A stretch of 64,000 nucleotides of DNA from Thalassotalea nanhaiensis (GTDB lineage: Bacteria; Pseudomonadota; Gammaproteobacteria; Enterobacterales; Alteromonadaceae). Position numbers and translations under genes: made by a program. Positions 1-64,000 of this stretch are shown piece by piece. Location of the stretch: contig NZ_CP134146.1 in NCBI RefSeq assembly GCF_031583575.1, positions 1,116,001-1,180,000 of the forward strand, in the 5' to 3' direction. The notes under the pieces are model-generated. The model was not told the origin of the DNA. It did no database searches and saw nothing but the letters and a program-made list of their open reading frames with translations. Each line of letters begins with the position of its first letter. Positions within the stretch are counted from its first letter, which is position 1.

Positions 1-943
1 CCACATAAGGAGCAAAGAACTTATCCATTAAATAGCCAGCGAGTAATCGGCCACCGACAATCGACATGCCTAAATAAGCAAAAGTGCCAATCGCTTCTTT
101 GATACTCATACCGCGGTCAGTCATCATCGGAATTAAATGTACTAAGACCGTTGAAGTACAAAGACCAGTAATTAAAAATGAAGTAAACATCAACCAGAAG
201 GTTTTTTGCTTAATTGCTTCTTTCGTGGTGTAACCCATTAATTGTGAATTTGGTTTTGAGAAAGAAGTTTGTTGTGCACTAGGAGCATCAGTTGATCCGT
301 CTGGACATAAACCTATATCACTGGGTTTATCTTTAAAAACAAACTTACAAATAGGCAAGGCAATAACTAAGATAAGTACACCAATAGCAAGGTAAGCTTC
401 ACGCCAGGTATAGTGCTCCATAAAGTAAGAAGCAATTAATGGCACCATCGTAGTACCTAGCCCAACACCTGCTAAGCCAATACCTAAAGCAAGGCCTCGT
501 TTTTTATTAAACCAACTTACTAATAATTTTGAATAGGTTAACGGAGCTGTACCTGCGCCTAGTAATGGGATAACAACACACATAGCGTATAAGTGCCAAA
601 TTGACGGGGTAAGTAGTGACATTGACGCTATGGTGAGGGCAAATAAGAATGTTGAAGGCACCAATATTTTTTTAACGCCGTGTTTATCTATCATTCGACC
701 GACATAAGGGAAAAACACGATAGCCGTGATACCAATAATCGTAGGACCAAATGATATTTGCCCTCGGGTCCAGCCGAAACTTGTTTCAAACGCTTTGATA
801 AAGGTACCAAAAGACATCGCTATAACACTATAGCCAAGTGATAACCCAATAATGGTTCCGATCACTACCCACCAGCCATAAAATATTTTATTTGTTTGCA
901 TTGCTTTATCCATTTCTGGTGATTTTACATATTCGCTCGTCAT
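1..943 (-). CDS. MFS transporter, C-terminus cut by window edge
   Basis: Reads without a stop from an ATG at 943 to the first base of the window, so about 314 residues are present and the last membrane segments are missing. The translation (begins MTSEYVKSPEMDKAMQ) has successive hydrophobic helices with the MFS loop signature GRMIDKHG after helix 2 and a second half beginning near WLMFTSFLITG. The overall pattern resembles monocarboxylate/oxalate-formate type MFS carriers. It is divergent from the aromatic-ring catabolic operon that starts at 1376, so uptake of 3-hydroxyanthranilate, kynurenine or a related acid is a reasonable inference, but the substrate cannot be read from the sequence. 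A quasi-palindrome at 963-992 lies in its leader. Confidence 0.85.
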   Translation of the reverse strand, partial: MTSEYVKSPEMDKAMQTNKIFYGWWVVIGTIIGLSLGYSVIAMSFGTFIKAFETSFGWTRGQISFGPTIIGITAIVFFPYVGRMIDKHGVKKILVPSTFLFALTIASMSLLTPSIWHLYAMCVVIPLLGAGTAPLTYSKLLVSWFNKKRGLALGIGLAGVGLGTTMVPLIASYFMEHYTWREAYLAIGVLILVIALPICKFVFKDKPSDIGLCPDGSTDAPSAQQTSFSKPNSQLMGYTTKEAIKQKTFWLMFTSFLITGLCTSTVLVHLIPMMTDRGMSIKEAIGTFAYLGMSIVGGRLLAGYLMDKFFAPYV

Positions 944-962
944 ATGAACCTCATCTGTTTTT

Positions 963-992
963 ATGTATGCAAATTAACGTAATTGTATACAT
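963..992. promoter_or_regulatory. Quasi-palindromic candidate operator before the MFS gene
   Basis: The arms ATGTATGCAAATT (963-975) and AATTGTATACAT (981-992) are near-perfect inverted repeats around a 5-base centre. The right arm contains the palindrome TGTATACA. Palindromes of this TTGTATACAA type are common targets of GntR/FadR-type regulators; assignment to that family is inference only. The site sits 20 bases upstream of the transporter start codon. Confidence 0.4.
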
Positions 993-1107
993 GGTGACTG
1001 TCAAGACTATATTTTTGACTAAAATTGAATCGCCTTAAATTGCTACTTTCTCTATCAAGGAATAAAAATCCTAAGAAAATGTGCAAATTTTTTACTTGAT
1101 CAAAGTG

Positions 1108-1136
1108 TTAATTACATCGATTGATCTAGTAATTAA
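1108..1136. promoter_or_regulatory. Inverted repeat, candidate operator
   Basis: TTAATTAC (1108-1115) is repeated inverted as GTAATTAA (1129-1136) with 13 bases between. Its position midway between divergent genes and its spacing fit a dimeric regulator site, but AT-rich inverted repeats of 8 bases also occur by chance. Confidence 0.25.
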
Positions 1137-1176
1137 ATTCCTTTGCACTAGTAAAAACGCGCTATCCATTAAACCT

Positions 1177-1186
1177 CAAACGTTTG
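1177..1186. promoter_or_regulatory. Palindrome CAAACGTTTG
   Basis: A perfect 10-base palindrome about 190 bases upstream of the dehydrogenase gene. It could be an operator half-site pair for a TetR- or GntR-type regulator. There is no further support. Confidence 0.2.
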
Positions 1187-1375
1187 TTTTACGATTACGT
1201 TAATTGTCTTTCTGATTGTTATTCGAACATAGCTTTACTTGATTTTCAAAGAGAATAAACGCTCTCAGTAATAACTTTTTTGTTATAGCTGAGGTGGTAA
1301 ATATTATTTTTATATTATGTCTTGGTTTAATAAAGTGGGGGTATTGAAAAATACTGCCCATAAAGAGCACTAACT

Positions 1376-2854
1376 ATGAACAACCCTATACCTCATGCAG
1401 GTTCAGTCTTAAAAAATTACATTGGCGGCGAATTTGTTAGTAGCGAACTGCTATTTGATAACGTGAACCCAGTTGACGGCACAGTTATTAATCAAGTTGC
1501 TGAAGCCAATCAAGTTATGGTTGACCAAGCTGTTAATGCTGCACAAGCAGCACTTCATGGTGAATGGGGTAAATTATCTTTGGAGCAGCGCTGTGCATTG
1601 TTGCATAAAGTTGCCGACGGCATTGAAGAGCGCTTTGATGATTTTGTTGCCGCTGAAATGGCTGATACCGGAAAATCTTTTTTTCAAGCCCGCACTATTG
1701 ATATTCCTCGCGGCGCTGCAAACTTTAGAATTTTTGCCGACATGGTGAAATCACAATCAACAGAATGTTTTCATACTGACACCCCTGATGGCAAAGGCGC
1801 ATTGAACTATGCGGTTAACAAACCACTTGGTGTGGTTGCTGTTATTGCTCCTTGGAACTTACCGCTTTTATTAATGACTTGGAAACTTGCCCCAGCAATG
1901 GCTGCCGGTAACGTAATTATAGCCAAGCCATCTGAAGAAACACCGGCAACTGCAACACTACTTGCAGAGGTAATGCACAACGCGGGTATCCCTCATGGTG
2001 TGTTTAATCTGGTACATGGCTTTGGTCATAAATCTGCAGGTGAATTTTTAACAACTCATAAAGGTGTCGATGCCGTTACTTTTACCGGAGAGTCGAGCAC
2101 TGGCTCAGCAATTATGAAAGCTTCTGCTGATGGTGTTAAAGCATTGTCATTCGAACTTGGCGGTAAAAATGCCGGCATTATATTTGAAGATTGTGATTTT
2201 GAAGAAGCTGTTGCAGGTACTACGCGTTCTGTATTTACCAACGGCGGGCAAGTTTGTTTATGCACCGAGCGTTTATACGTACATCGTTCTATTTTTGACA
2301 AGTTTGTCGCTGCGTTAAAAGTAAAAGCAGAAGCCCTCAATATTGGTTGGCCTCTAGATGAAGCTACTGATATGGGACCTGTGATCTCACATAAACATCG
2401 CGACAAGGTTCTTGCTTATTACCAAGGTGCGATTGATGACGGCGCTACCATTGTTACCGGCGGCAAAGCACCAACATTTGGCGATGCCCGTGATAATGGC
2501 GCATTTGTACAGCCAACAATTTTCACCGGTTTGTCTGAGCAAAGCAAAATTGTAAAAGAAGAAGTATTTGGCCCTGTTTGTCACATTACTCCGTTTGATC
2601 ATGAAGATGAAGCTGTGGCTATGGCTAACGATAGCGACTACGGACTTGCGGCAACAGTGTGGACGACTAATTTACAACGAGCTCATCGCGTAGCAGGCCA
2701 AATGGATGTTGGAATTTGCTGGGTGAATTCCTGGTACTTACGCGATTTAAGAACACCGTTTGGCGGCATGAAGTTATCAGGAGTTGGCCGAGAAGGTGGC
2801 GTGCACTCTCTTAATTTCTATTCTGAGCCAACCAATATTTGTATCAAGCTTTAG
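1376..2854 (+). CDS. 2-Aminomuconate 6-semialdehyde dehydrogenase
   Basis: NAD-dependent aldehyde dehydrogenase superfamily, 492 residues, the full family length. The catalytic cysteine is Cys294 in GQVCLC, the general base Glu260 in FELGGKN, and the oxyanion Asn161 in APWNLP. The GQVCLC(T/S)ER context and RDLRTPFGG near the C-terminus are typical of 2-amino- and 2-hydroxymuconic semialdehyde dehydrogenases (AmnC/NbaE/DmpC/XylG group). The neighbouring 3-hydroxyanthranilate dioxygenase, ACMS decarboxylase and aminomuconate deaminase genes make the 2-amino substrate the likely one, oxidised to 2-aminomuconate. First gene of the operon; the ATG is preceded only by a weak AGAG. The 2-hydroxymuconate form cannot be excluded from sequence alone. 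Confidence 0.88.
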   Translation: MNNPIPHAGSVLKNYIGGEFVSSELLFDNVNPVDGTVINQVAEANQVMVDQAVNAAQAALHGEWGKLSLEQRCALLHKVADGIEERFDDFVAAEMADTGKSFFQARTIDIPRGAANFRIFADMVKSQSTECFHTDTPDGKGALNYAVNKPLGVVAVIAPWNLPLLLMTWKLAPAMAAGNVIIAKPSEETPATATLLAEVMHNAGIPHGVFNLVHGFGHKSAGEFLTTHKGVDAVTFTGESSTGSAIMKASADGVKALSFELGGKNAGIIFEDCDFEEAVAGTTRSVFTNGGQVCLCTERLYVHRSIFDKFVAALKVKAEALNIGWPLDEATDMGPVISHKHRDKVLAYYQGAIDDGATIVTGGKAPTFGDARDNGAFVQPTIFTGLSEQSKIVKEEVFGPVCHITPFDHEDEAVAMANDSDYGLAATVWTTNLQRAHRVAGQMDVGICWVNSWYLRDLRTPFGGMKLSGVGREGGVHSLNFYSEPTNICIKL

Positions 2855-2919
2855 TACTGCTAGACCTTTGAGACTAAGTACTACTGTTTACTAAAAATTT
2901 AATGAGTCAGGAAATTATA

Positions 2920-3756
2920 ATGACATCAAATACAACAAAATTAAGCCAAGACGAAAACGTAATTAAAGCGGCTGAAAATATTCGAAAAGCGCATGAAACG
3001 GGAATTCCTTGTGCACCAGTTCGCGATTTACTAGCCGAACAATGCCTAGATTCTGCTTACGCTGTTCAGCAAATTAATCGTCATCATTGGCAAGAGTCTG
3101 GGCGTCGCACTGTTGGTGTAAAAGCTGGCTTAACCTCAAAAACCGTACAGTGCCAACTCGGTGTTGCTCAACCCGACTTTGGCGTGTTGTATGCCGATAT
3201 GTTTATTGGTGATGGCGAAACTGTTGCTATAGATGCAGTACTGCAACCAAAGGTTGAAGCTGAAATCGCACTAGTTCTAAAAACGGATATTGATGTAGAC
3301 AATCCAACCGTTGTCGACATCATTAATGCTACCGCTTATGCCTTGCCAGCCATTGAAATTGTTGGCAGCCGAATAGCAGATTGGAATATCAATATTGTTG
3401 ACACCATTGCTGATAACGCCTCTTCAGGTTTATTTGTATTGGGTAGCAAACCCGTTGCTTTAGCTGATTTAGATTTGCGTTTATGCGGCATGGTAATGGA
3501 GCGTCGTGGTGAGCAAGTGTCAACCGGAGCAGGGCAGGCATGTTTGGGGAACCCATTGAATGCTGCAGTTTGGCTGGCAAAAACATTTGTTGAAAACGGC
3601 ACACCACTAAAAGCTGGCGACATTATTTTAACTGGCGCATTAGGCCCTATGGTGCAAGTGGCACCTGGCGATGTAATTGACACTCGTATATCTGGTTTAG
3701 GCTCAGTACGAGTTGCCTTTGCCGAAAACCAAAGCAAGGATACTTCTAATGACTAA
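2920..3756 (+). CDS. 2-Oxopent-4-enoate (2-keto-4-pentenoate) hydratase
   Basis: FAH-superfamily hydratase of the MhpD/DmpE/XylJ type. It adds water to 2-oxopent-4-enoate to give 4-hydroxy-2-oxovalerate. The stretch [10 protein letters not shown] followed by [12 protein letters not shown] is characteristic of the hydratase rather than the sister decarboxylase, and [10 protein letters not shown] carries the metal-binding glutamates. I place the start at the ATG at 2920, 7 bases after an AGGA; an in-frame ATG at 2902 would add six residues but overlaps that ribosome-binding site. The 3' end overlaps the acetaldehyde dehydrogenase start by 8 bases, which implies translational coupling. Confidence 0.88.
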
Positions 3757-4723
3757 TTCAAAGGTAAAAGTAGCAATTATTGGTTCAGGTAATATTGGTA
3801 CCGATTTAATGATCAAAATATTGCGCACTTCTAATAATTTAGAAATGGCTGCAATGGTTGGCATTGACCCAGATTCAGATGGTTTAGCCAGAGCGAAACG
3901 TTTAGGCGTAGCAACAACTCATCAAGGAATTGATGGCTTGGTTAATTTAGCAGAGTTTGCTGACATTAAAATCGTGTTTGACGCCACGTCGGCAAAAGCA
4001 CATCAACATCATAATGAAGTGCTGCAAAAATATAATAAACAAGTCATTGATTTAACCCCTGCTGCCATTGGCCCTTATACATTGCCAGTAGTAAATCTTG
4101 ATGAAAACCTTACCCAAGGCAACGTAAATATGGTGACTTGTGGTGGCCAGGCAACTATCCCTATGGTTGCGGCAATTAGCCAACATGCAAAAGTACATTA
4201 CGCTGAAATTGTCGCATCAATATCATCAAAATCGGCAGGCCCTGGCACGCGCGCCAATATAGATGAGTTTACTCAAACTACGTCTCGTGCCATTGAACAA
4301 GTTGGCGGCGCGGCAAAAGGTAAAGCAATCATCATTATGAACCCTGCAGAGCCGCCAATGATGATGCGCGACACCGTGTTAGTACTTAGCGAATTACCTG
4401 AGGATGCTGATACCAGTGAAGCACAAATTCAAGCATCAATAGAGCAAATGGTTGCTAAGGTTCAGTCTTATGTACCCGGCTATCGATTAAAACAACAGGT
4501 GCAATTTGAACGTTTTGAAAAAGATGCACCACTGCACATTCCTGGTTACGGCGACTTTTCTGGCCTTAAATCTTCAGTATTTTTAGAAGTAGAAGGCGCT
4601 GCTCATTATTTACCTGCCTATGCGGGCAACTTAGACATCATGACATCTGCTGCGCAAGGTACTGCCGAGCGCATTGCCGAATGTAAGTTCATCAATGCTC
4701 AAACAACCGGCGTACCAGCTTAA
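3749..4723 (+). CDS. Acetaldehyde dehydrogenase (acylating)
   Basis: Converts acetaldehyde, NAD and CoA to acetyl-CoA, the last step of the meta-cleavage pathway. DmpF/BphJ/MhpF family, about 324 residues. It shows a Rossmann motif GSGNIGTD (residues 12-19), the catalytic Cys131 in [10 protein letters not shown], and the family segment [19 protein letters not shown]. The start is the ATG at 3749, 8 bases inside the previous gene and behind an AAGGA; an upstream in-frame ATG at 3713 lies deep in the hydratase gene. It is followed 9 bases later by the aldolase, its known channelling partner, with which it forms a bifunctional complex in related bacteria. Confidence 0.93.
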
Positions 4724-4732
4724 GGATTTATT

Positions 4733-5812
4733 ATGACTCACTCTACTGTTCATTCGACTGAGAGCGCTGCGGCGAAAAAACTATACATTCAAGATGTGAC
4801 ATTACGCGATGGCATGCATGCAATACGTCACAATTATTCAATTGATCATGTACAAGCAATTGCCAAAGCCATAGATAAAGCCGGTGTTGATGCCATTGAA
4901 GTAGCACATGGTGATGGCCTGGGAGGCTCTAGTTTTAATTACGGCTTTGGTGCTCATACTGACAAAGAATGGATTGAAGCCGTTAATGATGTAATTGAAA
5001 ACACAAAGTTAACTACCTTAATTTTACCCGGCATTGCAGTTAAAGAAGATTTGAAATGGGCATGGGACAGTGGCGTGCGCTCTGTGCGCGTGGCTACCCA
5101 CTGTACGGAAGCCGATGTAGCAAAACAGCACATTGAATATGCTCGTGAGCTTGGTATGGATACCTGTGGATTTTTAATGATGTCACATATGAGTGAACCT
5201 GAAGCACTGGCAGAACAAGCCAAGCTAATGGAGTCTTACGGCGCTCAGTGTGTATACATTACTGATTCTGGTGGCGCGATGAATATGGATGATATTGCTA
5301 CTCGGGCAAAAGCCTATAAAAAAGTGCTAAAACCTGAAACCGAACTTGGTATTCATGCTCATCATAACTTATCTCTTGGCGTAGCTAACTCAATTGTAGC
5401 TGCACAACATGGTGTAACTCGTATCGATGCATCACTTGCGGGTATGGGAGCTGGAGCTGGTAACGCACCATTGGAAGTATTCATTGCCGCTGCCGAACGA
5501 TTAGGTTGGGACCACGGAACTGATCTTTATACCTTAATGGACGCAGCTGATGAGCTAGTTCGACCATTACAAGATAGACCGGTGCAAGTTGACCGCGAGA
5601 CATTATCGCTGGGTTATGCCGGAGTGTATTCAAGCTTTTTAAGACACGCTGAGCATGCGGCAAAAACATACGGCTTAGATACCCGTGAAATATTAGTAGA
5701 ACTTGGCAACCGCAAAATGGTTGGTGGCCAGGAAGATATGATCGTTGATGTTGCTTTAGATTTATTAAAGCAGAAAAAACAACAAGCAAACATTATTAAG
5801 CAGAGAGCATAA
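4733..5812 (+). CDS. 4-Hydroxy-2-oxovalerate aldolase
   Basis: Class II DRE-TIM metallolyase (DmpG/BphI/MhpE), 359 residues. It cleaves 4-hydroxy-2-oxovalerate to pyruvate and acetaldehyde and passes the aldehyde to the dehydrogenase encoded just upstream. The sequence shows Arg25-Asp26 in VTLRDGMH, catalytic His29, and metal ligands His208 and His210 in GIHAHHNLS; all match DmpG residues with an 8-residue offset from a longer N-terminus. An AAGGA lies before the ATG. It is 2 bases from the next gene, so the operon is tight here. Confidence 0.95.
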
Positions 5813-5814
5813 CC

Positions 5815-6606
5815 ATGACTGATCTAACCTTTGAGCAAAAAATTTCCAGCTTAGCCAAACAAGTTGATGACGCCGCGTTTAATGCTACTGCAATTGCGCA
5901 GTTGTCGGGGCAAGGTCACCAACTAAGCCTTGTTGAAGCCTATCAAGTACAGGATGAGTCCTTGCAACGTAGGTTAGCGCGTGGAGAGCAGCAAGTTGGC
6001 ATCAAAATGGGGTTTACCAGTCGAGCGAAAATGATCCAAATGGGGGTTGATGATCTTATTTGGGGGCCGTTAACCGATGAAATGTTTATCGAAGAGGGCG
6101 GAGAAGTTTCAATAAGCAAGTTTATCCACGCCAGAGTAGAGCCAGAAATAGCCTTTTTGTTAAAGAAACCGCTTAGTGGCAATTTGACGCTAACGCAAGT
6201 GATGTCTGCAGTAGAAGCGGTTGCTCCAGCACTTGAAATTATAGACTCACGTTACGACAACTTTAAGTTTTCCCTGGAGGATGTTGTTGCCGATAACTGT
6301 TCATCTTCTGGTTTCACCATAGGCGCATGGCAACAAGCGGGCGGTGATATTTCCAATTTAGGCATGGTGATGGAGTTTGATGGTTCTGCCGTTGAAATTG
6401 GCTCAAGTGCAGCCATTTTAGGCAACCCATATCGTTCTTTGGCCGCCGCTGCTCGAGTTGCCGGCGAAGCTGGAAAAGTATTACCGGCCGGCTCAATTGT
6501 ACTAGCTGGCGCAGCAACTGCGGCCCAGCCAATTAAACCAGGCGTACACATTAAATTGCATTGCGAAAAATTAGGCGTTGCTGAATTTACTGTTGCTGCG
6601 AACTAG
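5815..6606 (+). CDS. 4-Oxalocrotonate (2-oxo-3-hexenedioate) decarboxylase
   Basis: FAH-superfamily decarboxylase of the DmpH/XylI/AmnE type, 263 residues. It removes CO2 from 2-oxohex-3-enedioate to give 2-oxopent-4-enoate, the substrate of the hydratase encoded at 2920. The segments [27 protein letters not shown] and [12 protein letters not shown] separate it from the paralogous hydratase. These two enzymes form a complex in related pathways. No 4-oxalocrotonate tautomerase gene was found in the window; the aminomuconate deaminase product may be used directly. Confidence 0.9.
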
Positions 6607-6637
6607 TTCACCAGCTTTCAATATTAAGGTTCTACTT

Positions 6638-7069
6638 ATGACTACAAATACTAACTTAAACGACAGCCAAGTCATTAAAGGCAAAGCTAAACCAAGAGGC
6701 AAGTTTCCTCACTTTAAACGCGCTGGCGATTTCATTTATGTATCAGGCACGAGTTCACGTTTACCCGATAACAGTTTTGTTGGCGTTGACGTTGATGAAA
6801 TGGGCGCTACTAATTTATCCATTAAGGCGCAAACCAGAGCCGTAATTGACAACATCAGCGATATTTTAGTCGCTGCCGGTGCTGACTTATCGAACGTAGT
6901 GGAAGTAAGCAGCTACTTAGTAAATATGAATGACTTCGCCGGTTATAACCAAGTGTACAGCGAGTACTTTGATGAGTCAGGCCCTGCCAGAACAACGGTA
7001 GCCGTGCACCAATTGCCTCACCCGCATTTGTTAATAGAAATAAAAGTAGTTGCTTACAAGCCCTTATAA
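6638..7069 (+). CDS. RidA-family 2-aminomuconate deaminase
   Basis: Rid/YjgF-family protein of 143 residues. The family hydrolyses enamines and imines; in this gene context the expected reaction is deamination of 2-aminomuconate to 4-oxalocrotonate (AmnD/NbaF-like). The conserved substrate-carboxylate arginine is in GPARTTVAV, followed by [11 protein letters not shown] at the C-terminus. The start is the ATG at 6638 behind AAGG; a longer reading from 6578 would overlap the decarboxylase gene and adds no family-like residues. A generic housekeeping RidA role is possible, but its place between the decarboxylase and the dioxygenase argues for a pathway enzyme. Confidence 0.85.
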
Positions 7070-7103
7070 AAAGGGCGTTAGCAAATATTTAAAACATATT
7101 TAG

Positions 7104-7649
<546 letters not shown>

Positions 7650-7719
7650 ATAGCACAAATACAGTCAATTTTTTGACTTGATAAAAATAACGAAATAGTA
7701 ACGTAAAATAGGAAATATC

Positions 7720-8712
7720 ATGCCAGTAGTAGATATGCACACCCACTTTTTGCCCAAGCAATGGCCAGATCTGGCTGAAAAGTTTGGTGGTGGAGAATGG
7801 CCATCAATGAGACACACCACACCCGGTAAAGCCATGCTTATGCAAGGTGGAAAAGATTTTCGCCCTGTTTATGAAGCCTGTTGGGATTCGTCAGTTCGCT
7901 TAGCCGAAATGGACAGAGACAATGTTGATATTCAAATAATGAGTGCCACGCCAATTTTGTTTTCTTACGCGAAACTAGCTTATCAGGCACATGAATGTGC
8001 AAAAATATTTAACGATTTAGCGCTTGAAATGTGTAGCCAAGATCATAATCGTTTGAAAGCGCTGGCGCAGGTACCTTTACAGGATATTGATAAATCGTGT
8101 GAAGAGGTTAGTCGCGCGGCTAAAAATGGCCATGTTGGCGTACAAATAGGAAATCATGTAGGTGATAAAAACCTAGACGATGAAGGCTTAGTTACCTTCT
8201 TGCAGCACTGTGCCAGTGAAAACATTTCAGTATTAGTTCACCCTTGGGATATGTTGGGTGGCGATCGTATGCCTAAGTACATGTTGCAATGGCTTGTAGC
8301 TATGCCAGCAGAAACTCAGTTATCTATTTTGTCATTGATTCTTTCTGGCGCATTTGAACGAATTTCTAAAGATTTAAAGCTTTGTTTTGCTCATGGTGGT
8401 GGTAGCTATGCCTTTCAAATTGGTCGAGTAGATAACGCTTGGAAACATCGTGATATTGTTCGCCAAGATTGTCCTAACTTACCATCATCTTACAGTGATC
8501 GTTTTTATGTAGACTCAGCAGTATTTAGTGATGATTCGCTGCAATTGCTTACTAATGTTATGGGCGATGACAGAGTTATGCTTGGCTCAGACTCGCCATT
8601 CCCACTTGGTGAGCAACGAGTTGGAACTTTAGTTAGAGAAAACAAAGTACTATCTGCAAGCTCTAAGCAAAAGATACTTGGTGATAATGCTGTTTCATTC
8701 TTTAATTTATAA
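7720..8712 (+). CDS. 2-Amino-3-carboxymuconate-6-semialdehyde decarboxylase (ACMSD)
   Basis: Zinc-dependent amidohydrolase-fold decarboxylase, 330 residues. It removes the 3-carboxyl of ACMS to give 2-aminomuconate semialdehyde, steering carbon away from quinolinate and NAD synthesis into catabolism. Visible metal and catalytic residues are His7 and His9 (DMHTHF), His174 (VLVHPWD), His225 (CFAHGGG) and Asp291 (LGSDSPFP), equivalent to those of Pseudomonas ACMSD. An AGGAAA precedes the ATG. It follows the dioxygenase by 70 bases and its product is the substrate of the dehydrogenase at the head of the operon. Confidence 0.94.
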   Translation: MPVVDMHTHFLPKQWPDLAEKFGGGEWPSMRHTTPGKAMLMQGGKDFRPVYEACWDSSVRLAEMDRDNVDIQIMSATPILFSYAKLAYQAHECAKIFNDLALEMCSQDHNRLKALAQVPLQDIDKSCEEVSRAAKNGHVGVQIGNHVGDKNLDDEGLVTFLQHCASENISVLVHPWDMLGGDRMPKYMLQWLVAMPAETQLSILSLILSGAFERISKDLKLCFAHGGGSYAFQIGRVDNAWKHRDIVRQDCPNLPSSYSDRFYVDSAVFSDDSLQLLTNVMGDDRVMLGSDSPFPLGEQRVGTLVRENKVLSASSKQKILGDNAVSFFNL

Positions 8713-8773
8713 GTGATTTAAATTGCTATAGAATTCATCCAAGATTTATTTATAGTCATAACTGAGGCCGTTA

Positions 8774-9385
8774 GTGAACACAATTAACTTTGCAAACCAA
8801 ATTATTAGCCCATCAAAAGTGGTGTGTATTGGTCGAAATTACGTTGACCATATTCATGAATTAGGCAATGAAGTACCCGATGACATGGTGGTGTTTAATA
8901 AACCAAATTCGGCAATATCTTCTGAGCTTAATGCTTTTCATCAAGAGCAGTTACACTATGAAGGTGAATTGTGCTTTTTAGTTGAAGATGGCAAGTTTGT
9001 TGCTGTTGGTTTTGGCCTTGATTTAACCAAGCGTGAATTACAATCTAAGCTGAAAGCAAAAGGCTTACCGTGGGAGCGGGCTAAAGCATTTAATGGCGCT
9101 GCCGTATTGAGTGACTTTGTTGCTATCGAAAACATTGATGAGTCATTATCACTTGAGCTTTGTATTAACGGTGAAGTTATTCAAGCTGGTGGGGTCGAAC
9201 TTATGATGTATAAACCTGATCAAATATTACAAGAACTGTCATCATTTATTGATTTAGTTGATGGCGATATTGTGATGACTGGCACGCCTAAAGGTGTTGG
9301 TATGATCTGTCAAGGTGACATATTTGAAGGCAAAATATTACTAAATGAAAAAGTACTAATATCTAAAACTTGGCAAGCAATATAA
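8774..9385 (+). CDS. Fumarylacetoacetate hydrolase family protein
   Basis: A 203-residue single-domain FAH-family protein (acylpyruvase/YcgM-like size). It shows the nucleus CIGRNYVDHI, the metal-binding YEGELCFLVE and the closing MTGTPKGVG. It starts with GTG at 8774 after a GAGG. Family members hydrolyse acylpyruvates or decarboxylate oxaloacetate. It is the last gene in line after ACMSD (61 bases), so it may belong to the operon, but both FAH-type steps of the pathway already have dedicated genes; an exact role cannot be assigned. Confidence 0.8.
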   Translation: MNTINFANQIISPSKVVCIGRNYVDHIHELGNEVPDDMVVFNKPNSAISSELNAFHQEQLHYEGELCFLVEDGKFVAVGFGLDLTKRELQSKLKAKGLPWERAKAFNGAAVLSDFVAIENIDESLSLELCINGEVIQAGGVELMMYKPDQILQELSSFIDLVDGDIVMTGTPKGVGMICQGDIFEGKILLNEKVLISKTWQAI

Positions 9386-9483
9386 TTACAAGGTACTACT
9401 TATTTTTAAACATCAGCTATAGTGTTGTATTAATGTTTTTTTAACCCCCTCAATTAATCAGTGTAAGCATTAGGCAAGGTTTT

Positions 9484-10353
9484 ATGTTTGATAGCAAACT
9501 ACTAGTTTGGCTTGTTTGTTTGATCCTTTCTGGTTGCAGCAATAGTGAATTTAAACACTCTGTTGATTCTCCCGCAGTCTTACGGGTGATGAGTTTTAAT
9601 GTTCGAGTACCAACAGATAATTTTCCTAATAACTGGACATTACGTCGTCACTTAGTGAGCAATGTCCTCAAAGAACAACAGCCAGATATCATTGCTTTTC
9701 AAGAAATGAAGTCTGAACAAAAGCAGTTTTTATTAGCAAAATTCCCTCATTATTTGTCAATAGGAACTGGTCGTAATGAAGATGGAAGTGGTGAAGCGAC
9801 GAATATTTTTTACAATCAACAACGACTTAAGCTCGATGTTGAAGTAAGTGGCAGTTTTTGGTTTTCAGACTCGCCTAACGTCCCTGGAAGTAAGCATTGG
9901 GGAAATAAGCATATTCGCAATGCTACCCTAGCAAAATTTATTGATTTAACAACAGGAAAACCACTCACTGTTGTTAATAATCATTGGGGATATAGCCAAA
10001 AATTTCATCTTAAAGCGGCAAAACTTGTAAGGCAACAAATCAACCAGCAACAAAAAGACAATGAAGCAGTAGTAGTCTTAGGGGATTTTAATTCATTACC
10101 CAAATTTAAAGGTCTAGCTGAATTAATGGCAAAGGAATCAAATGCTCCACTAATTGATAGTTGGCAAGTAAGTGATGTAGATATGGATGGATATACGTTC
10201 CATGATTTTACTGGCAAGGGGTTTAAACGCTTAGATTATATATTTTTAAATGAAGTAGTGTCGATAGAATCGTCTACTAAAATAATCCAGTCGAAGTGGT
10301 ACAACCGTTGGCCATCTGATCATTTCCCATTGATGGTAAAAATTACTCTTTGA
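9484..10353 (+). CDS. Endonuclease/exonuclease/phosphatase family lipoprotein
   Basis: Starts with a lipoprotein signal: a hydrophobic stretch ending in LSGC, with Cys18 as the lipidated residue. The rest is a DNase I-like EEP fold: MSFNVRVP, QEMKSEQ with the metal-binding Glu, GDFNSLP, and the catalytic SDHFPLMVKI near the C-terminus. 289 residues in total. It should be a membrane-anchored envelope hydrolase; the substrate (nucleic acid, phospholipid head group or other phosphodiester) cannot be told. It converges on yciH, and the two stop codons abut as TGATCA. Confidence 0.85.
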   Translation: MFDSKLLVWLVCLILSGCSNSEFKHSVDSPAVLRVMSFNVRVPTDNFPNNWTLRRHLVSNVLKEQQPDIIAFQEMKSEQKQFLLAKFPHYLSIGTGRNEDGSGEATNIFYNQQRLKLDVEVSGSFWFSDSPNVPGSKHWGNKHIRNATLAKFIDLTTGKPLTVVNNHWGYSQKFHLKAAKLVRQQINQQQKDNEAVVVLGDFNSLPKFKGLAELMAKESNAPLIDSWQVSDVDMDGYTFHDFTGKGFKRLDYIFLNEVVSIESSTKIIQSKWYNRWPSDHFPLMVKITL

Positions 10354-10689
10354 TCAGCCGCCAATAAATTTAACTTTAAAGCCGTTTTTTTCTAAAACGG
10401 TTTTAATTACATCACGTTTGTCACCTTGAATTTCTATTATCTCACCAACGACAGTACCACCTGTACCACAGGTTTGCTTTAGCTTTTTTGCTAACGCTTT
10501 TAATGCTTTAGCGTCTAAGCCTAAACCTGTAATTGTTACCACGCCTTTACCTTTACGACCTTTGGTTTCACGGCGTACATGGGCAAAGCCGTCTGAAGGG
10601 GTAATATCCATTTCTGGTTTTTCTTCTTTTACACGACCGCCATCGGTTGAATAAACGAGATTAGATAATTGATCTTGTAATGATGACAT
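10354..10689 (-). CDS. yciH: SUI1/eIF1-like translation factor YciH
   Basis: A 111-residue SUI1-domain protein. The bacterial YciH family resembles eukaryotic eIF1 and has been linked to initiation fidelity and stress-time inhibition of translation. The conserved core is visible: KGRKGKGVVTITGL, LKQTCGTGGTV and GDKRDVIKTVLEKNGFKVK. Upstream of the ATG, on its strand, is AAGGAAAT. It is monocistronic; etfA upstream is closed by a terminator. Confidence 0.92.
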   Translation of the reverse strand: MSSLQDQLSNLVYSTDGGRVKEEKPEMDITPSDGFAHVRRETKGRKGKGVVTITGLGLDAKALKALAKKLKQTCGTGGTVVGEIIEIQGDKRDVIKTVLEKNGFKVKFIGG

Positions 10690-10778
10690 AAGATTTCCTT
10701 CAAAATATCATGGGGGACAGAGTCACAGATATTGGCTATTTTCATATAATATCAAATACTTCGGTCTTCTGAAAATAA

Positions 10779-10804
10779 AAAAGCTTGCCAAGAGGCAAGC
10801 TTTT
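10779..10804 (-). terminator. Rho-independent terminator of etfBA
   Basis: AAAAGCTTGCC (10779-10789), loop AAGA, GGCAAGCTTTT (10794-10804): an 11-bp perfect stem. On the minus strand it is followed by a T-rich tract. It lies 24 bases beyond the etfA stop. Confidence 0.9.
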
Positions 10805-10827
10805 GTAGACGTTAAACGAACACTTAT

Positions 10828-11754
10828 TTATAAAGCGCTTTCTAACTCTGGAAGAGCGTCGAATAAGTCTGCAACTAAACCGTAATCAGCAACTTGGAAG
10901 ATAGGCGCTTCAGGATCTTTGTTGATTGCAACAATAACCTTAGAGTCTTTCATACCAGCTAAATGTTGAATAGCACCAGAAATACCTACGGCAATGTATA
11001 AGTCAGGGGCAACAATTTTACCTGTTTGACCTACTTGCATGTCGTTAGGTACGAAACCAGCATCTACAGCGGCACGTGAAGCACCAATTGCAGCGCCAAG
11101 TTTGTCAGCGATACCGTTAAGAAGGCTGAAGTTTTCACCGTTTTGCATACCACGACCACCAGAGATTACTACGCTAGCAGCACCTAGGTCTGGACGTTCT
11201 GACACAGTAAGTTCAGCGCCAACAAAACTTGAAGTACCAGCATCTGTAGAATTGCTTAACGCTACAACTTCAGCTGAACCTGTAGTTTCTACAGCATCAA
11301 AACCAGTAGCACGAACAGTAATCACTTTAGTTGCATCTAAAGATTGTACTGTTGCAATAGCGTTACCTGCGTAGATAGGACGAACAAATGTGTCGGCACT
11401 TTCTACTGCGATGATTTCTGAAATTTGCGCAACATCTAGTAAAGCGGCAACACGTGGCATAAAGTTTTTACCCGTTGTTGATGCATTCGCTAAAATGTGG
11501 CCGTAATCGCCAGCTAATTCAGTGATTAATAAACTTACGTTTTCAGCAAGTTGATTTTCATAGGCAGCGTTGTCAGCAACTAATACTTTGCTAACGCCAG
11601 CAGCTTTCGCGGCTTCATCTGCAGCTGCGCCACAGTTAGCACCAGCTACTAGTACGTGAATATCACCACCAATTGCAGCAGCAGCTGCAACAGTTTTTAA
11701 TGTGTCAGCCTTAAGGCTTGCATTGTCATGTTCTGCAATTACTAAAATAGACAT
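10828..11754 (-). CDS. etfA: Electron transfer flavoprotein alpha subunit
   Basis: FAD-binding subunit of ETF, which takes electrons from acyl-CoA and other dehydrogenases and passes them to ETF-ubiquinone oxidoreductase. 308 residues. The C-terminal FAD domain is clear: [33 protein letters not shown] in pieces, and [32 protein letters not shown] in pieces, the family signature. Its ATG shares one base with the etfB stop (TAATG), so the two subunits are translationally coupled. The redox partner gene lies divergently at 12815. Confidence 0.96.
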
Positions 11755-12503
11755 TAGATCACCTTCGCTTCATTTTTTAATTTTTCTACTAACTCGTCGA
11801 TAGTCTCAACAATAATACCGGCTTGACGCTCAGCAGGAGGAGTTACTTTGATCAACGTAGTACGAGGGCTTAAATCGATACCGAAATCAGCAGCTGTTTT
11901 AACATCTAGAGGCTTACGTTTAGCTTTCATGATGTTAGGTAGAGATGCGTAACGTGGTTCGTTTAAACGTAAATCTGTAGTTACGATAGCTGGTAAGTTA
12001 AGAGCAACAGTTTGTAAACCGCCATCTACTTCACGAGTAACGTTAACTTTATCGCCTTCAACTTTAACGATTGATGCGAATGTACCTTGTGGCATACCTG
12101 TTAGAGCACCTAACATTTGGCCAGTTTGGTTATTGTCTGAGTCAATTGCTTGTTTACCAAGTAAAACAAGTTGTGGTTGCTCTTCTTCAACAACTTTTTG
12201 TAAAAGCTTAGCAACGTTAATTGAATCCAGGTTTTGGTCTGTATCAATTTGAATCGCACGATCAGCACCAAGTGCTAATGCTGTACGTAATTGTTCTTGG
12301 CAAGACTTGTCACCAATAGATACCGCAAAAATTTCAGTTGCAATGCCTGCTTCTTTTAAACGAACAGCTTCTTCAACTGCAATTTCACAGAATGGGTTGA
12401 TTGCCATTTTCACGTTGGTTAAATCAACGTTTGAATTATCAGGCTTAACACGAACCTTGACGTTATAGTCAATTACGCGCTTGATAGGAACAAGTACTTT
12501 CAT
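11754..12503 (-). CDS. etfB: Electron transfer flavoprotein beta subunit
   Basis: AMP-binding subunit of ETF, about 249 residues from [16 protein letters not shown]. The family signature [27 protein letters not shown] (seen in pieces) and the substrate loop [24 protein letters not shown] (seen in pieces) are present. The start is the ATG at 12503 behind AGAGGT; an in-frame codon at 12524 would add seven unlike residues. It leads the etfBA operon, whose promoter region carries two PsrA-like palindromes. Confidence 0.96.
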
Positions 12504-12814
12504 AGTGACCTCTGTTATTACCAATAAATGGTATTAAAATCTTGTTGTATTGTATTTATATTAAAATATTAATGGTAAAATTAAAACAAGTGTTTTAAAT
12601 TATTTAAACGGATGTTTTAAGTTATTACTCAAAAAAAATTCTTTGATGGTGCAAAAGATTACTCACTGGATTACGAAACGTCAATGTTAACTTACATAAA
12701 AAGTGCTTTTGGGCAACATTATTACCTAATTTGCATAGGTTTGGTTGTCATAAAATGCTATAAATAGCATATTAAAATTTTTAGAAACAATTTATAGGTA
12801 TTAAGGGGAATCGC
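12504..12814. other. Divergent etfBA / ETF-QO promoter region
   Basis: About 310 bases with no gene. It separates the electron transfer flavoprotein operon from the gene of its membrane acceptor, and holds two tandem palindromes (12581-12617) that suggest joint control. Confidence 0.7.
12581..12617. promoter_or_regulatory. Two tandem PsrA-like operators
   Basis: The first site is TTAAAAC-AAGT-GTTTTAA (12581-12598), a perfect 7-base-arm palindrome. The second is AAAC-GGAT-GTTT (12606-12617). The cores are 22 bases apart, about two helical turns. PsrA, a TetR-type fatty-acid regulator of gammaproteobacteria, recognises AAAC-N4-GTTT type palindromes and controls etf and beta-oxidation genes in related marine bacteria. 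Assignment to PsrA is inference from site form and gene function. Confidence 0.55.
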
Positions 12815-14464
12815 GTGGAACGTGAATCGATGGAATTTGATGTTGTAATCGTGGGTGCAGGCCCATCAGGTTTATCTACAGCATGTAAATTAATGCAAAT
12901 GGCACAGGAAAAAGACCAAGAATTAATGGTTTGTGTTGTTGAAAAGGGCTCTGAAGTTGGTGCCCACATTCTTTCTGGTGCGGTACTTGAGCCACGTTCG
13001 ATGAATGAACTTTTTCCTGACTGGAAAGAGCGCGGTGCGCCACTGAACACGCCAGTTAATGGCGATGATATTTATCTATTAAACAGCAGCGAAAAGGGCA
13101 TTAAATTACCTAACTTCGCTGTACCTAAAACTATGCATAACGATGGTAACTACATTGTTTCTATGGGTAATGTTTGTCGTTGGTTAGCAGAACAAGCGGA
13201 AGGCATGGGCGTTGAAATATTCCCAGGTTTCCCTGCGCAAGACGTTATTTATGAAGACGGTAAAGTTGCCGGTATCATTACTGGTGATATGGGCTTGGAT
13301 GCTGAAGGCAACCAAAAAGATTCTTACATGCCTGGCATGGAGTTACGCGCTAAGTACACTGTATTTGCAGAAGGGTGTCGCGGTCACTTAGGTAAAGAAC
13401 TTATTAGCAAGTTCAACTTAGATGCAGATAAACAACCTCAACACTACGGTATTGGTTTCAAAGAAATTTGGGATATTGATCCTGAGCTTCATCAGGAAGG
13501 TTTAGTTGTTCATACAGCAGGTTGGCCACTAGAAGGCGATACAACGGGTGGTGGTTACTTATACCATGCTGAAAATAACCAAGTATTTGTTGGCTTAATT
13601 ATTGATTTAAATTATTCAAACCCGCACTTGAGCCCGTTTGATGAATTCCAACGATTAAAGCATCATCCTAAATTTGAGCAATACCTTAAAGGTGGTAAGC
13701 GTGTATCTTACGGTGCACGAGCTATTGCTAAAGGTGGCTTTAATTCATTACCTAAAATGACAATGCCTGGTGCTGTTATGGTTGGTTGTGATGCTGGTAC
13801 GATTAACTTTGCCAAAATCAAAGGTAATCACACGGCAATGAAGTCAGGTATGTTAGCCGCTGAAACTATTTTCAATGCCATTACTGGTGGTGATGAAGGT
13901 GGTAATGACTTAACCGCTTTTACTGACAACTTTAAAGCATCATGGTTATATGACGAGTTATACAATACTCGTAACTTTGGTGCGGTAATGCATAAGCTCG
14001 GTACGTTCATGGGCGGTGCATACAATACCTTGGATCAAAACTTCTTTGGCGGTAAACTGCCATTTAACTTTAGCGATAACAGCTATGATCACGAATCATT
14101 AAAACTTGCTTCAGAGTGTCCTGTTATTAACTACGCGAAACCTGATGGTGTGCTTAGTTTTGATAAGTTAAGCTCGGTATTTTTATCTAACACCAACCAT
14201 GAAGAAGAACAGCCTTGTCACTTAAAACTTGCGGATATGAATATTCCTATATCTGTAAACTTAGCTAAGTACGCAGAGCCGGCACAACGTTATTGTCCAG
14301 CAGGTGTCTACGAAATAGAAGAAGATGAAGCAGGTGAGAAGAAATTTGTGATCAATTCACAAAACTGTATTCACTGTAAAACTTGCGACATTAAAGACCC
14401 AAGCCAAAACATTACCTGGGTAACACCAGAAGGTACTGGTGGACCGAATTACCCGAATATGTAA
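12815..14464 (+). CDS. Electron transfer flavoprotein-ubiquinone oxidoreductase
   Basis: Membrane-bound FAD and 4Fe-4S enzyme that passes electrons from ETF to ubiquinone; 549 residues, usual length. N-terminal FAD motif VVIVGAGPSGLS (about residues 9-20), central GCDAGTINFAKIKGNH, and the C-terminal cluster ligands in RYCPAGVYE and CIHCKTCDIKDP, ending in the typical GGPNYPNM. It starts at GTG 12815 behind AAGGGGA; the leader MERESMEFDVV is usual for gammaproteobacterial members. It is divergent from etfBA, with which it forms the electron path out of fatty-acid and amino-acid oxidation. Confidence 0.96.
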   Translation: MERESMEFDVVIVGAGPSGLSTACKLMQMAQEKDQELMVCVVEKGSEVGAHILSGAVLEPRSMNELFPDWKERGAPLNTPVNGDDIYLLNSSEKGIKLPNFAVPKTMHNDGNYIVSMGNVCRWLAEQAEGMGVEIFPGFPAQDVIYEDGKVAGIITGDMGLDAEGNQKDSYMPGMELRAKYTVFAEGCRGHLGKELISKFNLDADKQPQHYGIGFKEIWDIDPELHQEGLVVHTAGWPLEGDTTGGGYLYHAENNQVFVGLIIDLNYSNPHLSPFDEFQRLKHHPKFEQYLKGGKRVSYGARAIAKGGFNSLPKMTMPGAVMVGCDAGTINFAKIKGNHTAMKSGMLAAETIFNAITGGDEGGNDLTAFTDNFKASWLYDELYNTRNFGAVMHKLGTFMGGAYNTLDQNFFGGKLPFNFSDNSYDHESLKLASECPVINYAKPDGVLSFDKLSSVFLSNTNHEEEQPCHLKLADMNIPISVNLAKYAEPAQRYCPAGVYEIEEDEAGEKKFVINSQNCIHCKTCDIKDPSQNITWVTPEGTGGPNYPNM

Positions 14465-14481
14465 TTCAATATGTCTAAATT

Positions 14482-14507
14482 AAAAAAGCGCCTGTTGGCG
14501 CTTTTTT
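14482..14507 (+). terminator. Rho-independent terminator of ETF-QO gene
   Basis: AAAAAAGCGCC (14482-14492), loop TGTT, GGCGCTTTTTT (14497-14507), 18 bases after the stop. A-tract and T-tract on both sides allow bidirectional use. Confidence 0.92.
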
Positions 14508-14535
14508 ACTTCAAGGATGATGGAATGCAAATCGC

Positions 14536-14585
14536 CATGGACCGTTCCTACGCGTCCTGCGTTCTCGGCATATACAACGTCCATG
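14536..14585. repeat. Inverted repeat CATGGAC/GTCCATG
   Basis: CATGGAC (14536-14542) and GTCCATG (14579-14585) bracket a 36-base GC-richer core. The composition differs from the flanks, and the block lies between a terminator and a tandem heptamer, so it looks like a short intergenic repeat unit rather than part of a gene. Whether it is dispersed in the genome is unknown. Confidence 0.4.
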
Positions 14586-14623
14586 TTGAAAACGGTAATA
14601 GATTTGTACGTTCTAAATACTTA

Positions 14624-14666
14624 GAAACGAGAAACGAGAAACGAGAAACGAGAAACGAGAAACGAG
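14624..14666. repeat. Tandem heptamer (GAAACGA)x6
   Basis: Six perfect head-to-tail copies of GAAACGA occupy 14624-14665, followed by G. The array ends directly before the stop codon of the small membrane protein gene at 14667. Confidence 0.95.
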
Positions 14667-14975
14667 CTAGGAGTTTTCTCTTTCAAACTGACTTATAGCC
14701 TTATCTAAGTGCTGACCAATGAACACTAACGATAAGGGTCTCAGTACAATAAAATACCCTACCAAAACAAACACCAAAGGTATTAAAAAGTACCATGATT
14801 CAACATTAGCCAGCATAAAAAATGGTGGTATTAATATTGCCATTTTCAATAGATTTAACACAAACTTAGCTAATGGTGACAACTTAGCTGTAGCCAAATG
14901 AATAATTTGTTGGCGACTGCGAAAATCAAATGGTTGTAATTGTGGAAACTGATTTGAAGAAAAATAGAATTTCAT
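14667..14975 (-). CDS. Small two-helix membrane protein
   Basis: A 102-residue protein of unknown function. Residues 1-35 are polar (MKFYFSSNQFPQLQPFD and on); two hydrophobic segments follow, about 38-57 (FVLNLLKMAILIPPFFML) and 62-85 (WYFLIPLVFVLVGYFIVLRP), with a charged C-terminal tail (HLDKAISQFERENS). It lies alone between the ETF-QO terminator and ribH, in opposite direction. I do not recognise a named family with certainty. The stop codon touches the GAAACGA array. Confidence 0.7.
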   Translation of the reverse strand: MKFYFSSNQFPQLQPFDFRSRQQIIHLATAKLSPLAKFVLNLLKMAILIPPFFMLANVESWYFLIPLVFVLVGYFIVLRPLSLVFIGQHLDKAISQFERENS

Positions 14976-15158
14976 GATCTATCGTCTAAAATAAATGAGG
15001 CGACCATTGTAACAAAGTAAAAAATTGTCGCAAATTAATAAAAAATTAAGTTAATACGGTGAAAGTCGAACTAAAACAACCTTATTGTGCAATTTTGAGT
15101 ACCTTATTAATTTGATCTTTGTTAGAATTGCGCCAATTTTTTAAACAGGTTAATAAAA

Positions 15159-15623
15159 ATGAATGTAATTGAAGGCTCATTTGTAGCGTCGGGCAAAAAA
15201 TTTGCCATTGTTGTTTCGCGTTTTAACAGCTTTGTAGTAGAAAGCTTATTAGAAGGTGCAGTTGACGCACTTAAACGTCACGGTAATGTTAGCGATGCTG
15301 ATATTACTATTGTTCGTGTTCCTGGTGCATATGAGTTACCTGTGGCAGCAAAACGCATTGCTGCTAAAGGCGGTTATGATGCAGTTATTGCAATTGGCGC
15401 TGTAATTCGTGGCGGTACGCCACACTTTGATTTTGTTGCAGGCGAATGTAACAAAGGTTTAGCACAAGTTGCGATGGAATTTGATATTCCAGTTGCATTT
15501 GGTGTTATTACTGTAGATTCAATTGAACAAGCGATCGAACGTTCTGGTACCAAAGCGGGTAACAAAGGCGCAGAAGCAGCCTTAAGTGCCTTAGAAATGG
15601 TAAACGTTTTAGATCAACTATAG
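15159..15623 (+). CDS. ribH: 6,7-Dimethyl-8-ribityllumazine synthase
   Basis: Penultimate enzyme of riboflavin synthesis, condensing 5-amino-6-ribitylamino-uracil with 3,4-dihydroxybutanone phosphate. 154 residues. The substrate-binding [22 protein letters not shown] and the catalytic His89 in [12 protein letters not shown] are present. It precedes nusB by 12 bases, the standard ribH-nusB-thiL-pgpA order of gammaproteobacteria. I see no FMN riboswitch in the 183 bases before it. Confidence 0.97.
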
Positions 15624-15635
15624 GCGGAAAGCTTA

Positions 15636-16052
15636 GTGAAACCAACTCCAAGAAGAAAAGCCCGTGAAATTGCCGTACAAGCAATTTATTCATGGCAATT
15701 AACACAAAACGACATTGGCGAAGTAGAAGCAAACTTTATTGCTGATAATGCTAAACGTCGTTTTGATGCAGAATATTTTTCACAACTACTACGTGGTGTT
15801 GCTACTAACGTAGGTGAAATTGATGACGCAATTCGACCATTAGTTGACCGTCCTCTTGACGAAGTCGATCACGTGGAAAAAGCGATTCTACGAGTTGGTG
15901 TTTATGAACTTCGCGATTGCAAAGAAGTACCATATAAAGTCGTGATTAACGAAGCTATTGAACTTGCAAAAGCATTTGCAACTGACGATAGCCACAAGTT
16001 TGTTAATGGCGTACTTGATAAAGTCGTTAAAACATTTCGTCCTGAAGAATAA
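15636..16052 (+). CDS. nusB: Transcription antitermination factor NusB
   Basis: All-helical RNA-binding factor of 138 residues that acts with NusE (S10) on boxA for rRNA antitermination. The sequence begins KPTPRRKAREIAVQAIYSWQ in the usual way and carries LDEVDHVEKAILRVG and VINEAIELAKAFATDDSHKF (seen as family blocks). It starts at GTG 15636 after GGCGGAAAG. Overlapping operon context ribH-nusB-thiL. Confidence 0.97.
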   Translation: MKPTPRRKAREIAVQAIYSWQLTQNDIGEVEANFIADNAKRRFDAEYFSQLLRGVATNVGEIDDAIRPLVDRPLDEVDHVEKAILRVGVYELRDCKEVPYKVVINEAIELAKAFATDDSHKFVNGVLDKVVKTFRPEE

Positions 16053-16086
16053 TACTTAATAGAATTGGTATAACTCATTCAAACTT

Positions 16087-17055
16087 ATGAAAGAATTTGA
16101 ACTTATCAAAGAGTTCTTTACCGCTCAACCTGTGAGCCGTAAAGACGTTGCAATGGGAATTGGTGACGATTGTGCACTAATTCGAGCAAACGATAACAAA
16201 CTGATCGCGGTAACCACCGATACCTTAGTTGCCGGTGTTCATTTTCCTTTAGACACACCTGCACGCGCTATAGGTCATAAAGCAGTTGCGGTAAACCTAA
16301 GTGATATTGCTGCTATGGGGGCTGAGCCTGCTTGGATCTCTGTTGCCATCACCTTACCTGAAGTAGATGAAGACTGGCTACGTGAGTTTACTGCGGGCAT
16401 GTTTGAATTAACCGAATATTTCAATGTGCAACTAATTGGTGGTGACACTACGCAAGGCCCGTTAAGTATTACGATTACTGCACAAGGCTTGGTGCCTGAA
16501 GACAAAGCGCTTTGTCGCAATGGTGCGCAAAATGGTGATTACCTTTTTGTCACTGGAAACTTCGGTGACGCCGGACTAGCACTCGCTGCCATTAAAGGTC
16601 ATATACATTTAAATGACGTTGATTTGGCCAAAGTAAAAGCCAAACTCGATTACCCACAACCACAAGTGTTGGTTGGACAGATGATCCGTGAATTCGCGAC
16701 ATCCGCTATTGATGTGTCTGATGGCTTATTGGCTGATTTAGGGCATATTTGCCGAGCATCTACGCTAGGTGTGACTATAAATGTTGATGATATTCCTTTA
16801 TCAAAAGCGTTAACGGATAACTTAAGCGTTGAAGATGCCATCAATATGGCGTTAACGTCGGGCGACGATTATCAGTTGATCTTCTCAGTACCAGCAACCA
16901 ATAAAGTTGGGATTGAAACTGCAATGGCCCATGCCAATGTTGAATTTAACTGTATTGGACAATTAAATACTTCAGAAGAAATCATCCTTACTTATAAAAA
17001 CGAACCGTTCACGGTGAAAAAAGTAGGTTTCGAACACTTTTCTGAGAAAGCTTAG
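16087..17055 (+). CDS. thiL: Thiamine-monophosphate kinase
   Basis: ATP-dependent kinase that makes thiamine diphosphate from thiamine monophosphate; 322 residues. AIR-synthase-like fold with metal-binding MGIGDDCALI, DTLVAGVHFPLDT, NLSDIAAMGA and, in the second half, DVSDGLLADLGH. It sits between nusB and pgpA as in most relatives. Confidence 0.96.
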   Translation: MKEFELIKEFFTAQPVSRKDVAMGIGDDCALIRANDNKLIAVTTDTLVAGVHFPLDTPARAIGHKAVAVNLSDIAAMGAEPAWISVAITLPEVDEDWLREFTAGMFELTEYFNVQLIGGDTTQGPLSITITAQGLVPEDKALCRNGAQNGDYLFVTGNFGDAGLALAAIKGHIHLNDVDLAKVKAKLDYPQPQVLVGQMIREFATSAIDVSDGLLADLGHICRASTLGVTINVDDIPLSKALTDNLSVEDAINMALTSGDDYQLIFSVPATNKVGIETAMAHANVEFNCIGQLNTSEEIILTYKNEPFTVKKVGFEHFSEKA

Positions 17056-17074
17056 ATCACTAATTGAGAATAAA

Positions 17075-17548
17075 ATGACTAAAAAGAGTGCCAGTGAATT
17101 ATTTAACATAAAAAATCCGGTGCACTTTTTAGCGTTAGGTTTTGGTAGTGGTTTGAGCCCTAAAGCCCCTGGCACAATGGGCACGCTTGCCGCGATTCCC
17201 TTATACCTAATTTGCGTTCAATTTTCTTTAAACATATTTATCGCCATAACCATTTTTATCTCAATTGTAGGCATTTGGATTTGTGACAAAGCATCAAAAG
17301 ATGCCGGCGTACACGATCATGGTGCAATTGTTTGGGATGAAATCGCTGGGTTTTTCATTACCATGATAGCCGTACCTGCTACTTGGCAAGCGGTTATTGT
17401 TGGCTTTATCTTCTTTCGAATACTCGATATTGCTAAACCTTGGCCAATCTCCATTGCGGACAAAAAAATAGGCGGCGGCTTTGGCATCATGGTTGATGAC
17501 ATTATTGCTGGTATCCTTGCCTGCGTGTTAATGCATTTAATCTTCTAA
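17075..17548 (+). CDS. pgpA: Phosphatidylglycerophosphatase A
   Basis: Inner-membrane phosphatase that makes phosphatidylglycerol from its phosphate; 157 residues. The signature GLSPKAPGTMGTLAA, the acidic VWDEIAGFF and DDIIAGILA are visible, with hydrophobic helices between. Last gene of the ribH operon. Confidence 0.95.
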   Translation: MTKKSASELFNIKNPVHFLALGFGSGLSPKAPGTMGTLAAIPLYLICVQFSLNIFIAITIFISIVGIWICDKASKDAGVHDHGAIVWDEIAGFFITMIAVPATWQAVIVGFIFFRILDIAKPWPISIADKKIGGGFGIMVDDIIAGILACVLMHLIF

Positions 17549-17941
17549 CTTTATCCACTCCATAACTCCCTATAGCTTAGTTGTTATTGCATCCGCTGTA
17601 TCATCGATGTGTAGTAACGTTAGTTACGCTCTACAGTGCTAATTTAGTGTCGGTGCCATACGTTCCTAATGCACCTGTATTCACTCAATAGTTCTCTGAA
17701 CCTTTCTGTCGTGGACTGTATCGAAGTGTAAGCTTTGAGGTAAAACAAGCTTGAATAAGGCTTAAAAGTGGTAGATCTTGTTATGAATATTTAAACTTGG
17801 CGATGCTACCTTCTGGTGTCATGGTGGTTTATTCAATAAACGCTAAACGTAAGGCAATAAAAAACGGAAGACCAGCTTCCGTTTTAAATAAACTCTTAAC
17901 AGTCCAGATCCCGTAACAAGTACGGGACGACTATAGTCGGT
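17549..17941. other. Intergenic region without recognisable gene
   Basis: 393 bases between the convergent pgpA and POT transporter genes. I see no credible coding frame. It contains a terminator hairpin (17861-17885) and a small hairpin CCCGTA/TACGGG near 17909-17925. The first 250 bases are of mixed composition and unexplained. Confidence 0.6.
17861..17885 (-). terminator. Terminator of the POT transporter gene
   Basis: AAAACGGAAG (17861-17870), loop ACCAG, CTTCCGTTTT (17876-17885). On the minus strand it is followed by a run of T, fitting termination of the transporter transcript; it may also stop pgpA read-through. Confidence 0.85.
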
Positions 17942-19435
17942 TTAGTGCTTTTCAGGCATACCTTCATGAGAGCCAGTAACAGACATTTCTTCTGCTAATT
18001 TTTCATCAAGATCTTGTGGGTGAGCATCTTCTGCACCGTGCATCCAGTCAACAAGCTTATCGCTTAATAACCATAAACAGATACCCGCTAGGAATGCCAT
18101 AATAGCAACACCTGAGAACGCCTGTAATGGACCAGTTTCACCAACCATTTGGCCAACCCATGCTGCTAAGTAGTTACCAACACCAGAGAAGAAGAACCAC
18201 ATACCCATAAGTAATGAAGTGTACTTAAGAGGTGCAAGTTTAGTTACCATTGAAAGACCAATTGGCGATAAACATAATTCACCCATTGTATGGAAAAGGT
18301 AAGCAAGAACTAACCAAATCACATGTGCTTTAACTGACTCTGAGTCACCTATTTGTAACGCAGCCATTACCATTGAGATAAAACCTAAGCCTAAGAAGAA
18401 CATACCCAACGAGAACTTTTTCGGTGAGTTAGGCTCTGCAGCTCCCATTTTTAGGAACATTGCGGCAAAAATAGGCGCTAAAATGATAACAAAAATAGGG
18501 TTTACCATTTGTAGCCATGAGGCAGGCATTTCCCAACCGAAGAATACTAAATCAGTTTTATATTTTGCGAACAAGTTCATTGAACCAGCGGCTTGTTCAA
18601 AACCTAACCAGAAAATAATTGTGAAGAAAGACATGATTAAAATTACTTTAACACGGTCACGCTCTTCAGGCGTTAATGGGCCAGAAGACGCTTTATTGTC
18701 TGCTTCAGCTAGTTTTGCTGCAGGCTCAACACCAACATTACCTAAGTACTTATTAGATAAAGCAAGTTGTAATAACACACCTGCTAACATACCAATACCG
18801 GCAACCAAGAAGCCGTACTGGTAATTGATTTTTTCACCAATGGTACCAACAACTAAGTAACCTAAGATTGAACCTAAGTTAATACCCATGTAGAAGATAG
18901 TGAATGCGGCATCACGACGTTTGTCGCCTTCTTCATATAAGTCACCAACCATGGTTGAGATGTTTGGTTTAAAGAAGCCATTACCGAAGATCAATAGAAT
19001 CAAGCCAGCCCAAAGAAAAGCCGTTTCCATTCCCTCGATCATTGCATGTGGCGTACCTAGTGCAAATTGACCAAGCATCATTAGTAAGCCACCAACGATG
19101 ATAGATTTACGTTGACCCCAAACGTTATCGGCCATCCAGCCACCTAACACAGGTGTAACGTATACGAAAAATGCATAGATACCTAAAATACCTAATGCTT
19201 TTGATTGAACTGCCGTGTTGAATAGCTTTTCAGCGTCAGCTGCTGCAGGGTCGATACCAAAGTAGGCCATATCCCAGCCAAAACTGCTGGCAAACGCTAC
19301 CAAGTAAAGTACAAAAATACCACGCATACCGTAGTAACTCATGCGTTCCCACATTTCGGTACCAAAAAGTAAGAACAAACCTTTCGGATGACCAAACATA
19401 TTGCCCGCATTAGGCCCCATATTCGAATTAGACAT
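17942..19435 (-). CDS. POT-family peptide:proton symporter
   Basis: Proton-dependent oligopeptide transporter (PTR2/DtpA type), 497 residues, 12-14 membrane helices. The ExxER-type motif appears in GTEMWERMSYYGMRG, helix 2 region GGWMADNVWGQRK, and the PTR2 block FTIFYMGINLGSILG. Imports di- and tripeptides at the inner membrane. Monocistronic, with its own terminator at 17861-17885. The C-terminal tail is long and acidic. Confidence 0.95.
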   Translation of the reverse strand: MSNSNMGPNAGNMFGHPKGLFLLFGTEMWERMSYYGMRGIFVLYLVAFASSFGWDMAYFGIDPAAADAEKLFNTAVQSKALGILGIYAFFVYVTPVLGGWMADNVWGQRKSIIVGGLLMMLGQFALGTPHAMIEGMETAFLWAGLILLIFGNGFFKPNISTMVGDLYEEGDKRRDAAFTIFYMGINLGSILGYLVVGTIGEKINYQYGFLVAGIGMLAGVLLQLALSNKYLGNVGVEPAAKLAEADNKASSGPLTPEERDRVKVILIMSFFTIIFWLGFEQAAGSMNLFAKYKTDLVFFGWEMPASWLQMVNPIFVIILAPIFAAMFLKMGAAEPNSPKKFSLGMFFLGLGFISMVMAALQIGDSESVKAHVIWLVLAYLFHTMGELCLSPIGLSMVTKLAPLKYTSLLMGMWFFFSGVGNYLAAWVGQMVGETGPLQAFSGVAIMAFLAGICLWLLSDKLVDWMHGAEDAHPQDLDEKLAEEMSVTGSHEGMPEKH

Positions 19436-19874
19436 ATATCTTCCTATATAACTTCTTATAATTTTAAAAACACAATGGTTATACCTATCGGAATATGTAA
19501 ATGCAAGAGAAGTTAGTCAAACTGTAACAATTCGTATAAAGTTTTTTGTAAACTTTAAAATGAACATATGTGCAGTAACTAATGTTGAAAACTCTGTAAT
19601 TAAGTTTTAAAGGCACTTTATTCTCAATACGTTAGCTGATAAACTTTGCGACTTAACATAGGGAATATGCTTAAATAGTTTGGAAATTAATCAATCTGTT
19701 TAAGGAGTAGCCAGTTGATGGCTCGACAGATTCATCTATGGCAAATATATTCAAGTTTAAAAAAATAAAATGCTTGAAAATGTAAAAAATTCGTTAGTGA
19801 CTATAATTCATTAAATAAGAATAAATAGTTAAGCGCTTGATTTATATTTATCAGCGCATAGATAGGATCATTTT
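19436..19874. other. Leader region of the exopolysaccharide cluster
   Basis: 439 AT-rich bases between the divergent peptide transporter and the export protein gene. No gene is visible. It holds a nested hairpin at 19693-19732. Confidence 0.65.
19693..19732 (+). promoter_or_regulatory. Nested hairpin in polysaccharide operon leader
   Basis: An outer stem AATCTGT (19693-19699)/ACAGATT (19726-19732) encloses an inner stem AGCCA (19709-19713)/TGGCT (19719-19723). GGAGTAGC (19704-19711) runs into the inner stem. Capsule and O-antigen operons often have structured leaders (JUMPstart/ops, read by RfaH); the core here resembles but does not match ops. No T-run follows, so it is not a simple terminator. 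Confidence 0.4.
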
Positions 19875-22634
19875 GTGCAAATGAACAATGTAATAAAAAA
19901 AATAGTGTCATTCATTGCTATCTCTAGCATTTCGTTTTCAGCATTATCTATGAATGTTTCTCAATCGCAAATTGATGCATTTAAAAAGCTCCCAGAAGCA
20001 CAACAGCGCGCCTTAGCCCAACAAATGGGTGTTGATTATAATATGATCAAAGAGCAATTAAGTGGCGGTGGTAGTAGTAGCAGTTCAAGTTCTGAAACTG
20101 AACCTACACCAACTTATCCTCGTGGCACAGAGTTTGGTAGTGACGGAAAGCCAACAATTGAACCAGAAAACAAACCTACAGATTTCTTAAAAGAAGACGA
20201 CCGCTCATTAATGCAATCGGTTGAGCCTTTTGGTTATGACATTTTTGCTAATCAACCATCAACATTCGCGCCAACCAATGACATCGCAATTCCAGAAAAC
20301 TACATTCTAGGGCCTGGTGATAAAATTTCGATTCAAATATTTGGTAAAGAAAATAATGACTACGAATTGCCTGTTACCCGCGAAGGGCAGGTTGTTATAC
20401 CAAACCTTGGACCATATAAAGTTGCTGGTTTATCTTTTACCGAGTTAAAGGGCTATTTAACCAGCCGAATTAAAGCAAGTATCATAGGTGTTGATGTTGT
20501 TATTGGCGTAGCATCGCTTCGAACTATGCGAGTATTTGTGCTTGGTGATGCCTTTAAACCTGGTTCATACAGCCTGAGCTCTCTTTCAACTATTACCCAA
20601 GCCATATTTGCTGCGGGTGGTATTAACGAGATTGGTTCACTGCGAAATATTCAGTTAAAACGTCAAGGTAAACTAGTTTCTACTCTAGATTTATATGACT
20701 TGTTGATCAACGGTGACTCTTCTGACGACATGCAATTACAATCAGGTGATGTTGTCTTTGTCGAATCTGTTGGCGCCACGGTAAGTATTGATGGTGAAGT
20801 TCGCCGCCCTGCAATTTATGAATTAATTGAAGGCGATACCTTTGCTGATGTTCTGAAAATGGCCGGACAGTTGCTACCTTCTGCTTATGCCAAATCTACT
20901 CTCATAGAACGCTACAATAAAAGCCAGTTAAGAAGAGTGGCAACATTAGATTTAACCAATGACGAAAACTTACAGTTAGAGGTTCGTGCAGGTGATTTTA
21001 TCCGTATTAAGAAAACTGCAGATGTTTACGAAGAAACCATTACAGTTATTGGCGCAGCTACTCGCCCAGGTAAATACCAATGGTATGAAGGCGTAAAAAT
21101 TACCGATTTAATTGCAAGTGTCGACTCTCACTTACTGCCTTTTGCCGATCTTTCTTATAGTTTAGTTGTTCGTGAAATTGATGTAGCAAAAAATATCGAA
21201 GTTCATCAATTCAAACTCTCCGAGGTAATTGGGAATCCTGCATCCATAGATAATTTTACTCTGCAACCAAATGATAAAATAATTGTATTCTCCAATGTGT
21301 CAAAAATTAGTGAAGAAGCCATCCATTTAGACGCTTTTGCATTTACTCAAGATGAACTGTATGAAAAAGAAAGACGTTTAGCTCGAGTAAAATATAAAAA
21401 CAAATTATTTTGGCAACAGTTTGGCTCTGAAAATTCTAAGTACGGCACTGCAGAAGAGCAGGACCAACAAGAACAACTGGAATTGTTAAATCAATCCATC
21501 GCAAAGTTTTCTGGCGGTGAAGTAGAAAAAGAAATCGATATTCGTGAATTAGGTTTATTTTCAAGACAGCGATTATTGTTACCAGTTATTAAAAAACTGA
21601 AGCGTCAAGGTTCATCGGGTAAGCCAATTCAATTGGTTGAGATTGATGGTCAAGTCAAATACCCTGGAATTTATCCGTTAGGGATAAACGGTAAAGTTGA
21701 TGACTTGATTGCTGCTGCTGGTGGCGTAGATGAATCGGCTTATTTAACTCGTGCAGAAGTTACTCGTAACAAAATGACTGAAGAGTTAGGCGTTGAGAAA
21801 ATTTCAATTAACGTCAACTTGGCAAAAGCGCTAAGCGGTGATGAAGAAGCAAATATTAAGCTTGCCAGTAAAGACAGGTTGAACATACACAGAATTCCAT
21901 CATGGACTGAAAACCACGTAGTAGAGCTTCGAGGCGAATTTGTCTTTCCTGGCAAATATACGATTAGACGCGGTGAAACGTTAGCCGATATCGTTAAAAA
22001 AGCAGGTGGTTTTACGCCATATGCATACCCGAATGGTTCAGTATTTACTCGTGTTAAATTGCAAGAATTAGAGCAACAAAATTTATTCAAACTGGCAGCT
22101 GATTTAAGAACTGAAATGGCATCTAAAGCACTTTCTGATTCGTCTGCAACAGGTAACTATCAAGATGCACAGCAATTACTGGGTGATTTAACCAAGGTAC
22201 AACCGGTTGGTCGTTTAGTTATCGACCTTCCAAAAGTAATGGTTCCAAATAATTATGATGTTTTACTTGAAGGTGGTGATGTTTTATACGTACCGACTAA
22301 GAAAAATTCAGTTAACGTAATTGGCCAAGTACAAGTAACGTCATCACATATTTATGATTCGAACATAGATGCTGAAGATTATATTGCTCAAAGTGGTGGC
22401 ATGAAAAAACGTGCTGACGAAGAGCGTGTTTATATTATATCTGCGAACGGTAGTATAAAGGTTATGGATGATAGCAGTTGGTTCTCCGATGGAGCTAACC
22501 AGGGGTTAAAGCCTGGTGATACCATTGTAGTGCCACTTGATGGCGAATATATGAATAACTTAACTCTTTGGTCAACTGCCACTGGTATTCTTTATAATAC
22601 TGCTGTAGCTGTTGCTGCAATTAATGGAATTTAG
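19875..22634 (+). CDS. Large SLBB-domain polysaccharide export protein (Wza-like)
   Basis: Outer-membrane polysaccharide export family, 919 residues, much longer than classic Wza (about 380). A signal peptide spans roughly residues 1-25 (FIAISSISFSALS). A Ser/Gly-rich linker near 64-75 precedes the export domain, which starts near NYILGPGDKISIQIFG (about 142). Several SLBB repeats follow, for example VTREGQVVIPNLGPYKVAGLS, GEVRRPAIYEL, GAATRPGKYQW, GQVKYPGIYPLG and GEFVFPGKYTIRRGE. A hydrophobic end (about 895-919) may cross the outer membrane. Start GTG 19875 fits an AGGA 7 bases upstream; ATG 19881 is an alternative. First gene of the polysaccharide cluster. Confidence 0.9.
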   Translation: MQMNNVIKKIVSFIAISSISFSALSMNVSQSQIDAFKKLPEAQQRALAQQMGVDYNMIKEQLSGGGSSSSSSSETEPTPTYPRGTEFGSDGKPTIEPENKPTDFLKEDDRSLMQSVEPFGYDIFANQPSTFAPTNDIAIPENYILGPGDKISIQIFGKENNDYELPVTREGQVVIPNLGPYKVAGLSFTELKGYLTSRIKASIIGVDVVIGVASLRTMRVFVLGDAFKPGSYSLSSLSTITQAIFAAGGINEIGSLRNIQLKRQGKLVSTLDLYDLLINGDSSDDMQLQSGDVVFVESVGATVSIDGEVRRPAIYELIEGDTFADVLKMAGQLLPSAYAKSTLIERYNKSQLRRVATLDLTNDENLQLEVRAGDFIRIKKTADVYEETITVIGAATRPGKYQWYEGVKITDLIASVDSHLLPFADLSYSLVVREIDVAKNIEVHQFKLSEVIGNPASIDNFTLQPNDKIIVFSNVSKISEEAIHLDAFAFTQDELYEKERRLARVKYKNKLFWQQFGSENSKYGTAEEQDQQEQLELLNQSIAKFSGGEVEKEIDIRELGLFSRQRLLLPVIKKLKRQGSSGKPIQLVEIDGQVKYPGIYPLGINGKVDDLIAAAGGVDESAYLTRAEVTRNKMTEELGVEKISINVNLAKALSGDEEANIKLASKDRLNIHRIPSWTENHVVELRGEFVFPGKYTIRRGETLADIVKKAGGFTPYAYPNGSVFTRVKLQELEQQNLFKLAADLRTEMASKALSDSSATGNYQDAQQLLGDLTKVQPVGRLVIDLPKVMVPNNYDVLLEGGDVLYVPTKKNSVNVIGQVQVTSSHIYDSNIDAEDYIAQSGGMKKRADEERVYIISANGSIKVMDDSSWFSDGANQGLKPGDTIVVPLDGEYMNNLTLWSTATGILYNTAVAVAAINGI

Positions 22635-22797
22635 CTAATCTTGATTGCGGCGTAGTCCGCTATTAATTAAAATTAGAAAAAGCAATAGCAATGCTTTTGT
22701 TACAAATAAGTTCAGTTTTTTGCTTAACACAGCGTACAACATAACCAAAACAAATTATTAATTTTATAATAATAAACTAAAGTCAATCAGGGAAATA

Positions 22798-23838
22798 ATG
22801 ACCTACTTGTTACCATTAATAACGTCTTTTATTTTTTCAATTATTGCTATAATGCTTTTAAAACCAGTTGCATTTCATTTTCAGCTTGTTGATAGACCCA
22901 ATAAACGTAAACTTCATAACGGCTCTATTCCATTAATAGGTGGAATTACGATATTCTTTGGTGTTGCCCTCTCTTTACTTATATTTGTTCCTATTAATGA
23001 AACATTCTTTTATTACCTTACTTCTGCATTTATAATTCTTATTTTAGGCGTGGGCGATGATAAGTTTGATTTATCGGTCCGTGGCAGGTTATTAATCCAA
23101 GTGTTAACAGCCATGTTAATGACAACTTCGGCGGGTTTTTACTTGCATGACTTTGGTAATATTTTTTATTTTTTCAAATTAGAACTTGGTTCTTTCGGCG
23201 TCATCATAACTGTTTTTGCTGTAATTGCATGTATAAATGCATTCAATATGATTGACGGCATAGATGGTCTAGCTGGTATGTTAAGTTTAATCACATTTAC
23301 AGCTTTAACTATACTACTTACATTTAGCCACCCAACTTGGGCAGTTATCCCAATTATATTTATAGGTAGTTTGCTCGCATATTTGATATTTAATTTAAGA
23401 TGGCCATTTAAAAATGTTGGTAAAATATTTTTAGGTGACGCGGGTAGTATGCTGGTTGGGTTAACTATAGTTTGGCTATTGGTCATCGGTGTTGAATCAG
23501 AAACACAAGCATTTCGCCCAGTAACTGCATTATATTTGATTGCAATTCCTTTAATGGATATGGCTGCAATTATGATTCGTCGTATAAAAAAAGGAACGTC
23601 GCCTTTTAAAGCTGATAGAGAGCATTTGCACCATATTTTTGAGCGGGCAGGAATAAGTAGAAAAAGGACATTAATCTATATAGCGCTTTGTGCATCAATT
23701 ATTGCAACTGCAGGGGTGGTTTCTGAATTTTATCTTGTGCCTGAATGGATTATGTTAGTTGGGTTTGTTGGGGTATTTCTACTTTACAATTATGCATTAA
23801 TCCACTCCTGGAAAATAATTCGTTGGTATAAAAGTTAA
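22798..23838 (+). CDS. Undecaprenyl-phosphate sugar-1-phosphate transferase (WecA-like), copy 1
   Basis: Polytopic transferase of the WecA/MraY family, 346 residues, that starts glycan synthesis by moving a GlcNAc-1-phosphate type unit onto undecaprenyl phosphate. Family motifs: RPNKRKLH, GVGDDKFDLSVRGR (acidic pair), FNMIDGIDGLAG, GKIFLGDAGSMLVGL and the cytoplasmic HLHHIFERAG. About ten hydrophobic helices. Separated from the export gene by 163 bases and from wzz by 198. A close paralogue follows at 25059. Confidence 0.92.
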   Translation: MTYLLPLITSFIFSIIAIMLLKPVAFHFQLVDRPNKRKLHNGSIPLIGGITIFFGVALSLLIFVPINETFFYYLTSAFIILILGVGDDKFDLSVRGRLLIQVLTAMLMTTSAGFYLHDFGNIFYFFKLELGSFGVIITVFAVIACINAFNMIDGIDGLAGMLSLITFTALTILLTFSHPTWAVIPIIFIGSLLAYLIFNLRWPFKNVGKIFLGDAGSMLVGLTIVWLLVIGVESETQAFRPVTALYLIAIPLMDMAAIMIRRIKKGTSPFKADREHLHHIFERAGISRKRTLIYIALCASIIATAGVVSEFYLVPEWIMLVGFVGVFLLYNYALIHSWKIIRWYKS

Positions 23839-24036
23839 CTATTAATATTTAAACTAAACAAGGTTAAGGCGCCTTATTTTTGAAAATAAGATGATTTCTA
23901 TACTTTCTTTATTTTATGCTTGGCTACCTAAGTTTACAAAAAAGTTACTAATAATGCTTAAAAAAATCGGCATTATTATAATTAATTGTTATACTTTCAC
24001 TAATTTATTTTTAATGGTTAATAATAAGTAAAATCG

Positions 24037-25047
24037 ATGTCTAACGGAACTCAAGAACAGCAAAGTCAGCAGTATATACCAATGCCTCAAAATGCTGTTT
24101 TTATACCAAAAAACAATCAAGATGATGAAATAGATTTAGCTGAACTTTTGCGTGTTCTCTGGCATGGGAAAGTTTTAATAATTGTAGTCACTTTATTTTT
24201 TGCAGCCGCCTCTGTTGTATACGCAATCAATCAACCTAATACCTATAAAGCTTCCGCGTTGCTCTCTCCCGCGCAAAGTAGTAGTGGGGCTGGTGGTTTA
24301 AGCGCTCTTGCTGGCCAATTTGGTGGTTTAGCCAGTATGGCTGGTATTAATTTAGGTGGTCAAGAGCAAGATAAAACAGGCTTGGCTTTAGAAATTCTAA
24401 AATCTCGAGCCTTCATTGAAGCATTTATTAAAGACAATAATTTATTAGCTCCCTTAATGGCCTCAGAAAGCTGGGATGTTAATACAAATAAACTGATTTA
24501 TAATGAAACTATTTTCCAAATAGAAACTAAACAATGGGTACGTGAAGTTAAATACCCTAAAACACCACAACCGTCTCTGTGGGAAGCTTTTGAAGAGTTT
24601 AAAAAGCATTTAATCGTTTCTGAAGATGTTCAGACAGGTATGATCAAAATATCTATTGAGCACTATTCCCCCGAAATAGCTAAAAGCTGGTTAACATTAA
24701 TTATTGCTGAAATTAATCAATACATGCGAATTATGGATAAAACAGAAGCGCAAAACAGTATTGATTTCTTAACTGAAAAATTAGAACAAACTCAATTGTC
24801 AGGTATGCAAACTGTTTTTTATCAACTGATTGAAGAACAAACCAAAACCATGATGTTAACTGAAGTAAGTGATGAATATGTTTTTAAAACGATAGATCCA
24901 CCGAATGTCCCTGATGAAAAAAGTGGTCCCCAAAGAGCCTTGATTTGTATTTTAGTAACCATGATAGGTGGTATCTTAGCTGTGCTTCTAGTTTTAATTC
25001 GCCATTTTTCAGCTAAACCTATCAAAGAAATTGACAAACAAGATTAA
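24037..25047 (+). CDS. Wzz-family polysaccharide chain-length regulator
   Basis: Polysaccharide co-polymerase of 336 residues. A polar N-terminus with EIDLAELLRVLWHGK leads into helix 1 (about 48-68, VLIIVVTLFFAAASVVYAI), a periplasmic domain with the typical Gly/Ala-rich stretch GLSALAGQFGGLASMAG, and helix 2 near the end (ALICILVTMIGGILAVLLVLI in part) preceded by PPNVPDEKSGPQRA. No kinase domain is present. It sets modal chain length together with the Wzy polymerase. It lies between two WecA-like genes. Confidence 0.92.
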   Translation: MSNGTQEQQSQQYIPMPQNAVFIPKNNQDDEIDLAELLRVLWHGKVLIIVVTLFFAAASVVYAINQPNTYKASALLSPAQSSSGAGGLSALAGQFGGLASMAGINLGGQEQDKTGLALEILKSRAFIEAFIKDNNLLAPLMASESWDVNTNKLIYNETIFQIETKQWVREVKYPKTPQPSLWEAFEEFKKHLIVSEDVQTGMIKISIEHYSPEIAKSWLTLIIAEINQYMRIMDKTEAQNSIDFLTEKLEQTQLSGMQTVFYQLIEEQTKTMMLTEVSDEYVFKTIDPPNVPDEKSGPQRALICILVTMIGGILAVLLVLIRHFSAKPIKEIDKQD

Positions 25048-25058
25048 AGGATGGGAAT

Positions 25059-26081
25059 TTGAGCCTTTCATTACTAGTAATCACAACGTTTATTTTGTCG
25101 TTTGCCGCAATAAAGTTCTTTACGCCATTAGCAGTTAACATTGGTTTAGTAGACATACCAAATGAAAGGAAACTACACATTGGTCATGTTCCTTTAGTTG
25201 GTGGTATAGCTATTTTTCTTGCTGTGCTTGTGGCTAGTTATTTGTTTTTACCAAATACAATAGAACTTAGAATGTACTTAATCGCTTCTGCGATGATCGT
25301 GTTTATTGGTGCTTTAGATGATAAATATGATCTTAGTGTTCATGTGAAACTTGTCGGACAAATCATAGTAGCCAGTATTCTTATTTATGGTATAAATGGC
25401 TACATATCAAACTTTGGTAATTTATTTGGGTTTGGAGACATTACCATTGGGGCTTGGGGGATTGTATTTTCTTATTTTGCCATAATTGTAATAATTAATG
25501 CTTTTAATTTAGTTGATGGCATCGATGGTTTAGCCGGCTGTTTGAGTATTAATACGTTTATTTCAATCGCTATTTTATTTTTAATAACGAACCAAAGAAA
25601 CTACTTCGTATACCCTTTAATTATTATTGCAGCAATCCTTCCTTACTTAATGTTTAACTTAGGTTTATATAGAAAAACAGTCCAAAAAATATTCATGGGT
25701 GATGCAGGAAGTATGTTTATTGGTTTAAGCATAATTTGGTTGTTAACGCTGGGTACCCAAGGTGAATCTGCAAGTTTTAGGCCGGTTACTGCACTATGGA
25801 TATGCGCTATGCCATTAATGGATATGTTAGCCATTTTTGTACGTCGAGTTAAAAAGGGAAAATCCCCTTTTAAACCAGATCGTGATCATTTGCATCATAT
25901 TTTGCAAAGAGCAGGGTTAAGCCAAGCGAAAACACTATTTACTATTGTATTATTATCGGTGTTAATGTCATCCATCGGTTTTGCAGGTGAATATTTTTAT
26001 TTTGCTGAAGTTTTGATGTTAGTCAGTTTTTTAATCATATTTGTTTTGTATAACCTATTGATACAAAAGTTAGTTAAATAG
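25059..26081 (+). CDS. Undecaprenyl-phosphate sugar-1-phosphate transferase (WecA-like), copy 2
   Basis: Second WecA-family gene, 340 residues, clearly homologous to the one at 22798: IPNERKLHIGHVPLVGG, ALDDKYDLSVHVK, FNLVDGIDGLAG, QKIFMGDAGSMFIGL and HLHHILQRAG line up block for block. It starts with TTG at 25059, 7 bases after AAGGA; the only nearby ATG (25051) reads into a stop. It follows wzz by 11 bases. Either copy could be the initiating transferase; two may serve different repeat units. Confidence 0.9.
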   Translation: MSLSLLVITTFILSFAAIKFFTPLAVNIGLVDIPNERKLHIGHVPLVGGIAIFLAVLVASYLFLPNTIELRMYLIASAMIVFIGALDDKYDLSVHVKLVGQIIVASILIYGINGYISNFGNLFGFGDITIGAWGIVFSYFAIIVIINAFNLVDGIDGLAGCLSINTFISIAILFLITNQRNYFVYPLIIIAAILPYLMFNLGLYRKTVQKIFMGDAGSMFIGLSIIWLLTLGTQGESASFRPVTALWICAMPLMDMLAIFVRRVKKGKSPFKPDRDHLHHILQRAGLSQAKTLFTIVLLSVLMSSIGFAGEYFYFAEVLMLVSFLIIFVLYNLLIQKLVK

Positions 26082-26160
26082 CTGTTTGGAGTAGCAGGAA
26101 ATTTAATGCCATAACTCTATTGTGGGGGGCTGATGGCTAAGTCCTTACAAATAAACTTTT

Positions 26161-26182
26161 TATGCTGAAAAATTTCAGCATA
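26161..26182. terminator. Palindromic hairpin after wecA copy 2
   Basis: TATGCTGAAA (26161-26170) and TTTCAGCATA (26173-26182) form a perfect 10-base inverted repeat 80 bases past the stop. The flanks are AT-rich but lack a clean T-run, so terminator function is only possible. Confidence 0.45.
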
Positions 26183-26397
26183 ATTGTTAATAAGCTGCAG
26201 TTTTTCAATTTGAAATGTACTGATCATTGTTTTATCGAAAATGCAGTTTAAGCTAATATTTCAGTGGCAACAGAAAATGTAGATTGTAATAATGAAATTT
26301 ACAATGTGACAGGACAGGACTAAACGGACTCATTAGTAGTTTAAAGAATCAATAAATACTAATAGTATGAGCTATAACAAACTGTGTTTTATCAAGC

Positions 26398-26511
26398 TTT
26401 AGGACTGGTGATGAACGTCACTCAATTGCTGATATTTCAAAGTTGAAGTCTAAATTAGGTTTTGAATACGAATTAAGATTTTAAGAAGAAATTGATAAAG
26501 CTGTGCCTTAA
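26398..26511 (+). pseudogene. Remnant of a nucleotide-sugar epimerase C-terminus
   Basis: The frame from 26398 reads FRTGDERHSIADISKLK, then SKLGFEYELRF, a stop, and EEIDKAVP before another stop. This matches the C-terminal pattern of UDP-GlcNAc/GalNAc 4-epimerases of the WbpP/TviC/Gne type (GD-RHS-ADISK---LG-----F-EGI-K). The rest of the gene is absent and one stop (26482-26484) interrupts the fragment. It is therefore a relic, probably left by replacement of sugar genes in this cluster. Confidence 0.65.
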
Positions 26512-26639
26512 TGCATTGAAAAGCTTTCTCGTCTATAGTCTCTTCTAACCGATTTAATCTTACAAATTACTAATGTATTATTTATACTAATTAGCTAAAA
26601 GTTAAAGAGATGGTCGGATAATTTTGTGAGTTTGAATTT

Positions 26640-27830
26640 TTGAAGAAAAATAACATTATCGCGATACTATTATATCCAGTATCTCCAGCATCAGGTGTAA
26701 TATACAGTTCCGTTTCTTTAGGACCGTTGCATATAATCAATTTATTATTTGTATCACTCTTTGCGGGATTTTGTGCGTATAACGTAATTCCATATGCCGG
26801 AATGGACATAGTTGTATATTACATAAAGTACAAAGAAATTGAGTTCCTTCCAATTGAAAGGTTGAGTGAATATTACCAAGTTAATTTAGGGGTTACTTAT
26901 TTACTTAAGCTTATGCAATTAGCAGGGCTATCTAAAGAATTCGTACCCTTTTTAATCACATTTATATCCTATTTCACTTTTCTATACAGTGTCAAAGTTC
27001 TTGCTCCTAAAAAAGATGTAGATAAATTTAATATCAATTCTATCTATATTCTATTTTTAGCCATATTTGTAATCTCGTTTATTGCTAATGCTATTGGAAT
27101 AAGAAGTGGTTTATCGACATCTATTTTTTGCCTTTCAATAGCGTATTATTTAAAAGGGGATAAGGTAAAGTTTTCGTTTTTAGCTATTATTTCTGTTTTG
27201 GTCCATGTATATATTATTCTTCCCCTTTGTTTAATCTTTTTTGTAAAGTTTCTATCTATTAGAACTGTTAGAATTATGGTTTTAATTTCTCCTGTATTGG
27301 CAGTTCTTGGTTTAGGAGAGTTAATAGCTGTACAAACTGTTCCTTTAGTATTTCCTCCTGAAATTTCAGATTATATATTAAACGTTTATGTTTTAAGTGA
27401 CCGTTATGGTGTAAATGCTGAGCTAAGTTATAAAACTCAAATTGTGCTATTCTTTTTTGTTAGTCTTCCGTTTTATATGACTTGGTTTTTCGCGGCTACT
27501 TGTAAACTCGATAATGTAATAATTAAGTTAATTGGTTGTTTGATAATATTTGTATTTACATTTTGGGATTTGTTCATTCTCGTAGATCGGTATAAATATC
27601 TAATTCAAATGCTCATGGCTATTGTTTTATTTTTCAGTATCTTGAAGAATAAGGAGAATTTAAATTATATTCACTATTTCTTTTTATTTACTTGTTTCAT
27701 TTCATCATGCTGGGGTGTTTTTAGGTATAAAGTATTAATAGCATCATCATATGATATTGTATATAAACCCTTTTTCTTTCTTTTTTCTAATGATGTAAAT
27801 ATCAACAATTTGCAAGTAATCGCGAATTAA
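26640..27830 (+). CDS. EpsG-family polysaccharide polymerase (Wzy-type)
   Basis: 396-residue membrane protein with about ten hydrophobic helices. The pattern NAIGIRSGLSTSIFCLSIAYYLKGDK followed by HVYIILPLCLIFF (seen as short blocks) is typical of EpsG/Wzy-like proteins that polymerise repeat units in the periplasm. The start is a TTG at 26640 with no clear Shine-Dalgarno; upstream codons in frame are closed by a stop, so the N-terminus is uncertain. The flippase gene starts one base after its stop. Confidence 0.8.
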   Translation: MKKNNIIAILLYPVSPASGVIYSSVSLGPLHIINLLFVSLFAGFCAYNVIPYAGMDIVVYYIKYKEIEFLPIERLSEYYQVNLGVTYLLKLMQLAGLSKEFVPFLITFISYFTFLYSVKVLAPKKDVDKFNINSIYILFLAIFVISFIANAIGIRSGLSTSIFCLSIAYYLKGDKVKFSFLAIISVLVHVYIILPLCLIFFVKFLSIRTVRIMVLISPVLAVLGLGELIAVQTVPLVFPPEISDYILNVYVLSDRYGVNAELSYKTQIVLFFFVSLPFYMTWFFAATCKLDNVIIKLIGCLIIFVFTFWDLFILVDRYKYLIQMLMAIVLFFSILKNKENLNYIHYFFLFTCFISSCWGVFRYKVLIASSYDIVYKPFFFLFSNDVNINNLQVIAN

Positions 27831-27831
27831 T

Positions 27832-29034
27832 ATGAACTTTAATTTTCTCCTTATTTCTAATATCTTTTATGTTTTAGTACAGTTTCTAGTACTCTCTCTT
27901 TTTTCTAAGTTCTATTCCGTTGAAAATGTAGGTGAATATTTTTTTGCGCTATCAATAAGCGCACCTTTTATGATTTTTGTTGCGTTGAAGCTAAATAATT
28001 TTGTTATTACAAATAAAGGGGACTCTTTATCATTTTCAGTAGGAGAAATATATTTCATTCGTATTATATTTACCTTGTTAGGTTGTGGGCTTAGTCTTTT
28101 ATTTTTTATAATGTTTTTTCAGAAAAATACTAGTATTTTAATTGTTCTGTTTGTAATAATATTTAAGTTTACAGAACAATTTGATGATGTATTGGCTGCA
28201 TATCAATCGAAACAATTTAATTATAAACGTTTTTCAATTATTAAAGCTAGAAGGGCATCTGTATACTTATTAGTAGTTTTAATTTCTACTTTGTTAAATG
28301 ATGATTTCGAAAGCAATCTCTTTTTTTCTGGGTTAATGTATTTCATTTGTTGGTACTTTCTCAGTTTAAAAGGTATTAAGCCGCTCGAACGTGTAAAAAT
28401 CAAAAAAATGTTACGTTTATTTAAATTGCTTTTTCCACTTGGCCTTAGTAGTTGCATTCAATCTTTGGGGACTAGCGGTAGTAGAAGTTTTATAGGTGTT
28501 AAACTTGGTAATTCAGCTTTAGCCATCTTTGGTTCTATTTCTTATAGCATCACCGCTATCAACCTTGTAACTAACGCATTAGGTGCATACTTTTTACCTC
28601 ACTTCTCGGCACTCAAACTGAATAAACATAATTTTTATAAAAAAATTATTTTCTCTCAATCTGTTGTTTTCGTCCTAGCAATAGCTTTATTGTTATTGTC
28701 CCATTATTTTGGAGAAATTTTATTGACAATCGTTTTCAATGAAGAAATTGCTGAATATCATTATGGATTATTTTTATTGTGTATATCAGCATCTTTAAAA
28801 GCTTCCACAAATTTAATCGGTACTGCACTAATAAGTATTGAAAAATATTCTATTCAAGTTTGGGTCACTTCATTATGGACAGTCTGTTTATTTGTTTTTA
28901 TATATTTAATGGAAGATCAAAAACTTAAGGGTATGTTCTTAGCCGTTCTTTATGCAACTATAATAGAGTGGCTTTTCGTCTTTTTTATATCAGCATGGCA
29001 TTTTTATGGGCACTTTAAAAAAACTAATCTTTAA
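27832..29034 (+). CDS. Wzx-type oligosaccharide flippase
   Basis: 400 residues, MATE/MOP-like with about twelve membrane helices and little polar sequence between them. The N-terminus NFLLISNIFYVLVQFLVLSL and the central GLSSCIQSLGTSGSRSF fit polysaccharide transporters that flip undecaprenyl-linked repeat units. ATG at 27832 lies one base after the polymerase stop; its own end overlaps the acyltransferase gene by 29 bases. Confidence 0.85.
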   Translation: MNFNFLLISNIFYVLVQFLVLSLFSKFYSVENVGEYFFALSISAPFMIFVALKLNNFVITNKGDSLSFSVGEIYFIRIIFTLLGCGLSLLFFIMFFQKNTSILIVLFVIIFKFTEQFDDVLAAYQSKQFNYKRFSIIKARRASVYLLVVLISTLLNDDFESNLFFSGLMYFICWYFLSLKGIKPLERVKIKKMLRLFKLLFPLGLSSCIQSLGTSGSRSFIGVKLGNSALAIFGSISYSITAINLVTNALGAYFLPHFSALKLNKHNFYKKIIFSQSVVFVLAIALLLLSHYFGEILLTIVFNEEIAEYHYGLFLLCISASLKASTNLIGTALISIEKYSIQVWVTSLWTVCLFVFIYLMEDQKLKGMFLAVLYATIIEWLFVFFISAWHFYGHFKKTNL

Positions 29035-29533
29035 ATTATATTCATATTACTTACTTAAGAAAAGTCCGTTAAAGTATGCAAGGCGGATTGGGGTTAATGT
29101 AGGTGATAAAACTAGGTTGATAGGTATTAATAGTGGGACCTTTGGGAGTGAACCCTTTTTAATTCATATAGGCTCCAATGTAACAATTACAAAAAGAGTT
29201 CAGTTTTTAACTCATGATGGTTCTGTTGACGTTTTTCGGCATAGGGATAAAAATATTGAGTATTTCGGCGATATAAATATAGGGAATAATGTATTTGTGG
29301 GTTTTGGAAGTATAATTTTACCGAACACTAAAATTGAAGATGATGTAATTGTTGGAGCAGGAAGTTTAGTTAGAGGTGTGCTCAAAAAAGGGGGGGTATA
29401 TGCAGGAGTACCAGTTAAACGGATTTGTAATATAGAGGAATTTCATCAGAAAAATATACAACAATTTACTTATATAAGAAATAAGTCGAAAAAGCAAAAA
29501 GAACAAATACTTATTGAGAAATTTAAAAAATAA
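29006..29533 (+). CDS. Hexapeptide-repeat acyltransferase
   Basis: 175-residue left-handed beta-helix acyltransferase. Repeats of the type GNNVFVGFGSIILPNTKIEDDVIVGAG (as short blocks) and the closing YAGVPVKRI are typical of sugar O- or N-acetyltransferases. The likely catalytic His is in FLTHDGSVDVF. It overlaps the flippase by 29 bases and its stop overlaps the next ATG, so it is embedded in the operon. Substrate unknown; probably decorates the repeat unit. Confidence 0.85.
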   Translation: MGTLKKLIFKLYSYYLLKKSPLKYARRIGVNVGDKTRLIGINSGTFGSEPFLIHIGSNVTITKRVQFLTHDGSVDVFRHRDKNIEYFGDINIGNNVFVGFGSIILPNTKIEDDVIVGAGSLVRGVLKKGGVYAGVPVKRICNIEEFHQKNIQQFTYIRNKSKKQKEQILIEKFKK

Positions 29534-30597
29534 TGAAAATATTAATTCTATTAAGCAGGTTAAATAGAGGTGGCGCTGAGATAAGAACTCTGTCACTTCT
29601 AAAGGAACTTTCTTCTAATAAAAAGTTTAAGATCTACGTTTACCTTACTTCCGGTGAACGTTGTGAACTTGACAATGAATACGAAAAATACTCTGAGTTA
29701 ATTTATAGAAATAAAAGTTATCCGATTGCATTTGACTTTATGAGTACTATCAGAAATATCAAATTCGATGTTGTTCATATTAATGCCAATTTAGCTAGCG
29801 GTGTGTACTGTTTTTTATCTTATCTATTAGGTATAAAAAAGAGAATTAGCCATATTAGAACATCTTCTGATTATGGTAGCGGGGTTTTATACAATTTAAA
29901 AAAGAAAGTGTACAGTTTTCTTACGAATACTTTTTCTACTAGAATCATTGGGGTCTGTGATGGCGCAAGAGATTTATGTAACAGTCCATCCTCTAAGTGG
30001 ATTACAATTTATAACGGCATAGAAACTAAGGGAAGGAAGTTTGAATTTGAACCTCAAATACAACTTCCTTCTGACGCTATAAAGTTAATAATGATAGGGC
30101 GGTTGGCAGATATAAAAAATCATTCGTTTGCAATTGATATTGTATCAAAATTTAAAGGTAAAGTAATATTGGACATATATGGGGAGGGGGCAGCTGATTA
30201 TGTTGAAAGTATTAATAAAAACATTATCGCCAAAAACTTAGTAGGTATTGTAAACCTAAAAGGTAATTGTAAAGCTCCTTTAGTAGTCATACCGAAGTAT
30301 GATCTCCTCATCTTACCCTCTAAAAGAGAAGGGCTACCTGGAGTTGTATTGGAAGCGCTCAGTTGTGGAGTGCCAGTAGTATGCACCAATTTGCCTGGAT
30401 GCTCTGAAATTTCAAAATATTCAACAGCAGTAAATTGCTTACCCATTGAAAAAGATAATGTTAATGATTGGATAAGTAATATCCAGAATTTTAAAAATAA
30501 TAGCTCGGAAGATCTTATTATTTCAGAGTTCAATTCCAGCCCGTTTTTACATCATATACATTGTGAAGGCATTACTAATGTATGGAAACAAAAATGA
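29533..30597 (+). CDS. GT4-family glycosyltransferase 1
   Basis: 354-residue GT-B glycosyltransferase. N-terminal LLSRLNRGGAEIRTLSLL is the acceptor-side motif of GT4 enzymes, and the C-terminal donor-binding E-x7-E is in REGLPGVVLEALSCGVPVV. It starts at the last base of the acyltransferase gene (TAATGA overlap) and ends with ATGA overlap into the next transferase. Cytoplasmic face of the inner membrane; sugar specificity not readable. Confidence 0.88.
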   Translation: MKILILLSRLNRGGAEIRTLSLLKELSSNKKFKIYVYLTSGERCELDNEYEKYSELIYRNKSYPIAFDFMSTIRNIKFDVVHINANLASGVYCFLSYLLGIKKRISHIRTSSDYGSGVLYNLKKKVYSFLTNTFSTRIIGVCDGARDLCNSPSSKWITIYNGIETKGRKFEFEPQIQLPSDAIKLIMIGRLADIKNHSFAIDIVSKFKGKVILDIYGEGAADYVESINKNIIAKNLVGIVNLKGNCKAPLVVIPKYDLLILPSKREGLPGVVLEALSCGVPVVCTNLPGCSEISKYSTAVNCLPIEKDNVNDWISNIQNFKNNSSEDLIISEFNSSPFLHHIHCEGITNVWKQK

Positions 30598-31754
30598 AGA
30601 AGTTACTATTTGTACATGATCATATATTTATTCGGGGTCAAGATAATAATATTTATTCACAAGGAGGCTTCCCCAAACAGCTATGGTCTAAATATTTTGA
30701 CTGCTTCTCAAAAATTGATGTTATTGCTCGTTGTTCAGACGAAGTTGAAGTAAATACAGAACCCTATGTTTTATCTACAGCTGGAAATGTATTTTTTCAT
30801 TTCGTAAAAAAAATATCTTCACCAAAAACTTTGTTAAAAAATTTTAGTTCAGTATCAAGTATTATCGAAAATAAAGTTAGAACATCGGAGTATGTTATTG
30901 CAAGATTACCTAGCGAGAATGGTTTGTTAGCGGCTTATTATGCTAAAAAATATAAAAAACCACTTCTTATTGAAGTAGTAGGTTGTGCTTGGGATAGCTT
31001 GTGGCATTACGGAGGTACTTTTAGTAAGTTTTATGCATTCATTAGTTATGCTCGTACTAAAATGGCGATTAAAACTTCTGATTATGTTTTATATGTGACT
31101 AAAGAGTATTTACAAGAAAAATACCCTGCTAATGAGTTTGCTAAAGTGGTTAGTGCAAGTAATGTTGCAATTAATAATCAAATAACGGTTGCTTCTCCTT
31201 TGTATGAAAAGGATTATAGTACTATTAAAGTTGGGTTGATTGGTAATTTTAAAACAAGATATAAAGGTGTTCATACTGCAATTGAAGCTATAAATCTTCT
31301 CAATAATAAAGGAGTAAATGCAACTTTATATATTCTTGGTAAAGGGGATAAATCTGAATACTTAGAATTAGCTGAGAAGTTAGGCGTTGGCAATAAAGTT
31401 GTCTTTTGTGATCCTGTACCTAGTGGAAAACCAGTTCTTGATTGGATAGATAATATAGATTTATATATTCAACCTAGCTTAACAGAAGGGCTACCGCGCT
31501 CTTTAATTGAAGCAATGAGTCGTGGGCGTTTGTGTATTGGCTCCAAGGTTGGTGGGATACCTGAATTATTATCTGCTGACTTCCTGCACCAACCAAATAA
31601 TGCAGAAGATTTAAGTAATGTAATTTTCAATACAATGCAAAAAGATTTGAACGAAATTTCATTAACCAATATCAATAAGTCTAAAAGCTATAATCAGTCC
31701 ACTATTTATCAGAGACGATTATCATTTTTCAATCAATTTAGTAATTCAAAATGA
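30594..31754 (+). CDS. GT4-family glycosyltransferase 2
   Basis: About 386 residues. E-x7-E donor motif in PSLTEGLPRSLIEAMSRG, preceded by VGLIGNFKTRYKGVHTAIEA. I choose the ATG at 30594, which overlaps the previous stop as ATGA; an in-frame ATG at 30582 would add four residues. It ends overlapping the second acyltransferase gene by 4 bases. Sugar specificity unknown. Confidence 0.86.
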   Translation: MKKLLFVHDHIFIRGQDNNIYSQGGFPKQLWSKYFDCFSKIDVIARCSDEVEVNTEPYVLSTAGNVFFHFVKKISSPKTLLKNFSSVSSIIENKVRTSEYVIARLPSENGLLAAYYAKKYKKPLLIEVVGCAWDSLWHYGGTFSKFYAFISYARTKMAIKTSDYVLYVTKEYLQEKYPANEFAKVVSASNVAINNQITVASPLYEKDYSTIKVGLIGNFKTRYKGVHTAIEAINLLNNKGVNATLYILGKGDKSEYLELAEKLGVGNKVVFCDPVPSGKPVLDWIDNIDLYIQPSLTEGLPRSLIEAMSRGRLCIGSKVGGIPELLSADFLHQPNNAEDLSNVIFNTMQKDLNEISLTNINKSKSYNQSTIYQRRLSFFNQFSNSK

Positions 31755-32263
31755 GTCAAATTAAATACCAAATCAGATATGCCTTACCCGTATGGTTTCT
31801 TTTATTTATCACCAATATTCTACCCGATAATAAATTTTCGATCAGAATAAGAGGTTTATTAGTTAGTATTATTTTGCCTAATAAGCCTAAAAATTTAACT
31901 CTTGGAAGAGATATTACTTTATTAGGGATTGATAAATTATTTATAGGGGAGGGGGTGTATATTGCTAAGGGGACTTGGATAAATGCACTCGGTCGTGTAG
32001 AGATTGAAGATAAAGCTTTAATTTCACCTTATGTCATCATTGCTTCAGTTACTCATGGGTTTAATGGGGATAACTTCTATGGACCGTCAACTTTTAGTCC
32101 TATACGTTTGGGTAAAGGTTGCTGGTTAGCCTCTCATGTTACCGTTACTTCTGGTGTGCATATAGCCCCTAAAACTTTAGTAGGGGCGAACTCTTGTGTT
32201 ATTAAAAATACCGAATTCGCTAGTTTTTATTCAGGTGTTCCAGCGAAAAAAATAATTAGGTAA
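31751..32263 (+). CDS. Hexapeptide-repeat acyltransferase 2 (WcaF/CysE-like)
   Basis: 170 residues. N-terminal hydrophobic stretch YALPVWFLLFITNILPD, then hexapeptide repeats: GEGVYIAKGTWINALGRVEI and GKGCWLASHVTVTSGVHIA in blocks. The probable catalytic His is in ASVTHGFNG, and the end FYSGVPAKKIIR is typical of sugar acetyltransferases. Coupled to the upstream transferase by ATGA overlap. Confidence 0.85.
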   Translation: MSQIKYQIRYALPVWFLLFITNILPDNKFSIRIRGLLVSIILPNKPKNLTLGRDITLLGIDKLFIGEGVYIAKGTWINALGRVEIEDKALISPYVIIASVTHGFNGDNFYGPSTFSPIRLGKGCWLASHVTVTSGVHIAPKTLVGANSCVIKNTEFASFYSGVPAKKIIR

Positions 32264-32267
32264 TCAC

Positions 32268-33413
32268 ATGAAACTATTAGTAATAATAACAGTGTCTCAA
32301 AATTTATTCAGTCTTTACCGTGATCAGTTTCAATACTTTAAAGAGCTAGGTGTCGATGTGACTGCTATTGCCGCTGATGGGCCAGAACATGAAATGTTGA
32401 GGGCTCAAGGAATTAGAACAATTAAAGTTCCAATGGTCAAAAGGCCTTCTCCTTTCTCCGACATGAAGAGCCTTATCTTAATTTGGTCACATATGCTTGT
32501 TAATAGATATGATATTGTAAGTATATCTACACCTAAAGCATCTCTTCTTGGTGCTTTGGCTTCATTTTTTAGTTTACACAAAAATGTTGTATTTACATTA
32601 CGAGGAAGGGCATACGAAAATGAAACTGGATTTAAAAGAAAGTTCTACACTTTAATCGATAAATTAATCTGTAAAATATCTAAGAAAGTATTTTCTATCT
32701 CTAAAGAATTGGGTAATGAATTAATAACGTCAGGTTTAATTAATAAAGAAAAACTACATTTAATTGGAGAAGGTTCAAGTAACGGTGTCGATTTAACTAG
32801 ATTTTCAAAGGCTAATATAGATGAGCAAACTATTCATGATTTAAAAAAGAAACTTTTAATTCAAAATAATACAAAAGTTATTTTATATAGTGGTAGGATT
32901 AGAAAAGACAAGGGAATTGAAGAGTTAGTTCAAGCTTTCAAAATATTGAATAAACAATATAATGAAGTTATCCTTTTAATTCAAGGAGAAGAGGACCACA
33001 CTGATCCGCTATCAGCTAATATCATTGCCGAAATAAAGAAAAATAATAATATCATTAGAGCTCCATGGTCTTTTGAAGTTGAAAAATATTTTGCTATTGC
33101 TGATATTTTTGCCTTTCCAAGTTACCGTGAAGGATTTGGAAATGTAGCAATAGAAGCGTCTGCTATGTCGTTACCTGTGATTGCATATAACGTTATGGGA
33201 TGTCGTGAAAGTGTAGTGAATAGTAAAACTGGTTTGTTGGTCACCCCTTTTTTGATAAATGACTTTGCAGATAAATTGCTTTTATTACTAAATGATGAAC
33301 CTTTACGTATTAGGCTAGGTAAACAAGGAAGAGAGAGGATAGTTGACTCATTCGATAGCAGGTATATTTGGTCTCAAATTTTACAGTTATACAAATCTGT
33401 AGCGAAAAATTAA
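32268..33413 (+). CDS. GT4-family glycosyltransferase 3 (PglA-like)
   Basis: 381-residue GT-B enzyme, last gene of the polysaccharide cluster. The N-terminus (NLFSLYRDQFQYFKELG), STPKASLLGALAS, VFTLRGRAYE, and the donor motif PSYREGFGNVAIEASAMSLP resemble GT4 enzymes that add HexNAc to undecaprenyl-linked sugars, such as PglA. That likeness is by eye and the substrate is not proven. It follows the acyltransferase by 4 bases. Confidence 0.86.
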   Translation: MKLLVIITVSQNLFSLYRDQFQYFKELGVDVTAIAADGPEHEMLRAQGIRTIKVPMVKRPSPFSDMKSLILIWSHMLVNRYDIVSISTPKASLLGALASFFSLHKNVVFTLRGRAYENETGFKRKFYTLIDKLICKISKKVFSISKELGNELITSGLINKEKLHLIGEGSSNGVDLTRFSKANIDEQTIHDLKKKLLIQNNTKVILYSGRIRKDKGIEELVQAFKILNKQYNEVILLIQGEEDHTDPLSANIIAEIKKNNNIIRAPWSFEVEKYFAIADIFAFPSYREGFGNVAIEASAMSLPVIAYNVMGCRESVVNSKTGLLVTPFLINDFADKLLLLLNDEPLRIRLGKQGRERIVDSFDSRYIWSQILQLYKSVAKN

Positions 33414-34026
33414 AGCTCGAAATAACTTAAACCACTTTTAATTTATTCTATTTCTGACGTGATGTTTTTTAAGATTATGATTATTGTAAAGACTCAAATA
33501 TAAACTCATTTTCAATTTGGTACAATGAGTGATATATCTTGATGTTATGGTTGAGGCGCAATTGTTGATATTTATTTTTAGAGAGCGTTTTGACCATCCC
33601 CGAAGCACTAGCAATTATTATTTTGGAATTAATCACAGACCAAAGTAAATTTTGTAAATACGTTGTCTACCAGATGCTCAACCTTTATAAGCTGTGATTT
33701 TAAACATTATTTGGGGCTAGTAATTTCTTAGGAGCCCAAGTCCCGAATTTTTAATGTGGCTTGTCTTGTATTATTATACATTGAAAAGGCTAGCATTAGT
33801 CCGAAACTTTTCGGAATAATGTCAAGAAAAAGTAGATCTATTGATTTGTAGAAAAGTTTTTACAAACATATTAGCTCTTTAATTTACGAAAGTATTATTG
33901 GCAACATAATTAAAAACTCTAATGTAGCCATAAGTAATATTGCTGCATTTTTATCTCCAAAGTAATATTTTTCTAATTCATTTGAACTAAAATTAAAATA
34001 GACAATGAATTTAAAAAGGACGTTAT
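33414..34026. other. Long AT-rich intergenic region after the cluster
   Basis: 613 bases with no supported gene. The longest suggestive frame (TTG near 33590, 36 codons) matches nothing I know. A 7-base hairpin TCCGAAA/TTTCGGA lies at 33800-33815 without a T-run. The region probably contains degraded sequence at the right border of the cluster. Confidence 0.6.
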
Positions 34027-34983
34027 ATGCATTTTGATGTTTTCAATGGTGATGCTGACGGTATTCTTGCCTTAGTGCAGTTGCGTTTATCATTACCCAA
34101 AGAATCAACTCTGATCACCGGTGTGAAAAGAGATATTTCTTTAGTTCAACAAGTGCCTGTTGACTCTGCAAGTAGTGTTACAGTGCTAGATGTTTCAATG
34201 GAAAAGAATACATCCGCGTTGCAAAATTTATTAAACAATGATGTAGCAGTATTTTATGTCGATCATCATCGTACGGGCGATGTCCCGGAATCTCCTTTAC
34301 TTACCTCTCTAGTTAACACCTCTCCTGATGTATGTACCAGTTTATTAATAAATGACTACTTAAACGGTCAACATAATTTATGGGCTATCGCTGCCGCATA
34401 CGGTGATAACCTTAAAGCTGTTGCCAACCGTCATTGTTCGTTAAATGGCATAAATAGTATGTTATCAAACCAACTTGAGGCTCTAGGGACTTATGTAAAT
34501 TATAATGGCTATGGTCGTACTACTGATGATTTGCATTTCCACCCAGCCGATTTGTATCAACAACTTTTAGCTTATGAAAATCCTACAAGTCTGTTTTCTA
34601 ATAAATCTTCTTTATTCTATGACTTAGAGACGGCGTATCAGCAAGATATGAATAAAGCACAAACAGCGGAAGTATTGTTTGATAATGATATTTGTAAAGT
34701 GGTTTGTTTGGACGATGCTGCCTGGTCACGAAGAGTTAGTGGTGTATTTGGTAATGAGCTGGCTAACCAAGCACCCAATAAAGCTCATGGCGTGTTAACT
34801 CGTAATTTAGATGGGAGTTATACCGTTAGTGTTCGTGCACCTTTAAATAATAAGCAGGGGGCAGATGAAGTGTGTATTCAGTTCCCGACCGGTGGAGGCC
34901 GTGCTGGTGCAGCTGGCATTAATGCGTTGCCTGAAGAGCAGATAGAAACGTTTATTTCCGTGTTGCATAATTATTATGATTAG
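34027..34983 (+). CDS. DHH-type phosphoesterase-like protein
   Basis: 318 residues. The N-terminus FNGDADGILALVQLRL, then VTVLDVSM and VFYVDHHRTGD match the DHH phosphoesterase core: DAD near residues 9-11, and DHH near residue 80. The C-terminal segment with FPTGGGRAGAAGINALP resembles the DHHA1 substrate domain glycine-rich loop. Related families cleave nanoRNA or cyclic dinucleotides; this branch has no function I can name. AGGA precedes the ATG. It stands alone before galE. Confidence 0.75.
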   Translation: MHFDVFNGDADGILALVQLRLSLPKESTLITGVKRDISLVQQVPVDSASSVTVLDVSMEKNTSALQNLLNNDVAVFYVDHHRTGDVPESPLLTSLVNTSPDVCTSLLINDYLNGQHNLWAIAAAYGDNLKAVANRHCSLNGINSMLSNQLEALGTYVNYNGYGRTTDDLHFHPADLYQQLLAYENPTSLFSNKSSLFYDLETAYQQDMNKAQTAEVLFDNDICKVVCLDDAAWSRRVSGVFGNELANQAPNKAHGVLTRNLDGSYTVSVRAPLNNKQGADEVCIQFPTGGGRAGAAGINALPEEQIETFISVLHNYYD

Positions 34984-35089
34984 CTCCTGAAACAAATTCA
35001 GGGAATAAATTGTTGTTCAGAAAATTAAGGGCTGCTTAAACAGTTAGAATACCTGTTTAAACCGGAAACGTTTTTAAAGTGGAATTATT

Positions 35090-36100
35090 ATGAGTTTATT
35101 AATTACGGGTGGAACCGGCTATATCGGCAGCCATACGGTTGTTGAGTTATTTTCAGTAGGTCAACAAGTCGTCATTGTAGACAGCCTTGCAAATTCTTCA
35201 ACCAAATCATTAGAGCGCATTGAGCAAATAACAGGAATTAAACCTGTTTTTATTGAAGCCGACATTTGTGATAAAGATGCCATGCGCAAAGTGTTTAGCG
35301 ATAATGATATTAATGCCGTGATCCATTTTGCTGGTTTAAAAGCTGTCGGCGAGTCTACCCAGATACCATTAAGTTATTATCATAATAACGTCTCTGGCAC
35401 CGTTGCGTTATTGGAAGTGATGGGCGAGTTTAATGTTAAAAAGCTAGTGTTCAGCTCATCTGCTACGGTTTATGGTGAAAATAATGTTTCGCCATTAGTT
35501 GAAACCATGCCAACTTCGGCAACAAATCCTTATGGCCAAACCAAGTTAATGGTTGAACATATACTGTTTGATTTAGCTAAAAGTGATGCTGATTGGTCTA
35601 TTATTTCGCTGCGTTATTTTAATCCTATTGGCGCTCATAAATCTGGGCTTATCGGTGAGAACCCTAACGGTATTCCAAATAACCTTTTACCATTTGTATC
35701 GCAAGTTGCGGTAGGGCGCCTAAAAGAGCTTAATGTATTTGGTGATGATTACGATACTGTTGACGGGACAGGCGTACGTGATTACATCCATGTGGTTGAT
35801 TTAGCCATTGCTCATGTAAAAGCGGTAGCGGCTTTAGAGAAGTTACCTGGTTGTACAGCAATAAATATTGGCACAGGCAATGGTACTTCTGTATTGCAAA
35901 TTGTTGATAAATTTAAAGAGGTTAGTGGCGTTGAAATTCCATTTAACATAAGTCCTCGTCGCCCTGGTGATATTGCAACAGTATTTGCTGAAGCTAAACT
36001 GGCCAATGAATTACTTGGCTGGCAAGCTGAACGAGGGTTAGATGACATGATTGCAGATACATGGCGTTGGCAATCAAATAACCCCAACGGCTTTGAATAG
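35090..36100 (+). CDS. galE: UDP-glucose 4-epimerase
   Basis: Extended short-chain dehydrogenase, 336 residues, interconverting UDP-glucose and UDP-galactose (or the GlcNAc forms). Rossmann motif GGTGYIGSHT (residues 6-15), VIHFAGLKAVGES, catalytic YxxxK in NPYGQTKLMVEH, and LRYFNPIGAH. It probably supplies galactose-type donors for the polysaccharide cluster upstream. Confidence 0.95.
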   Translation: MSLLITGGTGYIGSHTVVELFSVGQQVVIVDSLANSSTKSLERIEQITGIKPVFIEADICDKDAMRKVFSDNDINAVIHFAGLKAVGESTQIPLSYYHNNVSGTVALLEVMGEFNVKKLVFSSSATVYGENNVSPLVETMPTSATNPYGQTKLMVEHILFDLAKSDADWSIISLRYFNPIGAHKSGLIGENPNGIPNNLLPFVSQVAVGRLKELNVFGDDYDTVDGTGVRDYIHVVDLAIAHVKAVAALEKLPGCTAINIGTGNGTSVLQIVDKFKEVSGVEIPFNISPRRPGDIATVFAEAKLANELLGWQAERGLDDMIADTWRWQSNNPNGFE

Positions 36101-36268
36101 GGTTTAACACACTAGCATTGGCCTTAATGCCAATGCTTAAAATCCAACTTATGTATGTTAACAAACCATAACTAATTGTCTTTATATTAAAAGTTTCTTT
36201 TAAAGAAACATAATTTGCTAAACTTAACGTTATAAACCTTATAATCGTTTCAGCTTCAAGGATTTGAT

Positions 36269-37909
36269 GTGCATTCGCAAACAACTACGCAATCAGAACA
36301 TGTAAACACTTTACACGACAAAGCTAATCAATATTTAACACACTCAATTTCTGATTACTTCAATAACTCTCTTCGTTTCGAACAGTTCTCTTTGAATGCT
36401 TGTAATATCTTTCTTGATTACTCAAAACAAAATTTAGACGAAAATGTAATGCAGTCATTGCTTGGTTGGGCTGATGATATGCAGTTAAACACCGCGATAA
36501 AAGGTATGTTTGGTGGTGAAAGAATCAACCATACTGAAGACCGTGCGGTTCTACATAGCATTTTACGCGCACCGGCTGACAAACAAAAGTCCGTGTTGGG
36601 TGAGCAAGTCGCTAATGAAATTGCTGGCGCTAATCAGCAAATGAAAGAGTTATGTCAAAAGCTACACAAAGGTGAGTATTTAGGCTGTACGGGCAATGCG
36701 ATAACTGATGTTGTTGCTATAGGTATTGGTGGATCATATTACGGTGCAAAAGTGGCACAAGAGTCGTTGAAAGCATTTCACCAACAAAGCGTAAAAGTAC
36801 ATTACCTGGCAAATATTGATGGTAGTGCTGTTGCTGAGAAGTTAGCGCTGTTAAATCCAGAAACCACACTAGTTATTATTATTTCCAAAACCTTTTCTAC
36901 ACAAGAAACATTATTAAATGCGAAAAGCGCAAGAAGCTGGCTTGCAAGTTACCTGACTAATTATGATATCTCAGATCATTTTGTTGCAGTCAGTTCAAAT
37001 ATTACTAAAGCGATAGAGTTTGGCGTAAAGGAAACTAATATATTGCCTATGTGGGATTGGGTTGGGGGCCGGTTCTCTGTATGGTCTGCAGTTGGGTTAC
37101 CATTGGCCATAGCCATAGGATATAAAAACTTTGAGCAAATGCGCGCTGGTGCTTTTCAAATGGATGAGCATTTTCAAAATGCCCCTTTTGCTGAGAATAT
37201 GCCGGTATTAATGGCGTTAATTGGTATTTGGAACTCAAGCTTTTTGGGTTATAACTCCTTGGCTGTTTTACCCTATGATCATTCGTTACGTGCTTTTCCT
37301 GGTTATTTACAGCAAGTCGATATGGAAAGTAATGGCAAACGTATTAATCATTTTGGTGACGAGATTAAATTAACCACCGCGCCAATAGTCTTTGGTCAAG
37401 AAGGTACGAATGGTCAGCATGCCTTCATGCAGCTAATGCATCAAAGTAATGAAATAGTTCCGGCTGACTTTATCGTGTCACTAACTTCGAACAGCGATTA
37501 TCATCATCACCATACGATGTTAGTGGCTAACTGTTTCGCTCAAAGTGAAGCTCTGATGGTAGGAAAAACGTTAAAGCAAGCTAAAGCAAACTTAACAGAA
37601 CAAGGATTATCCGCTAATGATGTAGAGCGTTTGGCTCCGCATAAGGTTATGCCGGGTAATTCGCCGTCAAATACAATTGTATTCGACCATTTTACACCGA
37701 AAAGGTTAGGCGCATTTTTGGCATTGTATGAACATAAAATTTTTGTTCAAGGCGTCATGTGGGGGCTTAATTCATTCGATCAATGGGGCGTTGAACTAGG
37801 GAAGGAACTCGGCACATCGATATTGGCAGTTATGGGAGGAGAAAGTAATGATACATTATCTAGTTCCACCCAAAATTTAATTTCCAAGTATTTGGATAAA
37901 CGTCAATAG
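36269..37909 (+). CDS. pgi: Glucose-6-phosphate isomerase
   Basis: Interconverts glucose 6-phosphate and fructose 6-phosphate; 546 residues, usual for bacterial Pgi. Family blocks VAIGIGGSYYGAKVAQESL, VGGRFSVWSAVGLP and FDQWGVELGKELG are present. It starts at GTG 36269, 7 bases after an AAGGA; an overlapping ATG at 36267 is out of frame. Links central metabolism to sugar-nucleotide supply next to galE. Confidence 0.96.
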   Translation: MHSQTTTQSEHVNTLHDKANQYLTHSISDYFNNSLRFEQFSLNACNIFLDYSKQNLDENVMQSLLGWADDMQLNTAIKGMFGGERINHTEDRAVLHSILRAPADKQKSVLGEQVANEIAGANQQMKELCQKLHKGEYLGCTGNAITDVVAIGIGGSYYGAKVAQESLKAFHQQSVKVHYLANIDGSAVAEKLALLNPETTLVIIISKTFSTQETLLNAKSARSWLASYLTNYDISDHFVAVSSNITKAIEFGVKETNILPMWDWVGGRFSVWSAVGLPLAIAIGYKNFEQMRAGAFQMDEHFQNAPFAENMPVLMALIGIWNSSFLGYNSLAVLPYDHSLRAFPGYLQQVDMESNGKRINHFGDEIKLTTAPIVFGQEGTNGQHAFMQLMHQSNEIVPADFIVSLTSNSDYHHHHTMLVANCFAQSEALMVGKTLKQAKANLTEQGLSANDVERLAPHKVMPGNSPSNTIVFDHFTPKRLGAFLALYEHKIFVQGVMWGLNSFDQWGVELGKELGTSILAVMGGESNDTLSSSTQNLISKYLDKRQ

Positions 37910-37918
37910 TGCCTAAAT

Positions 37919-38602
37919 TCAAGCGAATGATAAGTCTAGCGCGAACTCATTGTTAGGGTTAGATTTTATTACTTCGGGTTTATCAAAAAAGAAACCTTGG
38001 AAAAAATCAAACCCTAAGTTAATAGCTTGTTTATATTCTTGTTGATTTTCAACTTTTTCGGCGAGTAACTGAATATGAGGGAAGTCCGCGAGGTGTTCAA
38101 TTAACTCAATGATCTCTTCTATACTACTTTGTCTGAAATCCACTTTTATAATTTTTATAAAAGGGAAGAAGTCGTGCCACTGTTGGTGATGCACAAAATC
38201 ATCTAACGCAATGCAATAACCCTTCTCATGCAAATCTTTGCAAATGGTTAAAAGCTTTGAGCAAGGCTGTTCAGTTTCCAGTATTTCAACAATGACATGC
38301 TTAGCATCAAACTGCTGGGGGTAGCCTTTTTGCAGGGTTTCTAATGTAAAATTTATAAAGGCAGGTTTTTGATTAGTGAAGGTTTTACTCTGCCTGCTCT
38401 TGAGCGTGGTTTGTATGAGTTGCACCGTCGCTAAATTTGCATCAATGTCTGGACAAACATTAATCAAGCTATCTCTGAAAAGTAATTCATAAGCAAAAAT
38501 TTTATTATTTTTATCAACAATCGATTGTCTAGCGGCAAAACCTTTTAGCACATCATAGCTCGCCTGTTTCTCTTTTATTGATATTGCATTATTTAATTGC
38601 AT
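37919..38602 (-). CDS. Stand-alone EAL domain protein (YuxH-like half)
   Basis: 227 residues corresponding to the EAL half of YuxH-type EAL-HDOD proteins; the HDOD half is absent. Motifs resemble active phosphodiesterases but are altered: YELLFR for EALxR, INFT, VEILET, ALDDF, KVDF and AEKVE, then FFQGFFF. The main acidic positions remain, yet EAL is ELL, so activity on cyclic di-GMP is uncertain. Monocistronic, divergent from putP. Confidence 0.8.
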   Translation of the reverse strand: MQLNNAISIKEKQASYDVLKGFAARQSIVDKNNKIFAYELLFRDSLINVCPDIDANLATVQLIQTTLKSRQSKTFTNQKPAFINFTLETLQKGYPQQFDAKHVIVEILETEQPCSKLLTICKDLHEKGYCIALDDFVHHQQWHDFFPFIKIIKVDFRQSSIEEIIELIEHLADFPHIQLLAEKVENQQEYKQAINLGFDFFQGFFFDKPEVIKSNPNNEFALDLSFA

Positions 38603-38928
38603 TTGTAGTCAAATACCTAATTGTGACTTTTGAAATTCCATTTAAAAATAAACTTAGTTAATACGTTACCACATTAAAAAGAAATAAATAGTGAATTTTT
38701 ATTTCTGAAATTCTAAATAAACTTGCTCAAATTTAGCTTTTTATTAACCAAGATATTATTAATCTAATTAAAACAAATTGTTAATAAAAAATAACAAGCA
38801 AAAATATAGTAATTGTACTGCAATTAGATTTATCATAAGGGATATTTTTTCTTAGTATCCCATGCAAAAACTTAAAGTTTCCATGGTATATACTTAAGAA
38901 AGCCTGTTTTAATGCTTAGGAGTCTACT
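38603..38928. other. Divergent intergenic region EAL gene / putP
   Basis: 326 very AT-rich bases without a gene. A hairpin GGGATA (38839-38844)/TATCCC (38856-38861) with an 11-base T-rich loop lies about 70 bases before putP and could be a leader structure or operator. No regulator gene is adjacent. Confidence 0.55.
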
Positions 38929-40428
38929 TTGGCCATCGGTACTATTTTTTCGTTAGCGGTTTATTTTATTGTAATGATCGCGATAGGTTTATATGCCTTT
39001 AAAAAATCAACAGATGATGTATCGGGATATATGTTGGGGGGGCGCAGTTTAAGCCCTTCCGTGACCGCGCTTTCTGCAGGTGCTTCAGATATGAGTGGTT
39101 GGATCCTGATGGGCGTTCCAGGGGCTATGTACATTTCCGGTTTAAGTAGCACGTGGATCGCAATTGGTTTGGTAATTGGTGCTTATGCAAACTATAGAAT
39201 TGTCGCACCACGTTTGCGTACTTATACAGAACTTGCCAATGACTCTATAACGCTTCCTGACTTTTTTGAAAACCGTTTCAAAGATGATAAACGTTTGCTA
39301 CGTATAGTCTCTTCGATTGTCATCATCATATTTTTTACCTTATACACTTCATCAGGCATTGTCGCTGGTGGAAAGTTATTTGAAAGCTCTTTTGCGTTGA
39401 ATTATGAACTTGGCCTTTATATTACGGCTGGTGTTGTAGTTTGCTACACCATGTTTGGTGGCTTCTTAGCGGTGAGTTTAACGGACTTTGTTCAGGGCTG
39501 TATTATGTTTATAGCCTTAATATTAGTGCCGGTTGTAGTGATATACAATGTTGGTGGGATAGGCGAAGTGCAACAAAGCATTGAAACTATCAACCCTGAC
39601 TTGTTCAATATGTTCAGCGGTGTCAGCGCTGTTGCTATTATTTCGGCTATGGCTTGGGGGTTAGGCTATTTTGGCCAACCTCATATTATTGTTCGCTTTA
39701 TGGCTATTCGCTCTGTAGAAGACTTACCCGTAGCTCGTCGTATCGGCATGAACTGGATGATTGTGTCATTGTGTGGGGCTGTAGCAACAGGGTTTGCCGG
39801 TATTGCTTATATCGCTAAAACAGGCATGCCGCTTGACGATCCTGAAACAATATTTATTCTTTTATCACAAGTACTGTTTCATCCGCTAATTGCAGGTTTC
39901 CTTCTTGCGGCAATTCTTGCGGCAATTATGAGTACTATTTCGTCGCAATTGTTAGTGACTTCAAGTTCTTTAACTGAAGATTTTTATAAAATCTTTTTAA
40001 ATAAAGATGCGAGCGAAAAGCAGCTTGTTATGGTTGGTAGATTTTCAGTGCTATTAGTTGCTCTTATCGCCGTATTCTTGGCTTATGATAGAGACAGTTC
40101 TATTTTAAGCTTAGTAGGAAACGCTTGGGCAGGTTTTGGCGCCGCATTTGGCCCATTAGTTATCCTTAGCTTGTATTGGAAACGTATGAACAAGCAAGGC
40201 GCTTTAGCTGGTATGTTAGTAGGTGCCTTTACCGTGTTGTTTTGGATTTATGCGCCAATTACGGTTAATGGACAAAGCTTAAGTGCTTGGATTTATGAGA
40301 TTGTACCAGGGTTTATCTTCTCTACTATTGCGATTGTGGTTGTTAGCAGAATGACAGAGCAGCCTGATGGTGATATTCAGGAAACATTCAGCAAAGTTGA
40401 GTCTTTGCATACACGCCAACCTGGCTAG
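38929..40428 (+). CDS. putP: Sodium/proline symporter
   Basis: Sodium:solute symporter family, 499 residues with about 13 helices. SAGASDMSGWILMGVPGA and GFGAAFGPLVILSLYW are typical of PutP, which imports proline with Na+. Start is TTG at 38929 behind TAGGAG. No putA is nearby. The next bases downstream contain a palindromic repeat rather than a terminator with a T-run. Confidence 0.93.
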   Translation: MAIGTIFSLAVYFIVMIAIGLYAFKKSTDDVSGYMLGGRSLSPSVTALSAGASDMSGWILMGVPGAMYISGLSSTWIAIGLVIGAYANYRIVAPRLRTYTELANDSITLPDFFENRFKDDKRLLRIVSSIVIIIFFTLYTSSGIVAGGKLFESSFALNYELGLYITAGVVVCYTMFGGFLAVSLTDFVQGCIMFIALILVPVVVIYNVGGIGEVQQSIETINPDLFNMFSGVSAVAIISAMAWGLGYFGQPHIIVRFMAIRSVEDLPVARRIGMNWMIVSLCGAVATGFAGIAYIAKTGMPLDDPETIFILLSQVLFHPLIAGFLLAAILAAIMSTISSQLLVTSSSLTEDFYKIFLNKDASEKQLVMVGRFSVLLVALIAVFLAYDRDSSILSLVGNAWAGFGAAFGPLVILSLYWKRMNKQGALAGMLVGAFTVLFWIYAPITVNGQSLSAWIYEIVPGFIFSTIAIVVVSRMTEQPDGDIQETFSKVESLHTRQPG

Positions 40429-40429
40429 C

Positions 40430-40529
40430 TTCGAATCACGAATACGTTGCACTCCGAATACGCTTCGCTTCGATAGAATCTTCGTGATTCGAAATGAAAT
40501 GTATTCGAAGTAGCGTAGCTACGTATTCG
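40430..40529. repeat. Compound palindromic intergenic repeat
   Basis: TTCGAATCACGAA (40430-40442) is repeated inverted and perfect as TTCGTGATTCGAA (40481-40493). Inside and after it CGAATACG (40455-40462) pairs with CGTATTCG (40522-40529), and GTAGC-GTA-GCTAC forms a further hairpin near 40510-40522. The block fills the gap between the convergent putP and DUF3379 genes and looks like a REP-type or small non-coding repeat unit. Confidence 0.65.
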
Positions 40530-40544
40530 AAATTTGGAATTGAG

Positions 40545-41258
40545 TTAAATCGACCATTCAATGCTTTCATCAATTTTTTGCTGCCATTGCTGTAATGGTT
40601 CGTTCTTATTACCCATTATAATCACATCACCTTGTTGATATTGATGGGTAATACCAAGCACTGATTCATCACTAAATTGCTTGGTAAATTTTAAATGAGT
40701 CGATTTTGGTACAAGAAATACAGTGACATTGTCAAACTTGCCTTCAAACACTAAGTGAATACTGTCCATGCCATCAAAATAACAATCATCGATTGAAATT
40801 AATTTTCCGATCTGGTCTTTAAAGCCAACGTTTAAATCAGAAACATCTTCATTGAAACTGGCCAAGTTATATTGGGCATTACCATGTTTAGCAAAGTTAT
40901 CTGCTTCATGGTGGTAATGCGCTAATGAATAATCAGCAACATTTGAATACGCTGGACTTGAGTTAATAAAACTCACACCAATACCTACCGCGAAAGCTAC
41001 TGAGGCAGCCATGGCTAAATGTACTCTCGACTTCTTCTTGGTTTGTTGATGTGAATGCAAGCTTTGACGCAAAATAAGTTGGCTGGCTAAGTTTTCTGGC
41101 ACTTCAACTTTCATCGCGTTAGCAATGTTCGAATCTAAGGCTTTTAAATCATCGGCAAAATCTTTACGCTTTTTGTCATTACTCATTGCGTCGATTATAT
41201 CTTGATCTTGGCTATTCGGATCAGAATACAGTCTTCGTCTGAATTCTAAGTCATCCAT
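40545..41258 (-). CDS. DUF3379 protein, probable anti-sigma factor
   Basis: 237 residues. Cytoplasmic N-terminus with MDDLEFRRRLYSDPN, a single hydrophobic segment around residues 82-100 (VHLAMAASVAFAVGIGVSF in part), and an extracytoplasmic C-terminal domain with VFLVPKSTHLKF. This is the DUF3379 arrangement. It overlaps the ECF sigma gene by 8 bases, the usual sigma/anti-sigma coupling; the role as anti-sigma is inferred from topology and position. Confidence 0.85.
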   Translation of the reverse strand: MDDLEFRRRLYSDPNSQDQDIIDAMSNDKKRKDFADDLKALDSNIANAMKVEVPENLASQLILRQSLHSHQQTKKKSRVHLAMAASVAFAVGIGVSFINSSPAYSNVADYSLAHYHHEADNFAKHGNAQYNLASFNEDVSDLNVGFKDQIGKLISIDDCYFDGMDSIHLVFEGKFDNVTVFLVPKSTHLKFTKQFSDESVLGITHQYQQGDVIIMGNKNEPLQQWQQKIDESIEWSI

Positions 41259-41766
41259 TTATGCGCCCCTTAATTTCGTTATCTTTTTCAATTGCATCTT
41301 TGAGTTGATTTCGTGCTCTGAACAAGCGTGTCATCACCGTATTTTTATTTAAATCCAACATATTGGCTATCTCTTCGCCGCTAAACCCACCAATAACTTG
41401 CAGAACCAATGGCTCTCGATATTCAACGGGTAAGCGAGCAATTTTTTCCCTTAGCCAATGATCTTCAAGTTGTTGCTCTGTACTAGTTGAAAAATTATCA
41501 ACGGTACTGCCTTCATCGTATTCGCTCATGTCGAATTGCTTGCGTTCAAAGCGGCGAGCATTTTCTCTACGCAATATCGTAATTAGCCATGACTTAGCAG
41601 CTTTTTGGTCTTTCAACGAGTCAAGCGCCCGCCAAGCTCTAAGGAATGTTTCCTGAACTAGATCTTCGGCGATATGTTTGTCATGCACTAACCAGTATGC
41701 GTAGCGGTATAAGTCACCGTGCAACGCTTTTACCAATGCTTCGTATCTAACTTGTTTACTTGCCAT
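41251..41766 (-). CDS. ECF-type sigma-70 factor
   Basis: About 171 residues from MASKQVRYEALVKALHGDLYRYAYW. Region 2 includes DLVQETFLRAWRALDSLKD and region 4 PVEYREPLVLQVIGGFSGEEIANMLDLNKNTVMTRLFRAR (seen in short blocks). The ATG at 41766 gives the usual family N-terminus; a TTG 66 bases upstream would add unlike residues. It is paired with the DUF3379 protein and expected to direct a stress or envelope regulon; no target genes can be named. Confidence 0.9.
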   Translation of the reverse strand: MASKQVRYEALVKALHGDLYRYAYWLVHDKHIAEDLVQETFLRAWRALDSLKDQKAAKSWLITILRRENARRFERKQFDMSEYDEGSTVDNFSTSTEQQLEDHWLREKIARLPVEYREPLVLQVIGGFSGEEIANMLDLNKNTVMTRLFRARNQLKDAIEKDNEIKGRING

Positions 41767-41880
41767 AAATGGGGCCGGGCTTCCATTAACAATATTATTG
41801 TTGGGTATAGGTAAAGACCTTATCGATACCAAATTTATTTCGTAAAAATAAAATATTTCTTTAATTTTATCTCAACAAAT

Positions 41881-41909
41881 AAAAATGCCCACATTTTGTG
41901 GGCATTTTT
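41881..41909 (-). terminator. Terminator of the MoxR/Bat operon
   Basis: AAAAATGCCCAC (41881-41892), loop ATTTT, GTGGGCATTTTT (41898-41909). A 12-bp perfect stem 33 bases beyond the batD stop; A/T runs on both sides would allow bidirectional action. Confidence 0.92.
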
Positions 41910-41942
41910 TAATAGCAATAACCTGATATCGGAACTCAAACG

Positions 41943-43577
41943 TTATTGTGGATTGATCGCTATTTCTATTTGTTGCGCTTGAATGGTTTTAGTTTGCAGC
42001 CTTGAAATTATCTTTAATAACTTACTACCTTGCCAGTTTCCTGTGTTGGCTGAGTAATAATTACGCTGTAATTCCGCTAATGCTTCATTGAAATCTACGC
42101 TATTAAGCTTTTTACTCACTTGCTCTAAATTAGCAAAGTGCTCGTTCGGATACAGATCTTTAGCCCATAAAGGTAATAAAGCAATCACTTGTTCGCCATT
42201 ATTTTGTGTACAAGCAGCCATTAATTTTAAATAGCTTTGTTTATCTTCGCTGGTGAATGTTGCTTTGTTAAAGCGTAGGTTGCCTTTCAACTTTGAAACA
42301 TATAACCAAGCTAATGCTGTCAGGAGCCAACCAGCTAAAAACAGCCATTGCAAAGTCGTGTTATGCTCAGTCACAATTTGCACTTCTGGCTGCATCGGTT
42401 GACTGAATGCAGGCGTGGCAGCTTGAACGCCATTGATGGTAACTGTTCTACCAGGAATAACGGTTTGTTCAAGTTTATTAAGCTTAGTATTCCACCAAGG
42501 CACAATTAAATCAGGCAAGGTATAGGTACCCGGTTTCGTTGGTACTATGGCAAATTCTTGTACCTTTTGGCTTATTAATAAACCGTTTTGTACGCCGCTT
42601 TGACTTTCAGCTTGGTCAGGATATATTTTTAAACCATCCGGCACTTCAAAGTTCAATTCTGGTAGTTGCTCTGCACTAAGTGCTGCTGCAGTTATCGTTA
42701 CTTTACGAGTGATTGGCTCGCCTAATTCAAATTCTGTGCCTTCAATGGGCCATTCATCTTCAATATTAATAATTTCGCTCGGTAGCCACTCTCCACTGTA
42801 ATTATCCGGGACTGGCTTCACCATAATATCTATTTCTTTACCGCGAATGCTAACAGGCTTGCCTCTGTCCATTCCTGAAAATAAAGAGCGCTTATTACTA
42901 ATGATAATTTCACCTTCAAAGGTCGAACTATGCAGCACAAATTTACCACTGGTTTGCGGTTTTACCGAGTAAATACGCTCAATAATTCGATAACGTTTAC
43001 CGTCGATAATTTGCGTATCTTCCTTATCTTGACCTATTTGCTTAATTTCTGCGCCTGTCATTTTCGGCTCAGTGAGTACGCCGCGTTTTAAGTTTACCGC
43101 TAAGTGCAAACGTACTTTTAAGGTAAATTGTTGCTGTACATATACGTCTTGCTCACTTACATCCGAGGTAATATATAAGTCTTTTTGCTGGCTGCTACCT
43201 TTTTCACTTTCTGCTAACACAACTAATGCAATTGGTTGGGTGTTTACTCCATCGATAGAAAGAGCAGGGATCACCACTTTGCCTTTTTTACGAGGAATAA
43301 GCAGAGTAGTCCACTGAGTTGTTCGGGTCATATCGAAGTTAACCATATTGGTTTGGCTGCTAACGGATGTGCCGCCCACAACAAAATCTTGTTGTAATAC
43401 GCTCGGGTCAAATGCATCGGCCGATACTGAATCATCGGCTACAATAGTCAGTACGATAGATTCATTAACAACTGCTGGATTCTTATCAATACTTGCGGTC
43501 ACGCTGGTTAATGCATTCGCCATAAATGTGGCAAATAGCGAAACTATAAAAACGCACTGTTTGATCGTTTTTACCAT
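41943..43577 (-). CDS. batD: BatD-family protein
   Basis: 544 residues. Signal peptide at the start (CVFIVSLFATFMANALT), long extracytoplasmic beta-rich region with the BatD pattern VTASIDKNPAVVNESIVLTI, a membrane helix near residue 410 (WLFLAGWLLTALAWLYV) and a cytoplasmic tail. Last gene of the MoxR-Bat operon, overlapping batB/C by 7 bases. The Bat proteins are inner-membrane assemblies linked to envelope stress and oxygen tolerance. Confidence 0.9.
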   Translation of the reverse strand: MVKTIKQCVFIVSLFATFMANALTSVTASIDKNPAVVNESIVLTIVADDSVSADAFDPSVLQQDFVVGGTSVSSQTNMVNFDMTRTTQWTTLLIPRKKGKVVIPALSIDGVNTQPIALVVLAESEKGSSQQKDLYITSDVSEQDVYVQQQFTLKVRLHLAVNLKRGVLTEPKMTGAEIKQIGQDKEDTQIIDGKRYRIIERIYSVKPQTSGKFVLHSSTFEGEIIISNKRSLFSGMDRGKPVSIRGKEIDIMVKPVPDNYSGEWLPSEIINIEDEWPIEGTEFELGEPITRKVTITAAALSAEQLPELNFEVPDGLKIYPDQAESQSGVQNGLLISQKVQEFAIVPTKPGTYTLPDLIVPWWNTKLNKLEQTVIPGRTVTINGVQAATPAFSQPMQPEVQIVTEHNTTLQWLFLAGWLLTALAWLYVSKLKGNLRFNKATFTSEDKQSYLKLMAACTQNNGEQVIALLPLWAKDLYPNEHFANLEQVSKKLNSVDFNEALAELQRNYYSANTGNWQGSKLLKIISRLQTKTIQAQQIEIAINPQ

Positions 43578-45511
43578 TTTTCTTTTACTCCAATACTGCT
43601 TCTGTTTTGACGACGCTTTTGATACTCCAGTTTCATTTTATTGCGTAGTAATAACTGGGGGTCGTCGGTAACTTTTCTTAGCATTTGTTCATGTTTTTGG
43701 TTTAATTCAGCATCTTCATTGCTGGCAGAGTCAACTACGCCAGCACTTTGTTCATCCTGTGCACTTTGTTGTTCATCTTGCTCTGCATTGTCAGCTTGAG
43801 CCGCAGCATTTTGTTCTTGTTCGGACTCATCTTGTTCAGCACTTTGTTGCTCATTGTCTTTACTTTGCTGCTCAGATTCTTGTTCGTTAGGGTTTTGATC
43901 GCCATTAGGGCTTTCTTGGCTTTGCGAGTCTTGCGATTGTTGATCTTGGTTTTCACCGTCTTGCTGATTTTGATCTTGCTGCTGTTGATCTTGGTTTTCA
44001 CCGTCTTGCTGATTTTGATCTTGGTTATTATCGTTGTCACCATTTTCACCAGATTGTTGCTGTTCAGATTGTTCCTGATTTTGCTCTTGATTGGAGTCGT
44101 CTGAGTTTTGCTCTTGGTTTGACTGGTCTTGTTGCTGTTCTTGTTGTTTTAGTTGCTCCACAAGGGCTTTGTTTATTGCCGCATCCTGATGGTCTGGGTT
44201 TTGAGTTAATACCTCATCGTAGGCGTTAATTGCGTCATCATATTGTTGCAGTTTCGCCAGAGCATTACCCTGGTTATAACGGGATTCAGTAGATTCAACT
44301 TGCTTAAATGCTTCTAATGCCTTTTCAAAGTCACCGGCTTTATAGTAGCTGCTGCCTTGCCAAAGTGGCTTTGAAAACTGCTTTGCAGCTTCTGCATATT
44401 GTTGCTTTTCAAAGTTTGATTGGGCTTGTTGATTTTTGGTTTGCCATAAATCGTCCCATAGGCTTGCTTCAGCCTTTGGTGTATGCAGTGAAGATGCAAT
44501 TACTAAACTTAATAAAACTGGAGTAAACAGTACTCCGCGGCGGAAGTAACCCAGCATTAAAGGTAGCGCGATTAATAATAAATACGGTCCCATCTCCTGC
44601 CATTGGTCGCCTAGGTTGTCTTGTTCATTCTGCATTTCTTTTTTTGCGTCAAGTGCTTTTAACTCACTTAGGTTTTCTAAGTCGCTGTCATCTGCGGTTA
44701 TTTGGCTAAACACTCCACCACTATTTTTGCTTATTCTGGCAAGTCGTGGTGCATTCATTTTAGGGATAACAATATTGCCCCCTCTATCTTTCATCAGTTC
44801 GCCATTAGCTAAGGTAATTGGTGCACCTTGCTCGCTTCCTACACCTAAGATATTTATGCGATGTGGATGCTCATTAGCAAAATCAGTAATATCACTAAGC
44901 TCATCTGAGCTTATGCCATCAGTTACCCAATAAATATCACCTTCTAGATGTCCCGCGTTTTGTAGCATTTCATTGGCAAGTATTAATGCCGGGTATGGGT
45001 TAGAGCCTAACTCAGGCATAATGCTCGGCGATAATGAAGGCAATAGTAGTTTGATGTTTTCTATATCGGCAGTAAGCGGGCTAATAATAAATGCATCACC
45101 AGCGTATGCGACTAACCCAATTTCGCCTTCATCAATTTTTTCAACTAAATCCATTGCTTTAAAGCGCGCCATCGTTAAACGGTTTGGCTTAATATCTGTT
45201 GCCATCATCGAAAATGACATGTCCATGATAACCACCGAACCACGTTCAACATCAAATACAGGTTGTGGGAGTTTTTGCCATGTAGGGCCAGCAAGGGCAA
45301 AAATAAATAATAAGCCAATCACTGATGCTGGGATCAGTGACACAGGTTTTTTATTTTCATTGCTGCTTAATAACATATTGGCTAAATGTTTTGGGATAAC
45401 ATGGTGCCAAGCGCTACTTGAAATTCTAATTTTTCTAAGTTGCCAAATAACCCAAACCAGCACAATAACGGCCAGTAACCATAAAGGGCGGATAAAATGA
45501 AATTCACTCAT
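43571..45511 (-). CDS. BatB/BatC fusion: VWA domain plus TPR and Gln-rich tail
   Basis: 646 residues. Two N-terminal helices, a von Willebrand A domain with a complete MIDAS start DMSFSMMA (DxSxS) near residue 95, a helix near 310-345, then TPR repeats (NQGNALAKLQQYDDAINAYDEVLTQNPDHQ in part) and a tail from about 460 to 600 composed of Gln, Asn, Asp, Glu and Ser. Where BatB and BatC are separate in some genomes, they are one protein here. ATG 45511 follows AGGAG. The tail contains an exact 45-base-period DNA repeat (43939-44024). Confidence 0.9.
   Translation of the reverse strand: MSEFHFIRPLWLLAVIVLVWVIWQLRKIRISSSAWHHVIPKHLANMLLSSNENKKPVSLIPASVIGLLFIFALAGPTWQKLPQPVFDVERGSVVIMDMSFSMMATDIKPNRLTMARFKAMDLVEKIDEGEIGLVAYAGDAFIISPLTADIENIKLLLPSLSPSIMPELGSNPYPALILANEMLQNAGHLEGDIYWVTDGISSDELSDITDFANEHPHRINILGVGSEQGAPITLANGELMKDRGGNIVIPKMNAPRLARISKNSGGVFSQITADDSDLENLSELKALDAKKEMQNEQDNLGDQWQEMGPYLLLIALPLMLGYFRRGVLFTPVLLSLVIASSLHTPKAEASLWDDLWQTKNQQAQSNFEKQQYAEAAKQFSKPLWQGSSYYKAGDFEKALEAFKQVESTESRYNQGNALAKLQQYDDAINAYDEVLTQNPDHQDAAINKALVEQLKQQEQQQDQSNQEQNSDDSNQEQNQEQSEQQQSGENGDNDNNQDQNQQDGENQDQQQQDQNQQDGENQDQQSQDSQSQESPNGDQNPNEQESEQQSKDNEQQSAEQDESEQEQNAAAQADNAEQDEQQSAQDEQSAGVVDSASNEDAELNQKHEQMLRKVTDDPQLLLRNKMKLEYQKRRQNRSSIGVKEKW
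43939..44024. repeat. In-frame direct repeat, 45-base period, in BatB/C tail
   Basis: The segment beginning GTTGATCTTGG at 43939 recurs at 43984, identical over about 40 bases. It encodes two copies of a Gln/Asp/Asn-rich 15-residue unit. A 45-base gain or loss would keep the frame. Confidence 0.85.
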
Positions 45512-46635
45512 TAAATTTGCTCCTCAGACTGTGCTTTGGTCTCAATCGACTCGTCTGTGTGTGCAGCGGAACTGACATTAGTATTTTTATCTACCTTTTT
45601 AACAGACTGACTTGAAGTCGTGATATTTTGGGTATTCGAAGACCAGTTAAATACAGAGCCAAAGCTGATATATTTAATCATCAACATTTGAATAATCATT
45701 AATACGATAGCGACTGTTAACGGGTAATAAAATAACGCAGTTAATGGACGCATTTGTTGTTGATCTTGCTCAACCGGTTCAAGTTGATCAAGTAATTGAT
45801 AAATACGGGTCATTGATTCGCCGTCAGTTGCTCTGAAGTACGAACCGCCAGTTTGCTTCGCAATTTTAGTCAAAGTATTTTCGTCTAAATCGCGAGAAGG
45901 GTTTACTTTACGAGTACCAAACAGTGAACGTTCAAGCATTACTTCTGCGCCTACACCTATGGTGTAAATGGTGACATCTTTTGCTACGGCTAACTCAAGT
46001 GCTTGCTCCGGAGTTATTTTTCCAGAAGTATTTTGGCCATCAGTGACTAACAGTAACACTCGATTGGATTCTTTCTTATTAACAAAGCGTTTAACCCCGA
46101 GCGCCATCGCATCGCCAATTGCTGTTTTTTGACCAACTAAGCCAATTGCAGACTCATCGAGCATTTGTTGTATGGTTTTTCTATCGAAGGTCATTGGGGT
46201 TTGCATATACGCATCATCGCCAAATAGAATTAACCCTAAGCGATCACCATTTCTGCGTTCTATAAAGTCACCAAGCAATTCTTTAAGCATTACCAAACGA
46301 TTCACCGTGCTGCCATTTACCCGCATATCTTCAATTTGCATACTGCCGGATAAATCCACTGCGATGATCATTTCTCTACCTTCGGTAGGAATTTGAATAG
46401 GGTCGCCTAACCATTGGGGTCTTGTTACCGCCAATACCAACAAACACCAGACAACGACCGCAAACCAAACGGGTAATTGCTGCTGTCCCATAGCCGATGT
46501 TTTTGAACTGGCGCCAGGTAGTAGTACAGGTACTTTCAATGCCGCCGAGCTTGCTGCTTTTTTGGGAGATAAGAAATAAACAAATAATGGCAATGGTAAC
46601 AGTAAGGCAAGCCATGGCCATAAAAAGCTAATCAT
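45511..46635 (-). CDS. batA: BatA-like VWA-domain protein
   Basis: About 374 residues. N-terminal helices, then a VWA domain with MIDAS DLSGSM near residue 92 and TDGQNTSG, and a C-terminal helix around 300-320 followed by a Ser/Thr-rich cytoplasmic tail. The ATG at 46635 lies 6 bases after GAGG; a GTG at 46647 would add four residues. Its last base is shared with the batB/C start. Part of the inner-membrane Bat complex. Confidence 0.92.
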   Translation of the reverse strand: MISFLWPWLALLLPLPLFVYFLSPKKAASSAALKVPVLLPGASSKTSAMGQQQLPVWFAVVVWCLLVLAVTRPQWLGDPIQIPTEGREMIIAVDLSGSMQIEDMRVNGSTVNRLVMLKELLGDFIERRNGDRLGLILFGDDAYMQTPMTFDRKTIQQMLDESAIGLVGQKTAIGDAMALGVKRFVNKKESNRVLLLVTDGQNTSGKITPEQALELAVAKDVTIYTIGVGAEVMLERSLFGTRKVNPSRDLDENTLTKIAKQTGGSYFRATDGESMTRIYQLLDQLEPVEQDQQQMRPLTALFYYPLTVAIVLMIIQMLMIKYISFGSVFNWSSNTQNITTSSQSVKKVDKNTNVSSAAHTDESIETKAQSEEQI

Positions 46636-47182
46636 GGGCAACCTCACTGGTCTTGTTTGCTGCTTCGGTGTTGTTCTTTGCAGAAGAAGTTTGTGCTGTC
46701 TTAGATGATTTAATATCAGCGCCTTTACTTTCTATGAAAATAGCTTGGTTAACCCACAATAATGCTGCTTGCTGAAACTCTTGTGAGTAAAGAGAATGAG
46801 TAGATTTTCGATACTGTTGCATTAGCGCATTTTCAGCCAGCTTTATAAAACTTGCTTGCTGTTCGTTCGCTAATTTGTTTGTTAAAAATACCAATAATTT
46901 ATCACCATGTAATGCTGCAACGTCATCACGGCTAAAATAATGCATGCCTACCCACTTTAAAATAGCAATAGACTGCTCAGTAGATAAGTCATCCAATTCG
47001 GTTAATTGTTTTATCGCCTGGCGTTTCACTGAGTTTTGCTTACGTTTAGCTGCTATTTTTTTATAAGTGAAAACGGCTATGGCAATTACTGTGATAAGTA
47101 TGAGCCACCATCCCGGGGCAATTGGCCAACCATGGATGTTTTCGGGCAAGTGGATATCTTGTAAATTCGCTAACGGATCCAA
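46628..47182 (-). CDS. DUF4381 domain protein
   Basis: 184 residues: short N-terminus ending IHLPENIHGWPIAPGWW, one helix (LILITVIAIAVFTYKKI in part), then a cytoplasmic helical domain. This is the DUF4381 pattern always found between DUF58 and BatA genes. Starts with TTG at 47182, 7 bases after AGGAG, and overlaps DUF58 by 13 bases. Function within the Bat system unknown. Confidence 0.88.
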   Translation of the reverse strand: MDPLANLQDIHLPENIHGWPIAPGWWLILITVIAIAVFTYKKIAAKRKQNSVKRQAIKQLTELDDLSTEQSIAILKWVGMHYFSRDDVAALHGDKLLVFLTNKLANEQQASFIKLAENALMQQYRKSTHSLYSQEFQQAALLWVNQAIFIESKGADIKSSKTAQTSSAKNNTEAANKTSEVAHD

Positions 47183-48171
47183 GACTCAACTCCTGATTTT
47201 AATTGATGTTCAATGCTACTACCGGCAGAAAAGCTAATAAAGCGAGCTCCGGCCTTTTGATACATGTGTTGTTTTAATTGAGTGAGCATTTGCGCTTTTT
47301 GTTGGTAACGCTCAGCAGATTTTTTATCACCAAGCGTAAGTTGTTGTTTTACTTTACCATTCGTTACAGCGACTGATGTTTTATGATGGCTGTCAGGAAG
47401 TTCAGACTCTAAAGGATCTGATATTTGGCAAATCACTAATTCACATACGCGGGAGATCTGAGATAGCGGTAACAGAGCTTGTTCATCAAAATGATTTCCA
47501 TCAGTGATTAAATACACTAATGAGCCAGGACGAGCCAACTGACGTAAACGATTACAATTTTCAATAAAGTAATCATTACTGGTTGGAGTATCTTGCTGCC
47601 AATGTTCTAAGCCCTGCAAGTGCAATTCATCCAAGGCGTGCAAATAATGTAGAACACCATTTTGGCGACTTCTCGGTTTAAGCTCTTGATGTTCAAGTTC
47701 ATTAAAGACTAAACCACCAACTCTGTCGCCGCGCTTTTTGGCATGCCAAGCCACTAAGGCGGCAATATGGGAGGCTTGCACTGATTTAAATAGTAGCTTT
47801 GAACCGAAAAACATCGACTGACCCAAATCAGTGGCAATTAACACCGGGCGTTCTACTTCTTCTTTAAATAGTTTGGTATGAGTTTCACCAGTGCGCGCAG
47901 TAACGCGCCAATCGATGGCTCTTATATCGTCACCAGTTTGATAATGCCTTACTTCATCAAACTCCATACCTCTGCCTTTAGTGCGAGCGAGGTAGTTACC
48001 TGATAAATGACCATGCAAAGCCTTTTTAGGCGCAAGGTTTAACAGTGACGCCTTACCCTGATAAGGTAATAGTTCATCAATCGTTAAATTAATACCGTCA
48101 CTTTGCAGGGTGCTAAGTTGTTCACTTATACCAGTATTTGCATCATCATTTGAATGCTTATTCCACCACAT
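47170..48171 (-). CDS. DUF58 domain protein
   Basis: 333 residues. The DUF58 signature GRGMEFDEVRHYQTGDDIRAIDWRVTARTG is present in pieces around residues 66-95, and the C-terminal half is VWA-like (VLIATDLGQSMFFGS). It is soluble and acts with MoxR ATPases. Lies 57 bases after the moxR gene in the same operon. Confidence 0.92.
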   Translation of the reverse strand: MWWNKHSNDDANTGISEQLSTLQSDGINLTIDELLPYQGKASLLNLAPKKALHGHLSGNYLARTKGRGMEFDEVRHYQTGDDIRAIDWRVTARTGETHTKLFKEEVERPVLIATDLGQSMFFGSKLLFKSVQASHIAALVAWHAKKRGDRVGGLVFNELEHQELKPRSRQNGVLHYLHALDELHLQGLEHWQQDTPTSNDYFIENCNRLRQLARPGSLVYLITDGNHFDEQALLPLSQISRVCELVICQISDPLESELPDSHHKTSVAVTNGKVKQQLTLGDKKSAERYQQKAQMLTQLKQHMYQKAGARFISFSAGSSIEHQLKSGVESWIR

Positions 48172-48228
48172 AGTTTTTACCTATTACTACATCTAAATCA
48201 TTTAAAAAACGTTTAGCTAAATATGCCA

Positions 48229-49185
48229 CTAACCGACAGCAACTAAGGTTAAAATACGATCAAGGACTTGATTGGTGGTAATACCTTCCGCTTCGGCTTG
48301 ATAGGTAAGCATTAAGCGATGACGTAAACAGTTATGTAATACGGCTTGAATATCTTCAGGGCTGACAAAGTCTCTGCCATTTAGCCAGGCTCGTGCACGG
48401 GAGCATCGATCTAACGCGATAGTTGCGCGTGGGCTGGCGCCGTAGGCTAACCATTTGCCTAGATTTTCATCATACTTTGCACCATCTCGAGTTGCCATGA
48501 TCAAGTCAACTATGTACTGCTCAAGAACGGGCGCTAAATAAATTTCAAGAGTTTCTTTGCGTGCGTGAAATATTTCCGCTTGGCTGATATTAGTAAGAGG
48601 CGCTTTTTTCTCATTTAACGCTTCGCCGCGATTTAATCGCAAAATTTCTAACTCAGAAGCTGCATTTGGATAATCAATTTCTAAATGCATTAAAAAGCGA
48701 TCCAGTTGCGCTTCTGGAAGTGGGTAAGTACCTTCTTGCTCCAGTGGGTTTTGGGTCGCCATGACCAAAAATAGATCTGGTAATTGATAGGTGGTTTTGC
48801 CCACCGTCACTTGACCTTCTGCCATTGCTTCTAATAGTGCAGACTGGACTTTTGCCGGTGCACGGTTAATTTCATCGGCTAAGATTAAGTTTTGAAATAG
48901 TGGACCGTGTTGGAATACAAAGGTGCCGTCTTCTGGTCGATAAATGTCAGTACCGGTTAAATCGGCAGGTAATAAATCCGGGGTAAACTGAATGCGATGG
49001 AACTCGGCATCAACACCGTCTGCTAATGAATTAATCGCTCGTGTTTTTGCAAGGCCCGGTGGACCTTCAACAATTAGGTGACCATCAGCTAATAATGCGA
49101 TTAGTAAGTTTTCAACTAATGCGTGTTGACCTACGATTTGTTCACTTAAATGTTCTTGTAATTTAGAAAATTGTTCGATTGCCAT
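48229..49185 (-). CDS. MoxR-family AAA+ ATPase
   Basis: 318 residues. Walker A GPPGLAKT near residue 40, Walker B LILADEINRAPAK near residue 105, sensor block ATQNPLEQEGTYPLPEAQLDRF in parts. MoxR ATPases work as chaperones for VWA-domain partners, which are encoded by the next genes. First gene of the operon. Confidence 0.95.
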   Translation of the reverse strand: MAIEQFSKLQEHLSEQIVGQHALVENLLIALLADGHLIVEGPPGLAKTRAINSLADGVDAEFHRIQFTPDLLPADLTGTDIYRPEDGTFVFQHGPLFQNLILADEINRAPAKVQSALLEAMAEGQVTVGKTTYQLPDLFLVMATQNPLEQEGTYPLPEAQLDRFLMHLEIDYPNAASELEILRLNRGEALNEKKAPLTNISQAEIFHARKETLEIYLAPVLEQYIVDLIMATRDGAKYDENLGKWLAYGASPRATIALDRCSRARAWLNGRDFVSPEDIQAVLHNCLRHRLMLTYQAEAEGITTNQVLDRILTLVAVG

Positions 49186-49313
49186 AATAATTATTATTTT
49201 CCGTAAGCGCAGTTAAATACAGTCATTGTTCGTAAAAAATATATATAAGGATCATGTTATGCGAAATCAATACTTTTAAAAAGGCTCATTTGCAGATAGA
49301 ATCAAATAAAATG

Positions 49314-49330
49314 ATCAGGTCGGACCTGTT
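49314..49330 (+). promoter_or_regulatory. FadR-like operator before fadIJ
   Basis: ATCAGGTCGGACCTGTT lies 55 bases before the fadI start. It matches the enterobacterial FadR consensus (A-CTGGTC-GAC-TGTT) at nearly all positions. FadR represses beta-oxidation genes until long-chain acyl-CoA binds. FadR itself is not in the window. Confidence 0.7.
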
Positions 49331-49384
49331 GTAAGGTTGTTTGCAATAATAGTGCAAATGTTAATCGACGATAATAAAGGAAAC

Positions 49385-50698
49385 ATGATGGGAATTCAGC
49401 AAACCGTAAAAACAGCTCAGGGTGAACGCATTGCAATAGTTGCAGGACTAAGAACGCCGTTTGTAAAGCAAGCGACAGACTTTCACGGCATACCTGCTCT
49501 TGATTTAGGCTCTATGGTAGTTAACGAATTAATTGCTAAAAGCGATATCGATCCAGCAATCATTGAGCAATTGGTTTTTGGTCAAGTTGTACAAATGCCA
49601 AAAGCACCAAACATTGCTCGTGAAATAGTTCTGGCAACACAAATGAATGTTGCTACCGATGCGTACAGCGTTTCACGAGCTTGTGCTACCAGCTTCCAAT
49701 CAACGGTGAATGTTGCTGAAAATATCATGCTTGGCAATATCGATGTGGGTATTGCCGGTGGTGCTGATTCAATGTCAGTACCGCCAATTACGGTAACGAA
49801 AAAATTAGCTCGTACTTTATTGGACTTATCAAAAGCGAAAACTTTCGGCCAAAAAGCGAAACTTATTACCAGTCTTAAATTAAAAGATTTGTTGCCGGAG
49901 CCTCCAGCTGTTGCTGAATACTCGACTGGATTATCTATGGGACAAACGGCAGAGCAGATGGCAAAAACTCATGGTATAACCCGTGAAGAGCAAGATGCAT
50001 TGGCCCATCGTTCACATACCTTAGCGGCAAAAACTTGGGCTGAAGGCAAGCTTGCTGATGAAGTAATGACTGCGCACTGTGAGCCTTATAAAAGAATAGT
50101 TACCAAAGATAATTGCTTCAGAGATAACTCTGAACTATCTGGGTATGCAAGACTTCGCCCAGTGTTTGATCGCAAGCACGGCTCAGTTACAGCTGCAAAC
50201 TCTACCGCGTTAACCGATGGCGCATCTGCGGTTATTTTAATGCGAGAAGGGCGTGCTAAAGAGCTTGGTTACAATATCCTTGGGTACATTCGTTCATATG
50301 CCTTTACGGCAATCGATGTTTGGGAAGATATGTTAATGGGGCCATCGTATGCCACTCCACTTGCTTTACAACGTGCTGGTTTAACGCTTGCCGATTTAGA
50401 CTTGATTGAAATGCATGAAGCCTTTGCCGCGCAAACCCTTGCTAACGTAAAAATGTTTGGCAGCACTAAATTTGCTAAAGATAAGCTTGGCTTAGATAAA
50501 GCAATTGGCGATATAGACATGGATAAATTTAATGTGCTTGGTGGTTCACTTGCCTACGGGCACCCATTTGCCGCAACAGGTACTCGATTAATCACCCAGA
50601 CGTTAAATGAATTAAAGCGTCGTGGCGGTGGTCTTGGATTAACAACAGCTTGTGCTGCCGGTGGTTTAGGTGCAGCAATGATTTTGGAAGTGGAGTAA
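49385..50698 (+). CDS. fadI: 3-Ketoacyl-CoA thiolase FadI
   Basis: Thiolase subunit of the FadIJ beta-oxidation complex, about 438 residues. Catalytic nucleophile Cys in [22 protein letters not shown], and [11 protein letters not shown] at the C-terminus. The longer gamma-proteobacterial FadI form rather than FadA. Start at ATG 49385 (or 49388) after AAGGAAAC; an upstream frame from 49337 lacks family likeness. Followed by fadJ after 5 bases. Confidence 0.95.
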
Positions 50699-50703
50699 GC
50701 ACA

Positions 50704-52860
50704 ATGACTGATGTAACTAAACAAGAAACTCAAACTGAAAATTCAATGTCTACATTTACACTAACGCCACAAGACAATGGTATTGCGCTGTTAAAGATTG
50801 ATGTGCAAAACGAAACCATGAATGTGCTTAAAGCAGAGTTTGCTGAGCAAATTCAAGAGATTTTAAAACAAGTTAAGAGCGATAGCTCAATTACTGGTTT
50901 AGTGATTTACAGCGGTAAAAGTAATTCTTTTGTGGCCGGCGCAGACATTACAATGCTTGATAAATGTGAAACAGCGCAGCAAGCAACTGAAATTGCTGCT
51001 GGCGGACAGATGATTTTTAATCAACTTGAGCAGTTATCAATCCCTGTTGTTGCCGCAATCAATGGCCCATGTTTAGGCGGTGGTTTAGAGCTTGCTATGG
51101 CGTGTCATATGCGAGTTTGTAGTGATTCAAATAAAACTGTATTAGGGTTACCTGAGGTACAGCTAGGGCTTCTACCTGGCAGTGGCGGTACACAGCGTTT
51201 ACCGAAGCTGGTTGGTTTGCAAAAGTCGTTGGACATGATGTTAACGGGTAAACAGTTGCGTCCTAAACAAGCATTAAAAGCTGGTCTTGTGTTAGACGTA
51301 GTACCTAACTCGGTATTATTAGATGTTGCCATTAAAATGGCACAAACTGGCAAGCGTAAAGCAAATAGAAAAGTAAGTATTGTTGAAAAAGCATTAGAGT
51401 CTAACCCATTCGGCAGAAAGATAGTGTTTGATCAGGCTTCAAAAACAGTACTTGCCAAAACGAAAGGTAACTATCCTGCGCCGTTAAAAATTATTGACTG
51501 TATTCGTACTGGATATGAAAAAGGCACTACTAAAGGATTAGCTATAGAAGCGTACAACTTTGGTGAGCTGACCCAAACAGCAGAGTCAAAACAGCTCCGC
51601 AATTTATTCTTTGCTACTACCGAAATGAAAAAGGAGCAGGGCGTTGCAGGAGTAGCACCAGCTAAAGTAAATAAAGTTGGCGTTCTTGGTGGTGGTTTAA
51701 TGGGTGGAGGCATCGCGTATGTTTCAGCCAATAATGCCAAAACACCTGTGCGTATAAAAGATATTAACCATACTGGTATTTCACATGCGTTAAAGTACAG
51801 CTTTGATATTTTAAATAAAAAAGTAAAACGCAGATTCATGTCGCAAAGTGCCATGCAAAAACAGCTGAACATGGTAACTGGAACTGTAGATTATGCTGGC
51901 TTTAAAGATGCAGACATGATCATTGAAGCGGTATTTGAAGATTTAGGCCTTAAACAATCTATGGTGGCTGACATTGAGGCTAACTGTAAAGATGGGATCA
52001 TTTTTGCCAGTAACACATCGTCTTTACCAATTAATCAAATAGCAGCCAAAGCAGCTAAGCCTGAAAACGTTATTGGTCTGCATTATTTCTCGCCAGTAGA
52101 TAAAATGCCGCTTGCTGAAATTATCGCTCATGAGAAAACATCAGATGAAACAATTTCTACTACAGTTGCATTTGCTAAGCGACAAGGTAAAACGCCAATT
52201 GTTGTTAAAGATAAAGCAGGTTTTTATGTAAACCGAATTTTAGCCCCTTATGTAAATGAAGCAGCCAATATTTTATTAGCTGGTGAGCCAATTGAGAAGA
52301 TTGATCGTGCTCTGGTTAAGTTTGGCTTCCCTGTTGGTCCAATAAAGTTATTGGATGAGGTTGGTATTGATATTGGTGCTAAAATTAGTCCTATATTGGT
52401 GGACGAGCTAGGGGAACGATTTAAAGCGCCGGATGCATTTAACAAACTTATTGACGACAACCGCAAGGGCCGTAAAACCAATAAAGGCTTTTATAATTAC
52501 TCTGGTAAAAAAGCCAATGGCAAAGAAGTTGATGAAACTGTCTACTCACTATTGAATATTCAACCAGCAAGCAAGTTAAGTGCGCAAGAAATCAATGAAC
52601 GCTGTGTATTGTTAATGGTGAATGAAGCAGTCCGTTGTTTAGATGAAGGCATTATTCGTAATGCGAGAGATGGCGATATTGGCACTATATTCGGTATCGG
52701 CTTCCCTCCATTCATAGGCGGACCGTTTAGGTACCTTGATAGTTTAGGTGCTTCAACTGTTGTTGAAAAGCTAAGCGCTTATCAAGATAAATATGGTGAT
52801 CACTTTGAGCCGTGTGCTGCATTAGTAGAAATGGCACAAACTAATCGAACTTGTTATTAA
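50704..52860 (+). CDS. fadJ: Fatty-acid oxidation complex alpha subunit FadJ
   Basis: Multifunctional enzyme of about 718 residues. N-terminal crotonase domain (about 15-200) with [11 protein letters not shown] and [21 protein letters not shown] supplies enoyl-CoA hydratase; the central Rossmann domain starts at [16 protein letters not shown] (about 325), with [15 protein letters not shown], giving 3-hydroxyacyl-CoA dehydrogenase; the C-terminal domain ends with [12 protein letters not shown]. Start is the ATG at 50704, 5 bases after the fadI stop. Electrons from this pathway pass to the ETF system encoded at 10.8-14.5 kb. Confidence 0.95.
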
Positions 52861-52875
52861 GTAAGATGCAAAACA

Positions 52876-52899
52876 AAAGCGGTAATCACTTGCCGCTTT
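52876..52899 (+). terminator. First hairpin after fadJ
   Basis: AAAGCGG (52876-52882) and CCGCTTT (52893-52899) with a 10-base loop. It lies directly before a stronger terminator and may act with it. Confidence 0.5.
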
Positions 52900-52908
52900 A
52901 ATGACTAA

Positions 52909-52933
52909 GGGGCAATTTATTGCCTCTTTTTTT
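52909..52933 (+). terminator. Rho-independent terminator of fadIJ
   Basis: GGGGCAA (52909-52915), loop TTTA, TTGCCTC (52920-52926) followed by seven T. About 50 bases past the fadJ stop. Confidence 0.88.
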
Positions 52934-53063
52934 ATTTTAGGAGTTAATAAAAAAAAAATTATTGAATGGATATAAGAGGTTAACAAATATGCTTGAAAAA
53001 CACGCGAAAATCACTTTAGTGTAAATAGTCTATTTGTTATACTACGCGCCCTTAAGTTGTCCT

Positions 53064-53279
53064 ATGAGTCGTGTAGAGTTAAATATGTTGTTTGTTGTTG
53101 TTTCCTTACTATGTGCCGTTTTCTTTTATTGCCAAGCTCTACAGTCCGGTATGGGGCGTAAGCGTTGGGCTACGGCTGGCTTTGTACTAGGTCCATTAGT
53201 ATGGCCAATGTTCTGCATGGAGAAACGCATGAAAACATTTAAAAGGTTTGGTACTAAGTTTGGTATCTTCAACGCATAA
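53064..53279 (+). CDS. Small two-helix membrane protein
   Basis: 71 residues from MSRVELNMLF. Two hydrophobic segments, about 9-27 (LFVVVSLLCAVFFYCQAL) and 37-53 (WATAGFVLGPLVWPMF), followed by a strongly basic tail (EKRMKTFKRFGTKFG). The start is uncertain: an in-frame codon at 53034 would add ten residues, and neither has a good Shine-Dalgarno. No family recognised. Convergent with the small-protein locus on the other strand. Confidence 0.65.
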   Translation: MSRVELNMLFVVVSLLCAVFFYCQALQSGMGRKRWATAGFVLGPLVWPMFCMEKRMKTFKRFGTKFGIFNA

Positions 53280-53290
53280 TCGCTTATACT

Positions 53291-53308
53291 GCATAGCATT
53301 AACTATGC
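53291..53308. terminator. Hairpin between convergent small genes
   Basis: GCATAG (53291-53296) and CTATGC (53303-53308) around a 6-base loop, 12 bases after the plus-strand gene and about 20 beyond the last minus-strand small gene. No strong T-run, so terminator function is only likely by position. Confidence 0.4.
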
Positions 53309-53328
53309 GTTGAAAACTGCTTAGTCTT

Positions 53329-53430
53329 TTATGAGAACCAGTTCGAGGCGCTCATTTCATACACTTCAATTCTTGTTGGTGCTTTAGTTACTTTCTTAGT
53401 GCTAAATATAGCAGTAAATACTCTTAACAT
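53329..53430 (-). CDS. Small protein B, 33 residues, IE-EMSA-W-S tail
   Basis: ATG at 53430 preceded by TGAGGTGATT, a good Shine-Dalgarno at 5-base spacing, and a TAA stop. The product is basic in its first half (LRVFTAIFSTKKVTKAPTR) and ends IEVYEMSASNWFS. The end aligns with that of the neighbouring 34-residue protein (IEIREMSANSWWS): 8 of 13 positions identical. The shared tail with a diverged front, plus both ribosome-binding sites, argues that these are real paralogous genes. Function unknown. No signal peptide or clear membrane helix. Confidence 0.7.
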   Translation of the reverse strand: MLRVFTAIFSTKKVTKAPTRIEVYEMSASNWFS

Positions 53431-53440
53431 AATCACCTCA

Positions 53441-53461
53441 AAGCCTTATCTATAAAGGCTT
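53441..53461 (-). promoter_or_regulatory. Hairpin between the two small genes
   Basis: AAGCCTT (53441-53447) and AAGGCTT (53455-53461) with a 7-base loop. It overlaps the stop codon of small protein A and abuts the Shine-Dalgarno of small protein B, so it may tune translation of B. It lacks a T-run. Confidence 0.45.
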
Positions 53462-53564
53462 ATGACCACCAGCTGTTTGCTGACATTTCACGAATTTCAA
53501 TGCTGTCTGCTACTTGCTTGGCTGTAGTTTTAGACGTAAATATTGTTTTAATCATTGCAATCAT
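53460..53564 (-). CDS. Small protein A, 34 residues, IE-EMSA-W-S tail
   Basis: ATG at 53564 is 8 bases after AGGAG. That Shine-Dalgarno overlaps the TAG stop of the upstream repeat-protein gene, so the two are probably translationally coupled. The product starts MIAMIKTIFTSKTTAKQVAD and ends SIEIREMSANSWWS before TAA. It is a paralogue of small protein B downstream. A second in-frame ATG at residue 4 (53555) would align better with the start of B. Family and function unknown. Confidence 0.7.
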   Translation of the reverse strand: MIAMIKTIFTSKTTAKQVADSIEIREMSANSWWS

Positions 53565-53575
53565 TGTCTTATCTC

Positions 53576-53866
53576 CTAGATGCGAACTTTCGTTGTGCCC
53601 ATAGGCTTGATACGAACTTTTGTTGTGCCCATAGGCTTGATACGAACTTTAGTTGTGCCCATAGGCTTGATGCGAACTTTCGTTGTACCCATAGGTTTGA
53701 TGCGAACTTTCGTTGTACCCATAGGCTTGATGCGAACTTTCGTTGTGCCCATAGGCTGAATGCGAACTTTCGTTGTGCCAGATTCTATAGGGTTGTTAAC
53801 AATAGGTGCATCCATCGATGGAGCACCGGTCGAAAGTAATACTGAAAAAATTAATGAACTAAGCAT
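53576..53866 (-). CDS. Repeat protein, seven GTTKVRI units, probably exported
   Basis: 96 residues. An N-terminal hydrophobic stretch (MLSSLIFSVLLSTGAPS) resembles a weak signal peptide without a basic start. After VNNPIES the rest is seven copies of GTTKVRI joined by KPM (QPM once), a 10-residue, 30-base period. The DNA repeats differ at Gly, Thr, Lys, Arg and Ile codons by synonymous changes only; the single amino-acid change is Lys to Gln in the first linker. AGGAAA precedes the ATG at 53866. The repeat region is strongly basic. I recognise no family. It heads a likely operon with small proteins A and B. Confidence 0.75.
   Translation of the reverse strand: MLSSLIFSVLLSTGAPSMDAPIVNNPIESGTTKVRIQPMGTTKVRIKPMGTTKVRIKPMGTTKVRIKPMGTTKVRIKPMGTTKVRIKPMGTTKVRI
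53579..53780. repeat. 30-base tandem repeat array
   Basis: Six full 30-base units and a partial seventh, within the minus-strand repeat-protein gene. Variation between units is confined to third codon positions of that gene apart from one base. Confidence 0.95.
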
Positions 53867-54070
53867 GGTATTTCCTATTTTTATTTTTGAGAATTTACAT
53901 ATAGGTATATTTAAGCTAATAGCATGCCAACTTTTATAAAAGTTAAAATAAAGTTTAAAAACTTGTTTTCGTTACGCTTTTATTTGTGAAGGGGGAATAA
54001 TAGTTTTTTCGTATTTTGTGACGAGAAATTTTTAAATTGAACAGTTGTCTAATGAACGGTGAAGTAGAAA

Positions 54071-54090
54071 ACCTTGCTTTTAAACAAGGT
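54071..54090 (-). terminator. Weak terminator after the GGDEF/EAL gene
   Basis: ACCTTG (54071-54076) and CAAGGT (54085-54090) with an 8-base loop; on the minus strand TTTTC follows. It lies about 30 bases beyond the stop of the large regulator gene. Confidence 0.4.
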
Positions 54091-54119
54091 CATTTAATGT
54101 CAATCATTTGAATTGAGAG

Positions 54120-57100
54120 TTAAATATTATTGTACGGTGTCGATTTATTGGTGATGATGTGGGAAAGCAAATAGCGGCCAAAATCTTCTTCAGCTAAAGG
54201 CTTAGAATATAAATAACCTTGCATTTGTTCACAATTGAGCGTTTTAAGGTATTTAAGTTGGCTTTCGGTTTCGACACCTTCTGCTACAACATCCATGCCA
54301 AGGTTATGGGCGATAGTTACAATAGTGGCAACCATGTTCCGGCCTTCTTCGGAATTTTCTATATCGTCAACAAACGCTTTATCAATTTTTAAGGTATTAA
54401 GCGGGAACTGTTTTAAATACGCAAGAGAGGAGTAACCTGTACCAAAGTCATCTAAAGATAAGTTTACCCCCATCTTTCTAATTTGATGCATAAGCTCTAT
54501 CGCTTCTTGCGGCGAGTTCATTACAGTACCTTCAGTGATCTCAAGTTCGAGATGTTTCGCTGGTAACTTGGTTTCCTCTAATATTTCTGCAATAACATTA
54601 ACTAAATTAGGCTGCCTAAATTGTACCGCTGAAAGGTTTACTGCTATTCGGCCTTTAAACATACCGTTATCTAACCATGCTTTAGTTGCTAAGCATGCTT
54701 TACGTAAAACTATTTCGCCAATCTCGATAATTTGTCCGGTTTCTTCTGAAATTGGAATAAATATATCAGGACGTATAATGCCTTTATTACCCGCCTCAAA
54801 ACGTACCAGAGCTTCCATGCCTTTTACTTTACCGCTGGCAACATCAATTTTAGGTTGATAAAACACTGAGAAAAGGTCTTCTTTTAAACCGTGACGTATT
54901 AAATTTTCTATCTGTAATCGTTTAACTGCTTGTTTGTTCATTGAATCGTTAAAGAATTGATAGGTATCACCACCTTTATCTTTTGCATGATACATAGCGG
55001 TATCGGCGTTCTTTAACAGCTCATGTGAATTTTCACCATCATCAGGGAACAACACTATGCCGATACTACAAGATAAAGATATTTCTTGTTGGCGAATATA
55101 GTAGGGCTCAACGATGGTATTTAATACTTCATCAGCAATAGATGTGATTTTATGAACATCGTTAGTGCCTTCAAGTATGAGTGCAAATTCATCGCCACCT
55201 AAACGGTAACAGGTGTCTTTTATATTCCCGATGGTTGCAATACGCTCGGTTACTTTACATAACAATACATCACCAATTTGATGGCCAAGAGAGTCGTTGA
55301 TTTTTTTAAAGTTATCTAAATCAAATACAAGCAATGCATGTTCAATATCTTGGCTAACTAACTGAGAATGATTCGCTTGGAAAAACGATCTATTAGGCAA
55401 GCCTGTTAATGTATCAGAGTTAGCCAGCTTACGTAATTCTGCTTCTGTTTCTTTACGTTTGGTAATATCTGAGAATACACCAACAAAATGCGATATTTTG
55501 TCGTTTTCATCGCGGATAATATCGATGGTGATATCAATCAAATACGAATCACCATTAGAGCGTTTACTTTCAATTTCGCCTTGCCAGGTGCCGTGTGACA
55601 TAAGGTTCTTTTTCAGGTTCTGTAAAAAGCTTTCAGGGTAAGAGTTAAAGGCTAACAGTTGCCCTAACGCTTCAGTTCTGGTTTGGCCTGTTATCGTTTG
55701 ATATGAAATATTACAATCGACCAATTTAAATTGATTGTCGTAAACCACTACTGCATCAGATATGTTTTCAATACATTTAGCAAAAAGTTTTAAGCTTTCT
55801 TCATTGGCTTTTATTTGACTGATATCTTTTAAGGTACCAGTCATACGCAATGGCGCATCATCCTCATCACGTTCTACAATCTTACCTCTATCAAGCACCC
55901 ATAACCAATTGTTGGTTTTATCTTTTACTCGATATGCGGCTTCATAATGCTCAGATTTTCCTTCTTTATGCTCAAGTAATAATTGCTTAACTCTTGGGTA
56001 ATCTTGTGGATGAATGTTACGGCGCTCTTCGCCGTCTTCACTCGTCTCTGAGCCTTCAAGAGGAAAATCTAATATCCCCCAAATGTTTGAACGAAACATT
56101 TGATTGGTTTTTAGGTTCCAATCCCACATTTCATCGCCAGAGCCCCATAAAGCTAGTTTTAATCGCTCTTCCGACTCTTTGATTTTTATATTGGTTTGTT
56201 CTTTATTTTGAGCTTGACGAATAAAGTAATAAATAATAAATAAACAACAAAGTATATATACAGCCCATGCTGTATTAGTTTTCCACCAAGGCGGCAAAAT
56301 TGTTATTTTAAAACCCTTTAGTTGTACATATTTATTAATAGTTGAGTCATAAGCTTCTAATAAAAAAGGGTAATCACCGGCAACGAGATTTGTGTAAGTT
56401 GCTCTTCTATTTTTATAATCAGTTTCAATCCAATTATGGTCTAAGCCAACTAGCTTATATCTATAAAGAACTTGCTCAGGCATACTCGAGTTTGGCGTTA
56501 AGAACTCCAAAGTGAAAGGGGATTGATCATATCTAAGTGTTATTTCATCTAGCGTTGCAAGCCGACTTGTAAGCAAATCTTGTTCAACAGAGTTCTTTGT
56601 TTTAGTTATTTTTACTTCTTTATTTGATATTCTAAGTTTCGTTAAAATTGGAGGTGAAAGTAATTGTGAATCTAGTTTTATATCCTCAGGAAAAAAACTA
56701 TTAAATCCATTGATTCCACCGAAAAACAATCGCCCTTGACTACTTTTTAGAGAGGAACCTTCCCAAAATTCATTAGATTGTAATCCATAACTAGAATCAA
56801 AATTAGAAATGGATTTTGTTATTGGGCTTATTTTACTAATACCTTTATTTGAGCTAATCCAGGCATCACCAGAATCGTCTAATAATAAGTTAGTTGTGAA
56901 GTTGTTTGCTAAACCAGAATTTTCGTTAAAATGAAAATATTCATTCGTTTTTTTATCTAATAATAGTAATCCCTTGTCCCAAAAACTGAACCAAATAAAA
57001 CCATTTTCTTCATTGATATAACTAACTTGGTTTTCTTCTAAAATTTTATTTTTAGGTAGGGTTAATTGTGAAAATGTTTCAGATTTTGGTATAAATTTAT

Positions 57101-58655
57101 AAATTTCACCTTGATTAGTGTTAATCCAAACTTCGTCATTTTTAGTGGCTGATATAGTATAAATAAGATGGTTCTCATCATTTAATTTATAAGAGGTAAG
57201 TCTTTTCTTTTTAATGTTATATCTGTGTAACGATGAGTTTTGTGAACCGAACCAAATTTCATTGTCTAAAGCTAAAAAGTCAATTCTATCATTAAGAACT
57301 TTATCCAAAGAGTTGAAAGAGTCATCCTTGGTTAATGAGTTATTGGATATGTCAAAATAGATTAATTCATTCTCATAAGTAATTAACCAAAGGTTATTTT
57401 TTTCATCAGGTAAAAATGTATTTAACCTGCCATTTATTTCTATTGGTGCTTTCGATATTTCATTTGTATATGGATTTATCGAATATAGCCCGTTGAACTC
57501 GGTATAAATCCATATATCACCATTTGGAAGTTCGGCAAATCCTAATACATTTTTTTTGTTTTTAAGGTCGCTAGATAAATAATGCGGGAAGAGAGAATAG
57601 GAAGAGCTATATTTATTTACACCACTCGAAATAGTCCCTACCCAAGTTGTATTCGACTTATCCTTAAAAATTGAATAGACAAACTTCATCTCTAATGCGG
57701 TTGAATCTAATTGAGAGATATTCTTTTCTGCTAATGTATCTTCGATAAGGTTATATGTATATAAACCACTTTCGGTTCCAATTAATAATTCGTAATCGCT
57801 TACTTTGTTAATGCTTCTTGTTCTGTTAGCCATGCTGCTAACACCATAATTTTCAGCTAATATTTTCTTTTTAAGTTTATAGTTTTTGTCAATTATGAAA
57901 ATGCCATTATCAGTGGCTACCCAAAAATTATTTTCTATTTCTTTAATTTCAAAGATTCCACTAGCATCGATGTTAAGATGCCATTTATTTTTTCCATTCA
58001 GTGGTGAGGTGAAATTAAATTCATCATTAATAATATAAAGGCCATTTTCATAAGTTCCTAACCAATAATAATTATTATCGTCTTGGAATATTGATTTGAT
58101 TTCTTTTAGGTTTTTTGTGTTTTCTCTGAAGTTTATTTTTGAAAAAGTTTCTGTTTGCTTGTTAAGTTTGTGTAGGCTATCACCGGTAGAAATAAATATA
58201 TCTTTTTTATTATCTTCGAAAATACTCCAAATAGCCTGATCTTTAAATTTTGAATATGTATTAATAAACTCATTTGTTTTAGGGTTATATTTACTAAGTC
58301 CACTCTGAGTTCCAACCCATAAACCATTTGAACTATCTACAAATACAACTCTTACAAAGTTGTTTAATAAGGAGTTCGGGTTATCAATTTCATTTCTATA
58401 ATAAGAAAATTCATAACCATCATATCGATTCAGGCCATCTTGGGTGGCAAGCCAAATAAAGCCTTCTTGGTCTTGTGCTATAGAATATACACTACTTTGC
58501 GAAAGTCCTTGTTCAATAGATAATTGTTGAAACTTGATCGGTGTTTGTGAGGATGAATGCGCTGAGAGCGAAAAAATGGCAAGCAGAGTTACCATGATTA
58601 ATTGGAGTATGTTTATAGCATTAACGTTTATCTTGTTATTTTTATTAAACTGCAC
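54120..58655 (-). CDS. Propeller-sensor diguanylate cyclase/phosphodiesterase
   Basis: 1511 residues. Signal peptide (LIMVTLLAIFSLSAHS), then a periplasmic region of two-component-regulator propeller repeats (IAQDQEGFIWLATQDGLNRYDG; SSNGLWVGTQSGLSKY) to about residue 690, a Y_Y_Y domain (YRYKLVGLDHNWIETDY) to 775, a helix near 785-800 (AVYILCCLFIIYYFI), two PAS/PAC domains, GGDEF (LGGDEFALI, about 1152) and EAL (EALVRF about 1279, LDDFGTGYSS). Both output motifs are intact, so synthesis and breakdown of cyclic di-GMP are both possible. No histidine kinase is present. The start is a GTG at 58655. Confidence 0.92.
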   Translation of the reverse strand: MQFNKNNKINVNAINILQLIMVTLLAIFSLSAHSSSQTPIKFQQLSIEQGLSQSSVYSIAQDQEGFIWLATQDGLNRYDGYEFSYYRNEIDNPNSLLNNFVRVVFVDSSNGLWVGTQSGLSKYNPKTNEFINTYSKFKDQAIWSIFEDNKKDIFISTGDSLHKLNKQTETFSKINFRENTKNLKEIKSIFQDDNNYYWLGTYENGLYIINDEFNFTSPLNGKNKWHLNIDASGIFEIKEIENNFWVATDNGIFIIDKNYKLKKKILAENYGVSSMANRTRSINKVSDYELLIGTESGLYTYNLIEDTLAEKNISQLDSTALEMKFVYSIFKDKSNTTWVGTISSGVNKYSSSYSLFPHYLSSDLKNKKNVLGFAELPNGDIWIYTEFNGLYSINPYTNEISKAPIEINGRLNTFLPDEKNNLWLITYENELIYFDISNNSLTKDDSFNSLDKVLNDRIDFLALDNEIWFGSQNSSLHRYNIKKKRLTSYKLNDENHLIYTISATKNDEVWINTNQGEIYKFIPKSETFSQLTLPKNKILEENQVSYINEENGFIWFSFWDKGLLLLDKKTNEYFHFNENSGLANNFTTNLLLDDSGDAWISSNKGISKISPITKSISNFDSSYGLQSNEFWEGSSLKSSQGRLFFGGINGFNSFFPEDIKLDSQLLSPPILTKLRISNKEVKITKTKNSVEQDLLTSRLATLDEITLRYDQSPFTLEFLTPNSSMPEQVLYRYKLVGLDHNWIETDYKNRRATYTNLVAGDYPFLLEAYDSTINKYVQLKGFKITILPPWWKTNTAWAVYILCCLFIIYYFIRQAQNKEQTNIKIKESEERLKLALWGSGDEMWDWNLKTNQMFRSNIWGILDFPLEGSETSEDGEERRNIHPQDYPRVKQLLLEHKEGKSEHYEAAYRVKDKTNNWLWVLDRGKIVERDEDDAPLRMTGTLKDISQIKANEESLKLFAKCIENISDAVVVYDNQFKLVDCNISYQTITGQTRTEALGQLLAFNSYPESFLQNLKKNLMSHGTWQGEIESKRSNGDSYLIDITIDIIRDENDKISHFVGVFSDITKRKETEAELRKLANSDTLTGLPNRSFFQANHSQLVSQDIEHALLVFDLDNFKKINDSLGHQIGDVLLCKVTERIATIGNIKDTCYRLGGDEFALILEGTNDVHKITSIADEVLNTIVEPYYIRQQEISLSCSIGIVLFPDDGENSHELLKNADTAMYHAKDKGGDTYQFFNDSMNKQAVKRLQIENLIRHGLKEDLFSVFYQPKIDVASGKVKGMEALVRFEAGNKGIIRPDIFIPISEETGQIIEIGEIVLRKACLATKAWLDNGMFKGRIAVNLSAVQFRQPNLVNVIAEILEETKLPAKHLELEITEGTVMNSPQEAIELMHQIRKMGVNLSLDDFGTGYSSLAYLKQFPLNTLKIDKAFVDDIENSEEGRNMVATIVTIAHNLGMDVVAEGVETESQLKYLKTLNCEQMQGYLYSKPLAEEDFGRYLLSHIITNKSTPYNNI

Positions 58656-58853
58656 ACAAGGCCTTTGCGTATTGCTTTGCCTCTGACAAAGAGACGTATT
58701 ATTTTGATAACAATAAATGAAAAAACACTGAAATTGCTATATACACAAGTATCATCTTAAAACAATTACTGGCCAATTTAAAGGTGAATATTTTGTAAAT
58801 AACCCACCTTAAATATTAGCATTTAAGCGACGAATTAATTGCTGCCAATTTGG

Positions 58854-61649
58854 TTAGGATTTATGTGGAGTTATTTGATGAAATTCATCGATGTCTTTAA
58901 TAACTCTATGATTATTTAGCAAATACGAAAGTTCATCAGAGTGCTTTACCGATGCTAAACAAATCTTATCTACTAGCCCGTTGTTGGCGAGTGTGTTTTT
59001 GATAAAGCTCGCGATGTCTGCAAGTGTTAAGTGTTCAATTTCACTAATCAATTTTTCTTTTTGATCAAAACCATAATCTTTATTGCATATACTCATCCAA
59101 TAACGTTGGCTTTTTATTCTTGGGCTAGTGTCTTTCTCTTGCAGCTGTCCAATTAACCCTTGCTGTAAATGCAGCCATTCATCACTTGATATACTGACGT
59201 CAAACTCATTAATGAATTCATCCATCGCCGAAAATAGGGCATCACTGGTTGTATCTGGAGATTGAATGTAAAAGGCGACTCCTGGGAATCGGTTCATTGG
59301 TACATAGCCAACACCTACCAAGTAACCAAACTGCCGTTCGGTTCGCATTTGATGAAAAAAATGTGGTGATAACAAATGGCTGGTGACCATAGTTATTGCC
59401 ACGCTTTTAACATCGTCATTTGGCATTGGGTAATAAATGACGCTGGCATAGTCATGATCTGGTATATGTAACGGCAGTAAGCTTGCGCCTTTATCTTGAT
59501 AGTCCACAACTTTTCCGTTCACGGCTTCATTTTCGTCTAAATGCTCAGACAGTTTGGCACTGATTAATTTCGCCATACTCGTTGCTTGTGGCTCTAACCA
59601 GTTACCATAAATGAATACTTCAATACATAGCTTGTTGAAATATGCTTCACAAAATTCGGTAAACCGTTGATAACTTACTTGCTCTAATGCATCAGCTAAG
59701 TCTTTGCTGCTAGGGCTGTAAGGCTTCATTAAAGCGCTTAATTTAGCAAATAATTGAGAAATTGATTTACTCTTTTGCGCATTTCGCCAATTAACCACTA
59801 ACTGCTTTTTAAATAAATTAAACCGCTCTATCGCCAAGGAATGATCTTTGATGCTATCAAGCAGGTTTGCTAACAATAACGGCTGCTTTTCATTAATGCC
59901 TGATAACTGTAACGTCATCCCTCCTTGGTGTGGATATAAGTGATAATGAATGCCCGCGAGTTCTGCGTGATAATTTTGTTCAAGTACCGAGTCACTAAAT
60001 AACTCAACAAATAATCGAGTCATGGCGATATGGGCTTTACTCTCAACCGCAACTGTTGAGTCAATGCCAATAAATATTTGCCCTTTAGGGACGAAAAAAG
60101 AGCTGTCTTGTTTAAACCACACTTTTAAGCCAGGTTTATCTTTGATCAACGCCGGCACTGATACTTCATTTTTGGCCGGAACGAGTGTTGGTTCATCGAC
60201 AATATATGGATTAGGTGCTGGTAAACTTAACTCTTTAAAGACAAGATCATTTTTCCAACGAGTAATTAACTCCGTTGCAATCGTAGCGGTTTTATAAGGA
60301 ACTTTATACCAATAACTTGTTCTATCGGTTTTCACGTGTTGATTCACGCGGATGATACGCATGTTATCAGGGCGTAAATAATCTAAAAATTCAGCGACTA
60401 AATCGGGCTTAAGTTCTGCCATAACATAATCACCATAAATGTAATCATGCTCAGGATAATGTTGCATATTAATGACCAGCTGATTCACTGAGTCTAGCGG
60501 TTTTAGTTTTTCTTGATATTGAAATGAGAATTCAGAAATTGCCTTTTTCTCATTAAAATAAGTGCTGTTAATCCCGTCTTTTTTCATCAACTGAATATAA
60601 GCAAACACCAAGGACACAATCTCATCTTGATGTTGTTCGCCTTCTTCGGTCAATCGTAAACTTATATTAAAGTCTTTAAAGTTTGCCCCGTTAACTCCGC
60701 CACCTGACGTTAATGCCATTGCCCATTGTTTGTTTTTTAAATAGGCTAAAATACTGCCGCTGCCTTCATGGCCTAACAGGTAACTTAAATAGCTCACTGG
60801 TTTATATAAATATGAGCTGTCTATACCCGGCATGGCAAAACTTAAAATAAGTTTACGATCATTTTTTTCGGGTTTAATTTCAACAGTGATACCAAGGTGT
60901 TGTTTTTTATACAACGGTTCAGTCACTTCTATTTTAGTATGTTGTTCAGACTTGATAGCTGAAAACTTTTCTATCACCAATCGCTCCAATTCAGCGATTG
61001 GTTGAGGCCCCTCGACAGCAAGCGTCATCCGTTCGGCGCGGTAATATTCATTATAAAACCGAGTCACTTCATCTTTCAAACAACTGTCTGCTTTGTCTGA
61101 AAGAGTATCTAAACTGCCTACAGAGAATTTACTAAACGGGTGCTCAGGATTAATTGTTTCTTTGTGGACATCATAAATACGACGCATATCGTCTTTAAGC
61201 TTTAACTTAAATTCAGCGTCAATGTTTTGTCTTTCTTTTTCAATAAACTCTTGTGATAACAGTGGGGCGGTAAAAAATTGACTGAAACGATCTAATGCAT
61301 CATTAAAGTGTTTTTGGTTAATGTCAAAATAATAGCAAGTGTGCTCAGTGCCTGTCCAAGCATTATTAGAGCCGTTGTGTTGGGATAAATATTGTTGATA
61401 TTCGCCACTTTCTGGATACTTCTCAGTACCCAAAAACAGCATATGCTCTAAAAAGTGTGCTAAGCCTTGTCTATCCTTAGGATCGTCAAAATGACCGGCA
61501 TTCACAGCAAGGGCTGCAGCGCTACGGTTCGATTCGTTATTCTCAATCAATAAAACACGTAAACCATTTGCTAATGTAATCGGCTTATACTGCTTAGGAT
61601 CGTTTGGGCTTTGCTTCAATAAAGGCTCCACTGCCAAGTTTAAAAACAA
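58854..61649 (-). CDS. Insulinase-family (M16) zinc protease
   Basis: 931 residues, pitrilysin/insulysin size. The inverted zinc motif HFLEH is at residues 65-69 in LAHFLEHMLFLG, with the third ligand Glu in ERQNIDAEFKLKL. The second half includes the inactive partner domain and QMRTERQFGYLVGVGY. No signal peptide, unlike periplasmic E. coli pitrilysin, so a cytoplasmic place is likely. Start is uncertain: TTG at 61649 or GTG at 61631; neither has a good Shine-Dalgarno. Confidence 0.92.
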   Translation of the reverse strand: MFLNLAVEPLLKQSPNDPKQYKPITLANGLRVLLIENNESNRSAAALAVNAGHFDDPKDRQGLAHFLEHMLFLGTEKYPESGEYQQYLSQHNGSNNAWTGTEHTCYYFDINQKHFNDALDRFSQFFTAPLLSQEFIEKERQNIDAEFKLKLKDDMRRIYDVHKETINPEHPFSKFSVGSLDTLSDKADSCLKDEVTRFYNEYYRAERMTLAVEGPQPIAELERLVIEKFSAIKSEQHTKIEVTEPLYKKQHLGITVEIKPEKNDRKLILSFAMPGIDSSYLYKPVSYLSYLLGHEGSGSILAYLKNKQWAMALTSGGGVNGANFKDFNISLRLTEEGEQHQDEIVSLVFAYIQLMKKDGINSTYFNEKKAISEFSFQYQEKLKPLDSVNQLVINMQHYPEHDYIYGDYVMAELKPDLVAEFLDYLRPDNMRIIRVNQHVKTDRTSYWYKVPYKTATIATELITRWKNDLVFKELSLPAPNPYIVDEPTLVPAKNEVSVPALIKDKPGLKVWFKQDSSFFVPKGQIFIGIDSTVAVESKAHIAMTRLFVELFSDSVLEQNYHAELAGIHYHLYPHQGGMTLQLSGINEKQPLLLANLLDSIKDHSLAIERFNLFKKQLVVNWRNAQKSKSISQLFAKLSALMKPYSPSSKDLADALEQVSYQRFTEFCEAYFNKLCIEVFIYGNWLEPQATSMAKLISAKLSEHLDENEAVNGKVVDYQDKGASLLPLHIPDHDYASVIYYPMPNDDVKSVAITMVTSHLLSPHFFHQMRTERQFGYLVGVGYVPMNRFPGVAFYIQSPDTTSDALFSAMDEFINEFDVSISSDEWLHLQQGLIGQLQEKDTSPRIKSQRYWMSICNKDYGFDQKEKLISEIEHLTLADIASFIKNTLANNGLVDKICLASVKHSDELSYLLNNHRVIKDIDEFHQITPHKS

Positions 61650-61860
61650 TGACTGATTATTTTTGGTAAATATATAAAATTATTACTAAATATATAATAA
61701 ATAATATACCTGATAACAATTTATTTCTGAACTATTGTTTATCTATGGCACGTAATTCTTTATTATTGTCGAAAATTAAGCCAATGCTAATGCGATACAC
61801 TTTAAAAGTGACCGTCAATAGTATGAGAAGAACACAGTCCCTGACTGAATTGGTATTACA

Positions 61861-62337
61861 ATGAACATATTTATCATGCGCCACGGCGACGCCGATACTA
61901 AAGTCCATATCGACGATCAAAGACCTTTAACTGAGCAAGGTATATTGGAAGTTAAAGTGATGGCTAAGTGGCTAGCAAATGAGAATGTTGAGTTTGACGC
62001 GGTATTTGTAAGCCCATACCTAAGAGCACAACAGTCAGCGCAAACATTAACAACAGAACTAAATGCCAGCGCGGTTTTACATACCTTAGACTTGATCACT
62101 CCTGCTGGCTCTGCGAGTGAAGTGCATGACTACTTAGATGGCACTATAGCGCTTGAGCGCTATAACAATATACTGATTGTCTCGCACATGCCTTTGGTAA
62201 GTTATTTACTTGCAGAAATGTCATTTGAGAAAAGCGCGCCAATTTTTTCTACCGCGGCCATCGCCCAAATTGACTATAATACTAAATTAATGGCAGGACA
62301 TATTGTAAATCATGTATGTCCAGGGGACTTTTGCTAA
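61861..62337 (+). CDS. sixA: Phosphohistidine phosphatase SixA
   Basis: 158-residue histidine phosphatase. The catalytic RHG lies at residues 7-9 (FIMRHGDADTK), with PLTEQG, VSPYLRAQQSA and the second His in ILIVSHMPLVSYLL. SixA removes phosphate from histidine phosphotransfer proteins (ArcB HPt, NPr). ATG start; neighbour of smrB, convergent with it. Confidence 0.92.
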   Translation: MNIFIMRHGDADTKVHIDDQRPLTEQGILEVKVMAKWLANENVEFDAVFVSPYLRAQQSAQTLTTELNASAVLHTLDLITPAGSASEVHDYLDGTIALERYNNILIVSHMPLVSYLLAEMSFEKSAPIFSTAAIAQIDYNTKLMAGHIVNHVCPGDFC

Positions 62338-62381
62338 CGTTCATAACAAAAAGTCCAATAAAATATTGGACTCCTTTAGCT

Positions 62382-62933
62382 TTACGATTTACAAAATAAA
62401 TCATCTTTTAAATCAATTAATACCAACAAGGCGCCATCACCACCATACTCAAGAGGTGCTTGATGAAATGCCATTACATCCGGGTGTTGCACCAACCAAT
62501 GCGGTACTTTTGTTTTTAAAACTCGATTACCAATACCATGAATAATACAAGCGCAATTTACATGTTGCTTTATACATGCGGCTAACAGGGCGGCAATTTC
62601 TTGTTTTGATTCCTGCTGCTTTAAACCGTGTAAATCCAGGATGAGCTCAGGGGTATATTCACCTCTACGTAAAAGCTTTGCTTCAAAAGCGTCTACACCT
62701 TCTTTTACGTATTTCATCGGGCCTTTTGTTTCTAAATTTGGCTCAAATTCATCGGAAAAGAAAAACTGCTGTTTTTCGAACTCTTTTTTTTGCTTTTGTT
62801 GTATACTTTTCTTCTTGCTGACAAGAGTTTGCGGGTGTATTGTGTCCTGCTTAATAGGCTTTACTTTGCCTATCGCCTCTTTAAATATATTTTTTTCGTT
62901 CTCATTGAGAGCATCTTTGAATTTCATTGCCAT
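62382..62933 (-). CDS. smrB: Smr-domain endonuclease SmrB
   Basis: 183 residues. Basic, charged N-terminal region, then an Smr domain with ELILDLHGLKQQES and IIHGIGNRVLKTKVP. SmrB cleaves mRNA at collided ribosomes for rescue. Divergent from prmB, as in most gammaproteobacteria. Confidence 0.94.
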   Translation of the reverse strand: MAMKFKDALNENEKNIFKEAIGKVKPIKQDTIHPQTLVSKKKSIQQKQKKEFEKQQFFFSDEFEPNLETKGPMKYVKEGVDAFEAKLLRRGEYTPELILDLHGLKQQESKQEIAALLAACIKQHVNCACIIHGIGNRVLKTKVPHWLVQHPDVMAFHQAPLEYGGDGALLVLIDLKDDLFCKS

Positions 62934-62987
62934 AGTGTAAATTATTTAAAGTTTAAATAACACTGAATAACCCTTTAGGAGCCAACA

Positions 62988-63923
62988 TTGCTTGAGTTAA
63001 ATATTGATGAAGTCACCACTGACTTACACACCATAGCCGATTTTTTAAGGTGGGGAGTGAGTCGATTTAATGAGGCCGATCTTTATTACGGACACGGTAG
63101 CGATAATGCTTGGGATGAAGTTGTTAATTTAACGCTATTTGCATTGCATCTACCGGGCAATATGGACAATGCAATAATGCAAACTCGCCTCACCAAAACA
63201 GAAAAGATTGAGGTGATAAATTTAATTTTACGCCGTATTGATGAACGCATTCCTGCAGCTTATTTAACTAACCTAGCGTATTTTGCCGGTTTGCCTTTTT
63301 ACGTAGATGAGCGTGTACTTGTACCTCGTTCGCCTATTGGCGAATTAATTGAAAATAAATTTAGCGACCAAATTACAGCAGTACCTGCGCGTATCCTAGA
63401 TTTGTGCACGGGCAGTGGCTGTATTGCTATCGCATGTGCCTATGCATTTCCTGAAGCCGAAGTTGATGCGCTAGACTTATCTGACGATGCATTAGAGGTG
63501 GCAAGCTTAAATATTCATAACCATGAATTAAATGAACAAGTTATTCCGATTAAATCTGACGTTTTCTCTGGTGTTCCTGGTGGAAAATATGATTTGATAG
63601 TAACCAACCCTCCCTATGTAGATGCCGAAGACATCGGTGATATGCCTGATGAATTTCATCATGAGCCAGAAATGGGCTTAGGTTGCGGAGATGACGGTTT
63701 AGATATTGTCCGCACAATACTGGCACAGGCCAGTGAGCATTTATCTGATGAAGGTGTATTAATCTGTGAAGTAGGTAACTCAATGCTTCATGTTTCTGCA
63801 GAATATCCTGAAGTAGATTTTACTTGGATTGATTTTGAACACGGTGGTTTAGGTGTGTTTAAATTGACCCAACAACAATTATTACAACACAAAGAATTAT
63901 TTGAACAAAAGGCGAAGAAGTAA
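62988..63923 (+). CDS. prmB: Ribosomal protein L3 glutamine methyltransferase
   Basis: 311 residues, SAM-dependent N5-glutamine methyltransferase. SAM motif [20 protein letters not shown], catalytic NPPY in [12 protein letters not shown], and [11 protein letters not shown] typical of PrmB. Starts with TTG at 62988 after TAGGAG. It is followed at 3 bases by aroC, the usual prmB-aroC pair. Confidence 0.95.
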
Positions 63924-63926
63924 ATT

Positions 63927-64000
63927 ATGGCTGGTAATACAATTGGAAAACTATTTACCGTAACAACATTCGGCGAAAGTCACGGCTTGGCTTTAGGAGC
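63927..64000 (+). CDS. aroC: Chorismate synthase, 5' end only
   Basis: ATG at 63927 reads MAGNTIGKLFTVTTFGESHG to the window edge. The GKLFTVTTFGESHG start is diagnostic of AroC, which makes chorismate in the shikimate pathway. Only about 24 residues are in the window. Confidence 0.93.
   Translation, partial: MAGNTIGKLFTVTTFGESHGLALG

Follow-up and report, generated by a model that had tools for sequence, protein, structure and literature searches.

The 64,000-nucleotide window of Thalassotalea nanhaiensis DNA analysed here (contig NZ_CP134146.1, positions 1,116,001 to 1,180,000) contains a small gene which encodes a hydrophobic leader followed by seven copies of a basic heptapeptide, GTTKVRI, and which lies directly after a gene encoding a Reg_prop GGDEF-EAL protein, the candidate receptor. 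As judged from sequence comparisons, the gene probably encodes a secreted precursor of short peptides which would act on the periplasmic ectodomain of the adjacent receptor and tune c-di-GMP. Homologues are carried by marine bacteria related to Thalassotalea and Colwellia, and more tentatively they may represent a class of cell-to-cell pheromones in Gram-negative marine bacteria, in which the species' own peptide is read by a dedicated propeller receptor with a c-di-GMP output.

Table 1. Features of the precursor-receptor locus in the window.
Feature	Coordinates	Strand	Description
Precursor gene	53576..53866	-	96 aa, ATG start; leader, linker and seven 7-aa cores with KPM/QPM linkers
Leader and linker, residues 1-29 (MLSSLIFSVLLSTGAPSMDAPIVNNPIES)	53780..53866	-	Hydrophobic N-terminus kept across genera
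Repeat array, GTTKVRI x7 spaced by KPM/QPM	53579..53779	-	Tandem Repeats Finder and codon comparison
Receptor candidate, 1,511 aa, GTG start	54120..58655	-	Pfam: Reg_prop propellers, Y_Y_Y, PAS, GGDEF, EAL
Predicted periplasmic ectodomain, residues 36-795	56271..58550	-	Modelled fold matches BT4663 periplasmic domain
GGDEF (1078-1229) and EAL (1253-1486) output domains	54198..55424	-	Pfam E 3e-42 and 1e-67
WWx small protein 1, 34 aa (...SIEIREMSANSWWS)	53460..53564	-	11 nt past precursor stop
WWx small protein 2, 33 aa from ATG (...RIEVYEMSASNWFS)	53329..53430	-	Paralogue of WWx protein 1

The repeat array and its homologues in the genus

The precursor, with no charged residue among its first 16, starts with the hydrophobic sequence MLSSLIFSVLLSTGAP and a short linker. 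Behind MLSSLIFSVLLSTGAPSMDAPIVNNPIES, the seven GTTKVRI units follow on a 30-base period, six of them with KPM or QPM behind and the seventh with the stop codon immediately 3' of it. Tandem Repeats Finder reported the array with a period of 30, 6.7 copies, 93% matches and a score of 339, the highest of its eight rows in the window. The codons vary between units (GGC/GGT, ACG/ACT/ACA in the third Thr, CGC/CGT, ATC/ATT, and AAG/AAA in the linker), and the sole amino acid change is a Q for K in the first linker; the sequence-only reading had described this pattern, and codon by codon its description is accurate. In the coding frame, pairwise comparisons of the six complete units add up to 35 synonymous and 5 non-synonymous differences, and in the other five frames to 2.5/37.5, 0/35, 5/35, 17/13 and 0/25. 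That reading had also stated that the same differences alter residues on the other strand, which is so in two reverse frames, where non-synonymous differences dominate; the third is mixed. A plus-strand product from the ORFs over the array (53555-53839, 53580-53759 and 53760-53939) was rejected on the same two of three frames. A junk or recent slippage array is ruled out by the synonymous variation and the conservation; the earlier view that the minus-strand protein is under selection and not recent junk thus agrees with the 35 versus 5 differences and with the homologues in the genus.

No convincing Pfam, NCBIfam or PHROGs family was found for the precursors and WWx proteins tested. Only one array (G013) passes curated cut-offs, to DUF7239 and DUF5001, through short matches to its repeated unit, and PHROGs, which has no cut-offs, matched the window protein to five unknown families at E values of 0.0009-0.04. 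Rfam showed no match at gathering scores in 14 loci. Between 53000 and 54250, promoter-like sites (3 versus 4.1 in shuffles) and terminator-like sites (2 versus 1.2, sd 1.1) were no better than chance. A terminator-like hairpin, GACCTTGTTTAAAAGCAAGGTT, is located at 54070-54091, between the receptor and precursor genes; it would argue for a separate precursor promoter, although the scan is not above chance.

Two other repeats were observed in the window. A perfect 7-base tandem repeat, AGAAACG x6.3, lies at 14623-14666 inside a 75-codon ORF (14471-14698), behind a gene whose product we take to resemble an electron-transfer-flavoprotein dehydrogenase; length variation of this heptamer could shift the frame. 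The other, at 43841-44129, consists of Gln/Asn/Asp-rich repeats in the gene of a 646-aa membrane protein, 43571-45511 (-), presumably similar to a VWA/TPR protein.

The genus was searched with an alignment of the homologues found with the window protein, taking E 0.01 or better as a match, in 15 genomes including its own. A precursor match was found in 12 of them, that is, in 11 of 14 congeners, and the absence of homologues from close relatives, named by the sequence-only reading as an argument against a maintained gene, is therefore not observed. In ten of these eleven congeners the precursor is located directly after the receptor; in the eleventh (G007), whose assembly yielded no receptor, the array is cut by the start of the contig. 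Three genomes gave no match, G001, G003 (78% complete) and G011 (87% complete), and no full-length receptor was found in the assemblies of G003 and G011. Leaders are alike among congeners but the repeated unit differs, examples being GSTRIRI, GGSKIRI, ASNKIRI (10 copies), GDNRIRI (11), TVNTRIRI (14), SSNRIRI (10) and RDSTVRI (9). In G004 another gene replaces fadJ as neighbour, and the receptor, the precursor and a WWx protein (..YEMPADNWWR) are still together. The cleanest case of co-loss is G001, which has lost the ectodomain and the peptide gene together: its receptor, still beside fadJ, shows 70% identity over residues 770-1501, has no propeller and only about 105 residues ahead of the membrane segment, the precursor is absent from the genome according to the profile search, and neither a precursor nor a WWx ORF is found at the receptor locus.

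The sequence-only reading is thus upheld in part. Selection, the basic unit, the leader and the multicopy precursor are supported, and its idea of a repeated or processed peptide coincides with what appears the best reading, a multicopy precursor of short peptides. It missed that the unit is lineage-specific and that the conserved parts are the leader, the architecture, the position directly after the Reg_prop GGDEF-EAL receptor and the WWx proteins behind; the functional reading rests on these.

Core variation and linkage to the receptor

Precursor extraction yielded 79 entries, reduced to 71 distinct ones by dropping two masked-base entries (one genome twice) and six exact duplicates. L238, L248, G382, the other-family precursors and the last-fetched family loci are outside the 71 and the statistics, and of the G335/G022/G369-group genomes (the G386, G329, G358 and G126 set) only the precursors of G386 and G329 enter. 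A 9-residue hydropathy above 1.6 near the start is shown by 71/71 precursors, and the first six residues bear no net charge in 46 and a negative one in three. The core 8-mers have a net charge of +2 or more in 62 of the 71. The leader is kept, and the repeated cores across species include GTTKVRI, ASNKIRI, GTRRNQVRI, ARRNVRM, AKGRGVKV and GEKRRGERI. Some species show one C-terminal core only: 23/71 precursors are single-copy, 13 of them ending in [VI]R[IVLF] and the rest otherwise (GNGIGF, FGLFSWF, KTIKIP), so that those ten offer no independent definition of the core. Among receptors of the clade to which the window belongs, G316, G353, G382 and L246 have single-copy precursors that end in GRGNRGVRI, GRRAVRI or GRRSVRI. 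A cysteine after residue 20 was found in one of the 71 (G380).

Forty-six arrays have at least three copies, 268 in all, of which 263 are exact and five inexact to the array 5-mer (exact-only selection would bias pN/pS); the set includes the arrays that are truncated at contig ends (G017, G340). Core identity averages 0.943 within arrays versus 0.343 between species (best register, 1,035 pairs). Across the 46 arrays, core codons differ at 38.5% of synonymous versus 4.2% of non-synonymous sites, which gives an in-array pN/pS of 0.109 (bootstrap 0.070-0.156) at a pS of 0.385. Twelve related species (Colwellia or Cognaticolwellia records plus G021) have a core of the form GT[RK][RK]xx[VI]RI, with N, D, G or T at position 5, and all 62 pattern-fitting copies in them bear their own species' 9-mer; codons for the same amino acid differ in 29% of comparisons within arrays and in 48% between species. 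The largely synonymous variation together with the shared 9-mer indicates that each copy is held to the same peptide and that arrays turn over together, and the comparison of the twelve species shows that the peptide changes between close species. This leaves an evolutionary puzzle, in that a whole array switches to a new core while its copies keep different synonymous codons. The decayed last copies of L232 and L234 fall outside the pattern. These two precursors and that of L238, which has one good core only, end in a decayed copy (..NEISI, ..NEVSI) and possibly represent array contraction in progress.

Copies follow each other at spacings of 7 to 21 aa. Spacers of at least four residues are acidic on average (-1.74) and negative in 24 of 28 arrays, their ends depending on the 5-mer chosen and being off by a few residues in some arrays (e.g. 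G331, G340 and G017). Several arrays mix abutting and spaced copies, as in L237 (GTRRNQVRI-GTRRNQVRI-DLEKLDINAT-GTRRNQVRI), which delimits the cores with no added assumption and shows that a spacer is dispensable. A stop codon directly after a core was found in 35 of the 44 arrays not cut by contig ends. By eye, no dibasic site recurs regularly between copies: NQEQLNTVEA and KPM have none, and basic pairs occur inside the cores.

Linkage was scored with a rule which asks for an ATG ORF of 40-260 aa on the same strand, starting no more than 700 nt downstream of the receptor and showing the leader pattern. The rule was positive at 60 of 62 full-length family receptor loci, which are not independent of the leader pattern because it was written after the first precursors were seen; the negatives are G302 and G016. 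It was positive at 0/21 propeller-less receptors (a class set by ORF length and alignment start), 0/20 paralogues (29-32% identity) and 1/62 antisense strands. Tandem-repeat ORFs gave 38/62, 0/21, 1/20 and 2/62 in the same four sets. Only five of the 21 propeller-less genes were seen beside fadJ (G001, G325, G388, G384 and G360), so the rest of the contrast may be between clades and not loss at one locus. Among eight family receptors independent of the pattern, the same leader pattern found a precursor for six (start limit of 850 nt from the stretch start); of the other two, G328 has a tandem precursor (SKPGGVIR x5) and G381 one recognised by eye behind extra upstream ATGs. Together with G382, G386, G358, G126 and these eight, 72 of 74 full-length family receptors have a precursor. 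The 19 named loci with a full-length receptor, found through the WWx gene and partly repeating the G genomes, all have one, 17 by pattern (one with masked bases) and L238 and L248 by eye. G335 shows an array with no pattern-type leader, the array of G022 is cut by the contig end, and the contig of G369 ends before any precursor could be visible. In the two precursor-less full-length receptors, L125 (G016) and L189 (G302), the tail ..KPSPIRPAVRIAKR/S resembles the cores of others (..AVRI); this could be chance or a tethered core.

A second clade of receptors (38-43% identity, 25 loci) shows the same arrangement, 23 of 25 being followed by a protein of 44-70 aa with a leader like MLKAYAxAL. Twenty of these 23 precursors are single-copy, with frequent core-like ends (WKPGSVRI, WKPRSVRI, KVGSVRF, RPGTIRI) and others such as GNGIGF and FGLFSWF; the remaining three have tandem copies, ALKPRGSIRT x3 (G203), GVRAGTVRF x2 (G018) and KKGWKRGGVIRLP x2 (G320). 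No WWx gene was found in the 25 loci.

Outside the family, 55 genomes have a match at E 1e-200 or better, and 31 receptors were hand-picked from them; leader-type small ORFs were recognised by eye in 23 of the 31 stretches. Family f20 shows them in 4/4 (HIPIRF, RVIIRY, RIQIRI, RIPVRF), with WWx in all four, and f16 in 5/5 (SVWRKIDI and the like), as three spaced diverged copies, one being cut by the contig end, with no WWx seen. In f6 they are found in 9/9, with the cores GVPNIKV, GIPNVKL, GHPYVKF, ALPAIKV, ALPWVKV, APNIKV, GSPHIRY, GAPNVRW and GLPNVKF, a longest precursor of about 410 aa, and WWx in at least four (within about 800 nt). All five f15 loci (L312 (G061), L290, L291, L311 and L313) have ORFs of 40-48 aa and WWx, with no clear core except in G061, whose two terminal copies of IEDQVGL are acidic, unlike the basic cores elsewhere. 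The single f4 receptor gave 0/1 (ambiguous), no precursor was found for the seven receptors of f7, and one further stretch, behind a paralogue, showed none. In the first set of stretches, a test for tandem repeats recovered the arrays of f20 and f6 (8/8), but it did not detect those of f16 or f15. According to these sequences, several families of the order share the putative cassette, which occurs with one copy of the core or with more.

The candidate receptor and the neighbouring genes

The GGDEF and EAL signature motifs were found in the receptor translation, and the transmembrane segment was placed by eye. An AlphaFold2 model of residues 1-800 (20 sequences, mean pLDDT 84.8) was compared with Foldseek, and the nearest structure was 4a2l, the periplasmic domain of BT4663 (TM up to 0.80/0.85, 28% identity). 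The PDB entry of BT4663 is titled as a heparin/heparan sulphate sensor, and the fold therefore fits a periplasmic ligand and says nothing of a peptide. The receptor is predicted to face the periplasm.

Between close species, ectodomains differ by about 22-42% and cytoplasmic parts by 2-5%. The ratio of ectodomain to cytoplasmic divergence is 4-15 in receptor pairs with less than 10% cytoplasmic divergence versus 1.9-3.3 in paralogue pairs; however, absolute ectodomain divergence is about equal in both, and the high ratio is due to a slow cytoplasmic part. Accelerated ectodomain change or diversifying selection was dropped for this reason. Core distance correlates with ectodomain distance when the cytoplasmic part is the clock (partial Mantel r 0.53, p 0.0005, from the closer set of 63 of 69 receptors; r 0.49 with all 69), but the correlation vanishes with the paralogue ectodomain as clock (r 0.05-0.10, p 0.14-0.32, 16 genomes). 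It is therefore no evidence for coevolution of core and ectodomain and was dropped as such; coevolution is neither shown nor excluded.

The two WWx proteins of the window end in SANSWWS and SASNWFS, respectively, and one or two such proteins of about 34 aa, with the common C-terminal motif E(M/V)xAxxWW, are found behind congener precursors. At E 0.01 or better, WWx was detected in 31 of 118 family genomes, in 28 of which it lies, by coordinates, less than 1 kb from the receptor orthologue; in the other three (G340, G017 and G365) receptor and WWx are on separate contigs. In 28 loci measured, WWx begins 8-17 nt behind the precursor stop in 23 and 26-35 nt behind it in four, with one 1-base overlap, and these short gaps suggest that precursor and WWx are on one transcript. 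Between the WWx genes and fadJ, a small membrane protein (FYCQALQSGMGRKRWATAGFVLGP..WPMF..) is encoded on the opposite strand at 53085-53279 (+). Its relatives occupy the same place in other genera; a pattern search found this type of protein in three of eight stretches, two of which have no WWx (L123 and L127), and did not find it in G001.

Proposed role, alternatives and related systems

In the mechanism that we favour, the hydrophobic leader would take the precursor to the periplasm or beyond, and proteases would cut it into copies of one short, usually basic peptide, which in the window would lie around GTTKVRI. Linkers or mostly acidic spacers would separate the copies. The target of the peptide would be the ectodomain, with its propellers and Y_Y_Y domain, of the receptor whose gene lies immediately upstream, and the peptide would shift, in one direction or the other, the balance between c-di-GMP synthesis by GGDEF and c-di-GMP breakdown by EAL. 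Since the core is constant within a species and different between species, it may be a peptide pheromone by which a species or lineage signals to itself, with the copy number setting the dose. WWx proteins would be accessory (export, maturation or control) in a lineage-dependent manner. In the more tentative reading of a cell-to-cell pheromone, kin density or identity might directly set the switch between biofilm and motility.

The linkage and the co-loss would look the same if the precursor stayed uncut in the periplasm and docked on the ectodomain of its own cell, where it would inhibit the receptor or act as a co-sensor and gain avidity from its repeats, no signal passing between cells; cores identical within an array are also what repeated binding sites would show. 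We regard this as unlikely, because the single-copy precursors, with their frequent [VI]R[IVLF] ends, are more easily explained by a cleaved peptide than by a repeat protein, as are the stop codons right after a core and the spacers present or absent within one array, and because fast core change is unexpected for a purely internal partner. A precursor of a bacteriocin or an antimicrobial peptide, for which WWx would provide immunity or help, with a core diverging by an arms race and a receptor which only regulates, would account for the basic cores, the multicopy release, the fast divergence and the adjacent small protein. This is very unlikely, however, given that precursors are missing where the receptor has no ectodomain (0/21). 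Furthermore, WWx is found in 29 of the 62 full-length receptor loci (with a strict pattern that misses diverged forms) versus 60 for the precursor, and in none of the second clade; its absence from many precursor loci rules it out as an obligate partner for immunity. The WWx proteins are in addition conserved and not matched to the core, and by eye no pronounced amphipathic face is visible in GTRKDQVRI and similar cores.

A repeat protein beside a c-di-GMP enzyme might instead have a structural role, or belong to the matrix or the surface, with the neighbouring gene tying its synthesis to c-di-GMP; its basic strands, in which hydrophobic residues alternate (RIRI), might be able to assemble. 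Nevertheless, the single-copy precursors, the change of unit between species and the variable spacings agree poorly with a conserved assembly, and no structural repeat family was matched, the hits of G013 being short unit matches; we consider this explanation highly improbable. That the array is only a by-product, in a short ORF under weak constraint which persists through its position at the receptor and gains repeats by slippage, scarcely deserves credit: the repeats do change fast in length and unit, but the in-array pN/pS, the hydrophobic leader of every precursor and the presence at nearly all full-length receptor loci stand against it.

The proposed secreted precursor shares traits with several known systems. 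Multi-core RiPPs have a leader plus repeated cores; here, in contrast, the cores share no obvious modifiable residue, and no RiPP-type modification enzyme was found in the stretch from receptor to fadJ, either in the window or at the eleven listed loci of congeners, although such an enzyme could be encoded elsewhere in the genome. Fungal alpha-factor and other Kex2-processed repeat proteins combine a signal leader, several identical short cores, spacers and divergence between species, but the window system is bacterial, no dibasic site is regular between its copies (by eye), and its receptor is not a GPCR. The Bacteroides hybrid two-component sensor BT4663 (PDB 4a2l/4a2m) resembles the receptor in the modelled propeller and Y_Y_Y ectodomain fold; it differs in its titled ligand and its hybrid two-component output, and Pfam shows PAS-GGDEF-EAL here and no histidine kinase or DNA-binding output.

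RRNPPA systems of Bacillota (Rap-Phr, PlcR-PapR, arbitrium AimR-AimP) also have adjacent genes for a receptor and a small precursor, a C-terminal variable core and repeated copies; their receptors are cytoplasmic TPR proteins, and an oligopeptide permease imports their peptides. A small putative precursor with leader and variable core beside the receptor appears likewise at the 60 of 62 loci, with hydrophobic starts throughout. In contrast, the receptor here is a membrane propeller GGDEF-EAL protein, the hosts are Gram-negative and WWx proteins are present; Pfam of the neighbour shows Reg_prop, Y_Y_Y, PAS, GGDEF and EAL and no cytoplasmic TPR domain. Because receptor fold, compartment and output differ, the window cassette is not an RRNPPA member. 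For multicopy Phr propeptides of Bacillota, PMC11343458 reports up to eight copies of the same pheromone, versus up to 14 here in the arrays counted (G002) and more in f6. Unlike Agr, the window has no AgrB-like ORF between receptor and fadJ, a cysteine for a thiolactone is found in 1/71 precursors, and the predicted output is c-di-GMP turnover, not a histidine kinase. Agr peptides are strain-specific. As with the autoinducing peptides described in PMC13220807, a peptide would be read by a membrane receptor, an action which is here predicted.

Section 7 of that 2026 review presents peptide signals as a Gram-positive paradigm (PMC13220807). No description of the locus was found among the literature matches listed, a scope which leaves out most subscription papers and bioRxiv preprints. 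The widespread gene pair matches no curated family searched and, from its sequences, appears to bear the marks of a peptide-signal system in Gram-negative bacteria: multicopy precursors that look exported, cores particular to each species, and a membrane receptor which combines domains for making and for breaking down c-di-GMP. If this is true, the pair would connect the recognition of kin, genetically and directly, with the decision of marine bacteria to form a biofilm; orphan propeller sensors would gain a class of ligands, and specificity could be tested on about 70 pairs of peptide and receptor.
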